Assembly (NCBI GenBank): GCA_011389815.1 | Contig: JAABTP010000007.1 | Span: 1 to 64,000 of the forward strand | DNA length: 64,000 bases | Direction: 5' to 3' | Source: Desulfobulbaceae bacterium | GTDB lineage: Bacteria > Desulfobacterota > Desulfobulbia > Desulfobulbales > Desulfobulbaceae | Part shown: positions 1-64,000 of the stretch, in pieces | Layout of the letters: each line of letters starts with the position of its first letter | Position numbering within the stretch: position 1 is the stretch's first letter | Notes under the pieces: model-generated | Told to the model about the DNA's origin: nothing | Database searches by the model: none | What the model saw: the letters and a program-made list of their open reading frames with translations, nothing else | Position numbers and translations under genes: made by a program

Positions 1-19
1 AAATATCTCGCTGAGGTTA

Positions 20-334
20 TCACGGCTCGGCGCCAGGGGCTGGATGTGCCTCCTCTGCCTCTTGCTGCGTAAAAAAATGAGAGGGATCTGAACGGTTACT
101 CCAATCCAGTTTTTCCTTATATTTTTCGGAGAGATCACTGTCATCATGCAAGCAGCCGACCACCCCGTTCTTGCGTAGGATTGCCAGCGCATCCGCACCG
201 ACAGCAACTTGACGGCGTGCATACAGTTCATCAATGGCAAGTTCCAGCACGCTGCGCATATCTTTTCCCACAGTACGCTGAAGCTGCCGAAGTTTCTCAT
301 AATGCTGATTGCCTAATTCCGTATTCAGCTCCAT
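20..334 (-). CDS. Antitoxin-like small protein (toxin partner probably outside the window)
   Basis: A 104-residue soluble protein. Residues 1-45 look like the helical dimerisation and DNA-binding part of a type II antitoxin, with a run such as SVLELAIDELYARRQ. The acidic tail (residues 60-104, rich in D, E and S) is the kind of flexible region that wraps a toxin. The gene ends 20 bases from the window edge, so a downstream toxin, often a PIN protein for such pairs, would lie outside. The family is not named with certainty, and the antitoxin role is inferred from size and composition. Confidence 0.5.
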   Translation of the reverse strand: MELNTELGNQHYEKLRQLQRTVGKDMRSVLELAIDELYARRQVAVGADALAILRKNGVVGCLHDDSDLSEKYKEKLDWSNRSDPSHFFTQQEAEEAHPAPGAEP

Positions 335-377
335 AATTCACCTCCCATCAAGTTGTTTCTTAGTCCATTTCTTTGCT

Positions 378-2357
378 TTACTCGTTCCCCTCAATCTCCT
401 CAATCTTCCCCTGCGCTTCCTCCCAAACCCCGTACTGACGCTTCAGCGTTTGCTCCACCTCATTATACTCCTTGTTGACCTTGAGCCAGCGGGGTTGGTC
501 CGCATAGAGATCAGGATCGGCCATTAAGGTCTCCAGCTCCCCTTTGCGCTCCTCCAGGACATCTATTTCTTTCTCCGCAGCTGTTGCCTTTTTCTTCCAG
601 GGCTTGAGCTGAGAACTGAGCTGTTGCCGTCGTTGCGCCCGCAGGCGTCGTTCTTCCTTGCGATCAACTGAGCCGGAAGCATCCTGTTTTACCTCCGCAG
701 GGCCGCTCTGTTGCTGCTTCTCCTGTTTTTTTACAGCAAGCTGTTCCTCGTCCAGTTGTTGGCGGGCCGCAAGGTAATCATCAATATTCCCTTCATGCAA
801 AATCGCCCGACCATCCCGGATCTCCAGCACCTTATTGACAAAGGAATTGACAAAGGCCCGGTTATGGGAAATCACGATGATGCTGCCTTCATACTGGGCC
901 ATTGCCTCCTGAAGCACCTCCTGGGAAGTAATGTCCAGATGGTTGGTAGGCTCATCCAGGAGCATGAGATTGGCAGGCTTGACCAGCATCTTGGCCAGGG
1001 CCACCCGGCTTTTCTCGCCACCGGACAGCACCTGCACCTGCTTGTCCACCTCGTCGCCGGTAAAGAGAAAGGCCCCGAGCAGCGAGCGCACCTTGGTCAC
1101 GGTCATGTCCTGGGCCGCATGGTAAACCGTGTCCAAGATACTGGATTCGCCATAGAGTTCCTGGGCCTGGTGCTGGCCGAAATAGGTAAGGATGACGTTA
1201 TGCCCCAGACTGATCTCGCCTTCAGCAGGTTCCAGACTCGCCATAATCTTCATCAGAGTGGTTTTACCAGCCCCGTTGACTCCGACCACAGCCAGTTTAT
1301 CGCCTCGTTGCAGGTTCAGATGGACATCTTTAAAGATTTGCTTGCCATCAAAGGATTTATTGACCTTGTCGAGCTGCAAGATGTCCCGGCCCGAAGGCAT
1401 GGCTGGTGGAAAAGAAAAGTGGATGGTGCGCTCGGTTTCAGAAAGCTCCAGCCGCTCCAGTTTTTCCAGCTGCTTGACCCGGCTCTGCACCTGCTTGGCC
1501 TTGGTGGACTTGGCCCGAAAACGGGTAATGAACTGCTCTGCCTGCTTGATCATGGCCTGCTGATTCTCATAAGCAGCCCGCTCCAGCTCCATGCGTTGGG
1601 CTTTATCCACCAGATATTTGGAGTAATTGCCCTTATAAGCGGTCAAACGGCCCAGGCTGAGTTCCCAGGTTTTATTGGTCACCCTATCCAGGAAAGAACG
1701 ATCATGGGATATAATCATCATGGCACCCTGATACTGCTGGAGGAACTCTTCCATCCAGGTCAGGGAATCCAGGTCCAGATGGTTGGTGGGCTCATCCAGC
1801 AAGAGCAGAGAGGGCTTTTGCAAGAGCAGCTTTGCCAGGAGCAGGCGCATGATCCAACCACCAGAGAACTCGGCTACGGGCCGGTCCAGATCGTCCTTGG
1901 AAAAACCCAGGCCAAAGAGGATGCGCTCAATCTGGGGACGGATGAGGAAGATGTCGTGGCCTTCCAGCAAGTGCTGAAGCTCACCCTGTCGTTCCAGTAA
2001 GGATTCCAGCTCCGGGCTGTCCTGGTCCAGGGTAGCCAGTTGTTGACTGATTTTTTCAATCTCCTCCTGATAATGGAGCACCTCGTCAAAGGCGTTTTCC
2101 GCCTCGTCAAAGAGCGAGCGTTGTCCCAGCTCAATGGAGATTTCCTGGGGCAGGTAGGCCACGGTGAACCAAGAGGCCCGGCTGATCACACCGGGATCGC
2201 TCTCCAGTGCCCCGGTGATGATTTTCATCAGGGTGGATTTTCCTGTGCCATTGACCCCGGCTAGCCCGATGCGGTCATCTGCATGGATTTGGCCGGAGAC
2301 TTCACGAAAGAGATGCTTTGAGCCGTATTGCAGGCTGAGGTTATTTATGGTGAGCAT
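378..2357 (-). CDS. ABC-F family ATPase (Uup/YheS type)
   Basis: A 659-residue cytosolic protein with two ABC ATPase domains and no membrane segment, the hallmark of ABC-F proteins that act on the ribosome. Domain 1 has Walker A GVNGTGKST near residue 35, signature FSGGW and Walker B LLLLDEPTNHLD. A basic helical linker follows at about 255-310. Domain 2 has Walker A GVNGAGKTT, signature LSGGEKSR and Walker B LMLLDEPTNHLD. The last 110 residues form a charged coiled coil, as in Uup-like members. The role in translation quality control or antibiotic protection is family knowledge. A second, partial copy of its 3' third lies at 23107-23736. Confidence 0.93.
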   Translation of the reverse strand: MLTINNLSLQYGSKHLFREVSGQIHADDRIGLAGVNGTGKSTLMKIITGALESDPGVISRASWFTVAYLPQEISIELGQRSLFDEAENAFDEVLHYQEEIEKISQQLATLDQDSPELESLLERQGELQHLLEGHDIFLIRPQIERILFGLGFSKDDLDRPVAEFSGGWIMRLLLAKLLLQKPSLLLLDEPTNHLDLDSLTWMEEFLQQYQGAMMIISHDRSFLDRVTNKTWELSLGRLTAYKGNYSKYLVDKAQRMELERAAYENQQAMIKQAEQFITRFRAKSTKAKQVQSRVKQLEKLERLELSETERTIHFSFPPAMPSGRDILQLDKVNKSFDGKQIFKDVHLNLQRGDKLAVVGVNGAGKTTLMKIMASLEPAEGEISLGHNVILTYFGQHQAQELYGESSILDTVYHAAQDMTVTKVRSLLGAFLFTGDEVDKQVQVLSGGEKSRVALAKMLVKPANLMLLDEPTNHLDITSQEVLQEAMAQYEGSIIVISHNRAFVNSFVNKVLEIRDGRAILHEGNIDDYLAARQQLDEEQLAVKKQEKQQQSGPAEVKQDASGSVDRKEERRLRAQRRQQLSSQLKPWKKKATAAEKEIDVLEERKGELETLMADPDLYADQPRWLKVNKEYNEVEQTLKRQYGVWEEAQGKIEEIEGNE

Positions 2358-2393
2358 AAAACTAAAAGAAACTTTGTAGGTATTAGCTGAAGA

Positions 2394-2738
2394 TTATTTA
2401 TTTTCTCTGTATGGGCCGTGCCAGTGCAATTGCGTAGCCCGGTCGAAAGGCACCAAGCTGAACAGTTCTGCAATCAGCTTGAGCTGGGCTGTGTATGCGG
2501 GAGACATTTTTCCCTTTGCAGCATAGTTTTTTGCCTGGACATTCAAGAAATGGATATCGTTGTCCGTGAACGCAGGTTCAAGAATCGAATAATGCAGGGT
2601 ATGAACAAGCTCCGCTTCCTCAAGGCAGGTCCGGTCAAAGGCTTTTTTTACCATGGACTGCGTCTGGATATTGCGGATGGTAGGCAGGGCCAGAAAGAGC
2701 ATTTCCGTATAGATTTCCTGTTTTCCTGAAATCGTCAT
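2394..2738 (-). CDS. Unknown 114-residue protein coupled to the NADAR gene
   Basis: I do not recognise this family. The start is set by an ATGA overlap: the ATG at 2738-2736 shares bases with the TGA of the NADAR gene (2737-2735), which implies translational coupling. A longer reading from 2855 would run deep into the NADAR gene and is unlikely. The protein is mostly helical and soluble, with no signal peptide or membrane segment. Its C-terminal half carries the conserved-looking patches HFLNVQAKNYAAKGK and LHWHGPY. Being encoded immediately behind an ADP-ribose-processing enzyme suggests a partner or substrate-generating role, but this is inference. Confidence 0.7.
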   Translation of the reverse strand: MTISGKQEIYTEMLFLALPTIRNIQTQSMVKKAFDRTCLEEAELVHTLHYSILEPAFTDNDIHFLNVQAKNYAAKGKMSPAYTAQLKLIAELFSLVPFDRATQLHWHGPYRENK

Positions 2739-3301
2739 AGCTCTGCCTTTATCTTTTTTCTTGCCTCCATCAAGGCAAAGCCGAGCAGGTTTTTTCCTTT
2801 CCATGCTGAAGGGTTTCCGATCCCCGTTGCATGGCAGCCCAGACCGATTCCCCACACCTTATCACAGGGACTGGCCTCAACCAGTACCTTGTTCTTCGTT
2901 GCCAGGAGATAGGTTAATATTTCTTTGTTCTGGGCAAACTTAGCAATGTTCCCCTGGACAACTATCTCAATACAGTGTTTATCCCATTCCTCCTGCCGGA
3001 ATCCTTGCACCATTCTGCCAATTCTCTTTGCCTCACCAGGATTATCCGCTTGCATGACCTTTGCCGCTGCATCGCTGTCACCAAAGAGCCTCGCTTTGCA
3101 ATACATCATGTAATGCTCAGCTGTGAGGAATTGCATACCGTCAACTTCAAAGGAAGCTGCGTACCATTGGCTCAGGCAGGATTGATTGACAGAACCGTCT
3201 TCGGAGGGGATATGCCCCCAGAAAAATACGTGTTCCGGTCGGTGTCCCGCATTAAGGGATTGTATGAGTTCATGAACTGTCCTGGTCTCTTCCGGTTTCA
3301 T
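2735..3301 (-). CDS. NADAR domain protein (YbiA-like N-glycosidase / ADP-ribosyl hydrolase family)
   Basis: A protein of about 188 residues that matches the NADAR fold along its length: FFWGH near the N-terminus, FLTAEHYMMYCKA in the middle, and KVWGIGLG near the C-terminus. Family members break N-glycosidic bonds in riboflavin precursors or remove ADP-ribose from guanosine. I favour the internal ATG at 3301 because related proteins start just before the HELIQ-type helix. An in-frame ATG at 3373 is possible, but a TATAAT-like box lies between the two on this strand (about 3349-3354). It is followed by an overlapping small gene, so the pair looks like a two-gene unit. Confidence 0.88.
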   Translation of the reverse strand: MKPEETRTVHELIQSLNAGHRPEHVFFWGHIPSEDGSVNQSCLSQWYAASFEVDGMQFLTAEHYMMYCKARLFGDSDAAAKVMQADNPGEAKRIGRMVQGFRQEEWDKHCIEIVVQGNIAKFAQNKEILTYLLATKNKVLVEASPCDKVWGIGLGCHATGIGNPSAWKGKNLLGFALMEARKKIKAEL

Positions 3302-3495
3302 ACGAGTTATTTCTTTACTGGGTTTTTTTCTGTTATGTCGCCCGAACGGAGCATTATAACTGATTTCAGTCATAATTGCAGTATTGCTTTCCGGAGATTT
3401 TTTTCAGAGTACGCAAAGAGTTATTGCTGATTCGCAATCCTCTGCTTTACAATGGGGGCATTAATGAACCCATTACTATCAGGGAGGAACGCACC

Positions 3496-4713
3496 ATGTC
3501 AGAAGACAGCTACACGGAAGTCACGGAACAGTCCTGGTTCAGCCGGATCGGCGGGGCCATCAAGGGAATCATCTTCGGCTTTATTCTTTTTCTTATCGCC
3601 TTTCCGCTCCTGTTCTGGAACGAAGGCAGGGCGGTAAAGACCTATAAGACCTTGAAGGAAGGGGGCGGGGCAGTGATCAGTGTCGCCTCGGATCGGGTTG
3701 ATCCAAGCAACGAGGGTAAGCTGATCCACCTGAGCGGTAAGGCGAACACCGAGGAGATCCTGACAGATCCGGTATTCGGGGTTGCGGATAATGCCTTGCG
3801 TCTGCTGCGCAAGGTGGAGATGTATCAGTGGCAGGAAAGCTCGGAGAGTGAAACCAAGAAAAAACTCGGCGGTGGCACGGAAACCGTGACCACCTACTCG
3901 TACAGCAAAGGGTGGGAGGATAATATCATCAGCTCTTCCAGTTTTAAAAAGCCGGAAGGGCACGAGAATCCTGGCGCAATGCCCTATACCACAGAGGAGC
4001 AGACTGCCCAGCAGGTTACCTTGGGGGCTTTTCAGTTATCAACCTCACAGGTCAAGCGGATCAACGGCTTTGAACCCCTTGCCGCCAGTGAAGATGCTTC
4101 GCTATCAGAGAATCTGGAAGGCCGCATAATACCTTGGCAGAGCGGATACTATCTCGGTGCGGATTCTGCTTCGCCACAGGTCGGCGATGTGCGGATTCAG
4201 TTCGAATCAGTGGCCCCGACCGAGGTGAGCATTGTTGCCCAACAGAGCGGCAGCGGATTACGACCGTATCACGCTCAGGCCGGGGGCGATATTGAACTCC
4301 TTCAGGTCGGTGTACACACGGCTGAGGCTATGTTTCAGAAGGCCCAGACCGATAATAAGATTTTGACCTGGGCACTGCGGGTTGTGGGCTTCCTGGTGAT
4401 GATGATAGGGCTCAGTTTAATCTTTAAAGTTTTTTCTGTCCTGGCAGATGTTATACCCTTTCTGGGCAATATTGTTGAAGCGGGCACCGGCTTTATTGCC
4501 TTCCTGCTGGCAGCTGTCCTGTCCCTGATCACTATTGCGGTGGCTTGGATTGTCTTCCGGCCTTTGCTGGCCATTATCCTGCTCGTCGCGGCTGTTGGAT
4601 TGATCGTGCTGATTGGTGGTAAGGTGAAAGCGGGTAAGGCCAAGAGGATGAGTACGCTTGGTGCGGCAGGTGGAGCCGGAGCGGTACCTCCTCCTCCGCC
4701 ACCTGGGGCATAA
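3496..4713 (+). CDS. TMEM43 family membrane protein
   Basis: A protein of about 405 residues. The ATG at 3496 follows GGGAGG at a good distance, and the upstream in-frame extension is unlikely. One N-terminal membrane segment ends in FPLLFWNEGR, a motif typical of TMEM43/LUMA proteins. A large extracytoplasmic domain follows, then three C-terminal membrane segments (about residues 293-385) and a Gly/Pro-rich tail. Bacterial members have no firmly assigned function; the eukaryotic ones sit in inner nuclear or ER membranes. It faces away from the NADAR pair and converges with the TPM operon. Confidence 0.85.
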   Translation: MSEDSYTEVTEQSWFSRIGGAIKGIIFGFILFLIAFPLLFWNEGRAVKTYKTLKEGGGAVISVASDRVDPSNEGKLIHLSGKANTEEILTDPVFGVADNALRLLRKVEMYQWQESSESETKKKLGGGTETVTTYSYSKGWEDNIISSSSFKKPEGHENPGAMPYTTEEQTAQQVTLGAFQLSTSQVKRINGFEPLAASEDASLSENLEGRIIPWQSGYYLGADSASPQVGDVRIQFESVAPTEVSIVAQQSGSGLRPYHAQAGGDIELLQVGVHTAEAMFQKAQTDNKILTWALRVVGFLVMMIGLSLIFKVFSVLADVIPFLGNIVEAGTGFIAFLLAAVLSLITIAVAWIVFRPLLAIILLVAAVGLIVLIGGKVKAGKAKRMSTLGAAGGAGAVPPPPPPGA

Positions 4714-4746
4714 TTGCCGGGTGAATTCGTTAACTGGACGGGAGAA

Positions 4747-4890
4747 TTATCTTCCGTCCAGTTGAACCCTTTCCTTCTCCCCGGCCAAGGCCAGGTACAC
4801 ATCTACCCTCTTCCGCTCATACCACTTCCCACCCGCCGCAAACAGCTCCTTACTTCGCTCTATCAGGAAATAGAGTACAGGCACCATCAC
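4747..4890 (-). pseudogene. Orphan C-terminal fragment of an RND efflux permease
   Basis: The reading frame encodes VPVLYFLIERSKELFAAGG and continues to a stop, closely matching the last 40-odd residues of the intact RND permease encoded at 7671-10916 (VPVLYFLIERSKELFVAGG). The DNA is also similar, for example the shared run AACAGCTCCTT. Nothing upstream resembles the rest of the permease. It is therefore a copied or left-over 3' end that carries its own stop codon, lying between the convergent TMEM43 and TPM genes. It is not expected to be functional. Confidence 0.85.
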
Positions 4891-4955
4891 CCATATTCTC
4901 ACCTGCTGGTTAAGTATTGAGGGGTGCATGAAAAGAATGGAGATAAACATTGTTC

Positions 4956-5585
4956 TCAGCCGTGCATTACCTCGTCGGGCAGCTCGTTGATGTCATCGTC
5001 GCGGACCGGGAAATGTTCTGCCAACACCTTGCCTGCGCGGCGGATTTCCTGGCAGAGTGCCTCGGCGGCTCGACCATCCTTGATGCCCTTTGCAATGTCG
5101 GCGGCATAGGCTTGCAGGCTTTCCTGGGAGATTTTCTCGTTGATGCCTTGATCAGCAAGTACCCAGACTCGGCGTTCAAATAGAGAGATAAAAAACAACA
5201 CCCCGGTGGCATCCTTGGTCTTGTACAATCCCTGTTGAAAAAAGCCTTGTACAGCCTGCTCGCGAACCATTTCTTCGAGCCTAGCAGCGGGGACGAAGAA
5301 TCTTTTCATCAAGGGCAGATATTCCGTCAGCCGAGCGATTAACAAGGAAAAAATTGCGGCCAGCGGCAGGAATCCCCACAGCGAATCATCCAGCAGGAAA
5401 TCCGTTACACCGAGGGCCAGTAAGCAACCTATAATCACCCCGGCCAGGATTCGACTCTCCGGGTAAGAGTCGCTTTGTTCAACCACCATCACCGCCACCT
5501 CGCCGGAGGTCTGCAATTCCACCTCCTGGATGGTTCGGGTGATTTCTTCATTCTCTGCTGCTGAAAAAAATGTTTTTGATTTCAT
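4956..5585 (-). CDS. TPM domain membrane protein (cytosol-facing)
   Basis: A 209-residue protein with a TPM (TLP18.3/Psb32/MOLO-1) fold. The domain is split around two hydrophobic segments at about residues 47-90; the N-terminal part has the EIT..IQEVELQTSGEVAVMVVE strand typical of TPM, and the C-terminal part has GVLFFISLFERRVWVLAD. There is no signal peptide. It starts three bases after the stop of the other TPM gene, so the two are co-transcribed behind lemA. LemA-TPM clusters are common, and the proteins are thought to act at the envelope. The biochemical role is not established. Confidence 0.85.
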   Translation of the reverse strand: MKSKTFFSAAENEEITRTIQEVELQTSGEVAVMVVEQSDSYPESRILAGVIIGCLLALGVTDFLLDDSLWGFLPLAAIFSLLIARLTEYLPLMKRFFVPAARLEEMVREQAVQGFFQQGLYKTKDATGVLFFISLFERRVWVLADQGINEKISQESLQAYAADIAKGIKDGRAAEALCQEIRRAGKVLAEHFPVRDDDINELPDEVMHG

Positions 5586-5588
5586 ATG

Positions 5589-6497
5589 TTACCAACCTCC
5601 TGAGGCACCACCGCCACCGAAACTGCCGCCACCGCCACCACTGAAACCTCCAAATCCACTGCCACCGCCACTGCTGCTTCCGCCGCCACTCCCACTGAGA
5701 AAAACAGGCGAGATAATCGACAGCAGCAGGCCAGCAAGGGCCCCGACCGGGATCAATACAAGCAGCATCAGCCAGCCTGGGAATGAGGCCAGCAAAAATA
5801 CAACAGGCAGAGCAATTGCCCCGGCAACTATCCCTACTTTGCGGGAAAATTGCCCCAAAAAGGAAATGAAAAACCCGCCGAAGAGAAGATACGAGAACAG
5901 TGGCGATTCTTCACGCCGCCCACCACGTCGAGATGAGCTTGGCTCAGCCTTGAATTCACCTCGGGTCGCTTGTATCACAGCCTCCACTCCACCCTCAAAC
6001 CCTTGGTCAAATTGACCGGACTTAAAACGGGGAGTAATTACATCATCAATAATTCTACCCGAGAGCAGGTCGGTCAGCACCCCTTCCAGCCCATAACCGA
6101 CTTCCAGCCGTACTCGACGCTCATTCTTGGCCACCAGCAGCAGTACGCCGTTATCTTTGCCCTTCTGACCGACACCCCATTTTTCTGCCACCCGGATACT
6201 GAAATCTTCCAGAGGATCGCCCTCCAGAGAATCAATGGTGAGCACAGCTATCTGGGTTGAATCAGTGCGTTCAAAGGATTTCAGGGTCTGCTCCAGCTTG
6301 GCCTTGACCGGGCCGCTGATCATATTGGCATAGTCGTTGACATAGCCTTTGAATTCCGGAATCGTCCGGGCCGAGACAGGAAGAACAGCCAGGATGATGA
6401 GGAGCAGAGCCAAGAGCGAGATACCCCCGGCCTGCATTGCTGACCCTGATAAAGGCGGGCTGGCCGAGGCACGACGCGGAGTGCTAAACAGTTGCAC
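5589..6497 (-). CDS. TPM domain protein with Gly-rich tail (YgcG family)
   Basis: A 302-residue protein. The GTG start at 6497 is supported by GGAG seven bases upstream; an ATG at 6437 is the alternative. A hydrophobic signal anchor lies at about residues 25-43. The TPM domain follows (about 48-170), with VNDYANMIS near its start and NGVLLLVAKNERRVRLEVGYGLE, here quoted in two parts: NGVLLLVAKNE and RRVRLEVGYGLE. Two or three membrane segments come next, then a C-terminal tail of Gly/Ser/Phe repeats as in YgcG proteins. It lies between lemA and a second TPM gene in a tight operon. Confidence 0.87.
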   Translation of the reverse strand: MQLFSTPRRASASPPLSGSAMQAGGISLLALLLIILAVLPVSARTIPEFKGYVNDYANMISGPVKAKLEQTLKSFERTDSTQIAVLTIDSLEGDPLEDFSIRVAEKWGVGQKGKDNGVLLLVAKNERRVRLEVGYGLEGVLTDLLSGRIIDDVITPRFKSGQFDQGFEGGVEAVIQATRGEFKAEPSSSRRGGRREESPLFSYLLFGGFFISFLGQFSRKVGIVAGAIALPVVFLLASFPGWLMLLVLIPVGALAGLLLSIISPVFLSGSGGGSSSGGGSGFGGFSGGGGGSFGGGGASGGW

Positions 6498-6518
6498 AAT
6501 AATCTCCGTCAGAAAAGG

Positions 6519-7103
6519 TTAAAATTTTACCTTTGGTGCATGTTGTGCCCCTTCTTCAGCCTTGAACGGCTCCCGTCTGGGCAGATTCAAGAGAAAATTA
6601 TTGGTCAGATTGTTCGGAAAGGTGCGGATAGAGGTATTGAAAATCTGCACTGCCTTGTTGTAGCGAACCCGAGCCACGTTGATGCGATTTTCAGTGCCCT
6701 CTAACTGGTGCTGGAGGTCGCGAAAGTTCTGGTTGGCCTTGAGGTCGGGATATTTTTCCACCACGACCATGAGCTTGGAAAGTGCTGAACTCATACTGCC
6801 CTGAGCCGCCTGAAAATTGGCCATGGCCTCGGGGTTATTCAAGGTATCACTGCCCATATTTAACTGACCAACCTTGGCCCGCGCCTCGGTTACCGCAGTC
6901 AGGGTGTCCTTCTCGTGAGCCGCATATGCCTTCACTGTTTCCACCAAATTAGGAATCAGATCGGCCCGGCGCTGATAGGCAGCCTCAACATCACCCCAGG
7001 CGGCAATGACCGCCTCGTCATTTTTTTGAATGGTATTATAGCCGCAGCCGGTGAGGGCGGGTACAATCAAAGCAAGAGCCAGAAAAAGAACAAAATGCCG
7101 CAT
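6519..7103 (-). CDS. lemA: LemA family lipoprotein
   Basis: A 194-residue protein. The start at 7103 is preceded by AGGAGG with an eight-base gap; an ATG eight codons upstream lacks this. The N-terminus is a lipoprotein signal ending in LTGC, so the mature protein should be anchored by its Cys. The body is the long-helix LemA domain: NDEAVIAAWGDVEAAYQRR, DLIPNLVETVKAYAAHE, and LKANQNFRDLQHQLEGTENR near residue 130. First gene of a lemA-TPM-TPM operon. LemA proteins have been linked to envelope stress in some bacteria, but the activity is unknown. Confidence 0.92.
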   Translation of the reverse strand: MRHFVLFLALALIVPALTGCGYNTIQKNDEAVIAAWGDVEAAYQRRADLIPNLVETVKAYAAHEKDTLTAVTEARAKVGQLNMGSDTLNNPEAMANFQAAQGSMSSALSKLMVVVEKYPDLKANQNFRDLQHQLEGTENRINVARVRYNKAVQIFNTSIRTFPNNLTNNFLLNLPRREPFKAEEGAQHAPKVKF

Positions 7104-7320
7104 GGAATGATCCTCCTGATAGGACACAGGTGAAATATGAAAAGGTGTATTGAAAAATACATTTAGAGAACAGAATAATACCTGCTCGGCTCATGTCAAG
7201 TATTATTAAAAGAGGGGCAGAGTAAAATTTCACTGACTGTTCCACATCGCTGCATTATGTTAATGTCCGATCAGTTTGGGCTACGGCAAAAAAGATACTG
7301 CTGCGGTCAGAACATGGGGT

Positions 7321-7606
7321 GTCGGCGGTTTACAACAGCGCATTGCATGCTTACAGTAACCCGTTGTAAACGTGCAGTGACGTATATGAAGCTTACAGTG
7401 AGGCATTGCAGGTCTGCAATGTGACGTTGCAAGCTTACAACAGGCCATGTAAAGCTTACATCAAGGCATTGTAAGCGTACAATGAGGCATTGTATGTTTA
7501 CAACGAGCCAGTGCAAGCTTCATGTGCGGCATGTTAAGCCTGCAACGTGACGTTGTAAGTGTACAACTGGGTATGTGAAGCGTACAGTGCGGCATTGTAC
7601 ATATAA
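7321..7606. repeat. Tandem array of about 13.5 degenerate 21-bp palindromic units
   Basis: Units begin every 21 bases without a single insertion or deletion (7321, 7342, 7363, 7384, 7405, 7426, 7447, 7468, 7489, 7510, 7531, 7552, 7573, 7594). Each unit is a 15-16-bp imperfect palindrome plus a spacer of about five bases, often GAGGC or GTGAC. The unit core is close to RTTGTAAGCKTACAAY. Changes on one arm are often matched on the other: ATTGCAGGTCTGCAAT, ATTGTAAGCGTACAAT and GTTGTAAGTGTACAAC. It fills the gap between lemA and the RND gene. Because 21 is a multiple of 3, long open frames run through it on the minus strand, but they show no known protein. Confidence 0.9.
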
Positions 7607-7670
7607 AAAAGAACCGGAAAAACAGCATAGGAGGTTATGATGGCACACTTTCCACGCCGTGAAGCGGATA

Positions 7671-10600
7671 TCAGGGCCTTTCTTTTTCTCCGGAAAGCAC
7701 CCAATACACCTCCAACCTCTTCCGCGCATACCATTCCCCACCAGCCACAAACAGCTCCTTGCTTCGCTCAATCAGGAAATAGAGCACCGGCACCACGACC
7801 AGAGTCAGGAAGGTGGCGACCAGCAGGCCGAAGATCACCACGATAGCCATGGACTGCCACCACTGGCTGGATTCGCTGACCCAGGAAATGCGCAGGTTGC
7901 GGAAGTCGTAGGACACCCCGGTGACCATGGGAATCAGGCCCAGGACTGTAGTTACAGCAGTGAGCAGGACCGGGCGCAGGCGGGTGGCACCAGCAGAGAC
8001 CACGGCCTCAAGCAGGGCAAAGCCGCTTTCCCGCAGCTTATTAGTGTAGTCGATCAACACGATAGCGTTGTTCACCACCACCCCGGCCAAGGAGATCACC
8101 CCGATACCGGTCATGATGACCCCAAAGGGCTGCTTATAGAGCATGAGTCCGAAAAAGGCCCCACCCATGGACAGAATCACTGAAGTCATGATGATAAAAG
8201 GCTGGCTCACCGAGTTGAACTGGGTGACCAGGATCAGGAAGATAAAAAACAGGGCAACAAAAAAGGCTTTGCTCAGGAAGCTCTGGGATTCCTCCTGTTC
8301 CTGATTTTCCCCGGTAAAACGGATGGTATATCCCGGTGGCGGAGGATTCTCAGCCAGGAGTTTTTCAGCTTGCTCACGTACTACAGGCCCTGGAATCTTG
8401 GTTTCATCCACATTAGCCTTGACCGTAATGGTTCGCTGGTTGTTGATCCGGTTGATGTTACCCAGAGAGCCGGTATAATCCACAGTTGCCAAGGTGGACA
8501 AAGGGACAAGGACTCCGCTTGGAGTTGGAATCATGAACTCACGCAACATATTATCATTTTGGCGATACTCTTCCGGCAGCTGGACCGTGATATCATAGTC
8601 CTCATTACCCTCACGAAACGAAGAAATGATCAGGCCGTTATAGGAGGTCTTGATAGCAGAGCCTATGGTATTGGTATTCAGGCCAAACAGGGCTGCCTTT
8701 TTCCGGTCAACCTTGATACGCACTGATGGTGTTCCCTCTACAAAATTATCGCGAATATCTTCGACATGGGGGATTTTTTCCAGAGCAGCCCTGATCTCCT
8801 TGGCAATAGAGGCAAGCACGGCAAAATTATCACCGCTGATTTCAATATTTATCGGCGCACCAGTGGGGGGGCCAGACGCCTCCATGGCCACGGTAACCTT
8901 GGCACCGGCAATATCTTTGATCCGTTTGCGGATATCCTCCACCGTTTCATAGGAGGAGCGGGAGCGGTCTTCCAGATCAAGAAAACGAACCCCCACATGG
9001 TTGGGTGTATTGGGTTCAAACTCGGAACTTCCGCCAGTTGAGGTGACGGCCTTGCTGTAGATAATCTTGACATTTTTCAAATCACTGGGGCCGGGAACGC
9101 CTTCATGGGAGGCTTTTTCTCCTGTCCCTGCCACTGCTGCTTCAATCTGGCGAAGAATACGGTCAATATAATTCAGATCTGCGCCTTCCGGCATATCCGT
9201 GTTCACGTAAATTCCCTTGGGATCAATATCCGGGAAAAATTCCACGGGCTTTTCAATACCAACCACCAGGAGCCAGCCTTGGACCATGAAGATGAGGAGG
9301 AACACGGCAGCGGCAACCAGGGCAAAGGGATGGGCCAGACTGAATCTGAGCAGACCGGCATAGGAGCGCAACAGCGGTCCCCGGATGGTCACTGGTTGTT
9401 CACCGGCTGCTTCTATCTCGGCAGAGGAGACAGTGTCCACTTTTTTGGCACTCTTCATGAACAGCGAGGCCAAGGCCGGATTGATCACCAGGGCCACAAA
9501 AAGACTGGAGGAGAGCGTGATGATCAGGGTCAGAGGTAAGTAGCCCATAAACTCACCCATAATACCGGGCCAGAAGAGCATGGGTGAAAACACAGCCAGG
9601 GTAGTCAGGGTGGAGCCAATCACGGGCATGGCCACCTCTGAGGTGCCCTTCATAGCCGCCTCAACCCGGCCCACGCCTTGCTCCATAAAGCGGTAGATAT
9701 TTTCAATGATGACAATGGCATTATCCACCAGCATACCCAGAGCTAAGGTCAGACTGAACAGGACGATCATATTCAGGGTGATCCCCAAAACATGGAGCAC
9801 CGTGAAGGAGAGCAGCATGGAAAAGGGGATAGCCATACTGACCAGCAGGGCATTGCGGATCCCCATAGCAAAGAAGATGACCACCACCACAAGGGCCAGA
9901 CCGGAGAGGATATTATTCTCCAGATCTGCCACCATATTCTTGGTGTCTTTTGATTTATCCAGAACCTTGGTGATGGCCGTACCGCCAGGCCAGCTTGGCT
10001 GCTTTTTGTGCAGGATGTCTTCCACGGCATCGGCAATGGCAATGATGTTTTCGCCGGAACGCTTCTTGACCACAATATTGACAGCAGGCAGGCCGTTGAG
10101 CCGGGAACGGCTGGTTTCCTCCTTAAAGGTATCCAGCACCCTTGCCACATCACGGGCATAGACCGGTTGACCGTCATGGGTGCCAATGACAAGATCGTAT
10201 AACTCTTCTGGTGTCTTGAATTCGCCAGGCACACGAACCTGGAATTTGCCATCACCCATATGGAGGGCACCGCCCGAGGTGTTGGTGTTTTCACCCCGAA
10301 CAGCAGCCTGCACCGCAGGAAGATTCAGGCCGAAATAGGCCAGTTTTTCCGGGAAAAACTCAATGCGGATCTCCCGCTCCCGTGCCCCGGTGATCTCCAC
10401 ATCCAGTACACCGCTGACACCCTCAATTTCATCTTCCAGATCATCAGCAATCTCTTTGAGACAACGCGCACCGCAGGTTCCGGCCAGAGAAAAAATCAGG
10501 ATGGGCATTTCTGAGATATTGACCTCAAAGACATAGGGATCATCTTCCAGGTCTGTGGGCAGTTCGCCCTTGGCCTCATCCACTTTGTCCTTGACCTTGC

Positions 10601-10916
10601 GCAGGGCATCGTCAATATCCACACCGGTCATGAATTCAACGTCAATCAGGGATTCTCCTTCAGAACTGATAGACTTGACGTTCTTGACGCCATCCAGGCT
10701 CTTGAGTTTATTTTCAATCTCAATGGTGATGGAGCTTTCAATATCACCAGGGGCCACGCCTCGATAGGCCGTGGAGACAAAGATATGGGGGATGCTGACA
10801 TCCGGTTCAGCCTCTCTGGGCAGGATCAGGTAGCTATAGGTTCCTATGACCAGGATAAGGGCAGCCAGTACCAGCACGGATATACTTTTTTTAACGGCAA
10901 GATCGGAGATGATCAT
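7671..10916 (-). CDS. RND-type efflux permease (HAE1/AcrB-like)
   Basis: A 1081-residue inner membrane permease, with the usual RND length and layout: an N-terminal membrane helix, a periplasmic porter loop, six helices, a second loop and five more helices. The proton-relay helix 4 reads GMLVDNAIVIIEN, with one Asp followed by Asn where AcrB has two Asp residues, a known variant. It should export small hydrophobic compounds by proton antiport. It is the third gene of a TetR-MFP-RND operon. No outer membrane channel gene is nearby, so a TolC-type partner must be encoded elsewhere. A near copy of its last 40 codons lies at 4747-4890. Confidence 0.95.
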   Translation of the reverse strand: MIISDLAVKKSISVLVLAALILVIGTYSYLILPREAEPDVSIPHIFVSTAYRGVAPGDIESSITIEIENKLKSLDGVKNVKSISSEGESLIDVEFMTGVDIDDALRKVKDKVDEAKGELPTDLEDDPYVFEVNISEMPILIFSLAGTCGARCLKEIADDLEDEIEGVSGVLDVEITGAREREIRIEFFPEKLAYFGLNLPAVQAAVRGENTNTSGGALHMGDGKFQVRVPGEFKTPEELYDLVIGTHDGQPVYARDVARVLDTFKEETSRSRLNGLPAVNIVVKKRSGENIIAIADAVEDILHKKQPSWPGGTAITKVLDKSKDTKNMVADLENNILSGLALVVVVIFFAMGIRNALLVSMAIPFSMLLSFTVLHVLGITLNMIVLFSLTLALGMLVDNAIVIIENIYRFMEQGVGRVEAAMKGTSEVAMPVIGSTLTTLAVFSPMLFWPGIMGEFMGYLPLTLIITLSSSLFVALVINPALASLFMKSAKKVDTVSSAEIEAAGEQPVTIRGPLLRSYAGLLRFSLAHPFALVAAAVFLLIFMVQGWLLVVGIEKPVEFFPDIDPKGIYVNTDMPEGADLNYIDRILRQIEAAVAGTGEKASHEGVPGPSDLKNVKIIYSKAVTSTGGSSEFEPNTPNHVGVRFLDLEDRSRSSYETVEDIRKRIKDIAGAKVTVAMEASGPPTGAPINIEISGDNFAVLASIAKEIRAALEKIPHVEDIRDNFVEGTPSVRIKVDRKKAALFGLNTNTIGSAIKTSYNGLIISSFREGNEDYDITVQLPEEYRQNDNMLREFMIPTPSGVLVPLSTLATVDYTGSLGNINRINNQRTITVKANVDETKIPGPVVREQAEKLLAENPPPPGYTIRFTGENQEQEESQSFLSKAFFVALFFIFLILVTQFNSVSQPFIIMTSVILSMGGAFFGLMLYKQPFGVIMTGIGVISLAGVVVNNAIVLIDYTNKLRESGFALLEAVVSAGATRLRPVLLTAVTTVLGLIPMVTGVSYDFRNLRISWVSESSQWWQSMAIVVIFGLLVATFLTLVVVPVLYFLIERSKELFVAGGEWYARKRLEVYWVLSGEKERP

Positions 10917-11044
10917 TATGTGAATTTTCTTAAATTATTGCTGTAGATGAAAAATGACCATTGCCCACGCCACAGATGAAGAGTATCAACGGAGGAGATT
11001 GATGCTGTGACGCAGGCTTTTGGTCAAAGGGATACCTATAAAAA

Positions 11045-12199
11045 TCAGGGCATAAACTCTTTGAGATCATCGACTTTTTTAACAACTCGAACCTTCTGCC
11101 CATCTTCCACAGTCCGATGTCCCTGAATGATGACCTTTTCGCCCAGATGAAGCCCGTTGCGGATCAGGATTTGCCAACCCTCGGTAAAACCGGTTTCCAC
11201 AGCTCGTTTGTGAGCAATATTATTCTCTACCACATAAACAAAGTGTTCATCATTACGGGAGATAATTGTATACAGAGGCACAGCGACCGCCTGCTCTTCA
11301 GTCTGTTTGACAATGTTTGCCTGGAGAAACATACCTGGCAGGATCTTTTCATCCGGATTATCCAGGGCCAGTTCAAACCGGTAGGCATGGGCCATCGACT
11401 CCGGTGCCGGAGCCAGGAAATGAACCTGTGCCAGAAAACGGGCATTCTCCAGAGAACGGATATGTACCTCCGTCTGTTGCAGCTGTCGTGCTGCATTAAC
11501 ATCTGCCTCTGGAATACCCACCACTGCCTTGACCCGGTCAATCTGGAGTATTTCAGCAATGGGTTCAGGCATCATCTGATTGACCACCATCCCGACTTCA
11601 GCATCAATCCGGCTGATAATGCCGGAAATAGGGGCGGTGACCCGACAACGGGAGAGCGCAAGTTCTGCGTTTTCCAATGCTGCCTTAGTCTGGCGTAACT
11701 TTGAATACTGTTCATCCAGATTAGCCTGGGTTGATATACCTTTTTTACGCAATGCCTTATTACGGGAATAGTCGGCCTGGGCCAGGGCATAGGCTGCTTT
11801 GGCAGAATCCAGTGCTATGCGGTAATCCTTGCTTTCAAGCCGGGCAATAAGCTGTCCCTTCTGGACATAATCACCTTCCTGAGCCGCAAGTTCTTCAATA
11901 GTTCCTCCTATCTTGGACATCAAAGCCAGTTTTGTCCACGGTTCTATCAGGCCAGGCAGGTTGATCTTATCCTGCAGGGTTGTTGGTTTCAGTTCCAAAG
12001 TAACAACATTGGTGGGCGGAGCTTCCACGGATGTGGAATTCTTGAGTTCCTCTTTTCGGGCTGCCTTTTGTGCATCAACCCGTACTTGGATCAGAAAGGC
12101 AGCAGCGAGCAGGATAAGAACAAAGACGAGTCCTGGCAGGATCTTCAGCAGAAACCAGACAATTTTTCCGCGCAAGGTTTTGGGGGTGGGGGCGTTCAT
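11045..12199 (-). CDS. RND periplasmic adaptor (membrane fusion protein)
   Basis: A 384-residue HlyD/AcrA-type adaptor. It has an N-terminal membrane anchor (about residues 10-32), a lipoyl-like half (LPGLIEPWTKLALMSKIGG), an alpha-hairpin (about 125-190), the second lipoyl half RVTAPISGIISRIDAEVGM, then beta-barrel and membrane-proximal domains. It links the RND pump to an outer membrane channel. Its ATG overlaps the TGA of the TetR gene (ATGA at 12199-12196), so the repressor and adaptor are translationally coupled. The permease follows after about 130 bases. Confidence 0.94.
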   Translation of the reverse strand: MNAPTPKTLRGKIVWFLLKILPGLVFVLILLAAAFLIQVRVDAQKAARKEELKNSTSVEAPPTNVVTLELKPTTLQDKINLPGLIEPWTKLALMSKIGGTIEELAAQEGDYVQKGQLIARLESKDYRIALDSAKAAYALAQADYSRNKALRKKGISTQANLDEQYSKLRQTKAALENAELALSRCRVTAPISGIISRIDAEVGMVVNQMMPEPIAEILQIDRVKAVVGIPEADVNAARQLQQTEVHIRSLENARFLAQVHFLAPAPESMAHAYRFELALDNPDEKILPGMFLQANIVKQTEEQAVAVPLYTIISRNDEHFVYVVENNIAHKRAVETGFTEGWQILIRNGLHLGEKVIIQGHRTVEDGQKVRVVKKVDDLKEFMP

Positions 12200-12843
12200 G
12201 AGTTGTTTCTCTGGTCAGTGGTGCTGCTTGCAGGAATCTTCCGAGGGAGTAATCCGGTCAGGGCCTGGTCAATTAATAATTTAAGGGTCTCCTGGACATC
12301 CTCCTCACTAAGAAGACGACCAGAGTACCAGGCCGAGAGCGTCATGAGGTAGAGGCTGTAAAAATGTCCCCCAGCAATAATGAGTTCAATATCAGTGCGC
12401 AGTACCCCTTTTTCCTGGGCTTCTTGTAAGAGGCTGACAAAGAGGTTGAGAAAACGTTCTTCAATCTTTAATGATTTATCAATGGTAATTTCTTTGGGAA
12501 AGGTCATTTCCCGAAGCAATGTCCTCCCAAATTCTTTATTTTTTGTGACAAAGCGAAATTCACTCATAAACACCAAAAGCATTTTTTCTGCTAAAGGCGC
12601 ATCAGGATCAAGTTTACTCTTGATTTCACTGTTGATAAAGGCCAGTTCTTCCTCGCAAAAAGCCAGGAGTATCTCGTTTTTTGAAGAAAAATAGGAATAG
12701 ATGGTTCCTTTTCCTATGCCCGCAGCCTTGGCCAGGGCTGAAACACTGGTGCGTTCATATCCCCGCTCACCAAAGAGGTTTATTGCAGCGTTCAAGATTG
12801 CTGCTCTGGTTGCTTTTTTCTTTTGTTCCCGTAATCCTGCCAT
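12196..12843 (-). CDS. TetR family repressor of the efflux operon
   Basis: A 215-residue regulator. The N-terminal TetR helix-turn-helix is clear: KATRAAILNAAINLFGERGY, then SVSALAKAAGIGKGTIYSYF. The ligand-binding half is divergent, as usual. It is the first gene of the efflux operon, and an 18-bp perfect-arm palindrome lies 46 bases upstream (12889-12906), so autoregulation with control of the pump is expected. The inducer cannot be read from sequence. Confidence 0.94.
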   Translation of the reverse strand: MAGLREQKKKATRAAILNAAINLFGERGYERTSVSALAKAAGIGKGTIYSYFSSKNEILLAFCEEELAFINSEIKSKLDPDAPLAEKMLLVFMSEFRFVTKNKEFGRTLLREMTFPKEITIDKSLKIEERFLNLFVSLLQEAQEKGVLRTDIELIIAGGHFYSLYLMTLSAWYSGRLLSEEDVQETLKLLIDQALTGLLPRKIPASSTTDQRNNS

Positions 12844-13253
12844 AGTTTCCTGAGAAAATAGAATGTCTTTCTTGTAAATTTCCAGCCTAACAGGTTGGTA
12901 CCTGTTTCCAGATGAAATATGTAATAATGACTTTGGTCGAGATTTTAAGCGTGGCCTGGGGAAAGGTCAAGAGGAAAAATGACTGTGGTCAACTTTTATT
13001 TTTTGTTGTCCCTCACCAAGGAGTGGGAGGAATGGAAGGCGTTGAGGAGTAATTCAGCGGGAAAGAATTCAGTACGATTTGATAACAGCCTTTGGGTTTT
13101 TTTACGAAAGATGTATACTTCTATCCAGAGTGTTTTTGCTTGCTCCTGGTTTTTTAAAAAATATTCCGGCCCGGACAGACTGGGAAAACACAAGAGACAA
13201 AAAAATAACTTATCTTGTTTGTCCCTTCTCACAGAGGAGGGGTGGGAGTGTCT
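12844..13253. other. Divergent intergenic region between tetR and the rubredoxin-GltB gene
   Basis: About 410 bases without a credible gene. Overlapping open frames on both strands (12979-13306) have no recognisable product. The only clear signal is the palindrome near tetR. A GAGGAGG-type purine run at about 13233-13241 and GGGAG close to 13245 precede the gltB-like start. Nothing else could be identified. Confidence 0.5.
12889..12906. promoter_or_regulatory. Probable TetR operator
   Basis: The sequence AACAGGTTGGTACCTGTT has two perfect 7-base arms around a 4-base centre. It lies 46 bases before the tetR ATG, where a repressor would block the operon promoter. The size and symmetry suit a TetR-family dimer. 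Confidence 0.75.
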
Positions 13254-14582
13254 ATGAAAACCTATCGTTGTTCAGTGTGTGGCTATCTGCATTCAGGAGG
13301 TCCTGATTTTCATTTTTGTCCGCTTTGTCATGCCCCCGTTGATCTGTTTATGGATTATACTGTGTTTGATCGAGATAAACCGGGAAATTGGGATATCAGA
13401 ACAGTGCGGATGATCAAGGAAATGGCAAAGACAGGGCAGTCGGTCCAGGAAGGTATGGGAACAGCAAGGGCTTTTCTGAATATGGACAACCTGATCTTTC
13501 GGCCTGCTGTGATTGCTCGTGTGCCCCTGCCCGAGACAGCTGAGGTATCAACAGAGCTTATACTGGGGAAAACAGCCAGCCAGCCAATTGTCCTTAAAAC
13601 TCCGATCCTTAATGCTGCCATGTCCTATGGTGCCTTGAGCAAGGAAGCAAAGATGGCCTTGGCCATGGCTTCAACTAATGTGGGGAGTATTGCCAATACT
13701 GGAGAAGGAAGGATGTTGGAAGAGGAGCGGGAGCTTGCCGAATATCTTACCTTGCAGTATGCTCCAGGAAGTTTTGGGGGGCAACGGGAGCGTTTGTTGT
13801 TAGCTGATATGGTGGAAATAAAACTTTCTCAAGGAGCGCATCCAGGGACAGGAGCAGTACTGCCGGCAATAAGTGTTAATGTGGATATTGCTGCAACCTT
13901 GAGAGTTCCCATAGGAAAGGCTGCACGTTTATCAGCAGTGTTTACGGATATCCAAAACGGCAGAGAATTGGCAGAAAAAATTTTTGAACTTCGGGAATTG
14001 ACCCAAGGAAAGCCCATTGCCGTAAAAATAGCCGGGGGCCATTTAGAGGATGATCTGAATACCATTTTCAATCAGGACGATATTCCTGATGTGTTGGTTA
14101 TTGATGGTGGAGAAGGTGGAACCGGTGGAGCTGCTGTGACCATGAAAGATCATGTAGGGCTTCCTTTGGTCTATGCCCTGCCTAAGATTGCTGATTTTTT
14201 GCAAAGAAAGGGACTCACCAGCCGAGTCACTTTGCTGGCAGCCGGTGGTCTTCGTCATGCCGGAGATGTTGCCAAAGCCCTTGCTTTGGGAGCTGAGGGG
14301 GTATATATGGGTGGGGCCCTCAAGATCGCCCTTGGCTGTACCTATCTTCGTCAATGTCATCTTGGCAATTGCCCTCATGGCATTGCAACGCAGGACAAGA
14401 AATTACGTAAACGGCTGGACGTGGAACAAGGTGCAGCCCGTATTACCCGTTTTATCCAGGCCACGAATGAGGAGCTACGAGTTATTGCTCGCAGCTGCGG
14501 GCGGAATTCTGTCCATGCCCTTGAACGACAAGATCTGGCAGCTCTGCATCCTGAGATAGCACGGATTACAGGTATTGAATGA
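13254..14582 (+). CDS. FMN-binding glutamate synthase-family protein with N-terminal rubredoxin-like domain
   Basis: A 442-residue protein starting at the ATG at 13254. Residues 1-35 form a rubredoxin-like knuckle, CSVCG...CPLC, four Cys placed to bind one metal. The rest is the FMN barrel of GltB-type enzymes: NAAMSYGALSKEAKMALA, the glycine loop DGGEGGTGGA, and a three-Cys cluster pattern in CTYLRQCHLGNCPHG that should hold a [3Fe-4S] centre. Stand-alone proteins of this layout occur in archaea and anaerobes. Their substrate is often not glutamate and is not known here. The gene stands alone before the cytochrome gene on the same strand. Confidence 0.9.
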   Translation: MKTYRCSVCGYLHSGGPDFHFCPLCHAPVDLFMDYTVFDRDKPGNWDIRTVRMIKEMAKTGQSVQEGMGTARAFLNMDNLIFRPAVIARVPLPETAEVSTELILGKTASQPIVLKTPILNAAMSYGALSKEAKMALAMASTNVGSIANTGEGRMLEEERELAEYLTLQYAPGSFGGQRERLLLADMVEIKLSQGAHPGTGAVLPAISVNVDIAATLRVPIGKAARLSAVFTDIQNGRELAEKIFELRELTQGKPIAVKIAGGHLEDDLNTIFNQDDIPDVLVIDGGEGGTGGAAVTMKDHVGLPLVYALPKIADFLQRKGLTSRVTLLAAGGLRHAGDVAKALALGAEGVYMGGALKIALGCTYLRQCHLGNCPHGIATQDKKLRKRLDVEQGAARITRFIQATNEELRVIARSCGRNSVHALERQDLAALHPEIARITGIE

Positions 14583-14704
14583 GTTTGATAAGGAAACCAA
14601 CAAAAAATAAGTTCCCGCGTTTAGGTACTCCCTCTGGAAAAACCAAGTAACTCCCTCTGGCAATAGCCTGAGCAGATCATAAAGGAACGAATAAGGTAAG
14701 TGTT

Positions 14705-16105
14705 ATGCATCCCCATTTTTCATCAATGTTAGCAACGTTATTGGTTGTTATCGGCGGAGTAGCAGTTCTGATCATGTTGGAAATGACCGGAAAGGTTTGG
14801 GACAGCCCCAGAAGAAAAGGCTGGATACTCCTGCACCGCATCCTCGGATATTTCTTTCTTATTCTTTTTGCCTCTATGCTGGTTTTTATGGTAGTCAAGG
14901 CAGGTGGTTTTCAAGAGGAACTTCCAGCACGGGCAATGATCCATATTATCCTGGCCTTGCTCCTTGTCCCTCTGATCATGGTCAAGGTGGTGATCGCCAG
15001 GAGGCATGCCCAGCTCAGTACCAAATTAATTATGTTAGGACTGGCGATTTTTGGCCTTTCCTTTGGCTTGACCGGCATAACAGCTGGTTATTATGCGCTC
15101 CATCGTTCTGATTATAAATATGCAGTTCTTTCTGATGTGGATGATGATATACTGAATGTGGAAATCGGCCAGAAGATTACCAACAGAAAATGTAGTAAAT
15201 GCCATAGCCTGGAACGGGTCTATCAGAGTTATAAATCAGATGTTGCCTGGTCAGAGACCATCAATAAGATGGCAGAGCTTGATTACCCGAATATCACAAA
15301 TTTTGATGTGCAACAGATTGTCGGCTACCTCATACAGCAACAACAAAAAAGACAGGGCGAGGAACAGGATAAGCTTCGTATGGAGATCGGACGGAGTTTA
15401 GTAAATAAAAAATGCAGCCATTGCCATAATCTGGACAGGGTTTTTGGTGCCAAAAAGAAAGAGCATGAATGGACTGAGACTGTCAGCAGGATGACCATAA
15501 CCAATGGTGATGATGATTTTCTGTCTGAACAGGAAGCTGAAGATATTGTTTATTTCTTAACCAATATCAGGAAGGATGAAAGCAAAGAAAAAATTGTTGA
15601 AGATCCTCCTGCTGAATCAGTGGATAAAATCAAACCCCTTGTTGCGTTGAAATGCAATGCTGGATGCCACGCCTTAGACAGGGTGCTGCGGGTAAAGAAA
15701 AATGAACAGGAATGGCTTGACACCGTGGACAGCATGGTGGAGATAACTGGTAATCCGAATTTTCTCACTCCCGATGAAAAGAAGAAAATCGTTCATTTTC
15801 TCAGCACCCGGGAACAGAGTGAAAAAAGCAGCAGCTTAGGTGGTCTTCATCCTGATGCCTCAGAGAATATTCATCCCTTGGTTGACAATAAATGTAATGT
15901 TTGCCATGATTTGAATCGGATTCAACGAGAGGGGCGGAATAAGGAAGAATGGGAAGATATTGTCAATAGTATGGTGGAGAGCACTGGAGATCCCAATTAT
16001 CTTTCTGCCCAGGAAAAAGATAAAATAATTAATATTATAAGTGCTTGGGGTGCTCAGGAGCGGCAGGAGCAGCAGGCAGAGGAAAAAGCAGAGAAAAAAG
16101 AATAG
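14705..16105 (+). CDS. Membrane multihaem cytochrome with b561-like N-terminal half
   Basis: A 466-residue protein. Residues 1-135 contain four membrane segments with His44, His80 and His101 that could bind b-type haem, a layout resembling cytochrome b561-type domains. The rest is four repeats, each with a haem-c attachment site followed by a bulky helix: CSKCH (163), CSHCH (237), CNAGCH (317) and CNVCH (397). Each repeat continues as a pattern such as LDRV..KK..EW..TV..M. The third site has three residues between the Cys. The protein should sit in the cytoplasmic membrane with its haem-c domains outside and move electrons between quinone and periplasmic carriers; that role is inferred. Confidence 0.85.
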   Translation: MHPHFSSMLATLLVVIGGVAVLIMLEMTGKVWDSPRRKGWILLHRILGYFFLILFASMLVFMVVKAGGFQEELPARAMIHIILALLLVPLIMVKVVIARRHAQLSTKLIMLGLAIFGLSFGLTGITAGYYALHRSDYKYAVLSDVDDDILNVEIGQKITNRKCSKCHSLERVYQSYKSDVAWSETINKMAELDYPNITNFDVQQIVGYLIQQQQKRQGEEQDKLRMEIGRSLVNKKCSHCHNLDRVFGAKKKEHEWTETVSRMTITNGDDDFLSEQEAEDIVYFLTNIRKDESKEKIVEDPPAESVDKIKPLVALKCNAGCHALDRVLRVKKNEQEWLDTVDSMVEITGNPNFLTPDEKKKIVHFLSTREQSEKSSSLGGLHPDASENIHPLVDNKCNVCHDLNRIQREGRNKEEWEDIVNSMVESTGDPNYLSAQEKDKIINIISAWGAQERQEQQAEEKAEKKE

Positions 16106-16116
16106 AGAGAAAGTGA

Positions 16117-16144
16117 GCCGGGAACGTTTTTTGTGGTTCCCGGC
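16117..16144. terminator. Inverted repeat between convergent genes
   Basis: A nine-base perfect stem (GCCGGGAAC with GTTCCCGGC) around a ten-base loop, placed between the ends of the cytochrome gene and traB. No strong T-run follows the stem on either strand, so its terminator function is only likely. Confidence 0.5.
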
Positions 16145-16162
16145 AACGGACAGGAGCCTGTT

Positions 16163-17359
16163 TCAGGCAAACAGGTTGGTGAAAATTCGATAACCCCCAA
16201 CCCAGGTTCCAATGGAAGAGCCAAACCCGGTCAGGATAAAAACCAGAAAGATCCGCAGCAATTTATTGCTCCACCAACCGCGAACCGTCATTATGTCCTG
16301 CGATACTCTCTCAAACTCCTTGACCACAGGGGGGCGGGTCATGACCTGGACAAAGGCGCAGACATAACCAGCTCCGATCACCGGGGTCAGGCTGGTGATG
16401 GGGGCACCCACAAAGGCGGCAAGAATTGTGGCTGGATGAGCAAAGGCAATCACTGCCCCAATGGCTGAAGGAATCCCGTTCGCCAGAATCCAGTACAGGG
16501 CATTGGCCCCGGCCTCTCCAGCTCCCTGGCGAAAGCCGATAATCACAAGGGAGAGCAGGATAGCTGCCGGGATAGACCAACCAACAACTTTCCAGCTCTT
16601 AGAGACCGGTGGGATGGTGTTGATGTCTTCCATCCTCTTGCTATTATCTGCTGAAAAGACACGTTTGATGCCTTCCATATGACCGGCTCCCACCACCGCA
16701 ACAATCCGTTTTCCAGGAGCCTGTTTGACCTTTTCTGACATAAAAATATCCCGTTCATCAATCAGGGCTTCTTTGGCTGCTGGCAAGGCTTTGCCGATCT
16801 CGTTCATCAGCTCGGAAAGCACATCGTTGCGGCGTAACTCTGCCAGCTTTTCCTCATCCAACTCGGTGTCGTCAAAAAGAGAAGCCATCAGCGTAGCCAT
16901 CATGTAGAATTTCTTCCATAATGAGGTGGCTTTCCAGGCCCGGCGTAAGGTTATGCGCACGTCCCGGTCGCAGAGCTCCACTGGAATATCATGGGCCTTG
17001 GCAGTGTTGGCTGCTGTGAGCAGCTCAGTACCCGGCTGGATGCCCAGCTTGCCGCCCAGTTTTTTCTGGTATGAGGCCAGGACAAGATTCACCAGCAGGG
17101 TAGAGAGTTGTTTATTGCGGATGATCTGTTTCAGATCCAGGTTCTCCCATTGCTGGGGATTGGACAGGGCAGCATAGCGTTTTTCATCCAGCTCAATACA
17201 AACCGTATCGGGTTGTTCCTGATCAATGATTTCTTTGACCAGGTCAGCAGATTGTTGGGAGATATGGGCGGTTCCAACCAGGAGGATGGTTTTGTCATCA
17301 TGGTGAATGACAGCAACGTCATCGGAATACTCTTTGGTTGGGAAATTGGTTTCAGTCAT
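16163..17359 (-). CDS. TraB/PrgY family membrane protein
   Basis: A protein of about 398 residues; the ATG at 17359 is preferred over a TTG four codons upstream. The N-terminal TraB domain shows GTAHISQQSADLV, with the conserved GxxH, then CIELDEKRYAAL and a second conserved site VGAGHMEGI near residue 225. The C-terminal 140 residues hold four or five membrane segments, as in archaeal and bacterial TraB/PrgY homologues. PrgY reduces pheromone activity in Enterococcus, and the fold is related to metallopeptidase-like TIKI/GumN proteins. The substrate here is unknown. Confidence 0.9.
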   Translation of the reverse strand: MTETNFPTKEYSDDVAVIHHDDKTILLVGTAHISQQSADLVKEIIDQEQPDTVCIELDEKRYAALSNPQQWENLDLKQIIRNKQLSTLLVNLVLASYQKKLGGKLGIQPGTELLTAANTAKAHDIPVELCDRDVRITLRRAWKATSLWKKFYMMATLMASLFDDTELDEEKLAELRRNDVLSELMNEIGKALPAAKEALIDERDIFMSEKVKQAPGKRIVAVVGAGHMEGIKRVFSADNSKRMEDINTIPPVSKSWKVVGWSIPAAILLSLVIIGFRQGAGEAGANALYWILANGIPSAIGAVIAFAHPATILAAFVGAPITSLTPVIGAGYVCAFVQVMTRPPVVKEFERVSQDIMTVRGWWSNKLLRIFLVFILTGFGSSIGTWVGGYRIFTNLFA

Positions 17360-17431
17360 CAGGTTGTTCAAATTAAAGGTTAATAACAGGTTAATAACGT
17401 TAAAGGGTTATTTGTGGACAAAAGGCTGGGC

Positions 17432-19237
17432 TTATGCGTACATGTCCCCGTACATGTTACCTTGGGACGACATTACGTCACTGCCTGCTCCCTGCAATTG
17501 CAGGAAATATTGCTTTGCTGCTGCCAGCTGTTTGTCAGAGCAGGTACCTTCTATGTAGTATTTACGTTGTCTTGCTTTTTTCCTAGCCTCTTCTGACAAA
17601 TTATTATCCGCTGTAATTGCCAGTGAATACCAGGCATGGGCAAGGGCTGGACTTGCTGGACAGCCTTTCCCATGCTGATAACAGTCTGCAATGCAGAGCT
17701 GGGCTAATCCGTAATTCAGTTGGGCAGAATAGGTCATCCATTCAAGACCCAGTTGGGGGTCAGGCTGAATCTCTTCTGCTCCTTGTAGAAAGAGCAAGGC
17801 AAGATTATAGGCAGCAAGGCTATGCCCCTGGTTAGCCGCTTCTGTGAACCAGCGAATGGCCTCTGATATATTTCGTTGTACCTCCCAGGCTGGATCCCCG
17901 TCAAGGTAATGGCAGGCTGTTTCCAGTTGGGCCTGGGCCTCGCCTTGTTGAGCCCTTCTCAGCAGGCTATTCCAGGCGCTTTCACGGAAGACTGCTCCAT
18001 CAAACATATGAGGCAGATGGGCCCTGTAGCAGTGAAGTTCATTCAGGGTCACAGGGAGCAGGCCAAGAAAGACAGGCGCTTGCGCGAGAAATTCTGCAAC
18101 GCCACGAGAGACGTGGGAGAGCATAGGGGGGGTGCCTGCCCGGCGGGTTGCTACCTGCTCAACTATCTGAACAGGATGTGTCCCTTCCGGGAGCTGACCA
18201 AGCAGAGAGGGAAAGTTGAGGCACTGGACGCTGTGTTTATCTTTGAGCACGATTTTACAGGTCTGATACATTGCCTCTTCCAGCTGGAAAGCATAGATGC
18301 CACCGGTGAGGATATCTTGTTCTTTACGTATGGTTTTAAAGGGTTGGACTTGTCCTTTGCCTGCATGGACAAGCCTGTTGATCCAGTACAGTGCCTTTTT
18401 GCTGTCTCTGAGCAGATCAACCCCGATCAGGTAGCGGTCTGCAAGGGCAGCCATAGCATTGCGGTCATAGCGCCAGGCAGCAAAGGAGGCAGCCTTTTTC
18501 AGCCAGTCAGGGGCCTGTTCATCCAGGCAATCAAACACAGAATCAACATAGATCTGATAGCCTGCAAGATCATTATCTTTCAGGGAACGCTGGCCGAGCA
18601 AGACTGCATTGGCAGCAAAATCATCTTTGGCCAGGGGCAGGTGGGCAAGACCAAAAGAGCTGTCTTCGCTGTTCAGGCCAATGGTCAGCTCCTGTTTCAG
18701 GAGGTCTGGGGCAAGATGATCAGCACGCTCTGCGTAGCAAAGAACATGCACAACCTGCTTTTCAACATAAATAACCTTTGCCAGCCAATAGACGGTATCG
18801 GGGCCGTCTTCCTGTTCCTGAAGAGCGTAGATTCCCCCAGTGATCAGGCCATCATTGGTGTCAATCTCATCAATTTCAGGTTGAGGTTTAGACTCAGACT
18901 GCTTCTGTTTCTGCTGATCATGATTCTGATTATTTTTCTCCTGATGGGCAGGGACAGTATGATGATAGTCAGCAATATCTTCTTGGGGTGTCTTTTTCGC
19001 AGAAGCTCTGTGTTGGTTTGAATGTTGGTTTAAATGTTGGGTTGGATGTTGAGCTGGGGCCTCTGCCGGAGCCTTTTTGGGGGACGTGTCTTGACCTTTG
19101 CAGGAGATTGACTGGTTATTCCGGCTTTGTTTTGTATTTTTTCTGGCAGAAGACGCTGTGTTCTGCGAGGGCCGGAAGAGCTCTGAGAAATACTTTTTAA
19201 TCGTATAAACCATCCTGTATTCTTTTTGAAACGACAT
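17432..19237 (-). CDS. Sel1-repeat protein with duplicated N-terminal module
   Basis: A 601-residue protein; the start has AAGGA five bases upstream. Residues 1-120 are low-complexity, rich in Gln, His, Lys and Pro, with a short HPTQHLNQHSNQH repeat. Two modules follow, each starting with a similar strand (ITGGIYALQ at about 130, LTGGIYAFQ at about 310). Residues 415-560 are Sel1-type repeats (SEAIRWFTEAANQGHSLAAY, then LGLEWMTYSAQLNYGLAQL). Sel1 repeats are protein-binding scaffolds. No signal peptide is evident. The function is unknown. Confidence 0.8.
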   Translation of the reverse strand: MSFQKEYRMVYTIKKYFSELFRPSQNTASSARKNTKQSRNNQSISCKGQDTSPKKAPAEAPAQHPTQHLNQHSNQHRASAKKTPQEDIADYHHTVPAHQEKNNQNHDQQKQKQSESKPQPEIDEIDTNDGLITGGIYALQEQEDGPDTVYWLAKVIYVEKQVVHVLCYAERADHLAPDLLKQELTIGLNSEDSSFGLAHLPLAKDDFAANAVLLGQRSLKDNDLAGYQIYVDSVFDCLDEQAPDWLKKAASFAAWRYDRNAMAALADRYLIGVDLLRDSKKALYWINRLVHAGKGQVQPFKTIRKEQDILTGGIYAFQLEEAMYQTCKIVLKDKHSVQCLNFPSLLGQLPEGTHPVQIVEQVATRRAGTPPMLSHVSRGVAEFLAQAPVFLGLLPVTLNELHCYRAHLPHMFDGAVFRESAWNSLLRRAQQGEAQAQLETACHYLDGDPAWEVQRNISEAIRWFTEAANQGHSLAAYNLALLFLQGAEEIQPDPQLGLEWMTYSAQLNYGLAQLCIADCYQHGKGCPASPALAHAWYSLAITADNNLSEEARKKARQRKYYIEGTCSDKQLAAAKQYFLQLQGAGSDVMSSQGNMYGDMYA

Positions 19238-19495
19238 AATAATCCTTATCTGCTAAGGAAGTTGCATGAAATTATTGTGACGGATTATGGTACAAGGGAA
19301 TAATCTGGACAATGTAGGCCGTAACTCAGGAGATGTCAATCAATCATAATGTATTTTATGATCTTGCGCGCAATCTCTTTCCAGGGTAAGGAATATTTTT
19401 TTTGCTCTTGCCTTGTGTTCTTCACAGGACGCAGTAAAGTAGGTGCAAAGAAAAACGCAACCAATATTCAACTTATATTCAACCAATGAGTCATC

Positions 19496-22171
19496 ATGGG
19501 TAAACATTATCTGAACAAACTGTTTGAGCCAGACGCTGTTGCAGTTTTTGGTGCCAGCGACCGTGAGGGAGCAGTGGGTAACCTGGTCTTTAAAAACATG
19601 ATTGAAGGCGGTTTTAAAGGCGATGTTTTTCCTGTTAATCCCAAGCATAAAAAAGTGCAGGGCCGTAAGGCCTTTCCTGATCTCAAGAGCATCGGCAAAC
19701 CGGTTGATCTTGCGGTCATCACCACCCCGGCGGCAACCGTGCCCGGCATCATTGATGCCTGCGGCAATTACGGTATCAAGGATGCCGTGGTCATCTCGGC
19801 GGGCTTTCGCGAAGTCGGCCCGCAGGGACTGAAGCTGGAACGGGCCGTGGTGGAAAACGCTCATCGCTACGACATGCGGGTTATGGGGCCCAACTGTTTA
19901 GGGTTGATGCGACCGAGCACTGGATTGAACTGTACCTTTAACAAGGGCAATGCCAACGAGGGAAGCATTGCCCTGGTTTCTCAATCCGGTGCCCTGTGTA
20001 CAGCCATTCTGGACTGGGCCGCAGCCAATGATATCGGTTTTTCGGCTGTGGTTTCCACAGGGATTTCCGCTGATATTGATTTCGGTGATATTCTTGATTA
20101 TCTGGTCACTGATCCCAAGACCAAGAGCATTCTCCTCTATATTGAGGGCATTCACGATGCCCTTTCTTTTATGAGCGGATTGCGGGCCGCAGCCCGGATT
20201 AAGCCAGTTATTGCCCTCAAGGTGGGCCGACATGCCACAGGCTCAAAGGCTGCCATGTCGCACACTGGTGCCTTGGTGGGTTCTGATGATGTCTTTGACA
20301 GTGCCTTGCGTCGGGCCGGTGTAGTACGCGGTATCCGCATTGCCAATCTTTTTTCCGCTGCTGGCACTTTAACCTATCCTATTCGAGCTGCTGGTGAACG
20401 ACTGGTCATTATCACCAATGGAGGTGGCCCAGGCGTGATGGCCACGGATCGACTGGCTGATCTGGAGTTGCCCTTGGCCGAGTTGAGCGAGGCAACCATG
20501 AAGCGATTGAATGAGGTACTGCCTGCGACCTGGTCCAAAGGGAATCCTATTGATATCATCGGGGATGCAACCCCGGAGCGTTATACCCAGACGGTAGAAA
20601 TCTGTATGAAAGATTCAGGGGTGGATGGTTTGTTGGTCCTGCTCACGCCCCAGGCCATGACCGATCCTGCTGGTGTTGCCCAATCTCTGGTTGGACTCAA
20701 GACCAAGAAAAAGCCGTTGCTCACCTGCTGGATGGGCGAGATTCAGGTGGCTGAGGGACGCCGTATTCTTCGCAATGCAGATATCCCCACCTTTAATACC
20801 CCGGAAACAGCTGTGGATGCCTTTTCCTATCTGGTTAACTATAATCGGAACCAAAAGCTGCTTCTGGAAACACCTGGTCCCATGTCCCGGGACAAGGCCC
20901 CGGATGTGGAAGGAGCGCGCCTGATCATTGAAAGCGTACTTGGTGAGGGCCGTAAAGTGCTCAGTGAGGCAGAATCCAAGGCCGTGCTCCATGCCTTTCG
21001 CATCCCCACAGCCAGTGCCAGTATTGTCCGCTCACCCAATGAGGCCTTGGTCCAGGCGGAAACTATTGGTTTTCCCATTGCCTTTAAGATTAACTCGCCA
21101 GATATCACTCATAAATCCGATGCAGGCGGGGTGCGTTTGGGCATCAGCAATGCCCGGGCCGCCCGTAGTGCCTATAACGAAATGCTGGAAGAAGTAAAGA
21201 AGAATCGGCCAGAGGCCCGGCTTGACGGGGTGACCATTGAACCTATGCTCCAGCGACCCAATGGCCGAGAACTCTTGGTTGGTTTGGTCACAGACCCGGT
21301 TTTCGGCCCGGTGATCACCTTTGGAGCTGGCGGCACTGCTGTGGAGGTCATGGGAGACCGGGCGGTCACCCTGCCGCCCCTGAACCGGCGCTTGGTCCGC
21401 GATCTGATCAGTCGAACCAGAGTGTCTAAGCTGCTCGACGCATTTCGGCATATGCCGGCAGTGGACATTGAATCGCTTGAGCAGGTGCTGCTGCGGGTCT
21501 CGGAGATCGCCTGTGAACTGCCCCAGGTCAAGGAGCTTGACATCAATCCCCTGATCGTGGATGAAACCGGTGCCATTGCTGTGGATGCCCGTATTGTGGT
21601 GGATTATCATATCCAGACTGCTGACCGCTACAGTCATATGGCGATTTACCCCTACCCGGCCCATCTGGTGACCAGACGGCAGTTGCCCAATGGTACAGAT
21701 ATGGTGATCCGACCCATCCGGCCAGAGGATGCGGAGATTGAGCAGGACTTTGTCCGCAATCTTTCAGAGCAGACCAAATATTTCCGTTTTATGCAGTCGC
21801 TGACCGAGCTGAGTCCGCAGATGCTGACCAGCTTTACCCAGATTGATTATAATCGGGAAATGGCCCTGATCGCGGTGGTGGAAAAGGACGGTAAGGAAAC
21901 CGAGATCGGGGTTGCCCGCTATATCATTAACCCGGACGGAAAAAGCTGTGAGTTTGCCATTGTTATCTCTGATCAATGGCAGCGTCAGGGTATTGCCCAT
22001 CAGCTGATGCGTCATCTTATTGATACGGCCCGGAGTCATGGCATGCAGACCATGGAAGGGGATGTGCTGCGCAATAATAATGAGATGCTTCGTCTGGTGA
22101 CCAAGCTGGGCTTTAGTATCAGCTCTAATCGGTCTGATGCGGATATGGAGCATGTGGTTTTAAGGATGTAG
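19496..22171 (+). CDS. ADP-forming acyl-CoA ligase fused to a GNAT acetyltransferase (Pat-like)
   Basis: An 891-residue three-part protein. A CoA-binding and ligase-CoA region (about 5-460) holds AAMSHTGALVGSDD with His256, the position of the phosphorylated His in ADP-forming acetyl-CoA synthetases. An ATP-grasp domain lies at about 490-705, and a GNAT domain at about 735-890. Protein acetyltransferases of the Pat type share this architecture but E. coli and Salmonella Pat have lost the catalytic His. Retention here suggests that the ligase half can still make acyl-CoA and ATP. The gene stands alone. The ribosome-binding site is weak. Confidence 0.9.
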   Translation: MGKHYLNKLFEPDAVAVFGASDREGAVGNLVFKNMIEGGFKGDVFPVNPKHKKVQGRKAFPDLKSIGKPVDLAVITTPAATVPGIIDACGNYGIKDAVVISAGFREVGPQGLKLERAVVENAHRYDMRVMGPNCLGLMRPSTGLNCTFNKGNANEGSIALVSQSGALCTAILDWAAANDIGFSAVVSTGISADIDFGDILDYLVTDPKTKSILLYIEGIHDALSFMSGLRAAARIKPVIALKVGRHATGSKAAMSHTGALVGSDDVFDSALRRAGVVRGIRIANLFSAAGTLTYPIRAAGERLVIITNGGGPGVMATDRLADLELPLAELSEATMKRLNEVLPATWSKGNPIDIIGDATPERYTQTVEICMKDSGVDGLLVLLTPQAMTDPAGVAQSLVGLKTKKKPLLTCWMGEIQVAEGRRILRNADIPTFNTPETAVDAFSYLVNYNRNQKLLLETPGPMSRDKAPDVEGARLIIESVLGEGRKVLSEAESKAVLHAFRIPTASASIVRSPNEALVQAETIGFPIAFKINSPDITHKSDAGGVRLGISNARAARSAYNEMLEEVKKNRPEARLDGVTIEPMLQRPNGRELLVGLVTDPVFGPVITFGAGGTAVEVMGDRAVTLPPLNRRLVRDLISRTRVSKLLDAFRHMPAVDIESLEQVLLRVSEIACELPQVKELDINPLIVDETGAIAVDARIVVDYHIQTADRYSHMAIYPYPAHLVTRRQLPNGTDMVIRPIRPEDAEIEQDFVRNLSEQTKYFRFMQSLTELSPQMLTSFTQIDYNREMALIAVVEKDGKETEIGVARYIINPDGKSCEFAIVISDQWQRQGIAHQLMRHLIDTARSHGMQTMEGDVLRNNNEMLRLVTKLGFSISSNRSDADMEHVVLRM

Positions 22172-22283
22172 GCAAGTACTTTTGCTTGCGTGTAACAAAA
22201 GCGGACAACGCATTACCCGAATTATCTGATTGAGCCCGATCGACTGGACAATATTTCGGTCGGCCAACCCTATTTTTATCACC

Positions 22284-22748
22284 ATGTCTTATCGTTCACG
22301 TTATTGGTCGTTACTCGCCCTGCTACTGCTTGCTCTCTTCATAGTGTCAGGTTGCCTTGATTTTGGCGACGATGTTGAACTCAAGGGCAACCAAATAGAT
22401 GCTTCCGTGCTCGCAAAGGTTGAACGAATCACCGAGATTGATTTGCCAGCAGGAACAAAGGGATTGAACTACTTCTTTCTTGGCTCTGGAATAGACAATG
22501 CCCTATGGTTGAAGGTCATGATTCCTCAAGAAAAGAAAGCGGAACTCTTACAGAACCAACTTTTTACGCACAAAGTGGATGAGCCAAACTTCAATATGAC
22601 CCTTGATAGAGATTGGTGGTCGCTCAACTCGCTTGACAATCCGGTTTCCTACGCAACCGAAATCAACAATGGAACCGATTTTTTGGGCTGTACAATGGGC
22701 ACCCAATCGGGCACAATTATTATGTACATTCATTGGTTCAGCACATAG
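22284..22748 (+). CDS. Unknown lipoprotein
   Basis: A 154-residue protein read from the ATG at 22284, which gives a clean lipoprotein signal (LLLLALFIVSGC) with the lipid-carrying Cys at residue 23 or so. An upstream in-frame start would bury the signal. The mature part has no family I can name; it includes WWSLNSLDNPVSYA and a C-terminal hydrophobic strand. It is followed by a small membrane protein gene on the same strand. Confidence 0.7.
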   Translation: MSYRSRYWSLLALLLLALFIVSGCLDFGDDVELKGNQIDASVLAKVERITEIDLPAGTKGLNYFFLGSGIDNALWLKVMIPQEKKAELLQNQLFTHKVDEPNFNMTLDRDWWSLNSLDNPVSYATEINNGTDFLGCTMGTQSGTIIMYIHWFST

Positions 22749-22801
22749 CAAAATACCCAGCAGAACAAAGGTGATGGGGGAAAGAATAATGAGGTCATGA
22801 A

Positions 22802-23050
22802 ATGATAAGTACTCTGCTGGAAGGTATTATTCACGTCTTGTTCCGATTCATTGTAGGAATTTTTTTCTTTTCTACAGGTGAAATCATCCTTTTCATTTTC
22901 ACGCTTGGTAAAAGAAGGCCAACGTGGAAAAGGGACCAATCCGAGCATCCGGCGAAAACATTTCTTTTTATAGATATCAGTATCCTGATTGGCTTCTTAT
23001 TTTGGATCTTGGCTCTGTCATGTGCTGTCACCTTGTTAAGCACCTCCTAA
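22802..23050 (+). CDS. Small membrane protein of unknown function
   Basis: An 82-residue protein with two hydrophobic segments (about residues 8-34 and 55-80) separated by a basic loop, GKRRPTWKRDQSEHP. I recognise no family. The gene ends at the edge of the antitoxin/ABC-F remnant, so its 3' end may have been shaped by that rearrangement. Confidence 0.55.
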   Translation: MISTLLEGIIHVLFRFIVGIFFFSTGEIILFIFTLGKRRPTWKRDQSEHPAKTFLFIDISILIGFLFWILALSCAVTLLSTS

Positions 23051-23115
23051 GCCACAGCCAATTTGCAACCAAGGGCCTTGAGCACCTTGCTGACGGTGGC
23101 AAATTGCGGTTTGCC
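23047..23115 (-). pseudogene. C-terminal remnant of an addiction-module antidote gene
   Basis: Read on the minus strand, these bases encode GKPQFATVSKVLKALGCKLA and end in a stop two codons later. This matches the closing segment of HTH antidote proteins partnered with HigB/RelE-type toxins, whose end typically reads like NPSFATVLKVLKALG. Nothing upstream of this on the minus strand continues the gene; the DNA switches to ABC-F sequence on the opposite strand. Confidence 0.75.
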
Positions 23116-23736
23116 CTGGCAAAAATGCTGGTCAAGCCTGCCAACCTCATGCTCCTGGACGAACCCACCAACCATCTGGACATAACTTCTCAGGAAGTTT
23201 TACAGGAGGCAATGGCCCAGTACGAGGGCAGCATCATCGTGGTTTCCCATAACCGGGCCTTTGTGAACTCCTTTGTCAACAAAGTCCTGGAAATCCGGGA
23301 CGGACGGGCGATTCTTCATGAAGGCAATATTGATGATTACCTTGCGGCCCGTAAAGGAATGGAAGAGGAACAGCTTGCCGTGCAGAAACAGGAGAAGCAG
23401 CAACAGAGTGTCCCTGTGAAAACGGAACAGGACGCTGCCGGTTCAGGTGATCGCAAGGAAGAACGACGGCAGCGGGCGCAACTGCGGCAGCAGCTCAATT
23501 CGCAGCTCAAGCCCTGGAAGAAAAAGGCGGCGGCGGCGGAGAAACAGGTTGAAGCGTTGGAAAAGCGCAAGGAGGAGCTGGAGGGCTTAATGGCTGATCC
23601 TGCGCTTTATGCGGATCAGCCCCGCTGGAATAAAACCAGCAAGGAGTATAACGAAGTGGCGAAGCAGTTGGAGGGGCAGTATGCGGTTTGGGAGGAAGCG
23701 CAGGGGCGGGTTGAGGAGATTGAGGGCGGAGAATGA
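23107..23736 (+). pseudogene. 3' third of an ABC-F ATPase gene, orphaned
   Basis: The frame encodes ALAKMLVKPANLMLLDEPTN and continues through the second Walker B region and the coiled-coil tail to a normal stop, almost matching the end of the intact ABC-F protein encoded at 378-2357. The first ATPase domain, the linker and the second Walker A are absent, so it cannot bind nucleotide as a family member does. The open frame extends upstream to 22924, but that part is not ABC-F sequence. Differences from the intact copy are mostly conservative, so the copy may be fairly recent or come from a close paralogue. Confidence 0.88.
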
Positions 23737-24209
23737 GCAGGTCCAAAGGAAAATTTAAAAAATACCAACCCTACATACTCCTCCTTGTTCTGGGATTATT
23801 TGCCAGTCCGCTCATTATTAAATTCTGGGTCGAGCATCAAGCCAGGACAAAGGAAGTTGTGCAGCGAGAAACGGGCCTTGCATTGCCTTCCGGGGTGGCG
23901 ATAGAAGATGCGCAAGTCCAGCTTTTTTCATTAGCAGATGGAGTAAATTACGATTGGCTCTTGTCCGGCTCTACCTCTCTGATTCCTTGGGCGAGTTCTG
24001 TAGGGCGTGATCAAATCCAAGCTGGAGCTGGATGGGAAAAGATCGAAACCTTTCAGCAGATCTGCCCTTTTAGAAACGCAGCATTTGAGGAGGTTTCGCT
24101 GCACAGTGCGTGGCGGATTGTAAACGTCCTCCCTGACAAAGAAGCAACGAGTTATTTATATATTGCTGAGGATGAGAAGACGGGGCTTTTGAGTACGTTT
24201 AATCCTTGA
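23733..24209 (+). CDS. Unknown single-pass membrane protein
   Basis: A 158-residue protein. A basic N-terminus (SRSKGKFKK) precedes one membrane segment (about residues 14-31), and the rest should lie outside the cytoplasm. No family is recognised. Its ATG overlaps the stop of the ABC-F remnant (ATGA), which may be accidental. Confidence 0.6.
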   Translation: MSRSKGKFKKYQPYILLLVLGLFASPLIIKFWVEHQARTKEVVQRETGLALPSGVAIEDAQVQLFSLADGVNYDWLLSGSTSLIPWASSVGRDQIQAGAGWEKIETFQQICPFRNAAFEEVSLHSAWRIVNVLPDKEATSYLYIAEDEKTGLLSTFNP

Positions 24210-24345
24210 AACGGGCCGGCAAAACAGAACGACTCGCTTTAACGTAAAAGCGCAGGGGAAGGTTGGAGATTGAGAGGGAGTAAAAATTTGGGCAAAGCGT
24301 AGCAGTTAAGCTGTACCCTTGTAACCAAAATAGACGGAGGTATAA

Positions 24346-25227
24346 ATGTTATCAAAATGTTTCAGCAGTTTTTCAGTCTGTTTTTTCCTTATTCTTGTTT
24401 GGGGAACTCCTTGCTCTTTCGGAAAGCAACCTCCTGATAATTTAATTCCACAGGATATAGACAATGCTTATATCCTGATCAAACGTACATTTCAGGTAAT
24501 GATTGATACAGGAAATATAAATCCAACTTTTTTCCGAGAGGAAGACGGGAGAGTTGATTTGCTTGATTGTCACCATGGAAGTTCTTTTTTGTCCACTCAT
24601 CTTTATAGCAAACCAAACTTTCTTGCTGAAGAGCTGGCTGATGTGGCCTTTCGGATAGTTGTGCTTGAATGGAATTTGAATCAGCTTGATTATCCTTCAG
24701 AACTTTGGCGTCCCGCACTTAATATGTTAGAGAAGCATCAAAAAAAAATGGTTTCTAAAGCGTATGCTTCTTCTCATTTCCCATTAACATATCTGTTTGA
24801 TGATAGTGCTACTTTCTTGAAAAAACTAGCCTTACTCTTAAATATTTATCGTATAACCCAAGCCGAACATCTCTCACCTGTATGGGTAGAAGGAGGTTGT
24901 GGTGCTGGAGAAATTGGTATAAATATATCAACAGTACCTCAAAACGGCAGAGTTTGGTTGATCCCCACCTTTTTTTATGAACTTTGTCGGGTAAAAAAGA
25001 TTGATCCGTTTGATCCAGCGAAATGCACTCGTTGGCGCGAGCATGTAAAAGGACTTTTATTTGATGTTGCTGGCGATTATAAGTATTATGCAGTGTGGCC
25101 AGATGGCTTTGTTAAAAAAGGTACACTTGCCTTTACCAATGTAGAATACGGGCAAACAGTAGTGATCTCACAAGACCAAGGTCAAAGCAGAGAGAAGAAA
25201 GCTCATGGCGGCTACAGGACTAGATGA
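24346..25227 (+). CDS. Unknown secreted protein
   Basis: A 293-residue protein with an N-terminal signal peptide ending near SFGKQ and a good GGAGG ribosome-binding site. The mature part is mainly helical, with six or so Cys (for example LLDCHHGSS, VEGGCGAGE and PAKCTRW) that could form disulfides. The last stretch, VWPDGFVKKGTLAFTNVEYG, looks like beta structure. I do not recognise a family. The 3' end overlaps the next gene by 23 bases, so the two are probably expressed together. Confidence 0.65.
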   Translation: MLSKCFSSFSVCFFLILVWGTPCSFGKQPPDNLIPQDIDNAYILIKRTFQVMIDTGNINPTFFREEDGRVDLLDCHHGSSFLSTHLYSKPNFLAEELADVAFRIVVLEWNLNQLDYPSELWRPALNMLEKHQKKMVSKAYASSHFPLTYLFDDSATFLKKLALLLNIYRITQAEHLSPVWVEGGCGAGEIGINISTVPQNGRVWLIPTFFYELCRVKKIDPFDPAKCTRWREHVKGLLFDVAGDYKYYAVWPDGFVKKGTLAFTNVEYGQTVVISQDQGQSREKKAHGGYRTR

Positions 25228-25774
25228 TTTTAAATTCATCCTGAAAGAGTTTAGATGGCTCTCTATATGGTCAGTAGGTGGTGCGACAGTACCTTTTGCT
25301 GCTGCATTGGCGGAGCTATCTCCTCCTTGGCCTTCAGGGATTGTTCTTGTTACCGCCATAATTGAACTTATTACTATTGCTGTTTCCTTCCAATTATTCA
25401 AGGGAGCAAAACGTGTTGTTGTCAATACAGTTTTACTTATAAGCCTGATAAGCTTCGCTGGAGCCGGAATAACCTATCTCTGGAATCTATCCAGATACAC
25501 TTATCAAGTCCCCACAACTAACGAACGATTTACTAAAGGAAATATTTGTACTCCAGATGCTCGTAATGTTTTCGGTTCTCGCTGCCCTGAGTTAGGGCTG
25601 GATGAATTAAGACAAGCAGAATATGAAGCTGAACGCCTTTGGACTCAAAAATCACTTGCAACTATTAGAGTACGCCTTGTATTTCTCTGGAGTGCAACCT
25701 TTCTTTTTCTCTCTTTACTTCTCGGTACATTTTTAGTTTATCAGACAGCTCAAAAAGGGAGAAGGCGGAGATAG
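25205..25774 (+). CDS. Unknown multi-pass membrane protein
   Basis: A 189-residue protein with three or four hydrophobic segments: about residues 20-38, 42-62, 70-92, and a last one at 155-178. A soluble stretch of about 55 residues between the last two contains paired Cys (GNICTPDARN and SRCPELGLDE). It ends with a basic KGRRRR tail. It overlaps the upstream secreted-protein gene. No family is recognised; the layout would suit a membrane partner of the secreted protein. Confidence 0.6.
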   Translation: MAATGLDDFKFILKEFRWLSIWSVGGATVPFAAALAELSPPWPSGIVLVTAIIELITIAVSFQLFKGAKRVVVNTVLLISLISFAGAGITYLWNLSRYTYQVPTTNERFTKGNICTPDARNVFGSRCPELGLDELRQAEYEAERLWTQKSLATIRVRLVFLWSATFLFLSLLLGTFLVYQTAQKGRRRR

Positions 25775-25936
25775 ATTTCAATAGTGTTTCTTCTGATTGT
25801 GTTTAGAAGTCATCTTGCTTCAACCAAGAACCACTCTAGCTTTACCCAGCCCTCTCCTCCCTCCAACCCAGACGCCGCCTATCTCCACCCAGCCCGGCCC
25901 TTCCCGAAATAGCACCCTCCCCCCCTTTTTTTCCCT

Positions 25937-25965
25937 TGACAGCAGAAACACGCAGGTTTAACGTA
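25937..25965 (+). promoter_or_regulatory. Sigma-70-like promoter
   Basis: A perfect TTGACA is followed after 17 bases by TAACGT. The start codon of the next gene lies about 40 bases downstream of the -10 element. The flanking DNA (25830-25936) is pyrimidine-rich with C-runs and carries no gene. Confidence 0.6.
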
Positions 25966-26003
25966 ATTTCATACCTATCAAACTTTTACAGAGAGGACTG
26001 ACA

Positions 26004-26462
26004 ATGCCGAACGATAATGTCACCATCGAACAGGTTGCGGAATTACTGGGCGTGGAGCTTACGCCACCCCTTGACGGAGCGGACGTGCAAGCGCTGCACA
26101 AGGCCCTGCCCGGTTATCAGGGAATGGTGGACGACACCGCCGAACTGGTGCAGGAGCATAACGACACCCTGCGCCTCAGCCCGGAGGTCATGGCCGACCT
26201 TGAACAGGGCCTGGCCGAGGTCAAGCATCTCGAACCTATTGAGCACCTCCTGGAGCGGCTGCTTCAGTCAGTCTATCACCAACGCCTGCAAGCCACCTCC
26301 CGCTGTATGGAAGGGCTGTACCAATCCTCCCGCCGCATCCGGGAATTTGAAAACGCCTACCCGAAAATCCGCGAAAAGGCTCAGTTCCTTTTCGACTTCC
26401 TCAAAGCCTTCCGACCCGGCCCGAAAAAGGAAAAACCAAACAACAGCACTGGAAACGGGTAA
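26004..26462 (+). CDS. Unknown soluble helical protein
   Basis: A 152-residue acidic, helix-rich protein with no membrane segment or signal. It starts well after a promoter-like sequence and GAGAGGA. The central part, such as LEPIEHLLERLLQSVYHQRL, may form helical pairs. The C-terminus is basic and Pro-rich. I recognise no family. It heads a run of three co-directional unknown genes. Confidence 0.6.
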   Translation: MPNDNVTIEQVAELLGVELTPPLDGADVQALHKALPGYQGMVDDTAELVQEHNDTLRLSPEVMADLEQGLAEVKHLEPIEHLLERLLQSVYHQRLQATSRCMEGLYQSSRRIREFENAYPKIREKAQFLFDFLKAFRPGPKKEKPNNSTGNG

Positions 26463-26527
26463 GAACAAGAAAGAAAAAAGAGTCCAGAATCTTTGAGATA
26501 TGCGTCCTGCTCTTCTTCGGCCTCTTC

Positions 26528-27001
26528 ATGGTCGGTCTCACCTCGGTGCTTTTTTATGTATATCCGGTCTCTGTCCTGACCTGTGAATACGTGGAACCGA
26601 ATCAAGTCAACTGCCGCCTGGAAGAGCGGGCCGTCGGCCTGATTCCGATACAGAAAACCTCTATCGTTGATCTTAAAAATGCCTCTGTGAGCAAGGAAAT
26701 CACCCAAGTACGGCGCTCCGGCAGAACGGAAAGATTGGTGAATGACAGGGTCGTGCTCCAGACCGACTCGGATGAGGTGCCCCTGAACAGCTTTGATGAA
26801 ACCGGCGGCTTTCTTGCCAGAAACACGGCGGATAAGATCAAGGACTTTCTCCGCTCTCAACCAGAAAAGCCCCTGCGGGTTTGGCAGGCCACCTGGCTGC
26901 CCCTGGGACTCAGCCTTTTTTTCTTCCCCATAGGCCTGCTCATGCTCTATGCAGCCCTGGATATTATGTTCTGCGGCGGGAAAAAAAAGAAGGTGAGATG
27001 A
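26528..27001 (+). CDS. Unknown membrane protein with two terminal membrane segments
   Basis: A protein of 157 residues as drawn. It has one hydrophobic segment at the N-terminus, an extracytoplasmic stretch of about 90 residues with two Cys (LTCEYVEPNQVNCRLEE), and a C-terminal membrane segment (about 120-148) ending in KKKKVR. The open frame continues upstream to about 26460 with a basic lead-in, so the real start may be earlier and non-ATG. The function is unknown. Confidence 0.6.
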   Translation: MVGLTSVLFYVYPVSVLTCEYVEPNQVNCRLEERAVGLIPIQKTSIVDLKNASVSKEITQVRRSGRTERLVNDRVVLQTDSDEVPLNSFDETGGFLARNTADKIKDFLRSQPEKPLRVWQATWLPLGLSLFFFPIGLLMLYAALDIMFCGGKKKKVR

Positions 27002-27042
27002 GCAGTTAAAAAATGATCCGAAGAATATAACATCAATATACT

Positions 27043-27600
27043 ATGGATAAACTCGTTGCTGTCTTAATAGGTTCCCCTGTTCATTCTCTGCTCATCGTGG
27101 CAGGACTCTTTTTTCTCCTGCTGGCTATTGTTTCCAAGCTGGGCAATGTAATCACCGTCCCACCGAAGCGGCAAAAAATCGCAGTCGTTATCGGTGCGAT
27201 CCTACTGTTGCTGGGTCTTTCCCTCCATTTGAAAGGCTTTTTTTTGTCCCCTCCCTCCTCTCCCAAAGACGTTGTTGTTGATTATCTTACTTATTTGAAC
27301 AAAGAGCAGTTTGCCGAGGCTAAAAAACTGCATCCTGCCATGAATATCAAGGCCACAGCCAGATGGATGAAGGCGGAAAACCGACCGGAGCAGCCGATCA
27401 CCTCGATTAACCTTGTTGAGTTCCTTGCTGAAGATATTTCAGAGACAAGTGCTTCCCTGACCGTGAAGATGAGATATTGCAGAGAAGACGGAAGCGGCAC
27501 AGATGAAGAAAAGGTTATTTTTCTAAAAATGGTGGATCGTCATTGGATCATTCAGAATGAAAATCATCCGCGGTCGGTTAAGATGATCAGATGCTTTTGA
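27043..27600 (+). CDS. Unknown membrane protein with DUF4878/NTF2-like outer domain
   Basis: A 185-residue protein. Two hydrophobic segments (about 12-33 and 44-68) are followed by a domain starting PKDVVVDYLTYLNKEQFAEA and ending in HWIIQNENHP, the pattern of small cone-shaped DUF4878/SnoaL-like domains. The family link is tentative. It follows the previous unknown gene by about 40 bases on the same strand. Confidence 0.6.
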   Translation: MDKLVAVLIGSPVHSLLIVAGLFFLLLAIVSKLGNVITVPPKRQKIAVVIGAILLLLGLSLHLKGFFLSPPSSPKDVVVDYLTYLNKEQFAEAKKLHPAMNIKATARWMKAENRPEQPITSINLVEFLAEDISETSASLTVKMRYCREDGSGTDEEKVIFLKMVDRHWIIQNENHPRSVKMIRCF

Positions 27601-27718
27601 TTAGATCAGCAGTATTTTTTTTATACGCAACAGGGGTACAGACTGACTGAAGAGCCTTTACTATCTGACCGGCACGCCAGCGGCTGAACAAAGCCGACTT
27701 TTGTTTGAAGAGAATGAA

Positions 27719-28354
27719 ATGCACAAGAGAGACTATAAAAAAGAACTGAAGCATCTCTATAAACCGTCTGCCAAGAAGGTCGTTCTGGTTGATGTCCCGG
27801 AAATGAACTTTCTTATGATCGATGGTCAAGGTGACCCCAACAGCTCGCCGGCATTTCAGGAGGCTGTTGCTGCCTTATATCCTCTTGCCTATACCTTGAA
27901 ATTTATGATCAAAAAAAGAGAGATAGGCATTGATTACGGCGTAATGCCTTTGGAAGGGTTGTGGTGGGCAGATGATATGGCTGCATTCAGCGTGGACAAG
28001 AAAGAATATTGGTTCTGGACGCTCATGATCATGCAACCGGAATATATAACCGAGGACATGGTGGATACAGCCAAAGAAGAAGTGGCCCGAAAAAAGAATC
28101 CCTCTGCTCTTTCCCAGGTACGCTTTGCCTTATTTGAGGAAGGGAGGGCTGCTCAGACCCTGCATGTCGGCCCGTTTTCAGAAGAAGGCCCGACCGTGGC
28201 AAAGGTTCACAGCTTTATTGAGGAAGCCGGAGAGCAACGAATCGGCAAGCATCATGAAATTTATCTCAGCGATATCCGCAAAGCTGCCCCTGCAAACTGG
28301 AAAACTGTGATCCGGCAGCCTTGCTGCAAGGCATCCTCAGTAGCACAGATCTGA
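27719..28354 (+). CDS. GyrI-like small-molecule-binding domain protein
   Basis: A protein of about 211 residues from the ATG at 27719; an upstream TTG is the alternative. It has the GyrI-like layout seen in stand-alone proteins: DYKKELKHLYKPSAKKVVLV at the start, MNFLMIDGQGDPN, then EGLWWADD and a C-terminal LHVGPFSEEGPTVAKVHSF. Such proteins bind hydrophobic or cationic small molecules, sometimes hydrolysing cyclopropanoids. No regulator domain is attached. Confidence 0.85.
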   Translation: MHKRDYKKELKHLYKPSAKKVVLVDVPEMNFLMIDGQGDPNSSPAFQEAVAALYPLAYTLKFMIKKREIGIDYGVMPLEGLWWADDMAAFSVDKKEYWFWTLMIMQPEYITEDMVDTAKEEVARKKNPSALSQVRFALFEEGRAAQTLHVGPFSEEGPTVAKVHSFIEEAGEQRIGKHHEIYLSDIRKAAPANWKTVIRQPCCKASSVAQI

Positions 28355-28517
28355 TTTAGTACAACAAAATCAAATTCTTGTCTAGGAACGAGGATAAAGC
28401 GGTTTCCCCCTGAATGCATGACCTTATCCCGCTGAATTGACGTGATGACAACTTGATGTTACAATATCCCTAATTTCAAAAATTGTAGCCTTGTTCGTCC
28501 TTAACTCTGGAGATAAA

Positions 28518-28757
28518 ATGACACAAATGACAGTCCACAAAGAAAAAATTCATGAAATTCTGCTGCGTTTTTTAAACGACCTCCAGGGGGATGAAATTCA
28601 TCTGGAATTTGACGAAAAACACTTCCTGGTTCAACCTGTTCAGGAAAAAACGGTTTTGGATATGTTAGCAGAACAGGCGGAGGATCTGGGGCCGGAGGAT
28701 CTGTCGCTAAATACAGATCATTATCTTTACGGGCTACCCAAGAGGCCGGAGAAGTGA
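28518..28757 (+). CDS. Antitoxin of a PIN toxin pair
   Basis: A 79-residue acidic protein. The ATG at 28518 has GGAG upstream; an earlier in-frame start is less likely. It overlaps the PIN gene by four bases (GTGA), the usual coupling in VapBC-type modules. There is no clear DNA-binding motif, so the family is unnamed; its role is inferred from context. Confidence 0.7.
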   Translation: MTQMTVHKEKIHEILLRFLNDLQGDEIHLEFDEKHFLVQPVQEKTVLDMLAEQAEDLGPEDLSLNTDHYLYGLPKRPEK

Positions 28758-29161
28758 ATTATTTTCTTAACACTTCCTACCTGGTTGCCATTACCCACAA
28801 AAGAGATCAATATCATAAACAAGCCGTAGATCTCAGCAAAACATTAAAAAAACCTGTTCGTCTTGTCACAACTTCCGCTGTTCTCATGGAATTCGGCAAC
28901 ATGCTGTCTTCAGTTCATCTTCGCGATAAAGCCTTCAGATATATTCAGCTTCTCCAAAATGACCGACATACTGCAATAGTCCCTGTTTCCCAAGAACTGT
29001 TTGAATCCGCTCTGGCAATGTTCGGAAAATATCAGGACAAAGATTGGGGACTGGTGGATTGTATGTCATTTATTGTGATGAAAGAAAAGAGCATCACTTA
29101 TGCTTTGACTTCGGATGAACATTTTGAACAGGCAGGGTTTGTGACTTTGCTTAACTTATAA
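28754..29161 (+). CDS. PIN domain protein with altered active site
   Basis: A 135-residue VapC-like protein starting with GTG. The fold is clear: an N-terminal strand FLNTSYLVAITHKRDQYH, Glu46 in VLMEFGNML, Asp97 and Asp102 in KDWGLVDCMSF, and Asp121 in LTSDEHF. The first catalytic Asp of PIN nucleases, which should be residue 6, is Asn (codon AAC). The enzyme may therefore be weak or inactive. It is co-transcribed with its antitoxin. Confidence 0.88.
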   Translation: MNYFLNTSYLVAITHKRDQYHKQAVDLSKTLKKPVRLVTTSAVLMEFGNMLSSVHLRDKAFRYIQLLQNDRHTAIVPVSQELFESALAMFGKYQDKDWGLVDCMSFIVMKEKSITYALTSDEHFEQAGFVTLLNL

Positions 29162-29204
29162 TAAGTTATTATTACATATCCTCAGTTATCTCAAAAGATA
29201 CAAG

Positions 29205-30392
29205 GTGCAGAAACCAAGCAAAAATCCCGGAGAAAGCTTCAAGCGCTTGCGCAAAGGAGCGCAGCAGCTTTTGACCTCCCCGAAAAAAAGGCTGAGCAAG
29301 AGAAAGGGCCGCTCCAAAGACTCCCTGACCAATCCCTCAGAAAAAACCGGACTGCCTCCTGGTTCCCTGATCCATGTAGGTGATTTCTGCCAGCTGGAAA
29401 CCGCTATCCATTCTGTCACCTATAATAAAGAAACCGTTGACCAGCAACGCATTGGCTCGCCAAAAGAACTTGCCGGGTTTGACGACAGTGAGAGCGTGGC
29501 CTGGATTACTGTGGAAGGGCTTTCTGATGTTGATCTTATAGAAGAAATAGGGATTATGGCAGGCATTCACCCGCTTGTTATCGAAGACATCCTCACCACC
29601 CACCAGCGCCCCAAGTTTGAGGTCTACGACTCCTACCTCTTTATTGTCTCCAGTAACCTCACGGGAATACAGAATGAAGAAAAGCAGGAGATGGTGGTCG
29701 AGCATGAACAGATCAGTCTGCTTATTCTTGCCAATGCGGTATTTGTTTTTCGGGAAAGGACAGATGATCTCTTTCAGCCGCTGATTCGGCGGATCAAGAC
29801 CCGGAGAGGGAAAATACGGAGCATGGGTTCAGATTACCTGGCCTATGCCTTGATCGACATCCTGGTTGACCAGCTCTTCCATCTGACTGACACGATGGAT
29901 GATACCATCACCCTGCTGGAAGACCGGCTCCTTTTTTCCGAGCCCACCAAGGATATGCCAATAACCATTCAGCAGCTCAAGCGAGAAGCGATCTTTATTA
30001 AAAAGCATGTTGTACCGATCAAAGAACTCACTGGTGCTATCCTGCGCAGTGACTCACCGCTGATTCACGAACGGACCAATATCTATTTCCGGGATGTCTC
30101 TGATCATGCCTTGCGCCTCAGCGAAGCAGTAGAGTCCTACCGGGAGCTGCTGGCAGGTCTGTCCTCGCTCTATATCTCCGGCCTCAGCAATAGAATGAAC
30201 GAGGTCATGAAAGTGCTTACCCTCTTTGCTTCGGTGTTTATCCCCCTCACCTTTTTAGCAGGGATCTACGGCATGAATTTCGAGTACATGCCTGAGCTGC
30301 ACTGGAAATGGGCCTATCCGATCCTGTGGCTTTTCTTTTTGATTATCCCGGCAGGCTTGTTTTGGTATTTTCGCAAGAAGAAATGGTTATGA
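29205..30392 (+). CDS. corA: CorA family magnesium/cobalt channel
   Basis: A 395-residue protein with the CorA layout: a large cytoplasmic N-terminal funnel, a long stalk helix, then two C-terminal membrane segments. The selectivity motif YGMNFEYMPE lies between the segments at about residue 360. It should carry Mg2+ into the cell as a pentamer. The GTG start at 29205 is weakly supported; the first 45 residues are basic and variable. It converges with the Uma2 gene, ten bases apart. Confidence 0.93.
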   Translation: MQKPSKNPGESFKRLRKGAQQLLTSPKKRLSKRKGRSKDSLTNPSEKTGLPPGSLIHVGDFCQLETAIHSVTYNKETVDQQRIGSPKELAGFDDSESVAWITVEGLSDVDLIEEIGIMAGIHPLVIEDILTTHQRPKFEVYDSYLFIVSSNLTGIQNEEKQEMVVEHEQISLLILANAVFVFRERTDDLFQPLIRRIKTRRGKIRSMGSDYLAYALIDILVDQLFHLTDTMDDTITLLEDRLLFSEPTKDMPITIQQLKREAIFIKKHVVPIKELTGAILRSDSPLIHERTNIYFRDVSDHALRLSEAVESYRELLAGLSSLYISGLSNRMNEVMKVLTLFASVFIPLTFLAGIYGMNFEYMPELHWKWAYPILWLFFLIIPAGLFWYFRKKKWL

Positions 30393-30402
30393 GGAGACCT
30401 TC

Positions 30403-30936
30403 TCAGCCCTGCCAGATCTCATCCAATGCAAGCCTAATGGCGCAATGTTGCACCTGAAAATCAAAAACCTGCTCTTTCTTTCCTCTGACCTGCTGATACT
30501 CGCCTTTGACGAGCTGATAGATGACCACCTTTTGCTCCTGCGGATACACCAGGATGTAGGTTTTCACCCCGTTTTCCTGGTATAAAACCCGCTTTATCTG
30601 CTCATCCCGTTTTACTGTGGACGGCGAAACAACCTCAATGATCAGCTCCGGCGTCTCAATCAGCCGCTCTCCTTCCACATCACAGACAAGCACAATATCC
30701 GGCCGGACAATAATATCCTCAGCACAATGCCAGTCCACCTCACTCAGCACCTCGCATAATGGACATTCCTTCAACTGTACATCCAGCAGGACAAGGAGCC
30801 GCTTCGCCAACCGCTGCTGGGTAATGGAAGGAGACGGCGACATGGCATAAGGGGCACCGTATATTAATTCCCAGTCACCCTCCCAATGGACATAGTCCTC
30901 GACTGTATAATGCTCTAAATAGGCTGTGTTCGGCAT
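30403..30936 (-). CDS. Uma2 family (DUF820) putative endonuclease
   Basis: A 177-residue protein from the ATG at 30936, which follows GGAG. The PD-(D/E)XK-like core is visible as RPDIVLVCD and ELIIEVVSPST, with an N-terminal WELIYG typical of the family. Uma2 proteins are abundant in cyanobacteria and other multicellular bacteria, often in many copies; their role is not settled. Confidence 0.88.
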   Translation of the reverse strand: MPNTAYLEHYTVEDYVHWEGDWELIYGAPYAMSPSPSITQQRLAKRLLVLLDVQLKECPLCEVLSEVDWHCAEDIIVRPDIVLVCDVEGERLIETPELIIEVVSPSTVKRDEQIKRVLYQENGVKTYILVYPQEQKVVIYQLVKGEYQQVRGKKEQVFDFQVQHCAIRLALDEIWQG

Positions 30937-31251
30937 AAAAACTCCGGTTTTTAGAAATATCACTCAACAGCAACATCTTCATCAAATCTACACCTAACAT
31001 ATCTACATCTACTATAGGCAGCAACAACATATTTCTCAAGAAATCTTGAAAAACAGGGTCATAAAAAACATCCACAGTCCTTCCTAACCCATCCTTAATA
31101 CTGTTTAACCGATTATTATTCTCCCCTTAATCTCCTCTGAATATTTTTCGCTTTAATTAGCGGATTATTCAACAGCTTGTTTGTGAAAAAACACGCAACA
31201 TAATAAGCAGTCCGATCCGGACAAGATGAACAGGAAATGCAAGGAGATAAC
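30937..31251. other. Intergenic region upstream of the PstS-OmpA gene
   Basis: A gap of about 315 bases between divergent genes. A weak promoter-like pair (TTGTTT, then CATAAT after 16 bases, about 31179-31206) precedes the ribosome-binding site. I see no repeat or RNA gene. Confidence 0.35.
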
Positions 31252-32628
31252 ATGAAGAAGACCAGAAGAAATACAAAGTATCAGGGATGGATTGCCATCA
31301 CAGCTCTGATATTTTTCATGGCAACGCTTGGTAGCCAGCAGGCTTTTGCTCAAACCTCAAAAACAATCCTGCGCCTGCACGGTTCTAACACCATAGGGGC
31401 TAAGTTAGCACCTGATCTGGCAGAGGCGTTTCTCAAAAAAATAGGAGCTGATACTGTCCGCAGAAAAGAGATCATACCAAGTGTTGAAGTAAATGTGGAG
31501 GGTGTCTTCAATGCGCAAAACATTATACAGGTTATTGAAATAAAGGCACATGGTTCTTCAACAGGTTTTAAGGGGTTACAGGAAGGAAAATGCGATATTG
31601 CCATGGCCTCACGAAGGGTGAAAGACAAAGAAGTTGCAGCACTTTCATCGCTTGGTGATATGAAGAGCGTTGCCAGTGAGCATGTCCTGGCCCTGGATGG
31701 TGTGGCCATAATTGTTAATACAGCCAATATCCTGCGCTCACGGATGACCTCGGAAACCCTTGGCAAGATATTTACCGGCGAAATTAATAACTGGTCACAG
31801 GTTGGTGGCAAAGACGCTCCTATAAAAGTTCATGCCCGTGATGAAAACTCCGGCACCCATGACACCTTTAAGAGCCTCATCCTGGGTAAAAAAAATAAAC
31901 TCGTTGCATCAGCACAACGCTGGGAGTCCAATGAAGATCTTTCTGATGCAGTCAATACGGATATCAACGCCATTGGCTACTGCGGACTTCCCTATGTAAA
32001 ATTCAACAAGGTACTCAGTGTATCAGACGGAGGCACAGCCATCAAACCCACAGTATTCACTGTTGCCACTGAGGATTACCCGGTGAGCCGACGACTGTAC
32101 CTCTATACCCCGGCCCTGCCAGACAACCCCTATACACAACAATTTATTGCCTTTGCCCTGGGAGAAGAAGGACAAAAATATGTTCGGAAAAACCGCTTTG
32201 TTGATCTGACAATTACTGCCAAGCAACATAAGGTTGAGATTTCCGGCATGAATCATAACTTCCAGAAGCTCTATAAATATCTCAATACCGTGCGCAATGC
32301 CAGGAAACTGTCTGCAAGCTTTCGCTTTCAAGGAGAAAGTATGAAGCTGGACAACAGAGGCTTGCGTGACCTGAACAGGTTAATGAACTTCTTGGCAGAG
32401 AATCAGGCTGGAGAAACTATCCTTGTTGGTTTTTCAGACAGCAAAGGACCATACGAAGAAAACTACAGGAAATCATGTCGGCGGGCAGAAGCTGTAAAGG
32501 AAGAATTCGAGGCTATGGGGCTTCCTGTACGTGATGTGCTCTGCGTGGGTGAAGAACTTCCCATTGCCTCCAACAAGACAGAAGTTGGTCGGGAGAAAAA
32601 CCGCAGGGTTGAGGTCTGGATCAAGTAA
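31252..32628 (+). CDS. PstS-like substrate-binding protein with C-terminal OmpA domain
   Basis: A 458-residue exported protein; ATG 31252 has AAGGAG upstream. A signal peptide ends near QQAFAQ. Residues 35-310 are a phosphate-binding-like periplasmic domain (LRLHGSNTIGAKLAPDLAEA, then EINNWSQVGGKDAPI and HARDENSGTHDTFK). Residues 330-458 are an OmpA peptidoglycan-binding domain (GFSDSKGPYEENYRKSCRRA, ending REKNRRVEVWIK). The protein should bind an anion while tethered to the wall. No transporter genes are adjacent, so it may be a sensor or store. A 13-base tandem duplication covers its stop codon. Confidence 0.9.
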   Translation: MKKTRRNTKYQGWIAITALIFFMATLGSQQAFAQTSKTILRLHGSNTIGAKLAPDLAEAFLKKIGADTVRRKEIIPSVEVNVEGVFNAQNIIQVIEIKAHGSSTGFKGLQEGKCDIAMASRRVKDKEVAALSSLGDMKSVASEHVLALDGVAIIVNTANILRSRMTSETLGKIFTGEINNWSQVGGKDAPIKVHARDENSGTHDTFKSLILGKKNKLVASAQRWESNEDLSDAVNTDINAIGYCGLPYVKFNKVLSVSDGGTAIKPTVFTVATEDYPVSRRLYLYTPALPDNPYTQQFIAFALGEEGQKYVRKNRFVDLTITAKQHKVEISGMNHNFQKLYKYLNTVRNARKLSASFRFQGESMKLDNRGLRDLNRLMNFLAENQAGETILVGFSDSKGPYEENYRKSCRRAEAVKEEFEAMGLPVRDVLCVGEELPIASNKTEVGREKNRRVEVWIK

Positions 32629-32643
32629 CCGGATCAAGTAACC
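32618..32643. repeat. 13-bp tandem duplication across a stop codon
   Basis: The 13-base sequence GGATCAAGTAACC occurs twice in a row; the first copy contains the last codons and stop of the PstS-OmpA gene. It looks like a recent slippage event. Confidence 0.8.
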
Positions 32644-32666
32644 ATAAGATCTGGTAACTGCAAGTA

Positions 32667-32705
32667 AAGGCTCGCTCCTGACCTTACTGGGAGTGAGCTT
32701 CTGCT
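32667..32705 (+). terminator. Hairpin after the PstS-OmpA gene
   Basis: GCTCGCTCC and GGAGTGAGC form a nine-pair stem with one G-U pair around an 11-base loop. It is followed by TTCTGCTCC, only moderately T-rich. Its position 40 bases after the stop suits a terminator. Confidence 0.6.
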
Positions 32706-32793
32706 CCAGGGGAAATTAACCGATTCCTCATCAATTGCTGAACAGTTACTCACATTCCTTCATTATCATCAGAACAAAACAGGAGAAAATATT

Positions 32794-33138
32794 ATGGGAG
32801 TCATCATGACACAGGCAAAAATAAATTGCTGGGAATTCAAGCAATGCGGAAAAGAACCTGGTGGAAAAAACGCTGCTGAAGGGGTCTGCCCGGTTGCTGT
32901 TGAGCAGGGAGCAGATGGTGTGCATTCTGGGATGAATGCAGGGCGCTGCTGCTGGGTTATACCAAATAATCTTTGCCACGACGATATGCCCCAGAAAAAT
33001 ATCAGAGAACAAAACACGCTCTGCCTGCAATGCGATTTTTATCATATGGTCAGGACAGATGAAATCCCAGCTTTTAAAGTAACAGGGGTTGTCCTGAGTG
33101 AAATTAAACGCAATAAGGCTGCTTTATCCCATGCCTAA
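32794..33138 (+). CDS. Two-CW domain protein
   Basis: A 114-residue Cys-rich protein. It begins INCWEFKQCGKEPGGK, continues GVCPVAVEQG and GRCCWVI, and ends with LCLQCDFYHMV. This is the two-CW domain, found near sensors and chemotaxis-like proteins of delta-type proteobacteria, and likely to bind metal through its Cys. The precise role is unknown. AGGAG precedes the start, though an internal ATG five codons in is possible. A 27-residue membrane peptide gene follows. Confidence 0.85.
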   Translation: MGVIMTQAKINCWEFKQCGKEPGGKNAAEGVCPVAVEQGADGVHSGMNAGRCCWVIPNNLCHDDMPQKNIREQNTLCLQCDFYHMVRTDEIPAFKVTGVVLSEIKRNKAALSHA

Positions 33139-33159
33139 CTGCTTCTCCAAAAGAGGAAT

Positions 33160-33243
33160 ATGATGAAAACACTGTTTCATCGACTCGTTTTTCTTATTGC
33201 AGGCCTGCTCCTGTTGGCCCTTTTTCACTTCATCACCCTCTAA
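33160..33243 (+). CDS. 27-residue single-span membrane peptide
   Basis: A short frame with two ATG codons in a row after AGAGGA, encoding MMKTLFHRL followed by a single hydrophobic segment and a TAA. It lies 21 bases after the two-CW gene and 18 before the next gene. The good ribosome-binding site and a hydrophobic span after a basic start support a real small protein. Confidence 0.55.
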   Translation: MMKTLFHRLVFLIAGLLLLALFHFITL

Positions 33244-33261
33244 CCAAGCTCAGTAGAAACA

Positions 33262-33567
33262 ATGCAAACACAAGAAGAAAAGATCCTCCTTTCAGTATTA
33301 GATAACCTCCATGTACGGCACGAATCTATCCTTATGGAGAATGCTGCCGAATATACTCCCATACTGGAGTCTATCATTGATGGGATACTCAGCGGAATAG
33401 CAAGCCAGGAAAATCCCAGGGAGAGAGAAAAACAACGCAGGCAACTGTATAAACACGCACGGGAATTCCTGCTTGATCTCTGTTTACGCAACAGGGATTA
33501 TGAAGAAGAGGCGGAACAGTTTATTGAAGATGGCACTGTCTGGATTGATTGCAGCACAATGTCGTAA
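33262..33567 (+). CDS. Unknown small soluble protein
   Basis: A 101-residue acidic helical protein without membrane segments. It includes the basic stretch REREKQRRQLYKHAR and an acidic C-terminus. No family is recognised. It follows the two-CW and small membrane peptide genes on the same strand. Confidence 0.6.
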   Translation: MQTQEEKILLSVLDNLHVRHESILMENAAEYTPILESIIDGILSGIASQENPREREKQRRQLYKHAREFLLDLCLRNRDYEEEAEQFIEDGTVWIDCSTMS

Positions 33568-33618
33568 TTTACTTATCCCTATCCTTGGAGTTGGCTCAAT
33601 ACTCTGCATAATAAAAGA

Positions 33619-33652
33619 CCCCGCCCCCTAAAGCCCTAAATAAGGGGGTGGG
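33619..33652 (-). terminator. Terminator of the flavodoxin-type reductase gene
   Basis: CCCCGCCCCCT and AGGGGGTGGG form a G+C-rich stem. On the minus strand it is followed by TCTTTTATTAT. It lies 30 bases after the reductase stop and may also serve the gene on the plus strand. Confidence 0.7.
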
Positions 33653-33681
33653 ATTCATTAAAAAACTATCTTTCCTGCCTG

Positions 33682-34296
33682 CTACTCATGCGCCCCGCCC
33701 TTTTTGGGATAACTTGCCAAGGCTGGTTGAATGGCCTTGCCCAGCCAGCTGATTGCCCGCCCAAGCTGACGCATATTCGCCATTCCCTCAGCATCATCGG
33801 TGACCTCTTCCCGGCGCAGGCCAAATCCCATATTCCAATAGGTTGAACCTGGCACAATCATCTGGGACATCTGATACATGTGGTTAATGGTATCAAAGGT
33901 ATGGGTCGCTCCACCCCTGCGGACTGCAACCACGGCTGCACCGATCTTCCCGGCAAAGGCATGGTTATTGGCAAAGGCAACATACCCTGCCCGTTCAATA
34001 AGGGCCTTCAGGTCAGCCCCAACAGCTGCAAAATAGACTGGTGAACCCAGAATCATGGCATCAGCCTTGAGCATCTTGGCGTAGATCTCGTTAAAGGCAT
34101 CCTTAATCTGAGAGCATTGGTTATTCTTTTCTTTAAAACAGGCACTACAGGCCAGGCAACCACGGATATCGGTTCCTCCGACTTTGATCAACTCTGTTTC
34201 CCAACCTTCGTTACCAAGCTCTCCCAGAACCTCTTTTAATAAGGTTTCTGTATTGCCTCCCTTTCTCGGACTTCCGTTGACTGCCAGTGCGTACAT
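33682..34296 (-). CDS. NADPH-dependent FMN reductase / flavodoxin-fold protein
   Basis: A 204-residue protein from the ATG at 34296, which follows GGGGGAAGG. The N-terminal FMN phosphate loop NGSPRKGGNTETLL is diagnostic. GSPVYFAAVGADLKALIER forms the second flavin loop. Four Cys near residues 50-65 (CLACSACFKEKNNQC) resemble iron-sulfur flavoproteins of anaerobes, so an Fe-S cluster is possible. The likely role is electron transfer or quinone/oxygen detoxification. Confidence 0.9.
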   Translation of the reverse strand: MYALAVNGSPRKGGNTETLLKEVLGELGNEGWETELIKVGGTDIRGCLACSACFKEKNNQCSQIKDAFNEIYAKMLKADAMILGSPVYFAAVGADLKALIERAGYVAFANNHAFAGKIGAAVVAVRRGGATHTFDTINHMYQMSQMIVPGSTYWNMGFGLRREEVTDDAEGMANMRQLGRAISWLGKAIQPALASYPKKGGAHE

Positions 34297-34440
34297 ACCT
34301 TCCCCCAATAGATTTGCTTAGAATGTGCTTAGAATAACATCAAATGACCTTCAGTCCTTGCCAGCCAGTTGTCAAAGCGAACCAAAGCAAACAGCTGGCT
34401 TCATCAGACTAAAATGCCAACAGGTACCTTGCAATAAAAA

Positions 34441-34474
34441 AAGGCCATACAGTACAATATTACTGTATGGCCTT
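34441..34474 (-). terminator. Intrinsic terminator of the initiator tRNA gene
   Basis: A perfect 14-bp stem, AAGGCCATACAGTA with TACTGTATGGCCTT, encloses a six-base loop. On the minus strand it runs into a string of T residues. It begins 13 bases after the tRNA 3' end. Confidence 0.9.
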
Positions 34475-34486
34475 GAAATGTCTTTG

Positions 34487-34563
<77 letters not shown>

Positions 34564-34641
34564 ACACTTGATGACCACTATACATGAGTATGAGAATCCC
34601 GTCAATAGCTTTTTTCTCTCTATCATTCTTTTATACACAAA

Positions 34642-35097
34642 CTATGAGACCTGCTGCCATATCCCCTGCATAGCTTCCTGAATATTTACTGGAAAAGGTG
34701 TCAACTTGCCCTGGCGATTAATGCAGGCAAGCTGGGTAAACCCCTTGACCAGAAGTCGCTCCTGGCCCTGCCCTTCTTCCCAGCGGCTGATCCTGTAATG
34801 AAAACGGCAGGAGACATGCTTCAGCTCCGCAAGGGAGGTGGCAATGGTGACCAGATCATCATATCTGGCCGGGGCCTTGTAGCGGAGGTAGCTTTCTGTC
34901 ACCGGAAGAATAAGCCCCTGCTTTTCCATCTCGCTGTAGGGGATGGCCCAGCTACGCAGCATCTCTGTGCGACCTATTTCCATCAAGCGGAGATAGTTAG
35001 CATGATACATAATCCCACCAGAGTCAGTATCACCGTAGATAACCCGGTACTGGGTCCGAAAGATCGGGTCTGTCATCTTCATATTCAGGTCAGCCAT
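34642..35097 (-). CDS. Hotdog-fold acyl-CoA thioesterase (YbgC/FadM type)
   Basis: A 151-residue protein. The ATG at 35097 has GGAG at a good distance; an ATG four codons upstream sits too close to its AGAGG. The 4HBT motif YGDTDSGGIMYHANYLRLME contains the conserved Asp. It should hydrolyse short or aromatic acyl-CoA. It overlaps the end of the apgM gene by eight bases, so the two are co-transcribed. Confidence 0.9.
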   Translation of the reverse strand: MADLNMKMTDPIFRTQYRVIYGDTDSGGIMYHANYLRLMEIGRTEMLRSWAIPYSEMEKQGLILPVTESYLRYKAPARYDDLVTIATSLAELKHVSCRFHYRISRWEEGQGQERLLVKGFTQLACINRQGKLTPFPVNIQEAMQGIWQQVS

Positions 35098-36340
35098 GCT
35101 TCTCTCCATCCTCTGGGGTATGAGGCGTTATAAAGCGGGTGAAAAAGGCAGCTCCACTCTCCAGGCAGAGCTTTGCCTGCTCTGCTGCGGCAATGATGTT
35201 TGCCTCAGTGTAGGTGACCTGGGCAGGCTGGGCAACGCCTGTGGAATCGTAGAGGAACATAGGCACGGGCCAGTCCTCATGGGTGCGGCGGGCAATGGGG
35301 GTGTAATGATCCATGGTCACTACCAGGCGATAGGGTTCGCCCCGGCGATCCATCTCAGCAATAATGGGGGCCACCACCTTGCTGTCAAAGTCCTCAATAG
35401 CAAGCACCTTATCCGATGCAGATCCCTTATGCCCGGCCTCGTCCGGGGCCTCAATATGCACCAGGGCAAAGTCCTGGGTCTGCAAGGCATCCAGAGCCGC
35501 ATCCACCTTACCCTGATAATTGGTATCCAGCCAGCCGGTTGCGCCTTTGACCTCGGGCACATCCAGACCTCCGCACACGCCCAGGCCCTTGAGCAGATCC
35601 ACAGCCGAGATCAGACTCCCGGTGATTCCATGCCGTTCCTGCAAGGTGTTCATGGCAGGCTTGCGCCCTTCACCCCAGATCCAGAGGCTATCAGCTGTGC
35701 CCTTGCCTGCGGCGGCCCGTTGCTGATTGACAGGATGCCCAGCCAGTATTTGGGCAGAGGTCTGCATCAGCTCGGCAAGGTAATCCACAGCAAGATACTG
35801 TTCATAGAACGCGGTCACGTCCTGGCCCAGATAATCATGCGGGGGTACCGTGGTCAAAGAGGCCGGGGCATCTCCCTGATGGATGAGCAGGTGGCGATAG
35901 CTCACGCCAGGGTACAGCCGCAAACGATCCGTGCCGCAGGCCGCCTGCACAGCCTTGATAAGCTCGGTGGCCTCTGGGGTGGTGATATGGTCTGAGCTGT
36001 GATCCAGCATGGTGAACCGTCCATCGCCTTCAGAGCGCATGGTCACCAGGTTACAACGAAAGGCCAGCGCACCTTCCGGGATGTCCACGCCCATACTGGC
36101 CGCCTCCAGCGGGGCCCGGCCTGTGTAGTACTTTTCCGGCTCATACCCGAGCAGGGACAGATTCGCCACATCACTGCCTGGCGGGTAGCCCTCTGGCACA
36201 GTGCGAACCAGCAAAGGTTCTGCTGCTGCGCAAAGCCGATCAATACAGGGCTTGTTTGCCACTTCCAGCGGGGTCTTATGCCCAAGTTCCGGCACCGGGG
36301 TATCGCCCATGCCATCACCGATAAGGAGAATGTATTTCAT
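35090..36340 (-). CDS. apgM: Cofactor-independent phosphoglycerate mutase (archaeal type)
   Basis: A 416-residue enzyme of the alkaline phosphatase superfamily that interconverts 3- and 2-phosphoglycerate. Metal-binding motifs are present: LIGDGMGDTPV at the N-terminus, GSDVANLSLLGY near residue 55, HIEAPDEAGHKG near 295 and VTMDHYTPI near 345. Length and motifs fit ApgM proteins of sulfate reducers and archaea. It precedes a thioesterase gene. Confidence 0.93.
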   Translation of the reverse strand: MKYILLIGDGMGDTPVPELGHKTPLEVANKPCIDRLCAAAEPLLVRTVPEGYPPGSDVANLSLLGYEPEKYYTGRAPLEAASMGVDIPEGALAFRCNLVTMRSEGDGRFTMLDHSSDHITTPEATELIKAVQAACGTDRLRLYPGVSYRHLLIHQGDAPASLTTVPPHDYLGQDVTAFYEQYLAVDYLAELMQTSAQILAGHPVNQQRAAAGKGTADSLWIWGEGRKPAMNTLQERHGITGSLISAVDLLKGLGVCGGLDVPEVKGATGWLDTNYQGKVDAALDALQTQDFALVHIEAPDEAGHKGSASDKVLAIEDFDSKVVAPIIAEMDRRGEPYRLVVTMDHYTPIARRTHEDWPVPMFLYDSTGVAQPAQVTYTEANIIAAAEQAKLCLESGAAFFTRFITPHTPEDGEKHG

Positions 36341-36399
36341 AGGTTCTTCACCTTGTCCCTGTCTGCCTGTAGAGAGACAACAGGAAGACAGGGAGTTGA

Positions 36400-37389
36400 T
36401 TAACGTTGATAACTGAAGCTATACCATGGACTCGGGGTTCCCTGCCTGCCGCGTCGGTTCTTGGCCGTAACCCGCCATTGCCCCTGCCCGGCTCCAGGAA
36501 AATCAAAGCTGGCAAAGGTAGCATCTCCGCTTGTGGTAAGGGACGTCCATACTCTCCCATTATACTTCACCTCAACCAGGTAGCTTGCTGCCCTGCGTAC
36601 AGGTTGCCAGGTGACCAAGGTGGTGCGGGGAATATGATAAAAGGTTATGCCCTGGGCAGGTGAAACCTGCTGAGGAGTAGCAATCTGCCTGCGTGGTCTA
36701 TGACCTGGCCAGCCATCCCGGCCACGGCCCCGATCATTGCCCCAGCCTGGTCCCCTCCTGTTGTCCTGACATGGGCAGCGGGTTGTCAGGCCGCTGGCAA
36801 GCAGGGTCCTGGACATCCCTTCGTTCATTGTACCGCATCCCTGCTCTCCGTCCACTGTGGCAAACAGGGAATAGCGAACCGGGACAGTATCCCGGGTACA
36901 GGAATGCGGATTCATCCCCTGACAGACCTCCTGTTGCAAGGTCTGCTCAAGATCATGGATATGGTACCCCATAATCCGCTGCTGATCCTGGCATTGCGAG
37001 GGCACCATACCACTCCCCCTGGCCTGCCAATGGCTTCTTACGCATTGTTCCGCGTTCTGCCTGGCCCGTGCAGCAGCCCGGTCAGACCTCCGTCCGTAGC
37101 CCTGACTCTGAAACTCACCAAAACGAATCACCTTATTATCCACACTGCCGTCTACATTGTTGATGACGATCTCGTACCGGGCATTGCAGCTCCCTGATGC
37201 AGACTGCGGCTGCATATGCGGTTGCGGTTCTCCCGGTTGGAGAAAAGGTTGCAGGCCTGACAGGATCTCGGATAACACGTTATTGCCTGATTGGGCCTGC
37301 ACCGTGTTGAGTGGCAACAGGCAAAGCAATGCTGCGTAAAAGATAACTGCCCGCATCTGCAAGCGTTGTTGGCAAAGCATCATGTTCAT
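36400..37389 (-). CDS. Unknown secreted protein with C-terminal FN3-like domain
   Basis: A 329-residue exported protein. The signal peptide ends near VQAQSG. The middle part is rich in Arg and Cys (for example SGSCNARYEIVINNVDG, SCTRDTVPVRYS and TTRCPCQDNRR) and may be disulfide-bonded. The last 90 residues look like a fibronectin III fold (ITFYHIPRTTLVTWQPVRRA, then YLVEVKYNGRVW). GAGGAG precedes the start, with a TATAAT box and a palindrome further upstream. No functional family is recognised. Confidence 0.7.
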   Translation of the reverse strand: MNMMLCQQRLQMRAVIFYAALLCLLPLNTVQAQSGNNVLSEILSGLQPFLQPGEPQPHMQPQSASGSCNARYEIVINNVDGSVDNKVIRFGEFQSQGYGRRSDRAAARARQNAEQCVRSHWQARGSGMVPSQCQDQQRIMGYHIHDLEQTLQQEVCQGMNPHSCTRDTVPVRYSLFATVDGEQGCGTMNEGMSRTLLASGLTTRCPCQDNRRGPGWGNDRGRGRDGWPGHRPRRQIATPQQVSPAQGITFYHIPRTTLVTWQPVRRAASYLVEVKYNGRVWTSLTTSGDATFASFDFPGAGQGQWRVTAKNRRGRQGTPSPWYSFSYQR

Positions 37390-37410
37390 GGATTGTCTCC
37401 TCTCTACTCT

Positions 37411-37416
37411 ATTATA
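37411..37416 (-). promoter_or_regulatory. -10 element of the secreted-protein gene
   Basis: A perfect TATAAT on the minus strand about 22 bases before the ATG at 37389. The -35 position falls inside the adjacent palindrome (37424-37443). Confidence 0.6.
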
Positions 37417-37423
37417 CTGAGGG

Positions 37424-37443
37424 GGTGACTCCCTGGAGTCACC
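37424..37443. promoter_or_regulatory. Palindrome over the -35 region (possible operator)
   Basis: Arms GGTGACTCC and GGAGTCACC are perfect complements separated by two bases. The element lies where the -35 box of the downstream gene should be, so it may bind a dimeric regulator. As it also follows the end of no gene on this strand by less than 100 bases, a terminator is less likely. Confidence 0.5.
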
Positions 37444-37548
37444 TGCCCAACGTTACTCTTATTGTACCCCTTACCCAAAAGCCGGACATGGGCCTTGTCT
37501 CAGGGGAAATCATGGTGATAGAAAAATCCGGGCATCAGCAAGCCCTGC

Positions 37549-38619
37549 TCAGGCAGGATAGACCAGGATCTGAAGGATATCTATCAGACTACCGCTATAA
37601 TCACTGCGGATCATATCTTTGAGCGCAGCATAGCTGTTCACCCGGATACTCAGATTGTTCACATGGGAACCCGATGGCCCCTCCAGCAGGTAATTACCGT
37701 TGCCTGTAACCGTCACTGTTGGCCCTGTGTCGTCCTCTGGCCGCATACCTATGAGACTGAAGAGCAGGACATCCTCGCGTAGGTCCAACACTGCCCGGAT
37801 GCGCAGGTCGGTCGGGGCAGCAACATCACCCCCCACTATACTGACATTAGGACTGGTAGCCTTGCCGGTGAGGATGCCGGTCTCTTCGCCAAAGCTCTCC
37901 ACGAGCAAGGGGGAACGCAACATCCGGCCATAGGTGCCGGTACGCAGGGTTCCGTGCTCGCTGTAATAGGTGCTTACCGAGATGGTGTATTCGTTGTTCC
38001 AGGGGGCGTCCTGGACAGGAACCCTTGGCATAACCATAACCATGGTATTGGAGATAGAGGGAAAGCGGGTCTGTACAACCTGGTCATTCCGGGTGCCCTT
38101 GATCACGCACTCACCACTGCCACCCTCTGGATCGAACAAAAGATTATTGCCTGTGAGCTGGAGTGCGCCTTGCGGGTTGAGCACATTGTCCAGCTTGAGC
38201 AGGGTGTCTTCAGCAGCGTTGATAAGCGGGAGCTTCTTGCTCATAGGCAGGCGTTCAGTCTTGGCTTCTTTTCGGATAGCGTCGGTCATGGTAGGCGAGG
38301 CCCGAACCCGTACCTGGAGGCATTCGTTGATGTCTGGTAGCGGGTCATCTGGCTCGTCCAGCCTGCCGGTAAAGGACAGACTATAGATAAAGGCATTCTC
38401 CTCAGTAACCTGCTCGCCATTGGTCAGGGCCTCCTGGATGATCTCGTTGCGCAGGTTCAGGAAGGCGCGGAACTCCTCCTCGCTGTAGTTGGGCATGGCC
38501 TTTGCCATGCGCTTTGCCAGCTCTTCAGAATCAACCACATTCCTGGGAACAAAGCGAATCCAGTATGATTGGGGAGTAGTAAGTGCGTTGACCTCGGGCC
38601 GCCATTGTATTGTTGCCAT
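37549..38619 (-). CDS. DUF4469-like protein with N-terminal HU-like domain
   Basis: A 356-residue protein. Residues 1-120 resemble the bacterial HU-like domain (RNEIIQEALTNGEQVTEENA, then FIYSLSFTGRL). Residues 130-255 resemble the Ig-like DUF4469 domain (GNNLLFDP, RFPSISNTMVMVMP, then NEYTISVSTYYSEHGTLRTG). The last 75 residues are a further beta domain. Such proteins are common in Bacteroidetes and some Desulfobacterota; DNA binding is predicted for the HU half. It stands alone. Confidence 0.65.
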   Translation of the reverse strand: MATIQWRPEVNALTTPQSYWIRFVPRNVVDSEELAKRMAKAMPNYSEEEFRAFLNLRNEIIQEALTNGEQVTEENAFIYSLSFTGRLDEPDDPLPDINECLQVRVRASPTMTDAIRKEAKTERLPMSKKLPLINAAEDTLLKLDNVLNPQGALQLTGNNLLFDPEGGSGECVIKGTRNDQVVQTRFPSISNTMVMVMPRVPVQDAPWNNEYTISVSTYYSEHGTLRTGTYGRMLRSPLLVESFGEETGILTGKATSPNVSIVGGDVAAPTDLRIRAVLDLREDVLLFSLIGMRPEDDTGPTVTVTGNGNYLLEGPSGSHVNNLSIRVNSYAALKDMIRSDYSGSLIDILQILVYPA

Positions 38620-38741
38620 GTCCTGCCTCCTTTTTCTGCAATATTGATATGATATCCTATAATACCTCTAAGGGTTAGATCCTACGGCGGGGCATGGGGT
38701 TTGTCAAGGGTTTCTTTGCCATGCTCACAGGTACCTGGGAG

Positions 38742-38864
38742 ATTGGTTCATAGGAGGCCAGGAGGAAGGCTCGTAGGAGGCCAGGAGGAGGGTTCATAGG
38801 AGCCTAGGAGATTGGTTCGTAGGAGGCCAGGAGGCGGGTTCACAGGAGGCCAGGAGGGGATTTC
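38742..38864. repeat. Tandem 23-bp repeats (five full units plus a partial one)
   Basis: Units start at 38742, 38765, 38788, 38811 and 38834, each ending in a variant of AGGAGGCCAGGAG and starting with a variable TTGGTTC or GGGTTC part. A partial sixth unit runs into a GTAGGGGC palindrome at 38865. The array is purine-rich on the plus strand and has no coding meaning I can see. Confidence 0.85.
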
Positions 38865-39100
38865 GTAGGGGCGACCGGCCGGTCGCCCTTGCATACCACC
38901 CGAAACAACGCTGGGCAAACACGGGGATTTGCCCCTACACACCCGGCGATGAATCAACACAACCCCGTAGGGGTAGACCCCTGTGCCTACCCAAAAATAG
39001 AAAGGGCGGACACGCAGGTCCGCCCCTACTCTGCCCGACGATATCCCCGGCTATATACCCCCGCCACGTTCCGTACGGGCGACCGGCCGGTCGCCCCTAC
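38865..39100. repeat. Cluster of five GTAGGGGC-type palindromes
   Basis: Five inverted repeats lie in a row: 38865-38892 (GTAGGGGCGACCGG with CCGGTCGCCC), 38913-38937, 38967-38992, 39004-39029 and 39073-39100. The outer ends are usually GTAGGGG and CCCCTAC. The inner stems vary in sequence but stay complementary. The last one supplies the stop codon of the STAND ATPase gene. With the 23-bp array this fills the gap 38620-39096, which has no gene. Confidence 0.8.
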
Positions 39101-41106
39101 CCCTGCCGCTCAGCCCGCAGCTGCTCCAGTTCCCCACGCCATTCATCCAATTCAGGGAGATCAAGAGCCTCAGCAATCTCCACGGCCAGGGCCATAGATT
39201 CCTCTGCTCTGGCAAACTCACCCAAGGCTGCCTGGGTGAAGCCAATGTTGATGAGTGACTCTGCCTGACGGTCCTGGTCACCCAGCTCGTAAAAAATATT
39301 CAAGACTTGCTCTTGACATTCCATTGCCTTGGTAAGCTGCCCCTGGTTCTGATAGATGGCACCAAGAGTATCCAGGACAGCTGCTTCTCCGCCCCTGTTC
39401 CCGCCCTCCTGCTCCAGAGCCAGGGCCTGCTTGTAATAGTGCAAAGCCTGGTCATAGTTGTCTTGCTCCTCAAAAAGCTGTCCTATATAATTCAGGATGT
39501 CGCTTTCCTGCTCCTGATCGCCGATCTTCTGACAGAGACTCAGGGCCTGCTGATAACACTCCAGGGCCTGTTCGTGCTTGTCCAGATCCTGATAACTCAG
39601 AGCAATGCCGTCCAAAAGCAATATCTGCTCCTTATTATCATTCAGCTTGCGTGCTCTCTTCAAAGCTGATGTATAGTATGTAATGGCCTGCTCATGCTCC
39701 CCACGCTTCCCGCAGTCATATCCTAAGATATGGTAACACGTTACCTCATCGTAACGGTCCCCGGACTTGCGGGCCGCAGTCAGACGCATCTTCTGGGCAG
39801 CCAGTTGCTCTGGCCAGTGCCCGCTCTGGTCAAGGTACTCCCATATTGCTTTTGCCAGGTCTTGCACCTCTTTCCATTGCTCCCTGTTCAGGCAACTCTC
39901 CATCACCTGCAGGCAATGTATACGCTCTTCATCCAGCAGTGCATAGCCCTCGGGTCCGGCTTTACTGTGCTTCTCAAAGAAATCCCTGTAATACCAGGCC
40001 AGCAATTTATGCGTCACATCACTCAAGAACATCTTCTTGTGTGCGTAAGTGTAAATCAAGATGTGGCTCACTTGCCAGCCTTTGCCACATCTCGCCAGCA
40101 GGCCCATATCCACCAGCTCATTCAGCACCTTGCGGCAAAAGCGCAGATCTCTTTCCGTGGAATGGAGCAACCATGCCTTACGCTGGACAAGCAGGGACTT
40201 GAGCAGTCGACAGAGTTCCCACACCATACGGTGGTTAAAGTGCTTGAGCAGGGCAACATTTGCCCCTTCACGAAAAGGAGCAAAGGCCAATACCCCGATG
40301 ATCTCCAGAGCAAGCCGGGCCTCCTTACTCAATTGATCCACGCTACGCTGTATGATCCCGTCCAAGCCCACGGCCCGATTTTTCCCATTCTGGGCCTTCT
40401 CCATCAACAGCTCTACCTGCAACCAACGCAGGTAGTCCGCCGCAGGCTCTCCGGTGCTGTGCAGGTAATGCCCGGCCAGACGCAGGGCCACGGGCCAGCC
40501 ACCCAGCAGCTCGGCAATCTGCTCAACGGCATCCTGATCCCCGGCATCCCCGCCCCAGGCCCGCAGCACATCCTCGGACTGCTTATCCGGCAGGGGTTGC
40601 AGGTCCAGGCGCAGCGGCCCACAATCGCTTTTCTTCCGGGTGGTGATCAGTACCCCGCATTGCCCGCGCAGGCCCAGCACAGCCGAGAGGTCGCCCGCCT
40701 CCTCAGCCCCGTCCAGAATCAGCAGTACCTGTTTGCTCCCCAGAGCCGCAGCCACCTCCTGCTCCGAGTCGGCCTCTCCCTTGATGCCCAAGGCCAGGGC
40801 AATAGTCTGAACGGCCTTGGCAGTCTCGGCCTGATGGTAAAAGCTGTGAAAGATGATGCCGTCCGGGAAGCGGTCAACAGGGAGCCTGCGCACGGCACGG
40901 ACTGCCAGTGAGGTCTTACCCATGCCGCCGGGTCCGCACACAGCAACCACCTTGTCTGGGTACAGGTGCTTGTCGAGCCAGGCCAGTTCCTCCTCCCGGT
41001 GCAGGAAGATATCGTCCTCAGCAGGCAGGACGCAGGTTGCTTCCGCCTTGGTGGTTGGGTAATGATTATTCTGATCACCATCTTTGTTATGGAATCGGTT
41101 GGTCAT
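39097..41106 (-). CDS. STAND NTPase with NB-ARC-like ATPase and TPR repeats
   Basis: A 669-residue protein. The NB-ARC-type ATPase spans about 35-330: Walker A CGPGGMGKTS (57-66), Walker B VLLILDGAEE, the sensor VLITTRKK and the GGWPVALRLAG helix. Residues 450-640 are five or six TPR repeats (for example HEQALECYQQALSLCQKIGD). STAND proteins are inactive until a ligand is sensed by the repeats. Here there is no fused effector at the N-terminus, only about 35 variable residues, so an effector in trans or a purely regulatory role is expected. A repeat cluster abuts its 3' end. Confidence 0.9.
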   Translation of the reverse strand: MTNRFHNKDGDQNNHYPTTKAEATCVLPAEDDIFLHREEELAWLDKHLYPDKVVAVCGPGGMGKTSLAVRAVRRLPVDRFPDGIIFHSFYHQAETAKAVQTIALALGIKGEADSEQEVAAALGSKQVLLILDGAEEAGDLSAVLGLRGQCGVLITTRKKSDCGPLRLDLQPLPDKQSEDVLRAWGGDAGDQDAVEQIAELLGGWPVALRLAGHYLHSTGEPAADYLRWLQVELLMEKAQNGKNRAVGLDGIIQRSVDQLSKEARLALEIIGVLAFAPFREGANVALLKHFNHRMVWELCRLLKSLLVQRKAWLLHSTERDLRFCRKVLNELVDMGLLARCGKGWQVSHILIYTYAHKKMFLSDVTHKLLAWYYRDFFEKHSKAGPEGYALLDEERIHCLQVMESCLNREQWKEVQDLAKAIWEYLDQSGHWPEQLAAQKMRLTAARKSGDRYDEVTCYHILGYDCGKRGEHEQAITYYTSALKRARKLNDNKEQILLLDGIALSYQDLDKHEQALECYQQALSLCQKIGDQEQESDILNYIGQLFEEQDNYDQALHYYKQALALEQEGGNRGGEAAVLDTLGAIYQNQGQLTKAMECQEQVLNIFYELGDQDRQAESLINIGFTQAALGEFARAEESMALAVEIAEALDLPELDEWRGELEQLRAERQG

Positions 41107-41178
41107 AGCTTACCTTTTGTATGCCCGCGATACATCACAAGGCTCTTATCAAGTGTGCCTGGAAAATCAATAAAAGAG

Positions 41179-42483
41179 TTACTCCTCCACCAGCATCCGA
41201 ATCTTCACCGTAGGCGCAGTAATAGTGTCCAGGGCATCAATCTCAGCCAGGGCCGCAGATACAGCAGATTCGGTCGCTGTATGGGTCTGCATAACAATAG
41301 AGACCGGGCCTGCCTCCTCACGTCCCTTCTGAAGCACCGATTCTATACTGATTGCATGCCGGCTGAGCACGTCGGCCACTGCCGCCAGCACACCTGGCTT
41401 ATCCAGGGCTGTTATACGGAAGTAGTAGGGGCAGGAAATCTTATCAAGTGGGGTCACGCCTCGGTCCTGAATATGCTCGGGCAGATAGGAGAGCGAAGGC
41501 ACCCGGCCCACAGAACCGGCAGCGATATCACGGGCAATATCCATAACATCAGCCGCAACCGCAGAACCTGTGGGCATCTTGCCTGCACCCTGACCGTAAA
41601 GCAGCACATTGCCCACCATATCACCATGAAAATGCACCGCATTATACGCCCCATTAATGGATGCCAGTAAATGGGAATCCGGCACCATTGTCGGATGAAC
41701 CCGGGCCTCCACATGATCCCCATGATTACGGCTGATAGCCAGTAGCTTGATCCGGCAGCCAAACTCACGGGCAAAATCAATATCAACAGGCTCAATACTA
41801 CTGATCCCCTCAGTCACGATCTCGTTATGGGTGATATTCATGCCATAGGCCATAGTCATCAGAATAGCCAGCTTATGAGCAGTATCAATCCCTTCCACAT
41901 CATAAGTGGGATCAGCCTCAGCAAAGCCCAGATCCTGGGCATCCTTGAGCACCTCAGCAAAGGCACTGCCCTCATCGGTCATCCGGGTCAGGATATAGTT
42001 GGCAGTCCCGTTGAGGATTCCCATAATAGACAGGATATTATTGGCAACCAAACCTTCCTTCAGACCCTTGATCAAGGGAATACCGCCACCCACACTGGCT
42101 TCAAAGCCCACCTCAACCCCCTGAGCCGCAGCAGCAGCAAAAATATCCTTGCCTTCCTGAGCAAGCAGAGCCTTATTGGCGGTCACCACATGCTTACCAG
42201 CAGCAATGGCTTCCATAACAAAGGTCTTGGCAGGCTCAATACCACCGATTAACTCAACAATAATATCTATCTCAGGATCATTAATGAGATCGGCTGCATC
42301 GTTGGTCAGAACTGTATCAGCAAACCGGGCTGGTAATTCTCTTGCTGACCTGTCAGCAACCTTGACCAAACGAACCAGCAGGCCAGTGCGTTGCTGGATA
42401 CGCTCCTGCTGAGAAAGAAGTACCTCGGCCAGACCACTCCCCACTGTACCAAAGCCGATCAGTCCTACGTTCACATATTTCAT
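41179..42483 (-). CDS. hom: Homoserine dehydrogenase
   Basis: A 434-residue enzyme that reduces aspartate semialdehyde to homoserine for threonine and methionine synthesis. The N-terminal NAD(P) loop GLIGFGTVGSGLAE, the catalytic-domain segments GGGIPLIKGLKEGL and GILNGTANYILTRM, and EADPTYDVEGIDTAHKLAIL are all intact. The last 85 residues form an ACT domain (YYFRITALDKPGVLAAVAD), which suggests feedback control. It is transcribed away from adk. Confidence 0.96.
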   Translation of the reverse strand: MKYVNVGLIGFGTVGSGLAEVLLSQQERIQQRTGLLVRLVKVADRSARELPARFADTVLTNDAADLINDPEIDIIVELIGGIEPAKTFVMEAIAAGKHVVTANKALLAQEGKDIFAAAAAQGVEVGFEASVGGGIPLIKGLKEGLVANNILSIMGILNGTANYILTRMTDEGSAFAEVLKDAQDLGFAEADPTYDVEGIDTAHKLAILMTMAYGMNITHNEIVTEGISSIEPVDIDFAREFGCRIKLLAISRNHGDHVEARVHPTMVPDSHLLASINGAYNAVHFHGDMVGNVLLYGQGAGKMPTGSAVAADVMDIARDIAAGSVGRVPSLSYLPEHIQDRGVTPLDKISCPYYFRITALDKPGVLAAVADVLSRHAISIESVLQKGREEAGPVSIVMQTHTATESAVSAALAEIDALDTITAPTVKIRMLVEE

Positions 42484-42762
42484 GGTAAATTATATTGTAA
42501 AAGTATTTTGTTAGAGCATAGAGTGCAACCTGCCAGGCAGGCATATTTCGCACTCATTCTTACCCTCTTTATACGCAGTTGTCAAAATATACACCAATAT
42601 TTTTCATGGCAGAAGCCTTTCAGTTGCTGTATATTCGTGTTTCAACCAGCAGGGATTCCTGCTGCCCCATGTGTTCTCACGGGAAATTTTCCTCTGTTAC
42701 CAACAGAACAGGCTTTTTAAGTGAGTGCCTGTTCTTTTATTTTATTTCCAAAGGAGTCAGCT

Positions 42763-43437
42763 ATGAACATTCTTACTTTCGGTCCTAATGGAAGCGGCAA
42801 AGGTACTCAGGGTGCTCTTGTCAAAGAAAAATACGGTCTGGATCATATTGAATCCGGTGCTATTTTCCGCGAGCACATCAAGGGTGGCACTGAGCTGGGC
42901 AAGAAGGCCAAAGAGTACATTGACAAGGGCGATCTGGTACCGGATGAAATCACTATCCCCATGGTACTGGAGACCCTGGAGAAATCAAAAGAAAAAGGCT
43001 GGCTTCTGGATGGTTTTCCCCGTTCCCTGGCCCAGGCCGAGGCCCTGGATAAGGCTCTGTCCGAGTCTGGCATGGCTCTGGATTATGTGATTGAAATTAA
43101 GCTGGACCGTGAAATCGCAAAAGAACGGATCATGGGACGCCGCCTCTGTGCCAATGATAATAACCACCCCAATCACATCGCCTTTGAGGCAATCAAGCCA
43201 GTAGAAAAAGACGGCAAGTTGGTCTGCCGGGTCTGCGGCGGCGAATTGAGTGCCCGTGATGATGATCAGGACGAAGTAGCTATCGGCAAACGCCATGATA
43301 TCTATTATGACGACAGCACCGGGACCATGGCTGCGGTAAATTACTTTAAGAACAACGGAAGTGCCAAGGTTATCTCCGTGGATGGTTCCAAAGCGATCAA
43401 GGAGATCTCTGAAGAAATCATGAACCAACTGACCTAA
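42763..43437 (+). CDS. adk: Adenylate kinase
   Basis: A 224-residue enzyme that balances ATP, ADP and AMP. The ATG at 42763 follows AAAGGAG; upstream in-frame codons lack this. The P-loop is GPNGSGKGTQ, the NMP-binding part has GAIFREHI, and LDGFPRSLAQAE is typical. The LID region has a short Cys motif (CRVCGG) plus CAND, so a metal-binding lid is possible. A terminator hairpin follows. Confidence 0.95.
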   Translation: MNILTFGPNGSGKGTQGALVKEKYGLDHIESGAIFREHIKGGTELGKKAKEYIDKGDLVPDEITIPMVLETLEKSKEKGWLLDGFPRSLAQAEALDKALSESGMALDYVIEIKLDREIAKERIMGRRLCANDNNHPNHIAFEAIKPVEKDGKLVCRVCGGELSARDDDQDEVAIGKRHDIYYDDSTGTMAAVNYFKNNGSAKVISVDGSKAIKEISEEIMNQLT

Positions 43438-43461
43438 CTCTTCAATCACTTTATGATCACA

Positions 43462-43499
43462 AAAAGCGTTTTCGTGCGTCCGGGTACGGAAACGCTTTT
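43462..43499 (+). terminator. Terminator after adk
   Basis: AAAAGCGTTTTCGT and ACGGAAACGCTTTT form a stem with one mismatch around a ten-base loop. It begins 25 bases after the adk stop; the 3' arm supplies the T-run, followed by CATTTC. Confidence 0.8.
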
Positions 43500-43543
43500 C
43501 ATTTCTCTCAACTGTAACATCAGTACATTGATCAGTATCACCG

Positions 43544-44137
43544 ATGAACGAATTTATATATACCCGTTTGAGTCAATCTATTCTCGCTAAGGAAGACTTT
43601 GCTAAAGAATCATCCGAAAAGGTCATTCAGCTCTCTGAAGAGATTGTTGCTACCTTTAATAAAGGAGGCAAAGTGCTTATCTTTGGAAACGGCGGCAGTG
43701 CTGCTGACGCCCAACATGTGGCAGCAGAATTTATTAATCGCTTTCTCCTCAATCGCGCTCCACTACCTGCTATTGCTTTAACAACTGACGCCTCTATCCT
43801 GACCGCTATTGGTAATGATTTTTCGTATGAAATGGTGTTCACCAAACAAATCCAGGCATTGGGAAAGCCCGAAGATCTGGCCTTGGGGCTGACCACCTCC
43901 GGTACTTCCCCTAATGTCGTGCAGGCCCTTGCTGAGGCAAAAAAGATGGGTTTGACAACCGTGGCCCTGACCGGCGGCACTATTATCCCTGAAAACGGGG
44001 TACACCCCCACTGCGACATGGTGCTCAATGTGCCCTCCAATTACACGCCTCGCATCCAGGAAGCCCACCTCTGGATTGAGCACCTTGTCTGCGAGATCGT
44101 GGAAAAAATGATGTTCGGCCGCTGGGATGAGGAATAG
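43544..44137 (+). CDS. gmhA: D-sedoheptulose-7-phosphate isomerase
   Basis: A 197-residue SIS-domain protein that starts heptose synthesis for the lipopolysaccharide core. The motifs FGNGGSAADAQHVAAEFINR and LTTSGTSPNVVQALAEAKKM are diagnostic, and the C-terminal EAHLWIEHLVCEIVEKM carries metal-binding residues. It points to a Gram-negative envelope. The gene lies 100 bases after adk, past a terminator. Confidence 0.95.
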   Translation: MNEFIYTRLSQSILAKEDFAKESSEKVIQLSEEIVATFNKGGKVLIFGNGGSAADAQHVAAEFINRFLLNRAPLPAIALTTDASILTAIGNDFSYEMVFTKQIQALGKPEDLALGLTTSGTSPNVVQALAEAKKMGLTTVALTGGTIIPENGVHPHCDMVLNVPSNYTPRIQEAHLWIEHLVCEIVEKMMFGRWDEE

Positions 44138-44164
44138 CTGCGAGCTAGCTAACCGAAAAACGAC

Positions 44165-45091
44165 ATGGTCGAAGACCTGCTCAAGGGCTTTGTGCGGGGA
44201 GAATGGGTGGAACAGCTTGACTTCAGTACGCTTGAAAAAGTCAGCGAATCCTATATCAGCGATGACATCCGGGATCGTGAGGATGATATTGTCTGGCGGG
44301 TGCGCTGGGGCAAAAGCTGGATCTACATTTATCTGCTGCTTGAATTTCAATCAACGGTCGATCACTGGATGGGTGTTCGGATGATGACCTATGTTGGGCT
44401 ATTATATCAGGATCTCATAAGAACGGGCAAGCTGACCAAGACCAAAAAATTACCACCAGTTTTCCCGATAGTTCTGTATAATGGAAAGACGTGCTGGAAT
44501 GCAGCCACGGATCTTAATGAACTTGTGGAGGAAATCCCCGGCAGTCTGCGTCGTTATCAGCCTTCCATGTCTTATCTGCTGCTGGCGGAGCACAACTTCC
44601 GGGATCAGGAGCTGCAACCGCTTAAAAATTTGGTTGCCGCCCTTTTTCGACTTGAAATCAGTCAAGAACCGGCTCATCTCGCCGCAGTGGTTGAAAATCT
44701 ACTCGATTGGCTCAAAGAACCGGAACAGGCTTCTTTGCGCCGGGCCTTTACTGTTTGGTTTCATCGGGTACTTTTTGCTGACAAGCCGGTACCGAAAAAA
44801 ATCGGACCATTAAATGAACTGAGTGAGGTACGAGTAATGCTTGCTGAACGTGTACAGGAATGGAAAAAAGAGTGGAAAAAAGAGGCCATCCAAGAAGGAC
44901 TGCGAGAGGGACTTCAAAAAGGACTTCAAAAAGGAAAATTCAGTATGTTGCATCAGCTACTCGAATATAAATTCGGCACCCTTGAAGCAAGAATTGTTGA
45001 GCAACTCCAAGCAGCCAATGATCAACAGCTTGAAGAATGGGGAAAGCGCATCCTGACCGCGACAACACTCAACGATATTTTTGATAACTGA
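44165..45091 (+). CDS. Rpn family PD-(D/E)XK nuclease/transposase-like protein, 5' shortened
   Basis: A 308-residue protein matching the Rpn (YhgA-like) family from its first residue: MVEDLLKGFV, LDFSTLEKVS, DDIRDREDDIVWRVRW and the nuclease segment LLLEFQSTVDHWMGVRM. Typical members begin 15-25 residues earlier with a D..YK.LF motif; here a stop codon lies five codons upstream (44150), so that part is missing. The C-terminal tail has the REGLQKGLQKGK repeats seen in these proteins. Rpn proteins promote RecA-independent recombination. Activity is uncertain given the shortened start. Confidence 0.85.
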   Translation: MVEDLLKGFVRGEWVEQLDFSTLEKVSESYISDDIRDREDDIVWRVRWGKSWIYIYLLLEFQSTVDHWMGVRMMTYVGLLYQDLIRTGKLTKTKKLPPVFPIVLYNGKTCWNAATDLNELVEEIPGSLRRYQPSMSYLLLAEHNFRDQELQPLKNLVAALFRLEISQEPAHLAAVVENLLDWLKEPEQASLRRAFTVWFHRVLFADKPVPKKIGPLNELSEVRVMLAERVQEWKKEWKKEAIQEGLREGLQKGLQKGKFSMLHQLLEYKFGTLEARIVEQLQAANDQQLEEWGKRILTATTLNDIFDN

Positions 45092-45106
45092 TTCTTTTTC
45101 AACTCC

Positions 45107-46063
45107 ATGAATGCACGAAATATCGAACCACTTGACTTCACCGGTCTCAACACCTACTCCGTCCACGACCGCCACTCCAAGGTAACAGTGGAGGATTTCG
45201 CCCGCCCGGTTCATCCCGGCATGACCGTTGCTGAGCTGATCAATGGCCTGCCCAAGCAGTTTGCCGGGGTAGATTTTCCAGAGTTTATTGATCGGATGAT
45301 GACCGCTTTTCATAATGATCGCCCAATCCTTCTGGGCATGGGCGCACACGTCATCAAGGTCGGTCTGAATCCCATCCTCATTGACCTGATGGAGCGAGGA
45401 ATTATTTCGACTATCGCTCTGAACGGAGCAGGCATCATCCACGACACAGAGATTGCTATGGTGGGACGCACCTCCGAGGATGTAGCTGATGTGCTAGGGG
45501 CCGGGGCTTTCGGGGCAGCCAAAGAGACCGGCGAGGTGCTCAACAGGGCCATAAATCAGGGGGCAGAACAAGGCATCGGCTTAGGTGAGGCTGTTGGCAA
45601 CACCCTGCTCCGGGAAGACTTTCCCTTTAACGAGCAGAGCCTTCTGGCCCAGGCCCGACGGCTGAACATCCCTGTGACCGTGCATGTGGCCGTGGGCACA
45701 GATATCATCCATATCCATCCTGATGCTGATGGGGCAGCCATTGGTCAGTGTAGCCATCATGATTTCCGGGTCTTCTGTAGCTTGGTCAGTGAGCTGGAAG
45801 GCGGGGTTTATATGAATGTTGGCTCAGCGGTGCTGCTGCCGGAGGTCTTTCTCAAGGCCCTTACTGTGGTCCGAAATCTGGGCCATGAGGTGAAGCGGTT
45901 CACCACGGCGAATTTTGATTTTATCCGGGCCTATCGACCTGCCACCAATGTGGTGCATCGCCCTACCCTGGAAGGCGGCAAGGGATTCAATTTCACCGGA
46001 CATCATGAGCTAATGATTCCGCTGCTGGCTGCGGCAATTGTGGACAGGCTGGGGGATACTTGA
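45107..46063 (+). CDS. Deoxyhypusine synthase-like protein
   Basis: A 318-residue protein of the deoxyhypusine synthase superfamily: LLGMGAHVIKVGLNPILIDL, ALNGAGIIHDTEIAMVGRTS, VHVAVGTDIIHIHPDADGAA and GHHELMIPLLAAAIVDRLG near the end. Bacterial members may use spermidine in other transfer reactions, and the substrate here is unknown. The last 15 codons and stop are found again, slightly altered, at 47278-47329 and 47672-47711. Confidence 0.88.
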   Translation: MNARNIEPLDFTGLNTYSVHDRHSKVTVEDFARPVHPGMTVAELINGLPKQFAGVDFPEFIDRMMTAFHNDRPILLGMGAHVIKVGLNPILIDLMERGIISTIALNGAGIIHDTEIAMVGRTSEDVADVLGAGAFGAAKETGEVLNRAINQGAEQGIGLGEAVGNTLLREDFPFNEQSLLAQARRLNIPVTVHVAVGTDIIHIHPDADGAAIGQCSHHDFRVFCSLVSELEGGVYMNVGSAVLLPEVFLKALTVVRNLGHEVKRFTTANFDFIRAYRPATNVVHRPTLEGGKGFNFTGHHELMIPLLAAAIVDRLGDT

Positions 46064-46066
46064 TAG
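46015..46066 (+). repeat. Gene-tail repeat, copy 1 (end of the deoxyhypusine synthase-like gene)
   Basis: The 52 bases that start GATTCCGCTGC and end TTGATAG include the real 3' end and stop of the gene. Two related copies lie downstream. Confidence 0.8.
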
Positions 46067-46113
46067 AGTGAGGGATTATTCCAGAAAATAATTTGTTCAG
46101 CAGAGAGTATCCA

Positions 46114-47277
46114 ATGCAGCTCAACGAATTTAAGAGATTGGTAAGAGCAGGCGAAAGTTCGCGCGTTGAGTTTAAAGCATGCGACTTTCATAATGATTCC
46201 TTAGCAAAGGAAATCGTGGCCTTTGCCAATATGAAAGGCGGAAGAATCTATATCGGTGTGCGCGATAATGGAGAGCTTGAAGGCGTTGACCGAAAAATCG
46301 AAGAACGCATTGTTAATATATGCAGAAACAATATTCTTCCCTCAATCATCCCTGATATAGAAACATTACTGATTGAGGACAAACGAATACTCTGCATTCA
46401 TATAGACAGAGGCCGATATAAACCGTATAAGGTAAAAAAAACAAATAAGTTCTACATTCGGGCTGGCTCGGTCTCTATCGAACCGAGTAACGAGGAGCTT
46501 GTACGTTTATTTCAGGACGGCGAGCAGCTCCATTTTGAGGTCTCCCCGGTCTTTCCCTATCAACGCAACCAGTTCGACATACTGCGTTTTCGTGATTATG
46601 TGGAAACCTATCGGGGGATAGACTACGACGAGACAGAACTGGACCGGCTCCTGTACAACCTGCACTGCATTGATGAGGAAAATCGTGTGAGCGTACTTGG
46701 TGCCCTCTTCTTTACCAGAACTCCTTCGCGTTTTCTTCCCCAAAGCGGCATAGAGTGCAACTGTTTCGCCGGACCGGACACTGGCAGCGAGATTACAGAC
46801 TATCAGGCTGAAGATTGCAGCATTGTCGAGTGTATTGAATACGCCATCGGATTCGTCAAGCGACACAGCCGTGTCCAGCTTGCCTTTGATCCGGCGACCG
46901 GGCACAGGAAAGAACTTCCGACCTATGATACAGGCATCGTTCGGGAGCTGATCGTCAATGCCTTTATGCACCGCGACTGGTCGATTTTCGGACAGAGAAT
47001 ACGCCTCAACATCTTTACCGACCGCATGGAGGTGTTTTCTCCGGGCAGCTTGCCGAACACATTAAACTTAACCCGTGCATTATCCGGCATTTCCTATTAC
47101 CGTAATCCGATTATTTCACAGATGCTCAAAGATTACAAAATGGCAGACCGGGTGGGACGCGGATTGCAGAAGGTGGTCAACTATTACCAGGAACGCGGCC
47201 TGCGCCCGCCTGTTTTTGATGTGGATCATGCCTCGTTCAGGGTGACGCTTTGGGAAGCTGGGATGAAGCAGGATTGA
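46114..47277 (+). CDS. AlbA_2 (Schlafen-type) domain protein with ATP-binding C-terminal region
   Basis: A 387-residue protein. The N-terminal AlbA_2 domain has ESSRVEFKACDFHNDSLAKE and IVAFANMKGGRIYIGVRDNG. The middle and C-terminal parts match putative transcriptional regulators with an HATPase-like fold: VRELIVNAFMHRDWSIFGQR, IRLNIFTDRMEVFSPGSLPN and a winged-helix-like end RVGRGLQKVVNYYQERGL. Such proteins occur on mobile and defence islands. The gene sits exactly between two copies of the preceding gene's tail, which suggests insertion. Confidence 0.88.
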   Translation: MQLNEFKRLVRAGESSRVEFKACDFHNDSLAKEIVAFANMKGGRIYIGVRDNGELEGVDRKIEERIVNICRNNILPSIIPDIETLLIEDKRILCIHIDRGRYKPYKVKKTNKFYIRAGSVSIEPSNEELVRLFQDGEQLHFEVSPVFPYQRNQFDILRFRDYVETYRGIDYDETELDRLLYNLHCIDEENRVSVLGALFFTRTPSRFLPQSGIECNCFAGPDTGSEITDYQAEDCSIVECIEYAIGFVKRHSRVQLAFDPATGHRKELPTYDTGIVRELIVNAFMHRDWSIFGQRIRLNIFTDRMEVFSPGSLPNTLNLTRALSGISYYRNPIISQMLKDYKMADRVGRGLQKVVNYYQERGLRPPVFDVDHASFRVTLWEAGMKQD

Positions 47278-47329
47278 GATTCCGCTGCGGACGGCGGCGA
47301 TTGTGGATAAGCTGGCTATGACTGAATAG
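47278..47329 (+). repeat. Gene-tail repeat, copy 2
   Basis: It begins GATTCCGCTGC and reads TAAIVDKLAMTE then stop, against AAAIVDRLGDT then stop in the real gene tail. The two are the same length (52 bases) and most bases match. It starts one base after the stop codon of the AlbA_2 gene. Confidence 0.75.
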
Positions 47330-47349
47330 CATGGCGTGTTAATTGAATC

Positions 47350-47575
47350 TTCTGCCGCTTGCAACGCGCAATCTGCCGCTTGAATCAAGACGATTTCAAT
47401 TGAAATCACCCTGATTCAAATTGAAATTGAGACGATTCAAGTGTAAATCGGGGTGATTTAAGTGTGAATCAAGATGATTTAAACTTAAATTGCTCTGATT
47501 TAAATTTGAATTAAGACGATTTAAGCGTAAAACGGGGCAATTTAAGTGTGAATCGGGGTGATTTACGTGGGTTTT
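47350..47575. repeat. Tandem array of about 10.5 palindromic 21-bp units
   Basis: Units begin at exact 21-base steps (47350, 47371, 47392, 47413, 47434, 47455, 47476, 47497, 47518, 47539, 47560). Each is a 16-base palindrome-like core plus a five-base spacer such as GGGGT, AAGAC or AAGAT. Cores include GATTTCAATTGAAATC (perfect), GATTTAAGTGTGAATC and GATTTAAACTTAAATT. The first two units diverge (both contain TCTGCCGCTTG). The period and design match the array at 7321-7606, though the sequence differs. The array occupies most of the gap between tail copies 2 and 3. Confidence 0.88.
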
Positions 47576-47671
47576 GTGGCAGGCAAAACAGGGTTGGGGC
47601 TGTGGATGGTGTGGCTTTCGTGGCGGATGAGACTGACTGCGGAGCAGAGGCCAGTGAGGTGGCTGCGATGA

Positions 47672-47711
47672 TGGCTGCGGCGGTTGTGGACAGGTTGGGG
47701 GAGCTTTGATA
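47672..47711 (+). repeat. Gene-tail repeat, copy 3
   Basis: It matches the real gene end over TGGCTGCGGC, TTGTGGACAGG, TGGGGGA and TTGATA, and encodes MAAAVVDRLGEL followed by a stop. It lies about 90 bases before the next gene. Confidence 0.7.
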
Positions 47712-47800
47712 TAAGTCAGTTTTTTTGTAATTTTAATTCTATGATAACAAAATGTTGCAAATTCATCTCACAGTGCTGAAAAAAAGTGATGGGTGGCAAG

Positions 47801-48658
47801 ATGTCAACAGTTGAAATTAAATACATCTCAATAAATATCACCCCAGAAGTTGGGGCAAATGATTGGGTAGTCGCTGTACGTGTTGTACCAGCCGGTCGTG
47901 ATGGCACGACAGTTTATGGACGCACCTTAATGCCTGGCGAAGAAGATTCTGGTGTTCCGATAAGTTATAATCCGAGTGCCGGGGAAAAGATTGAATTTCG
48001 TCCGGGTGATCTTAAATTTACTATCTACGATATAGATCGGATAGCAGAGGTCGATTCAAACGGATATGCACCTGTTACATATACTATCCAAACATGGCTG
48101 AAATTTTGCGCACCTGTTGATCAGAATCTCTTCCTTTTTCTTGTTGCCGCTTCTAAGCGTCTTGATACGGCATACTTTGCTTATAGTCAAATTACATCTA
48201 TAGCAAAGGACATATCTGGATCTTTTCCGCACCAGTGCCAGCAGATAATTACGGTTCTTGGACTATCCGAATTTCTCTGCATCGCTCTTAACCGAGCAGT
48301 TAACATGCTTCAACAACTTTCTGGAAATTTTTCAATTAATCTACAATTGCCAAATTCGATAACAGGCAATGTGCAGTCACTTCGAGAAATTCGCAACGCA
48401 TTTGAACATATTGAAGATCGTGCGTTAGGAAAAGTCAGAAATAAAATACATCCTGACGCTTTTACGATATTCGATCAAAAAAAAATATTCACAGAAGGTA
48501 TTTTAACATACGGAAAGCATAGCCTAACCCTCCATACCGACATACTCCAAATGCTCCTTGACGCACGTCAAACCCTACTAAAGATTGCGATCAGTATATC
48601 AGGAGGGGATACAATACCTTTTGATGTCAATCAGATGAACTATTCAAAGCACAAGTAA
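47801..48658 (+). CDS. Unknown protein with HEPN-like RNase motif
   Basis: A protein of about 285 residues. The N-terminal 90 residues look like a small beta domain. The C-terminal half is helical and contains LREIRNAFEHIEDR, with the R-N-x3-H (Rx4H) motif that marks HEPN ribonucleases. The family is not named. The start may be one of three nearby codons; 47801 is preferred. It lies just upstream of, and in a different frame from, the xisH-like gene, with which its end nearly overlaps. Confidence 0.6.
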   Translation: MSTVEIKYISINITPEVGANDWVVAVRVVPAGRDGTTVYGRTLMPGEEDSGVPISYNPSAGEKIEFRPGDLKFTIYDIDRIAEVDSNGYAPVTYTIQTWLKFCAPVDQNLFLFLVAASKRLDTAYFAYSQITSIAKDISGSFPHQCQQIITVLGLSEFLCIALNRAVNMLQQLSGNFSINLQLPNSITGNVQSLREIRNAFEHIEDRALGKVRNKIHPDAFTIFDQKKIFTEGILTYGKHSLTLHTDILQMLLDARQTLLKIAISISGGDTIPFDVNQMNYSKHK

Positions 48659-48666
48659 AGATTGAC

Positions 48667-48966
48667 TTGGGAGCCGAAAAAGTAATTGCTGCGGAAAAAG
48701 GTAACGAAAAAATAGCGATAGAGATTAAGAGCTTTGTCAGGCCCTCGGCTGTTTCCGAGTTTCATGCAGCAGTGGGACAGTATATGAATTACCGGAAGGC
48801 TCTTGGAAAAAGTGAGCCGGATCGTCTGTTATATCTGGCTGTTCCGAAAGAGACGTTCAACTCATTTTTCACCCTCCCGTTTATTTCGGAGTGTATTGCG
48901 GATTACAATCTGAAATTGATAATTTACGACCCTGTAAAGGAGGCTGTGACAGCATGGAAAAAATAG
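48667..48966 (+). CDS. xisH: XisH family nuclease-like protein, N-terminally shortened
   Basis: About 99 residues from a TTG codon. It matches XisH from LGAEKVIAAEKGNEKIAIEI onward, with the ExK motif in AIEIKSF, GQYMNYRKAL and DRLLYLAVPKE. XisH proteins are normally about 138 residues; the first 35-40 are missing, and the frame is closed by a TGA at 48622. The Asp that pairs with ExK is just upstream of the TTG (KIDLGAEK). The gene may be a remnant, or translated from an unusual start. It overlaps xisI. Confidence 0.8.
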   Translation: MGAEKVIAAEKGNEKIAIEIKSFVRPSAVSEFHAAVGQYMNYRKALGKSEPDRLLYLAVPKETFNSFFTLPFISECIADYNLKLIIYDPVKEAVTAWKK

Positions 48967-49298
48967 ACCGTTACCGGCAGTATATCAAAGAGGTAATCGC
49001 CCGCCACAGCATTCCCTCATCATACGGCGATGCCGAAGTGCAGCAAATTTTTGATACGGAACGCGACCACTATCAGCTTGTCCATACAGGCTGGTTCGAG
49101 CTGGAACGTATGTACGGCTGTATTGCCCATCTAGATATAAAAGACGGTAGAATATGGATACAGTACGACGGCACTGAAACCGGCATTGCCGATGAATTAG
49201 CAGAACTTGGCGTTCCCAAAGAGGATATAATCTTAGCCTATCATCCGCCGTACAAGAGACCGTACTCAGGATTCGGGCCGGATAAACAGAAAAAATGA
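48954..49298 (+). CDS. xisI: XisI family protein
   Basis: A 114-residue protein with the XisI pattern throughout: MEKIDRYRQYIKEVIARH, DTERDHYQLVHTGWFELERM, RIWIQYDGTETGIADEL and a C-terminal DIILAYHPPYKRPYS. AAGGAGG precedes the start, which overlaps xisH by 13 bases. XisH and XisI were named from excision of the fdxN element in Anabaena; most copies elsewhere sit as unexplained gene pairs. Confidence 0.93.
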   Translation: MEKIDRYRQYIKEVIARHSIPSSYGDAEVQQIFDTERDHYQLVHTGWFELERMYGCIAHLDIKDGRIWIQYDGTETGIADELAELGVPKEDIILAYHPPYKRPYSGFGPDKQKK

Positions 49299-49606
49299 GG
49301 TTTAATATGGTTCTCAAGAAAGATGCAACAGAACAGAAAACCTCTTTTGACGCCCTTTTGGATAAATGGGGCAGATTTTCGGCTTCCGAAGCTGACAAGG
49401 TTCTGGATGAACGGGAAACTGCAAAGCCGGAAGCGGATTTGCCACAGGCAACTTATCCGCAACCTGAAAAAACGGATTACGCAAAGCAAAAACGGCAAGG
49501 AATAGATCAAGTTCTGCGGACAATGAACAGAAATACGGAAATATCTATGGCATTCACAGAGTTCAACTCGTTGAACGAAATCTATAAGGCAATAACGGTC
49601 GTATAA
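49295..49606 (+). CDS. Unknown small protein overlapping xisI
   Basis: A 103-residue hydrophilic protein whose ATG overlaps the xisI TGA (ATGA). It includes DALLDKWGRFSASEADKVLD and a Pro/Gln-rich middle, with no known domain. The coupling suggests a third member of the XisHI unit, but I know of no such family. Confidence 0.55.
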   Translation: MRFNMVLKKDATEQKTSFDALLDKWGRFSASEADKVLDERETAKPEADLPQATYPQPEKTDYAKQKRQGIDQVLRTMNRNTEISMAFTEFNSLNEIYKAITVV

Positions 49607-49655
49607 AAAAGCTGGCCGATCATGCTAACAAGGACATCCCTTATAAAAAAATAAC

Positions 49656-50333
49656 ATGACTCAAACAAAACAAACTCGCGGTGCATGCGCCTTCTGCGGT
49701 CGTAAGATGACCGGAAACGGCATGGTGAAACATCTATCCGCCTGCCCCAAACGCAAAGATACCTTAAGCGAAAACGACCAGAAAACCGGTAAAAAACAGA
49801 AAATCTATCATCTCAAAGTCCAAGACGCTTGGCTGAACGACTTTTGGCTCCACCTGGAGATATGCGGTTCAGCAATCTTAAAGGATCTGGACAGCTATTT
49901 GCGATCAATCTGGCTGGAATGTTGCGGCCACCTGAGCCAATTTTCCGTTGGAGGCTGGAAAGGCGAAGAAATCGCAATGGATACCAATGTCCAGTCCATC
50001 TTTCGCCCTGGCCTGATACTGACCCATATCTATGATTTTGGAGAGTCTTCAGAAACGCAAATCAAAGTCGTCTCCGAACGCGAAGGCACGCCCATGACCG
50101 AGCACCCGATCTACTTAATGGCCCGTAACGAGCTGCCGGAAGTGGCGACCTGCACCTGCGGCAAATCCGGTGCCTGGTTATGCCTGGACTGCGCAGAGCA
50201 AGATGATGAAGTTGCCCTCTTGTGCGATAAACATGCCAAGGACGAGCACCAGGATCACGCCCTGATGCCCATCCTCAATTCACCGAGAACCGGACGGTGT
50301 GGCTACAGCGGCCCTGCGGAACCTCCGTATTAA
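49656..50333 (+). CDS. pRiA4b ORF-3-like protein with zinc-finger motifs
   Basis: A 225-residue protein. A C2HC-type finger opens it (CAFCGRKMTGNGMVKHLSAC). The middle (DAWLNDFWLHLEICGSAILK, then DLDSYLRSIWLECCGHLSQF and LILTHIYDFGESSETQIKVV) matches the plasmid pRiA4b ORF-3-like family. A second Cys/His cluster ends it (CTCGKSGAWLCLDC). The role is unknown. Its stop overlaps the nitroreductase start by one base. Confidence 0.75.
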   Translation: MTQTKQTRGACAFCGRKMTGNGMVKHLSACPKRKDTLSENDQKTGKKQKIYHLKVQDAWLNDFWLHLEICGSAILKDLDSYLRSIWLECCGHLSQFSVGGWKGEEIAMDTNVQSIFRPGLILTHIYDFGESSETQIKVVSEREGTPMTEHPIYLMARNELPEVATCTCGKSGAWLCLDCAEQDDEVALLCDKHAKDEHQDHALMPILNSPRTGRCGYSGPAEPPY

Positions 50334-51019
50334 TGACTGTCATGACTGATCCACAACAGATTACCCGGATTGACGCCCTTGAGAAGGTTATCCGCTCCCG
50401 GCGTTCCTGCCGGAGCTTTGCTGGTCAGGTTCCTGATGAGGTACTGCAAAAGATCGTTGAATCTGCGATCTATGCCCCCTTTGCTGCCGGAGCCGGGATA
50501 TCTTTGAAGGAAGGACGCCGGATTTTTATCTTCCGCCAAGGTACAGAAGCGATGGATCAGGCCCGACAGATCATTGAGGCCCAACTCCGCAGTGGAGCCT
50601 CCAGGATTGGCATGGCAGTCCGATTCCTTCCCTTTCTCCGCAAAAAGATGGGATTCTTTGCTGACCGGATCAGCACCACAGCTACGCAGGGAATCCCCGG
50701 CCTTACTGAGGGGGCCTTCTATATCGTGGCAGCAGAAAAAAAAGGCTTTCCTCCGCTTGCAAGTCAGACCTTGGCCCATGTTATGGAAAATATGTGGCTG
50801 ACTGCAACAGCGCACGGAGTCGGGATCCAGATACTTTCGGTCACCAACGGATTAACTCAGCACAAAGGTTTTATGCAGCTTCTCAACCTGCCCCCAGGAC
50901 AATGGGCCTTGAACGGCTGTGTTGTAGGAATGCCGAAACATCCGCCCAATAACAAAAGAAAACGGGATACGGAATATTTTATCCATTGGGTCGGCGAAAA
51001 TAAAAAAAATAACCAGTGA
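50333..51019 (+). CDS. Nitroreductase family protein
   Basis: A 228-residue FMN-dependent reductase. The ATG at 50333 overlaps the previous stop (TAATG). The FMN-binding start RSRRSCRSFAGQVPDEVLQK and the ENMWLTATAHGVGIQIL helix are typical. The middle contains a basic stretch (RFLPFLRKKMGFFADRIS) that suggests a flavin- or quinone-type substrate, not decidable from sequence. It precedes hemC on the same strand. Confidence 0.9.
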   Translation: MTVMTDPQQITRIDALEKVIRSRRSCRSFAGQVPDEVLQKIVESAIYAPFAAGAGISLKEGRRIFIFRQGTEAMDQARQIIEAQLRSGASRIGMAVRFLPFLRKKMGFFADRISTTATQGIPGLTEGAFYIVAAEKKGFPPLASQTLAHVMENMWLTATAHGVGIQILSVTNGLTQHKGFMQLLNLPPGQWALNGCVVGMPKHPPNNKRKRDTEYFIHWVGENKKNNQ

Positions 51020-51046
51020 AATGTACTGGCTAAACTTGGGAAAAAT

Positions 51047-51973
51047 ATGAGAAAGGAAATACGCATCGGAACCCGGGCCAGCCTCCTGGCTGTGACTCAA
51101 TCAACTTGGGTAAAAAATCAGATCGAAAAGCAGTACCCCGACACCACTGTAGAACTGGTGAAAATTGTCACCAAGGGCGATAAAATCCTGGATGTTCCCC
51201 TGGCTAAAGTGGGCGGCAAAGGCCTGTTTGTCAAGGAGATTGAAGATGCCTTGCTGGATGGACGCGTGGATCTGGCCGTGCATTCCATAAAGGACGTACC
51301 TGCCGAGTTACCTGAGGGTTTGCACGTCGCTATTGTGCCGGGGCGGGAAGTCCCTCAGGATGCCTTTGTTTCTGTGAGCTATAAAAATATTGAGGCCCTA
51401 CCCCAAGAAGCAGTCATCGGCACCTCCAGTCTCCGACGCAAGGCCCAGTTGAGCTACCTGCGTCCCGATTTGGAAATCAGAGATCTCCGTGGTAATCTGG
51501 ACACCCGACTGCGGAAATTGGATGAAGGAGAATATGATGCCATTATTCTGGCAGGAGCTGGTCTGAATCGTCTTGGCATGCAAAAACGAATTACGACCTT
51601 GTTCACCACGGAGCAGATGCTGCCTGCCATCGGACAGGGATCACTGGGCATTGAGCTGCGAATTGCGGACAACGAGTTGCTGGAAGGCTTGCAGTTCCTG
51701 CATGACCAGAAAACCGCTACCGCTATTGCTGCGGAACGGGCCTTTCTCCTTCGCCTCGAAGGCGGTTGCCAAGTACCTATCGGCGGCTTTGCCACGATTG
51801 ATAAGGAGACCATCACCCTCACCGGTCTGATCGCCTCGCTAGATGGTAAGACTATCCTCAGAGAGCAACTCAGCGGCACGACAGCTGATGCAGAAAAAAT
51901 CGGCATCACTCTTGCTGAAATCCTGCTGGACAGAGGCGGCAAGGCGATTCTGGATGAGGTTTATGAGGCGTGA
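51047..51973 (+). CDS. hemC: Hydroxymethylbilane synthase
   Basis: A 308-residue enzyme that joins four porphobilinogen units into hydroxymethylbilane. Conserved parts are IGTRASLLAVTQSTWVKNQI, KGLFVKEIEDALLDGRVDLA, HSIKDVPAELPEGL and RLRKLDEGEYDAIILAGAGL. The cofactor-binding Cys is in GGCQVPIGGF. It is followed by cobA-hemD, so the pair drives sirohaem, haem d1 and cobalamin precursors. Confidence 0.97.
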   Translation: MRKEIRIGTRASLLAVTQSTWVKNQIEKQYPDTTVELVKIVTKGDKILDVPLAKVGGKGLFVKEIEDALLDGRVDLAVHSIKDVPAELPEGLHVAIVPGREVPQDAFVSVSYKNIEALPQEAVIGTSSLRRKAQLSYLRPDLEIRDLRGNLDTRLRKLDEGEYDAIILAGAGLNRLGMQKRITTLFTTEQMLPAIGQGSLGIELRIADNELLEGLQFLHDQKTATAIAAERAFLLRLEGGCQVPIGGFATIDKETITLTGLIASLDGKTILREQLSGTTADAEKIGITLAEILLDRGGKAILDEVYEA

Positions 51974-52033
51974 TGACGCCCTGATCGTAAAATTTGTCTG
52001 CTGTTTCAAATTTGAACAAAAAGTAAATAACTC

Positions 52034-53587
52034 ATGAGCAAAAAAAATATACAAGGCAAAGTATACCTCGTCGGTGCCGGTCCCGGTGATCCGGGCCTGC
52101 TCACCCTGCGGGGAAAATATCTCCTTCAGCGGGCAGAAGTCGTGTTTTACGACTATCTGGTCAACAAAAAACTGCTGAACCATGTACCTGACACCGCCGA
52201 GCTGATTTATGTCGGTAAAAAAGGCGGTGGGCTCCATGCCTACACCCAGGAAGGGATCAACAAAATGCTGGTCGAGTACGGTGCTTCCGGCAAACGAGTG
52301 GTTCGTCTCAAGGGTGGCGACCCTTTTATCTTTGGACGCGGCGCTGAAGAGATTCAGGAGCTGGTAAAACAAGGGGTTGATTTTGAGGTGGTTCCCGGCG
52401 TAACCTCGGCAACAGCTGCTGCCACCTATGCTGGTATTCCTATAACCCATCGGGGGTACACCACTTCCGTGGCCTTTATCACAGGACATGAAGCCACTGG
52501 TAAACGGCAGTCCACTGTGGCCTGGGATAAACTGGCCACTGGTGCGGGCACCATTGTCGTCTATATGGGGATCAAGAACCTGCCTATTATTACGTCAAAA
52601 CTTATGGAGCACGGTCGTGCCCCGGAAACGCCAGTAGCTGTGGTCCGCTGGGCCTCAACCCCAATTCAGCGTTCCGTGGTCGGCACCCTGTCAACTATTA
52701 GCGAGGTGGTACAGAAAACGGGCATCACCCCCCCTGCCCTGGTTATTGTCGGTGAAGTGGTGAACCTGCGCGACAGCGTTGACTGGTTTGAGCGACGCCC
52801 TCTGTTTGGTAAACGAATGGTGGTGACCCGCACCCGTGAACAAGCCAGTGAGCTGGTTTCCCTGCTGGAAGAAAACGGAGCTGATTGCCTGGAATACTCC
52901 ACTATCCACATTGAACCGGTGGATGACTACAGCCTGCTGGATCATGCTGTTCAGAACATAAGCAGCTATGACTGGGTTCTCTTTACCAGCCTGAACGCGA
53001 TCACCTATTTTTTCAAACGACTGGAGGCGACAGGTCAAGATAGCCGTATCCTGGCCGGTTGCGGCATTGGTGCGGTGGGCCGGGCAACAGCGGATGAGCT
53101 GCTCAAGCACGGTATTCGGGCTGATCTGATTCCGGAAAAATTTACTGGGGCTGGTTTAGCAGAGTCCCTGGTCAACGGCAATATCTCAGGAAAACATGTC
53201 CTGTTACCACGGGCTGAAAAGGCTATGGAGACCCTGCCAGAGATGCTGGAAGACGCAGGTGCAAACGTAACCGTGGCTCCGGTGTATCGCAACATTCCTC
53301 CCCAGGGACGCAAGGATGAACTGCGGGAAGAACTGGCTGACGGCAATATCGAATTGGTCACCTTTACCAGTTCTTCAACAGTGACCAATTTTCTGAGCAT
53401 GATTGACGCTGACAATGACCAGAAACTCCATCAACTATTGGACGGGGTAAAAATTGCTGCCATAGGCCCTGTTACCGCAGAGACTGCCCGTACAAATGGC
53501 CTGACCGTTGATATCCAGCCAGACAATTATACCATTCCCGATATGGTGACCAGTATTGTGGACTATTACCGCCCTGAAGCTACCTGA
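52034..53587 (+). CDS. cobA-hemD: Uroporphyrinogen-III C-methyltransferase fused to uroporphyrinogen-III synthase
   Basis: A 517-residue fusion. Residues 8-245 are the SAM-dependent methylase (LVGAGPGDPGLLTLRG, RLKGGDPFIFGRGAEEIQEL) that makes precorrin-2. Residues 260-510 are HemD (GKRMVVTRTREQASELVSLL, then TFTSSSTVTNFLSMI), which closes the tetrapyrrole ring. Such fusions are common in sulfate reducers and clostridia. It follows hemC by 60 bases. Its 3' end overlaps a CULT-domain gene. Confidence 0.96.
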   Translation: MSKKNIQGKVYLVGAGPGDPGLLTLRGKYLLQRAEVVFYDYLVNKKLLNHVPDTAELIYVGKKGGGLHAYTQEGINKMLVEYGASGKRVVRLKGGDPFIFGRGAEEIQELVKQGVDFEVVPGVTSATAAATYAGIPITHRGYTTSVAFITGHEATGKRQSTVAWDKLATGAGTIVVYMGIKNLPIITSKLMEHGRAPETPVAVVRWASTPIQRSVVGTLSTISEVVQKTGITPPALVIVGEVVNLRDSVDWFERRPLFGKRMVVTRTREQASELVSLLEENGADCLEYSTIHIEPVDDYSLLDHAVQNISSYDWVLFTSLNAITYFFKRLEATGQDSRILAGCGIGAVGRATADELLKHGIRADLIPEKFTGAGLAESLVNGNISGKHVLLPRAEKAMETLPEMLEDAGANVTVAPVYRNIPPQGRKDELREELADGNIELVTFTSSSTVTNFLSMIDADNDQKLHQLLDGVKIAAIGPVTAETARTNGLTVDIQPDNYTIPDMVTSIVDYYRPEAT

Positions 53588-53930
53588 GGTTCTTCTCCGA
53601 CAAGTCTTTTCTGAAAAAGAGCCGAAAAACGATCTGCTCAGTACAACAACCAGCAGATCAAAGAAAAAAGGCAAAAATCCCATACGCTGTCGCACCTGCC
53701 AAGCCCTGATCACCAATCAGGATCAGGCAATAAGCAGGCAAGGCCAGCACGAACATGCTTTTTTTAACCCTGCTGGCCTGGCCTTTGAAGTCCGTTGTTT
53801 TCAAGATGCTCCTGGTTGTCTTGTGCAAGGCACACCAACAGCGGAGTTCAGTTGGTTTGCAGATTACCACTGGCAGTATGCCCTTTGCATACATTGTCGT
53901 ACGCATTTAGGGTGGTTCTTCTGTTTATAA
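53556..53930 (+). CDS. CULT-domain (cereblon ligand-binding type) protein
   Basis: A 124-residue protein if started from TTG at 53556; no Met codon follows, so the start is uncertain. The core (about residues 42-122) has the zinc Cys pairs C45-x2-C48 and C111-x2-C114, NPAGLAFEV, FSWFADYHWQYALC and HLGWFF. Three Trp (100, 106, 120) have the same spacing as the thalidomide cage of human cereblon (380, 386, 400). The last beta strand found in other members seems missing. Bacterial CULT proteins are known, but their ligands in vivo are not. It overlaps cobA-hemD by 32 bases. Confidence 0.8.
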   Translation: MWTITALKLPEVLLRQVFSEKEPKNDLLSTTTSRSKKKGKNPIRCRTCQALITNQDQAISRQGQHEHAFFNPAGLAFEVRCFQDAPGCLVQGTPTAEFSWFADYHWQYALCIHCRTHLGWFFCL

Positions 53931-54308
53931 CGGATTCTGTTTATTTTACTTTCCGTATATAAACCAAACTGTTATGGATGCAAATAATACCGGTGATATT
54001 CCGTTTTAGACGTTTTTGAGGACACAGTTGCCGAAAAATGAGCTGGTGCTTCAAATATTAATCATGAGAAAACAACGCGTTGCCGTATCAATAGAATCCG
54101 TTATAATCAGAAATTCTGATACCAGGAACCCGAGTTGTTCAGAGAGATCAGAGGGTATTCGTTAAAGGCTCGGTGACCGAGCAAGGATAGATATGTCTTT
54201 GAGATGTTTGGATGTTGCCTTCTGAATAGTTACGTTCTCTAAATTTAAATGCATGGTAGATCGTTTGCTGTTCCTGCGAAAGGGTTCTTTGGGAAAGGAG
54301 GGAGGGTA
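53931..54308. other. Gene-free stretch between the CULT and hemerythrin genes
   Basis: About 378 bases, A+T-rich, between convergent genes. No credible frame, strong hairpin or repeat was seen. Confidence 0.5.
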
Positions 54309-54836
54309 TCACGAAGCTGCCTGAGCAGTTGTATCTCGCTTAAAAAAGGAAAGGAAACGGGCAAAAACACCTTCAGGGAGCACTTCTTCATATTCATCCT
54401 CCTTAATATGTACCGCACATTCCCGTAAAGAAACATCAACCTTGAGGATATGCTTTACCAACCAGGACTGGAGAAAGATGTGGATTTGAATGAGTACACC
54501 TCGGGTCAGACGGCCCTGGTCCATTTTTTCTTGCAGTTTTTTTTGATAATGAACGTATTTTTCAAGGAATAGCCGATGCTCTTCTTTATTAACATCCTTC
54601 ATCGGATGGTCATATTCTTCAAAAATTATTTCTTCATCCCGAAAATGCTGTTGCGCATATTCACCGAGGAAGTTGAGCATTTCAAGGATTTTTTCTATGT
54701 TTTTCTCGTCCTCTTTTGGTGTGGACTGTTTGAGGAAGAGTATGAGGCCGTTGACGCCCTCAAACATTTCATGGTGCTGTTTGTCGATGTGAGTAAAGCC
54801 TGTATTGTATTTTTGGGGATCCCATTGCAGTCTCAT
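54309..54836 (-). CDS. Bacteriohemerythrin with one altered iron ligand
   Basis: A 175-residue protein with a hemerythrin four-helix bundle in residues 1-140. The ligands are in FTHIDKQHHEMF (His21/22), QQHFRDEEIIF (His64, Glu68), EEHRLF (His87) and WLVKHILKVD (His129, Asp134). The usual H-x3-H of helix three is N-x3-H here (Asn83, codon AAT). The last 40 residues are a basic extension. Bacteriohemerythrins bind oxygen in microaerophiles; the missing His may change that. Confidence 0.88.
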   Translation of the reverse strand: MRLQWDPQKYNTGFTHIDKQHHEMFEGVNGLILFLKQSTPKEDEKNIEKILEMLNFLGEYAQQHFRDEEIIFEEYDHPMKDVNKEEHRLFLEKYVHYQKKLQEKMDQGRLTRGVLIQIHIFLQSWLVKHILKVDVSLRECAVHIKEDEYEEVLPEGVFARFLSFFKRDTTAQAAS

Positions 54837-54968
54837 AGTTACTCCTTGAGAAAAAGTAGGTAGTAATAATGGTTTCTATAGAATTGTCCAGCGCTTCCTT
54901 AAGTCAGCGGTAGTCAGAAGTAATTTGTCTATGTTGTTCTCCCAGCCTGGGAATCTGGAAGGAGATTA

Positions 54969-57223
<2,255 letters not shown>

Positions 57224-57278
57224 TCATCCTTCCCCTTGGGGAGGGATAATAAATATTCTACCCGTTCTTTCGAATGCC

Positions 57279-57309
57279 GTAGGGGCGACCGGTGGTCGCC
57301 CTCCTCTAC
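57279..57309. repeat. GTAGGGGC palindrome
   Basis: GTAGGGGCGACC faces GGTCGCCC and CTAC around a short centre. It lies between rpmA and obgE and belongs to the dispersed family listed at 38865-39100. Confidence 0.75.
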
Positions 57310-57333
57310 GGGGTCATTGATGTTCCGAGGGCC

Positions 57334-57361
57334 GTAGGGGCACGGCGCGCCGTGCCCCTAC
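57334..57361. repeat. GTAGGGGC palindrome, perfect 28-bp copy
   Basis: GTAGGGGCACGGCG is followed by its exact reverse complement, giving a 28-bp perfect palindrome without a loop. Its inner arm (CACGG) differs from the neighbouring copy (CGACC), while the outer GTAGGGG is kept. Confidence 0.85.
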
Positions 57362-57374
57362 CGAGCAAAAAAAA

Positions 57375-57402
57375 ACTCGACACCACAAAAATGATGTCGA
57401 GT
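57375..57402 (-). terminator. Terminator after rpmA
   Basis: ACTCGACA and TGTCGAGT form a perfect eight-base stem; on the minus strand a run of eight or more T follows. It lies 60 bases after the rpmA stop. Confidence 0.85.
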
Positions 57403-57461
57403 AACTTCGTCGTATGCTGAAGCAAGGTCAGCTATCCTTGTCCTGTTTTTTTGTCTGGGCA

Positions 57462-57719
57462 TTATGCCTCAGGATAAACAGACACTCGCTTGCGATTTTT
57501 GCCAAAGTCTTCAAATTTGACCACTCCGTCTACCTTGGCAAACAGGGTGTAGTCACGTCCGCATCCTACATTGCTTCCAGGATGGATTTTGGTACCAAGC
57601 TGACGAACAATAATGCTGCCTGCTGTTACGCTCTGTCCGCCAAAGCGTTTTACTCCGCGTCGCTGTCCTGCACTGTCGCGACCGTTTCTTGAACTACCAC
57701 CTGCCTTTTTATGTGACAT
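57462..57719 (-). CDS. rpmA: 50S ribosomal protein L27
   Basis: An 85-residue protein starting [20 protein letters not shown], with [20 protein letters not shown] and a C-terminal [10 protein letters not shown]. The ATG at 57719 follows a GAGAG purine run; the upstream extension is not part of L27. It should sit at the peptidyl transferase centre. Confidence 0.97.
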
Positions 57720-57794
57720 GAGTTCTCTCCAGATGAAAATAAACTTCCATCCCGCCCCTCCGGGGTAGGATAACAAAACATGAAAAGTAGAAAA

Positions 57795-58103
57795 TTACAT
57801 GATCTCTTCAATACTCAGAGCAGTGAAGAGCTGACGATGACCACGAAGTACGCGATATCCTTGCCGTCGTTTCTTTTTAAAGACAAGCACTTTTTTGGCT
57901 TTGCCCTGATCAACGATTTTTGCAACGACCTTGGCACCTTCAACCGCAGGCGATCCAACCCGGATATTTTCACCGTCTGCAACCAGCAAGACATCAGAAA
58001 GTTCTACGGTATCACCGACTTGGCCTTGCAATTTTTCTACCCGTAAAGTATCACCAGCTGCGACCTGATACTGCTTCCCGCCGGTACGTACTATGGCATA
58101 CAT
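57795..58103 (-). CDS. rplU: 50S ribosomal protein L21
   Basis: A 102-residue protein starting [20 protein letters not shown] and ending with [20 protein letters not shown] just before the terminus. The ATG at 58103 follows AGGAAGG. The final SIEEIM extension is slightly longer than in E. coli. It is co-transcribed with rpmA. Confidence 0.96.
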
Positions 58104-58428
58104 ATTCCTTCCTCCGTATATGAGCAATGATAAATGATTATCAGATTATTTCAAAATTCAAAAGTTCATAAATAAACTCTATGATCACTGGTTTTGTCAA
58201 GAAGAAAAGAAGTAAATTCGGAGAAAATGCCGATCTAACCAAGTGCGGAAACGCTGTTCTGGTCAGAGGGAACGTTGGCTTTTTCTTGCGCAATACTGCC
58301 AGATTCATTATACTCTTTTTTGTTCATAATGTTGGATGCCCTGTAGGGGCGAATTCTTGTCTTCGCCCTTAACGAATTTGGAAAGCGTTTTTTATTGTAT
58401 AGAATTATTTGAACAGGAGGAAGAGGTA
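58104..58428. other. Divergent region between rplU and rubredoxin
   Basis: About 325 bases. It should hold the rplU-rpmA promoter and the rubredoxin promoter, but no clear boxes could be assigned. A GTAGGGGC-type repeat (58343-58372) lies close to the rubredoxin gene. Confidence 0.5.
58343..58372. repeat. GTAGGGGC palindrome, imperfect
   Basis: GTAGGGGCGAA and TTCGCCCTTA form the arms around a nine-base centre. A degenerate member of the dispersed family. Confidence 0.7.
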
Positions 58429-58587
58429 ATGCAGAAATACGAGTGTCCTTGTGGTTATATATATGATCCTGAAGAAGGAGATCCTGATAACAATATTGCA
58501 GAAGGAACTGCTTTTGAAGACCTGCCTGATGACTGGGTTTGTCCTAAATGTCAGGCCGAAAAAGAGTATTTCTTTGAGGCTGATTAA
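58429..58587 (+). CDS. Rubredoxin with CXC first knuckle
   Basis: A 52-residue rubredoxin after AGGAGGAAGAGG. It has [31 protein letters not shown] and the usual acidic ending. The first metal-binding knuckle reads C-P-C-G, one residue shorter than the usual C-x2-C-G, while the second is normal CPKC. It should carry electrons at low potential, for example in oxygen or nitric oxide reduction. Confidence 0.92.
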
Positions 58588-58613
58588 GCTGCATAGGTTT
58601 GAATCAGACAAAT

Positions 58614-58643
58614 ATGACCGGTCATTCAATCAATACCGGTCAT
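58614..58643 (+). terminator. Hairpin after rubredoxin
   Basis: ATGACCGGT and ACCGGTCAT form a nine-base perfect stem with a 12-base loop, followed by TTCCTCTTCT. It lies 27 bases after the rubredoxin stop and just before the SYLF gene. Confidence 0.6.
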
Positions 58644-58660
58644 TTCCTCTTCTGAAAGAT

Positions 58661-59380
58661 ATGGGCTTACAACAAGTCGTTGGCCTTTTTTTTTGCTGTC
58701 TTTTGTTCTCGCCCTCTCCGTCCTGGGGATTTTCAAAAAATAGTCTCCGTTCACAAGAACTGCTTGATGCCAGAGAGTTGGTTGCGCAAAGCGATGCGGT
58801 TCTCTACGATTTTTTGCAGGATCCTAATGTGAAATGGCTCCCAAAGCATATTGCAAAAGCACGCAGTATCTTTATTGTTCCCCAGATGCTCAGAGGAACC
58901 TTCCTGATAGGGCAATCCGGTGGGACAGGTGTTTTGCTTGCCCGTGATCCTGTCTCTGGAAAATGGAGCTATCCTGGATTCTACACTATTGATTCGGTAT
59001 CAACAGGATTGCAAATCGGTGCTGATGCCTCAGAGATTATCCTTCTCGTCATGACAGAGCGAGGAATGCAGGCTATGCTAAGGCCTCAATTCAGGATTAA
59101 CTCGAATATTGTTGTGGCAGCAGGATCTCGTGGCACTCGAACCTCTCAACGGTCAGCTGATATTATCGCCTATGCCCGTTCCATGATGGGAATTATCAGT
59201 GGCGTGTCGCTTGCCGGAGCAGTTATAGCTCCACAGAGTACATTGAACACTGCTTTTTACGGAAAACCAGTACGTCTGGAAGATATCTTGGTCCGCCAGC
59301 AGGTGAGTAATTATACAGCAGGGTCACTCCGGAGAAGAATAATGAAAGCAGTGGGCACGTTCTTAAGAAATCATAAGTAA
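58661..59380 (+). CDS. SYLF (Ysc84/DUF500) lipid-binding domain protein
   Basis: A 239-residue exported protein; the signal peptide ends near SPSWGFS. The SYLF domain spans about 45-215: FIVPQMLRGTFLIGQSGGTG, SYPGFYTIDSVSTGLQIGAD and ARSMMGIISGVSLAGAVIAP. The family binds phosphoinositides in eukaryotes; in bacteria it is found in the periplasm with unknown ligand. The open frame extends upstream through rubredoxin, but the signal peptide fixes the start at 58661. Confidence 0.9.
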   Translation: MGLQQVVGLFFCCLLFSPSPSWGFSKNSLRSQELLDARELVAQSDAVLYDFLQDPNVKWLPKHIAKARSIFIVPQMLRGTFLIGQSGGTGVLLARDPVSGKWSYPGFYTIDSVSTGLQIGADASEIILLVMTERGMQAMLRPQFRINSNIVVAAGSRGTRTSQRSADIIAYARSMMGIISGVSLAGAVIAPQSTLNTAFYGKPVRLEDILVRQQVSNYTAGSLRRRIMKAVGTFLRNHK

Positions 59381-59408
59381 TAAGCTCGTTGTGTTCAGGT
59401 GCTGAATT

Positions 59409-59470
59409 GTAGGAGCAGACCTGCGTGTTTGCCCGGTGAAGAAGGGTGAACACATAGGTTCGCCTCTAGG
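59409..59470. repeat. Composite GTAGGAGC palindromic repeat
   Basis: It starts GTAGGAGCAGACC and continues with two nested inverted stretches, GGGTGAACACA and TTCGCCTCTAG. It lies between the convergent SYLF and Crp-type genes and resembles the longer members of the family, such as 62816-62877. Confidence 0.65.
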
Positions 59471-59495
59471 GTGTCAAAAAAAGGTTACCATCAAG

Positions 59496-60161
59496 CTATT
59501 TTTCCAATAAGGTATCATACTGCAACAGTTCAATCCTTTTGCCTTTGACCCTGATCAGCCCTTCTTTTGTCATTTTGGAAAAAATCCTGGACAGCGTCTC
59601 AGGACTGGTTCCTAACAGGCTTGCGAGTTGTCCTTTGGGGATATCAAGTGTTACTTGTGTGGTGTTTTTTTGTTCCTCAGTCAGATAAATCAGATGGGCA
59701 GCTAAGCGGGCTGGTACCTCTTTTAAGGACAGGCTTTCTATCTGGGCGGCGAAGCGGCGCAAGCGCATGGAGAGGACCGCCAGCATGGAAAGGGCCAAAG
59801 ATGGGGTGCTATTGATCAGGTCAATGAAGCCTTGCCTGGGAAAAAAAAGCATGGTTGAAGGTTCAATGCTGATGGCATTGGCTGGAAATGGGGTACCATG
59901 AAAAACCGGGACTTCGCCAAAGGGTTCGCCAGGGCCAAAGATGTGAAGAATCTGTTCTTTGCCGTCCAGTGACATTTTATAAATTTTTACCCTGCCTTGC
60001 CCGACCATATAAAACCCGGTTGCCTTATCTCCTTCAAAAAAAATTGACTCACCCTGGTGGAATTTTTTTGCTGATGCCAGCTCAGCAATTTGGTCAAGAA
60101 GGGATGGGGAAAGTCCTTTGAAAAGGATTGATTCAGCAAGGAGTTGTTTTTTATTGAGCAC
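59496..60161 (-). CDS. hcpR: Crp/Fnr family regulator, probable HcpR
   Basis: A 221-residue regulator with a cNMP-type sensor (FHQGESIFFEGDKATGFYMV) and a Crp helix-turn-helix (PKGQLASLLGTSPETLSRIF). It has no Cys at all, so it is not an Fe-S FNR. Divergent position to hcp and an FNR-like site in between match HcpR, which controls hcp in sulfate reducers and can sense NO through haem. That identity is inferred. The start is a GTG, and a 25-bp tandem duplication covers the start region. Confidence 0.85.
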   Translation of the reverse strand: MLNKKQLLAESILFKGLSPSLLDQIAELASAKKFHQGESIFFEGDKATGFYMVGQGRVKIYKMSLDGKEQILHIFGPGEPFGEVPVFHGTPFPANAISIEPSTMLFFPRQGFIDLINSTPSLALSMLAVLSMRLRRFAAQIESLSLKEVPARLAAHLIYLTEEQKNTTQVTLDIPKGQLASLLGTSPETLSRIFSKMTKEGLIRVKGKRIELLQYDTLLEK

Positions 60162-60202
60162 AGTGGTCTCTTTTTTTATTGAGCACAGTGGTCTCTTTTT
60201 TT
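60153..60202. repeat. 25-bp exact tandem duplication over the regulator start
   Basis: Two identical 25-base units lie at 60153-60177 and 60178-60202, each with GAGCACAGTGGTCTC followed by seven T. On the minus strand the unit includes AAAGAGA and the GTG CTC AAT start. The upstream start copy is in a different frame and soon meets a stop. Confidence 0.9.
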
Positions 60203-60218
60203 ATTTCGCCATAGAAAA

Positions 60219-60237
60219 CCACCCCCTCTGGGGGTGG
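60219..60237. other. Strong GC hairpin in the hcpR-hcp spacer
   Basis: CCACCCCC and GGGGGTGG form an eight-pair stem with a TCT loop; a T-rich stretch follows on the plus strand (TTTATATTTTC, then eight T). It could be a terminator for read-through or an attenuator; no gene on the plus strand precedes it closely. Confidence 0.55.
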
Positions 60238-60258
60238 ATTCTTTATATTTTCTTTTTT

Positions 60259-60272
60259 TTGACGCAGATCAA
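60259..60272. promoter_or_regulatory. FNR/HcpR-type binding site upstream of hcp
   Basis: TTGACGCAGATCAA matches the Crp/Fnr-type palindrome TTGAY-N4-ATCAA. It lies about 100 bases before hcp, next to a Crp/Fnr gene, so regulation of hcp by that protein is likely. Confidence 0.7.
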
Positions 60273-60370
60273 TGTATGCAAGAGCTGTTTACCGTATACT
60301 TTGCTCATAATCAAGAATATGTTATGTGTAAAGCTATAAATGCTGGATAACCTTTATCAGGGAGATGACT

Positions 60371-62002
60371 ATGTATTGCAATCAATGCGAACAGACAGCA
60401 AAAGGAATCGCCTGCACCACCGTAGGTGTGTGCGGTAAAAAAGAAGATGTTGCAGATATTGAAGATGTCTTGATCTACGCTCTTTGCGGGATATCTTTAT
60501 TTGCCCATGAAGCACGGCAAAAGGGAATTATTGATGAGGCTGTTGATCGCTTCACCATGGAGGCTATTTTTTCCACGCTGACTAATGTGAATTTTGATTC
60601 GGAACGTTTTGTTGGTTTGATTAACAAGACTGTTGAGTTACGAGAATCCCTGAAAGGACGGGTTGCCGAGGCAGGCGGAACAGTGGATTTTGATCATCCG
60701 GCAGCGACCTTTACTCCGGCAGACTCTGTGGCTGGTCTGGCAGAGCAGGGTGCTGAACTTCAGTTTATCCCCAATTTGGATGCTGATGAAAACATTCGTT
60801 CTCTGAAGCAGACCCTGCTGTATGGGCTGAAGGGGATTGCCGCCTATACTGACCATGCCTCTATTCTTGGTCAGAACGATCCGGCCATTGCTGGCTTTAT
60901 GTATGAGGCCCTGTCTGCCCTGTTGGCAGAGGGCTTGACCATTCCTGACTGTGTGCCTGTGGCCATGAAGGCCGGAGAAATGAATTTGCGGGCAATGGAG
61001 CTGTTGGATGCGGGCAATACCGGTACTTATGGCGACCCGGTTCCTACTTCAGTGCCGCTGGGACATCGCAAGAATAAATGTATCCTGATCACGGGTCATG
61101 ACCTCCATGACCTGGAATTGCTGCTCAAGCAAACTGAAGGTAGGGGCATTGATGTCTATACCCACGGCGAGATGCTGCCCTGTCACGGCTATCCGGAACT
61201 GAAAAAACACGAGCATTTTTACGGTCATTTTGGCACAGCCTGGCAGAATCAGCATAAGGAATTTCCGAATTTTCCTGGGCCGGTGCTTTTCACCACCAAC
61301 TGTATCCAGAAGCCCAAGGATGAATACAAGGATCGTATCTTCACCACTGGTCTGGTTGGTTGGCCCGGCGTAACCCATATCGCGGACAAGGACTTCAGTC
61401 CGGTGATCGACAAGGCATTGGCTATGGACGGTTGGCAGGATGAGACAGATAACGGCTCTGTGATGGTGGGATTTGCCCGCAATGCCGTGCTTGGGGTTGC
61501 CGATAAGGTTATTGAGGCGGTGAAGAATAAGGATATCCGTCATTTCTTTCTGGTGGGTGGGTGCGATGGTGCCAAACCAGGACGGGATTATTTTACCCGA
61601 TTTGTTGAGCAGGTGCCTGATGATTGCATGGTCCTGACTCTGGCCTGTGGTAAATTCCGTTTCTTTGATAAGGATCTTGGCGACATCGGGGGAATTCCGC
61701 GTCTCCTGGATGTTGGTCAATGTAATGATGCCTATTCCGCCATCCAGATTGCTGTGGCCCTGGCTGGAGCCTTTGAGTGCGAGGTTAATGAGCTGCCCCT
61801 GTCCATGATCATTTCCTGGTATGAGCAGAAAGCAGCAGCTATTTTGCTCACCTTGCTCTATCTGGGCATTAAGGACATCCGCCTTGGACCTTCCTTGCCT
61901 GCCTTTATCAGCCCGGCGATCCTTGATTTTCTGGTTGCGACCTTTGATATCAAGCCGGTTGCAGCAACACCGGAAGAGGATTTGCAGACAATTTTAGGAT
62001 AA
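60371..62002 (+). CDS. hcp: Hybrid cluster protein (hydroxylamine reductase / NO-stress enzyme)
   Basis: A 543-residue enzyme. The ATG at 60371 is six bases after GGGAG and gives the usual MYCNQCEQ start. The N-terminal cluster Cys have the spacing C-x2-C-x8-C-x5-C (residues 3, 6, 15, 21), the class found in sulfate reducers. Hybrid-cluster ligands are visible in THGEMLPCHGYPEL, NCIQKP, LACGKFRF and DVGQCNDAYSAIQIA. Hcp reduces hydroxylamine in vitro and is linked to nitric oxide detoxification in vivo. An HD protein and a ferredoxin follow. Confidence 0.97.
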   Translation: MYCNQCEQTAKGIACTTVGVCGKKEDVADIEDVLIYALCGISLFAHEARQKGIIDEAVDRFTMEAIFSTLTNVNFDSERFVGLINKTVELRESLKGRVAEAGGTVDFDHPAATFTPADSVAGLAEQGAELQFIPNLDADENIRSLKQTLLYGLKGIAAYTDHASILGQNDPAIAGFMYEALSALLAEGLTIPDCVPVAMKAGEMNLRAMELLDAGNTGTYGDPVPTSVPLGHRKNKCILITGHDLHDLELLLKQTEGRGIDVYTHGEMLPCHGYPELKKHEHFYGHFGTAWQNQHKEFPNFPGPVLFTTNCIQKPKDEYKDRIFTTGLVGWPGVTHIADKDFSPVIDKALAMDGWQDETDNGSVMVGFARNAVLGVADKVIEAVKNKDIRHFFLVGGCDGAKPGRDYFTRFVEQVPDDCMVLTLACGKFRFFDKDLGDIGGIPRLLDVGQCNDAYSAIQIAVALAGAFECEVNELPLSMIISWYEQKAAAILLTLLYLGIKDIRLGPSLPAFISPAILDFLVATFDIKPVAATPEEDLQTILG

Positions 62003-62008
62003 CGATCC

Positions 62009-62035
62009 CTAGGGGCACGGCGTGTCGTGCCCTAC
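62009..62035. repeat. GTAGGGGC-type palindrome after hcp
   Basis: CTAGGGGCACGGC faces GTCGTGCCCTAC. A member of the dispersed family, seven bases after the hcp stop. Confidence 0.7.
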
Positions 62036-62057
62036 AGAACGGGAAAGGGAGAACACC

Positions 62058-62798
62058 ATGCAATGTCCAGGACAAGACAGCCGGTATTGGAGCGGAGAGG
62101 ATGTATTTGAGAGCAACTGCCCTAAATGTGGTCAGGGGGTAGAGTTTTTTAAGGATGATAGTCAGCAGACCTGCCGGAACTGCGGCCACAGAATGCTGAA
62201 TCCCAAGATTGATTTTGGCTGTGCTTCGTACTGTGCCCATGCCGAGCAATGTCTCGGCTCTCTGCCCCCGGAATTGGTCGAGGCACAGGGGGAGTTGTTG
62301 AAAGACCGGATCGCCCAAGCCATGCGCAAATATTTCGGTGAGGATACCCGGCGAATTCGCCATGCTGAGACGGTTGCAGAACAGGCTGAGGCCATTGCCA
62401 AGGGAGAAGAGGGCGGTGATATGATGGTCATCATGGCTGCTGCTTATCTGCATGATATTGGAATCCGGGAAGCAGAACGGAAATTTGACTCTTCAGCAGC
62501 ACGCTATCAACATAGTGAGGGGCCACCGGTTGCCCGTGAAATTCTCACGAAGCTTAAGGCGAAACCAGAGCTGATTGACGAGGTTTGCGATATTATCGGG
62601 CATCACCACTCGCCCCGTAATGAGGAGAAGGTCAATTTTAAGGTATTGTACGATGCAGATCTGATTGTGAACAAACTTGAGCAGTATCAGGATGCCCCCC
62701 CAATCCAGGAACAGTTTGACCGGCTTTTGAAGATATTTCTCACCAAGTCCGGGGCTACACAGGGAACAAAGGTACTGAAGAAATACGTCAAAGCGTAA
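62058..62798 (+). CDS. HD-domain phosphohydrolase with N-terminal zinc ribbon
   Basis: A 246-residue protein from ATG 62058 with AAAGGGAGA upstream. Residues 1-65 carry Cys pairs (CPKCG, CRNCGH, then CASYCAHAEQC) that should bind metal. The HD domain follows: RHAETVAEQAEAIAKGEEGG, AAAYLHDIGIREAERKF and IIGHHHSPRNEE, with the metal-binding HD intact. Proteins of this type are often next to hcp or ferredoxins in anaerobes. The substrate is unknown. Confidence 0.88.
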   Translation: MQCPGQDSRYWSGEDVFESNCPKCGQGVEFFKDDSQQTCRNCGHRMLNPKIDFGCASYCAHAEQCLGSLPPELVEAQGELLKDRIAQAMRKYFGEDTRRIRHAETVAEQAEAIAKGEEGGDMMVIMAAAYLHDIGIREAERKFDSSAARYQHSEGPPVAREILTKLKAKPELIDEVCDIIGHHHSPRNEEKVNFKVLYDADLIVNKLEQYQDAPPIQEQFDRLLKIFLTKSGATQGTKVLKKYVKA

Positions 62799-62815
62799 TG
62801 TGTCTGCAAGGTGCA

Positions 62816-62877
62816 GTAGGGGCAGGTCCCTGTGCCTGCCCAGCATACAAGAGCGAACACAGGGGTTCCGCTCCTAC
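62816..62877. repeat. Composite GTAGGGGC repeat
   Basis: GTAGGGGCAGGTCCC faces TGCCTGCCC, then AGCGAACACAGG with TTCCGCTCCTAC closes the element. It separates the HD gene and the ferredoxin gene. Confidence 0.7.
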
Positions 62878-62897
62878 ACAGACCGAGAGGCCATGCC

Positions 62898-63644
62898 ATG
62901 AAACAAGTGAGAAAAATTATAGAAATAGACGATGAACTCTGTACAGGTTGCGGTGAATGTGTACCTGACTGCGCAGAAGGTTCTTTGCAGATCGTTGACG
63001 GCAAGGCCCGTCTCGTTGAGGATAAACTCTGCGATGGTCTTGGGGCCTGTCTTGGTGCCTGCCCTACCGGTGCCTTACGCATTATTGAACGGGAAGCAGA
63101 TGAATTTGACGAAGAAGCAGTGGAAGAATTTCTTGCTGAACAGAATAAGCAGCAGGAGGCAGTTGCATCGGCTGGCAGAGGATGCCCGTCTGCGCAGCTC
63201 AAGAGTTTCCCGCAATCTTCAGCCTGTCAGGCAGCTAATGAGCCTGGTTCTCAGGATTGTTCGGCCTTGTCTCAGCTCTCCCACTGGCCAGTTCAGATTC
63301 GTTTGATTCCCCCTACAGCACCATTTTTAGAGAATGCTGATCTCCTGATTGCAGCGGATTGTACTGCTGTTGCTTATGCTGGTTTGCAAACGGATTTTTT
63401 GCAGGGGAGGGTGGTGATGATGGGCTGTCCCAAATTTGATGATCAGCAGATGTATGTAGAAAGGTTTACCGAGTTATTCAAAACCCGTAAGCTCAACTCT
63501 GTGACCATTTTGATTATGGAGGTGCCGTGTTGTTCCTCTATGCTCCAGATTGTTAAAAAGGCCTATACAGATGCCAAGGCTGAGGTTCCGGTTCGACAGG
63601 CAGTTGTTTCCACCCAGGGCCAGTTGATTGATGAGCGGGATTGA
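62898..63644 (+). CDS. Ferredoxin-domain protein with iron-sulfur pair and C-terminal domain
   Basis: A 248-residue protein from ATG 62898. Residues 12-60 hold two 4Fe-4S motifs: CTGCGECVPDCAEG, complete, and CDGLGACLGACPTG, in which Leu takes the place of the second Cys. Such CxGLGxC forms recur in related proteins. The C-terminal 130 residues have a conserved GCPKFDDQQMYVERFTELF and EVPCCSSML. It follows hcp and HD genes, so it may supply electrons to Hcp, but this is inferred. Confidence 0.88.
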   Translation: MKQVRKIIEIDDELCTGCGECVPDCAEGSLQIVDGKARLVEDKLCDGLGACLGACPTGALRIIEREADEFDEEAVEEFLAEQNKQQEAVASAGRGCPSAQLKSFPQSSACQAANEPGSQDCSALSQLSHWPVQIRLIPPTAPFLENADLLIAADCTAVAYAGLQTDFLQGRVVMMGCPKFDDQQMYVERFTELFKTRKLNSVTILIMEVPCCSSMLQIVKKAYTDAKAEVPVRQAVVSTQGQLIDERD

Positions 63645-63650
63645 ATATCA

Positions 63651-63899
63651 TTAATCCGTTATGACAATATCGTTCTCATCCAACGGATGATTGCTGCCGA
63701 TTTTGCTTAGCGCATTGTCGAACTTATCACGAGATCCCCGTGCCGCCCGCTGCTCCAGATACTCCTGTGTTCTCAGGGCGGACATCTTTTCCGCAAGTGC
63801 TGTGGCAATAAACTGATTGACAGAAATTCCTTCTTCTTTTGCAATATTTTTTACTTCCTTATGAAGAAACTGAGGAAGTCTTAAACTTACAGTGCTCAT
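63651..63899 (-). CDS. Ribbon-helix-helix/HicB-type antitoxin-like protein
   Basis: An 82-residue protein from the ATG at 63899. The N-terminus MSTVSLRLPQFLHKEVKNIA and GISVNQFIATALAEKMSALR match the Arc/HicB-like RHH domain used by antitoxins. The C-terminus is acidic. An upstream in-frame extension to 63983 is less likely. A partner may lie beyond the window edge; 63900-64000 shows no clear gene. Confidence 0.75.
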   Translation of the reverse strand: MSTVSLRLPQFLHKEVKNIAKEEGISVNQFIATALAEKMSALRTQEYLEQRAARGSRDKFDNALSKIGSNHPLDENDIVITD

Positions 63900-64000
63900 A
63901 ACAATCCCCTTGATGTGAGAAATTCCCAAGGTGTCACAGCCTTGATACTCAAAAACGACACCTTTCCCTCTGAATAGGTGCATTTCATGCGGCTCGCTGA

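Follow-up and report, generated by a model that had tools for sequence, protein, structure and literature searches.

We found that a conserved gene in the cable bacterium Candidatus Electrothrix carries at its 3′ end a stack of unrelated cassettes separated by displaced copies of that gene's own tail. In the window, the 64,000-nucleotide stretch of DNA analysed here, the order is gene with tail A, AlbA_2 gene, tail B, 21-bp array, tail C and native flank. Since the old tails are cut at variable points and no recombinase was recognised in the scanned cargo, we favour homology-anchored sequential displacement as the process that probably built this stack. Donor DNA from a relative would bring the 3′ end of the target gene fused to cargo, such as AlbA_2, an array or a PIN toxin. 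At one end, homologous recombination would occur within the final few tens to few hundred bases of the resident gene, which would stay intact and acquire the donor's tail end; at the other, the position of the join within the resident tail would vary, and the join would be either illegitimate or the closed junction of a circle entering by a single crossover. The old tail and all that lies behind it would shift downstream, and repetition would yield a stack with the latest insert closest to the gene. We infer that host homologous or illegitimate recombination is the agent and that the incoming DNA is linear or circular. The features of the locus are as follows.

44165..45091, + strand: gene for an Rpn-type nuclease (PF04754), adjacent to the target gene on its upstream side (Pfam/NCBIfam)
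45107..46063, + strand: target gene, GSU2086-family, deoxyhypusine-synthase-like, 318 aa (NCBIfam NF052581)
46015..46065, + strand: tail A, the present gene end (repeat comparison; end shared with G002)
46114..47277, + strand: cargo 1, SLFN_AlbA_2 + HATPase_c_4 (RecG-C-terminal-like) protein, 387 aa (Pfam)
47278..47328, + strand: tail B, an old tail now displaced, with its cut near −49 and an Electronema-type tail end (CTGAATA)
47329..47380, + strand: leader from tail B to the array, conserved in Electronema-type loci (75–80% to L090–L093)
47381..47565, + strand: cargo 2, 21-bp tandem array with 84-bp higher order (TRF)
47566..47665, + strand: trailer after the array, 67% to L090 over 92 columns
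47666..47711, + strand: tail C, oldest displaced tail, whose 3′ flank is the native downstream flank
47786..48658, + strand: ORF of 290 aa, no family found in Pfam and NCBIfam searches
48667..49298, + strand: XisH + XisI pair behind tail C (Pfam PF08814, PF08869)
49656..50333, + strand: conserved next gene, native side of the hotspot (synteny)

The target gene matches NF052581 with 447 bits (cut-off 250) and deoxyhypusine synthase models weakly; it gave no Pfam match at 1e-3 and was matched in 32 of the 37 genomes searched. The XisH behind tail C is missing its first 39 profile positions, and the gene at 49656..50333 is syntenic in G000–G004, G006 and G007. A remnant of the Rpn-type nuclease gene is present in G002; this gene has the family name Transposase_31, yet lies outside the tail-bounded units. 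A tRNA-type target was rejected, the only tRNA in the window being a tRNA-Met far off at 34487–34563.

Two copies of the last ~40–50 bp of the target gene lie behind it in the same orientation. The initial annotation had placed them to within a few bases, and a repeat family, BLAST and a weight matrix all recover them. In repeat family D2 (reference 46020–46065), the copies are 47283–47328 (72%) and 47666–47711 (83%). A BLAST search of the gene end against its own 4.0-Mb genome gave 47666–47711 with E=9.4e-7 and 47278–47315 with E=4.0e-5 as the only matches with E<0.05; the next in rank of 11 matches has E=0.076, and both copies are therefore unique to the locus. In a first BLAST survey, 6 of 80 loci gave a tail copy, but 13 of 320 control segments were matched as well, and only G006, G002 and the window were clearly beyond controls. 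For this reason we added the weight-matrix test, with a matrix built from 9 gene tails that excluded the window's own. The window copies scored 46.2 and 30.5 bits, whereas the highest score among 60 resampled sequences was 8.1, the control being first-order resampling and not exact dinucleotide shuffles. The best match exceeded all shuffles in 7 of 18 loci, L094 being excluded for its short downstream stretch; L091 was not above shuffles, its score being reached by 5 of 60, and the matrix detected no tail copy in G001, G003, G007 or any of the 7 outgroup loci. Tail copies stand behind cargo at the target gene in three further Electrothrix genomes, and a copy is clear in 3 of 4 Electronema-type loci. 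Chance similarity or Ala/Leu-rich coding, raised as an alternative at the outset, is extremely improbable as a source of these copies: apart from the shortness of the window copies (38–46 bp) we found nothing in its support, and we rejected it on DNA-level uniqueness in 4 Mb, weight-matrix scores far beyond shuffles and the presence of copies in relatives.

Related genomes retain the target gene both before and after insertion. A search for the gene without an insert, as had been suggested, found it in E. aarhusensis (G003), which has an uninserted gene end with a single tail and native flank; the long direct repeats are not in this allele. The native tail end or flank of G003 recurs on the outermost copies in the window, in G006, in G002 and in G004; for tail C, the 3′ flank matches both the gene end of E. 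aarhusensis and the copy in G006. In the Electronema-type loci L090–L093, the gene tail, leader and array are directly joined, with the array at the same position as in the window, where it lies about 52 bp after the first copy and 100 bp before the second; TRF places the 21-bp array in the second interval (47381–47565), as annotated. Tail B, leader and array start of the window match L046 at 78% over 118 bp, and in the window the AlbA_2 gene and a new tail sit between the gene body and this old tail-array unit. The end of tail A and ~25 bp of 3′ flank are common to the window and G002, which also bears AlbA_2 here. The target gene is intact with an altered tail end in G000, G002, G004 and G006, so that the suggested restoration of the gene at each insertion is borne out: a new tail end is supplied and the old tail displaced. 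The homologous junction lies on the gene side, in frame and intact, and the old-tail side is cut at variable points; the old 3′ end and its old downstream cargo are kept behind the new insert at two loci. Repeated segmental duplication, the other initial suggestion, finds no support, as the tail alone is doubled and what separates the tails is unrelated cargo, which in other species lies directly behind the gene; whole-gene duplication with decay was rejected because only the tail is copied and the cargo differs. These states could also be read as a stack that arose once, long ago, was merely moved by homologous recombination and differs through loss and decay. The array unit and tail copy are taken as old because they are common to Electronema-type loci and the window, and G003, G007 and G001 are without copies. 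However, cargo orders differ, AlbA_2 identity far exceeds gene identity and the before/after pairs require repeated insertion, and we regard a single ancient stack as very unlikely.

The AlbA_2 gene starts at 46114 (or at 46093 with TTG), 50 (or 29) bases past the target gene stop. Its nucleotide identity is 90.4% to G006 and 90.3% to G002, where the target gene reaches 81.6 and 81.3% (Fisher p 6e-9 and 3.5e-9); between genomes the ranges are 90.3–95.2% and 81.3–85.5%. Identity above that of the target gene indicates that AlbA_2 moved horizontally. In the window, the first tail copy adjoins the AlbA_2 stop codon (TGA ends 47277), as annotated; in G006 the abutment does not hold, 13 bases of other sequence separating the two. 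A search for the same insert without tail copies, run for AlbA_2, found a tail copy or remnant directly behind it in all three genomes with AlbA_2 at the target gene, although that at L080 (G002) gave no flanking repeat by BLAST and is visible by direct comparison only. AlbA_2 was rejected as the moving enzyme, since its distant relatives at L081–L085 (n=5) have no flanking repeats.

A second gene in the window, encoding an RND pump, has a copied tail.

4768..4891, − strand: copy of the RND gene tail, covering −130..−6 at 80%, behind the array and LemA and TPM genes
7389..7599, no strand assigned: 21-bp array directly behind the RND gene end, 71 bp from it (TRF)
7671..10916, − strand: AcrB-type RND pump gene, second tail-copied gene in the window (Pfam ACR_tran; tail copy from the screen)

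For this gene we observe a before/after pair with PIN/VapBC cassettes, the window's own genome included. The gene tail is joined directly to PIN-B in G006, G004 and G007; in G002 the order is gene, VapBC, old tail (from −50) and a PIN-B fragment, and in G000 gene, PIN-A, old tail (from −157), PIN-B and a third tail. The displaced tail end and PIN-B start of G002 are identical to the G006 gene end at 106 of 107 positions, as against 37 of 97 for G002's own RND gene end; the tail end moves together with its cargo as a single unit, and not with the genome. The old RND tail is cut at about −157, −137, −201 and −50. The RND tail copies fit a wholly recipient-derived displaced tail; the G006 copy at the target gene is foreign-like in its 5′ part.

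Compared with its sister G003, the G006 gene has 76/80 matches before about −40 and 45/65 after, and the tail copy 64/80 before and 59/65 after. This contrast of gene and copy would be a reciprocal switch, located in both products within one short interval (−40..−15); for the copy alone, the 5′ and 3′ parts do not differ significantly in their match to G003 (p=0.1). The gene end and copy end agree at 9/15 and 12/25 positions, and the copy agrees with the sister species at 15/15 and 20/25. About 80 bases in the 5′ part of the copy look like foreign gene tail. Insertion with long target duplication, in which a staggered recipient break is filled in and recipient sequence doubled around the insert, would produce single cargo genes between long, variable direct repeats, as seen here, and a restriction-modification pair is inserted at the target gene in G001 (with no tail copy detectable by weight matrix) and toxin-antitoxin genes at the RND gene. 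It predicts recipient copies that are initially identical, whereas the G006 gene end and copy end differ, the copy matches the sister species, and RND tail ends are each linked to their own cargo across genomes; this mosaic and these cargo-linked ends contradict a recipient origin of both repeats, and make target duplication unlikely.

Site-specific integration at an attachment core in the tail, with a recombinase acting in trans on units that are non-autonomous, integrase-less islands, would explain why the gene is restored at every insertion, why the latest insert is always closest to the gene and why the G006 switch is confined to −40..−15 in both products. At the target gene, the old tail is cut at −49, −44, −120, −109 and about −55; several copies begin at about −38 to −49, consistent with a core, and others at −109 and −120. 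This spread (−44 to −120, and −50 to −201 at the RND gene) argues against a core, as do the ~80 foreign-looking bases of the G006 copy upstream of any core and the occurrence of the same pattern at unrelated genes with no common tail sequence seen by eye. In line with the initial annotation, the cargo proteins scanned include no recognisable integrase; a Pfam scan of them, with the small ORFs covered in part, gave no tyrosine or serine recombinase and no DDE transposase. Given the clearly different cut points, an integrase-like mode with a fixed core is not supported, and we consider site-specific integration rather unlikely. Sequential displacement has its own difficulties. The G006 switch fits a single crossover (of a circle or site-specific) better than one-ended insertion, a core site would likewise give copies starting at about −38 to −49, and many events would be needed, yet homology-facilitated illegitimate recombination has low published rates (PMC5361080). 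The G001 insert with no detectable tail copy, the number of gene-head fragments in the screen described below and the native tail at the TerB-DnaJ locus also count against it.

Several known systems resemble these stacks in part. Islands of the integrase type occupy hotspots at the 3′ ends of tRNA or protein genes, which they restore between direct repeats. The cable-bacterium loci share the restored 3′ end, direct repeats and hotspot; they differ in having no recognised integrase, apparently no constant core and units as small as 0.4–1.3 kb. In integron cassette arrays, the latest cassette lies closest to a fixed anchor and older ones are shifted back. The cable-bacterium stacks have the same order; however, no integrase was found among the scanned cargo, and the "site" is part of the anchor gene itself and differs from gene to gene, the repeats being locus-specific gene tails and apparently not attC sites. 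For Vibrio cholerae T6SS effector-immunity arrays, homology-facilitated illegitimate recombination, the same kind of model, has been proposed, with C-terminal displacement in Rhs/CDI loci named alongside, in PMC5361080. There too, by that account, a module enters a gene's 3′ end with homology on one side, and the old 3′ end and downstream gene are kept as an array with no integrase. In the T6SS case so described, the tail is a variable toxin domain and selection retains immunity genes, whereas in the cable-bacterium loci a housekeeping or transport gene keeps a conserved tail and an essentially unchanged product, and the cargo is unrelated (AlbA_2, 21-bp array, PIN/VapBC). Insertion of H. pylori restriction-modification genes with long target duplication (Nobusato et al. 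2000, as cited in PMC1643837, PMC3031569, PMC4978471 and PMC2749054) likewise involves, in these citing accounts, single accessory genes and long variable direct repeats with no transposase or integrase; here, the repeats are donor/recipient mosaics, stacked, and always at a gene 3′ end in resolved cases. The E. coli H47 genomic island is described in PMC5426353 as mobile, with direct repeats, no recombinase of its own and RecA-independent excision; H47 is, on that description, a single island with short repeats and assayed excision, whereas at the cable-bacterium loci insertion is inferred. Accessory and defence-type genes can pile up in order behind core genes with no recognised integrase, transposase or phage, and both before and after states survive in living species. 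Gene-tail scars offer a cheap general way to find such insertions in any group of related genomes, and they would help account for hotspots that have no mobile-element genes.

More tentatively, and with considerable doubt, cable bacteria, which have been called unculturable (PMC10926707), might hold a genome-wide, integrase-free analogue of the integron. Any conserved gene 3′ end would address cassettes carrying a copy of it, each gene would have its own defence, toxin-antitoxin or array stack, and tail-to-tail exchange between species, by circles or uptake, would possibly be RecA-independent and aided by Rpn-type nucleases. We screened gene ends of 997 Electrothrix ORFs (1.2 of the 4.85 Mb of G006, plus the window), not counting as copies any matches that were homologous at the protein level over 80 residues or 40% of gene length, which were taken as paralogues. 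Fragment-only copies of tails numbered 8 downstream and 1 upstream, those of heads 8 and 7, and those of gene middles 1 and 0. Heads (15) are at least as common as tails (9), so fragment duplication in Electrothrix is not limited to tails; what is tail-specific is the side bias alone (8 downstream, 1 upstream). Two other genomes (666 ORFs) gave 3 tail copies downstream and 0 upstream, and the difference between genera in tail copies is therefore weak; their heads numbered 1 downstream and 3 upstream, their middles 0 and 1, and all three tail matches were ORFs under 150 aa. In G006, the TerB-DnaJ locus has a native gene tail and flank, and a tail swap was not seen there. The array was rejected as a general cause of tail copies by a direct-repeat check of 30 array-match loci, many of them overlapping and from fewer arrays, in which only the window's own locus and L069 have direct repeats within 500 bp. 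Of 22 genomes, 5 have related arrays at other loci; all 5 are Electrothrix, and that of the window is among them.

As the initial annotation had described, the target gene is followed by copies of its own 3′ end; this gene is a deoxyhypusine synthase-related member of the GSU2086 family. Its last ~45 bp (tail A) are found again on the same strand at 47278-47315 (tail B) and 47666-47711 (tail C), and a search of the whole 4.0-Mb draft genome of the host (G000, Candidatus Electrothrix, a genus of cable bacteria) with the gene end returned no other match with E<0.05. The tail-bounded stretch carries a gene and a tandem array as accessory DNA, or cargo.

44165-45091, + strand: nuclease gene of the Rpn type (PF04754), immediately upstream of the target gene
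45107-46063, + strand: target gene, GSU2086 family (family profile match)
46114-47277: AlbA_2/RecG-C-terminal-like gene, within the tail-bounded stretch
47381-47565: tandem array of a 21-bp unit, within the tail-bounded stretch

The AlbA_2 protein matches the PADLOC models pAgo (6e-19) and Aga_SIR2 (8e-9); AlbA_2/HATPase-like parts held in common presumably account for these matches.

We collected the locus from 6 other Electrothrix genomes, 3 family members and 80 GTDB loci, and scored 18 loci for tail copies using a weight matrix of gene tails, the own tail left out, against resampled sequence. A tail copy scored far above resampled sequence in the window (2 copies), in three other Electrothrix genomes (G002, G004 and G006), and in Ca. 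Electronema sp. KV (L090), Ca. Electronema aureum (L092) and Desulfobulbus sp. F5 (L093), with a weak copy at the equivalent position in S01.Bin068 (L091); none was detected in G001 (Ca. E. gigas), G003 (Ca. E. aarhusensis), G007 or 7 outgroup loci. All four Electronema-type loci have the same order: gene tail, a directly joined conserved leader, a 21-bp array, and a tail copy. Since tail B, leader and array start in the window follow this order and match the S01.Bin068 genome (fetched as L046) at 78% over 118 bp, the tail-array-tail unit is old and common to the sister group, and the AlbA_2 gene was inserted later between gene body and old tail. In Ca. E. gigas (G001:C161, L044), an N6_N4 methylase and an EcoO109I-type restriction gene lie directly behind the orthologous gene at the equivalent site, with no tail copy detectable by weight matrix.

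The AlbA_2 gene lies directly behind the target gene in 3 genomes, each with a different right-hand neighbor: in the window, tail B and the array; in G002, a decayed remnant of the tail with large-protein cargo behind it; and in G006, a 120-bp tail copy followed by native flank. Identities among these genomes are 90.4, 90.3 and 95.2% for AlbA_2 and 81.6, 81.3 and 85.5% for the target gene. The outermost copies (window tail C, G006, G002 and G004) end like the uninserted E. aarhusensis gene, TTTGATATA(A)GTCAG, with at most 1 base of difference, so the newest inserts lie closest to the gene and the oldest tail lies farthest out. Upstream of AlbA_2 and behind the gene tail, G002 (L040) has a 28-bp near-perfect, REP/MITE-like palindrome (GTAGGGGCACGGCACGCCGTGCCCCTAC) that the window and G006 lack at this place.

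Tail copies are also found at other genes. A screen that took the final 120 bases of each of 997 ORFs, drawn from the window and 1.2 Mb of G006, yielded 8 genes with a tail-only copy downstream, one of them encoding an RND pump. PIN-B, a PIN toxin unit, directly adjoins the tail of this gene in G006, G004 and G007. G002 has a VapBC pair and a new tail end ahead of the old tail (from -50, counted in bases before the gene end) with a PIN-B fragment. On contig C154 of the window's own genome, the gene is followed by a different PIN gene, then by the old tail (from -157) with PIN-B, and lastly by a third tail (from -137). The displaced tail end and PIN-B start of G002 are identical to the gene end and PIN-B start of G006 at 106/107 positions, versus 37/97 for G002's own RND gene end, indicating that tail end and cargo form one block and that new blocks are inserted where the gene body meets the old tail. 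The RND locus is a second example, independent of the target gene. A third is inside the window:

7671-10916, − strand: AcrB-type gene, followed by an array, the LemA and TPM genes, and then a tail copy
4768-4891: tail copy of the AcrB-type gene

At G006:C1:108929-114500 (L171), a TerB-DnaJ gene is followed by a 137-aa ORF, an 867-aa P-loop protein and an 86% tail copy; the segment after this copy is 93% identical to one behind the TerB-DnaJ gene in G000, the gene itself 82%.

The screen gave no fewer head fragments than tail fragments, which means that gene fragments are numerous in Electrothrix genomes; what is specific to tails is the downstream bias (8 vs 1) together with the two well-resolved loci. 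Two other family members gave 3 tail-only matches in 666 ORFs, all 3 in ORFs <150 aa, numbers too low for the pattern to be regarded as specific to Electrothrix.

The points at which old tails are cut are scattered, at -50, -137, -157 and -201 for the RND gene and at -44, -49, about -55, -109 and -120 for the target gene. In contrast, the gene-side junction keeps the reading frame in every case. Among cargo proteins scanned by Pfam, no recombinase was recognized. Together these features are the mark of an insertion with one homologous and one illegitimate junction or, alternatively, of a single crossover involving a circle whose point of closure is arbitrary. On the mechanism, PMC3240628 concerns E. 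coli conjugation. The G006 gene is native up to about -40, where it matches sister species E. aarhusensis at 76/80 positions, and non-native beyond (45/65); its tail copy matches at 64/80 and 59/65, with several donor and recipient assignments resting on this one species. In each segment the gene and the copy match E. aarhusensis to different degrees (p=0.007 and p=0.004); the copy's own before/after contrast is not significant (p=0.1). A single crossover between a resident and a donor-borne tail leaves just such a reciprocal switch.

The Rpn-type gene is present in the window and as a remnant in G002, and was not seen at the remaining Electrothrix loci in the comparison. According to PMC5350276, overexpressed E. 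coli Rpn proteins increase RecA-independent recombination, and in PMC10327210 Rpn proteins are also described as anti-phage toxin-antitoxin systems. As a lead only, this neighbor may be linked to the insertions through RecA-independent recombination.

The portions consulted of two cable-bacterium genome papers (PMC10926707, PMC10030654) mention IS-type repeats and gene transfer and not tail-bounded stacks, and no description of such stacks was found in the literature searched, with most subscription literature outside reach. We therefore file them as a new form of homology-anchored sequential displacement, one that takes place at conserved housekeeping and transport genes and carries defense-type, toxin-antitoxin and array cargo.

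The window has two intergenic arrays of 21-bp period and near-palindromic units (7389-7599 and 47381-47565), each standing behind the end of a gene with a tail copy downstream. A search with the second array gave matches in G000, G001, G002, G004 and G007, and none in G003, G005, G006 or 14 genomes of other genera. Another 21-bp array (L069, G000:C139) has a 36-bp direct repeat (92%) 445-480 bp upstream and 241-276 bp downstream. The hotspot is adjoined by a XisH/XisI pair (48667-49298), XisH without the first 39 profile positions, in a host that is a filamentous bacterium; a XisI-like ORF, judged by eye, occupies the equivalent place in E. aarhusensis. These family names come from the excision of a cyanobacterial element. 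A 25-bp unit is present in 2.4 perfect copies at 60147-60205.

Follow-up and report, generated by a model that had tools for sequence, protein, structure and literature searches.

Phased 21-bp palindromic arrays of variable sequence in cable bacteria and a linked fn3-domain gene family

Two arrays in a 64-kb window and their surroundings

The window considered here is the whole 64,000-nucleotide stretch that opens contig JAABTP010000007.1, from a cable bacterium of the genus of Ca. Electrothrix gigas. At 47.4 kb it carries, on the forward strand, an array (array 2) of eight good 21-bp units (47392-47559), each made of a 16-bp imperfect dyad of core type GATTTAARYKTAAATC and a 5-bp spacer. Two degenerate units (47350-47391, ..CTGCCGCTTG..), similar to the 5'-terminal TTTTGCCGTTT units seen elsewhere, precede them on the same strand, and a degenerate 3'-terminal unit (GATTTACGTGGG...) follows at 47560-47575, also in forward orientation. 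An earlier note on this DNA had described an array with a 16-base palindromic core over the full 47350-47575 interval; the good units are confined to its central part, and those at 47350, 47371 and 47560 have 2/8 palindromic pairs. The dyad is present in the good units, but it is not exact, with 4 to 8 of 8 pairs per unit and a mean of about 5.6. The period of 21 bp and the five-base spacer given in the same note are confirmed by direct reading and by a palindrome score above shuffles: 45 of 64 pairs match from 47399 (8 units, spacing 21) and 42 in array 1 at 7.3 kb, while the best values over periods 15-39 in 20 shuffles of the window were 33-39. The PWM score of array 2 is 148.5 at period 21, with no match at periods 19, 20, 22 and 23. 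Rfam covariance models, run against the window, reported only a tRNA at gathering score, and nothing at 47350-47575.

Array 2 belongs to the stand-alone kind, without an fn3-family gene. Upstream and co-directional lies a gene for a protein with SLFN/AlbA_2 and RecG C-terminal-like regions (46093-47277, plus strand); downstream are a gene for a protein without assigned function (47786-48658, plus strand) and a xisH homologue (48667-48966). The leader of the array (47278-47318, plus strand), directly after the AlbA_2 gene stop, is a displaced 3'-end copy from a GSU2086-family gene, which itself occupies 45107-46063, and a further copy is found on the opposite side of the array (47669-47731, plus strand). 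Three such 3' ends (..AAIVDRL..; 46031-46063, 47278-47318, 47669-47731) thus flank the AlbA_2 gene and then array 2, as if inserts had repeatedly arrived at that gene's end. In the relative G006, a single GSU2086 3'-end copy follows the same upstream gene, and there is no array at this place. Genomes of the Ca. Electronema type match the leader and array 2 (query 47278-47565) at 72-77%, some over shorter spans. Copied gene ends likewise flank the arrays L129 and L140. An NB-ARC/TPR protein is encoded on the minus strand at 39097-41106, in a region with many accessory genes (Rpn-like nuclease, AlbA_2, XisH), and a 23-bp tandem repeat (GGTTCATAGGAGGCCAGGAGGAG, 4.9 copies) lies at 38745-38857, upstream of an HU-like gene.

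Array 1 (7342-7609, plus strand) has 12-13 units of 21 bp with core type RTTGTAAGCTTACAAY and a GAGGC-type spacer, and a degenerate unit at 7321-7341. It precedes the remnant of an fn3-family gene start (7637-7681, plus strand), in which AGGAGG is followed by MMAHFPRREADIRA, to be compared with the MARFPRREADIR starts of fn3-family genes; the remnant breaks off at the end of an opposite-strand acrB-like gene. Spacers vary within the arrays, as had been remarked before.

A class of arrays and its linked gene family

The search for further arrays in this genome and in relatives, proposed in the earlier note, turned up many. By pattern and similarity searches, the host genome (4.0 Mb, 233 contigs) holds at least 16; DNA searches of it gave at least 6 further GATTT-type arrays, several more of the RTTGTA type and others with further cores. 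In gene-sense orientation they share one syntax, R.T..M.R|Y.K..A.Y with spacer R...Y, and 88% of 616 units from 50 arrays fit all six key R/Y positions. About 40 distinct core consensuses are found among these 50 arrays, with a mean identity of 0.55, and some arrays contain higher-order duplications with periods of 63 and 84 bp. A four-unit IUPAC pattern (at most 3 mismatches) matches the host genome 131 times forward and 130 times in reverse, against 0 for the reversed pattern, a control that gave 0 matches in cable-bacterium genomes. Ordinary repeat searches would miss such arrays because their architecture is conserved and their sequence is not. We found no account of them in the articles searched.

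Among the genomes sampled, on which all statements of distribution rest, most genomes of the host genus carry arrays, and so do all three that were searched from the genus of Ca. Electronema, which also comprises cable bacteria. A pattern search found them absent from 5 genomes of other genera in the family, and 394 other genomes sampled across Desulfobacterota gave 1 match, a simple repeat. A few arrays are present in Sumerlaeota and Planctomycetota, two unrelated phyla, together with the same gene family.

This family encodes proteins of about 200 aa, with a helical N-domain (M.FP..EA.I.ALAQ.II.GL..N..FP.PP) and an fn3 domain. An array lies upstream of 26 of the 29 intact family genes read, which include those of a Sumerlaeota genome, the planctomycete and one further genome of that phylum; the exceptions by our detector are L074, L075 and L092, and weaker arrays precede the genes L049 and L194. 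The family genes inspected have their own Shine-Dalgarno and ATG downstream of the array, and their leader is probably transcribed, since promoter-like matches are found upstream. Leader, array and fn3 gene are copied together, up to the fn3 stop codon, and decayed copies of this module are common. The earlier note had suggested looking for a conserved DNA-binding protein restricted to array-bearing genomes. A co-occurring family was indeed found, but it does not resemble a DNA binder, and it is missing beside some arrays and from at least one genome that has arrays (G006). We rejected the fn3 protein as the binder: its AF2 model consists of helices 7-21 and 34-86 plus fn3, and the PDB matches listed concern fn3 only, as do those of the protein searches. 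In their helical N-domain, the proteins of L046, L047 and L072 show a weak, sub-threshold likeness to the PQLLE family of NCBIfam (NF052641).

Many arrays have no fn3 gene and lie between ordinary genes, in Sumerlaeota as well. Going by names read from translations, such sites include dxr/rseP, carA/carB, a position beside trpB and positions before pentapeptide-repeat genes. The last kind is seen at L137 and L136, and at L137 the first 42 bases of the pentapeptide-repeat gene have a second copy at the far side of the array. At L162, around 4000 and 3000 (G004), an array is seemingly split by an inserted transposase-like gene. A comparison of the flanks of about 48 arrays yielded a clear direct repeat only at L137 and a weak inverted repeat at L131, besides the copied gene ends at array 2, L129 and L140; terminal repeats or target duplications were not found as a general feature. 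Flanking direct repeats being present in few arrays only, we do not retain site-specific insertion.

Constraint and dyad co-variation

The earlier note had supposed a class of element that keeps its architecture rather than its sequence, and comparison of core halves bears this out. Between array consensuses, left and right halves of the same core match at 0.78, versus 0.54 across arrays (z 9.3), and after collapse to 11 types below 65% identity the values are 0.65 versus 0.47 (p = 0.0006). In nine orthologous or paralogous pairs, which are related data, arrays diverge by 5-20% and flanks by 7-60%, the array being lower in 9/9: 6% versus 27% for L130/L138, 5% versus 23% for L064/L078, 11% versus 36% for L058/L059, and a nearly equal 6.5% versus 7.0% for L067/L073. 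The aligned arrays are free of indels, save for a single pair in which 63 bases, or three units, are involved. The substitution profile is dyad-symmetric, slow at positions 3, 4, 6, 11 and 14 and fast at 5, 12 and in the spacer, and changes at R/Y positions are mostly transitions. The arrays are a well-delimited, constrained non-coding element (the coding tests are given below) in organisms with little experimental genetics.

Deviations at positions 7/10 are usually one-sided (41 double deviations versus 89 expected, z -9.7), and the weak half-site of each unit points away from the middle of the array, with a positive gradient in 40/45 arrays (p = 4e-8). Avoidance of perfect palindromes and an array-wide dyad are two possibilities here. 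Within-unit compensation is absent from cable-bacterium arrays, where inner pairs are anti-correlated; in Sumerlaeota arrays, compensation in the outer arms is weakly positive (z 2.7). A single global hairpin axis per array was suggestive, but is confounded by the orientation gradient, and we set it aside.

Possible function and comparison with known systems

The reading we put first, with a confidence falling just short of even, is that the arrays are phased docking tracks for a homodimeric DNA-binding protein, with a regulatory role near fn3 genes. Each 16-bp core would be one dyad operator for a dimer, and the exact 21-bp spacing, two turns of B-DNA, would stack 8-20 dimers on one face of the helix, where cooperative binding could give rise to a filament or a wrapped complex. 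Recognition would be partly by DNA shape, as the letters change from one array to the next but the R/Y pattern hardly does. When formed in the 5' leader of an fn3-family gene, such a complex would act as that gene's control element; the stand-alone arrays, many of which would derive from copied leader-array-fn3 modules after gene loss, would still serve locally, in regulation or in the nucleoid. The protein, its cooperativity and its regulatory output are what we infer here. Dyad sites, helical phase and dyad-symmetric constraint all fit such docking, and there are no matches at periods 20 and 22. We did not find a matching DNA-binding protein; the gene that co-occurs best is predicted to encode a long helix and an fn3 barrel. 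Several observations speak against docking: so many distinct cores would call for either a tolerant binder or more than one, the avoidance of perfect symmetry at positions 7/10 is not needed in a simple symmetric operator, and some predicted hairpins are very stable. Curvature, predicted with wedge values, is raised in only 20/45 arrays, and phased A-tracts were thus rejected as the invariant feature. If docking is correct, the arrays offer a natural palindrome series for studying DNA-shape recognition and phased cooperative binding. More tentatively still, they may represent a hitherto undescribed class of bacterial DNA element that is read by shape and not by fixed sequence, in which each locus has its own palindromes, and the R/Y grammar, the 21-bp phase and the array-wide dyad are kept across phyla within a copied fn3 module.

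Alternatively, the leader-array-fn3 block could be a selfish mobile module; the stand-alone arrays would then be what is left of it, REP/BIME-like or MITE-like debris that has no function for the host. The sharing of the whole block up to the fn3 stop, its common decayed copies, the direct repeat at L137 and the position of array 2 between copies of a neighbouring 3' end that is single-copy in G006 speak for this hypothesis. However, stand-alone orthologous arrays are better conserved between species than their flanks (L130/L138), terminal repeats or target duplications are not general, the module encodes no recombinase, and searches by protein in phages, plasmids and viral contigs were negative. 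We regard this hypothesis as unlikely, without being negligible. Should docking prove wrong, the copied module would be a new type of dispersed repeat.

A structured RNA is another candidate. The array, as a transcribed 5' leader or a free RNA, would then fold through its self-complementary units and regulate the fn3 gene, either in cis or in trans, in the manner of a riboregulator or a type III antitoxin RNA. The arrays do follow promoter-like sites and precede the ribosome-binding site of the fn3 gene, and folding predictions are usually strong for either strand, with most of them lying far below those of dinucleotide shuffles. Moreover, real substitutions keep the folding energy when compared with random ones (z -7.3). 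This effect is gone, however, under a null that preserves unit position and base (z -1.1, on nine pairs only, a limited power that leaves a weak pairing signal possible). There is no excess of G-U over A-C mispairs (428 versus 501), two-sided compensations are few, L071 folds no better than shuffles, and some stand-alone arrays (L130/L138) are antisense to both neighbours. Because the folding effect vanishes once the motif is preserved, and G-U is not above A-C, selection appears to see the motif and not a particular pairing. Self-complementarity goes no further than the motif demands, and G-U is not preferred, which favours recognition at the DNA level over RNA folding; the RNA hypothesis is in our opinion unlikely as well.

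As 21 bp equal seven codons, the repeat might also encode heptapeptides, intact or decayed, and several arrays do have one or two open frames (for example NLNLNQA-like heptads). In six frames, however, stops number 163, 220, 62, 238, 146 and 157, versus 160, 224, 59, 253, 148 and 137 after column shuffling, and substitutions in the nine pairs show no 3-nt periodicity. The arrays are non-coding, since stops are not depleted and this periodicity is lacking; the fn3 gene also has its own start after the array, and the two tests refute heptad coding for the array set, making it very improbable as an explanation. A last possibility is chance, or else mere slippage of short unrelated sequences, the latter named in the earlier note as a refutation of its own view. 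The higher-order duplications of some arrays would fit it, but it is refuted by the many further arrays, the empty reversed-pattern control, one syntax common to 50 arrays in three phyla and the conservation of individual units between species.

Known systems resemble the arrays in part. Like REP/BIME elements, they are intergenic, palindromic, regularly spaced and dispersed, and known BIMEs bind proteins (PMC2817692). In contrast to one near-uniform palindrome per genome, of about 20-40 nt and in high copy, they have a 16-bp unit in a rigid 21-bp phase, about 40 consensuses under one R/Y syntax and a link to fn3 genes; no RAYT transposase, the REP/BIME partner, was recognised beside the two window arrays. 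In phased centromeres such as ParR/parC, cooperative dimers bind to tandem sites at intervals of about two turns of the helix. The arrays would work alike, but they exist in many chromosomal copies with different cores, and no partition genes were recognised beside the two in the window. Plasmid iterons are also tandem repeats of about two turns; they are direct, non-palindromic and next to rep genes, whereas the arrays have dyad cores, and no replication initiator was present among the window-array neighbours tested. Type III toxin-antitoxin loci, with ToxI upstream of ToxN, share short tandem repeats upstream of a gene of about 200 aa, but their RNA repeats are near-identical and precede an endoribonuclease toxin, whereas array units are degenerate, the protein is helix plus fn3 and many arrays are geneless. 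Finally, CRISPR repeats are regular too, but they are near-identical and separated by unique spacers of similar length, whereas array cores are variable (16 bp) with spacers of 5 nt, and no cas genes were recognised among the neighbours examined.

Two other 21-bp dyad repeats fall off the common pattern. One, at L044 (2318-2520, C204), is of type TAACGGACATCCGTAA, lies off the array PWM and is possibly coding. The other, at L083 (2032-2240, G007), has very different letters (AGAGAGGTACCTCTCT) and open heptad frames, and adjoins a distant (26%) homologue of the fn3-family N-domain.
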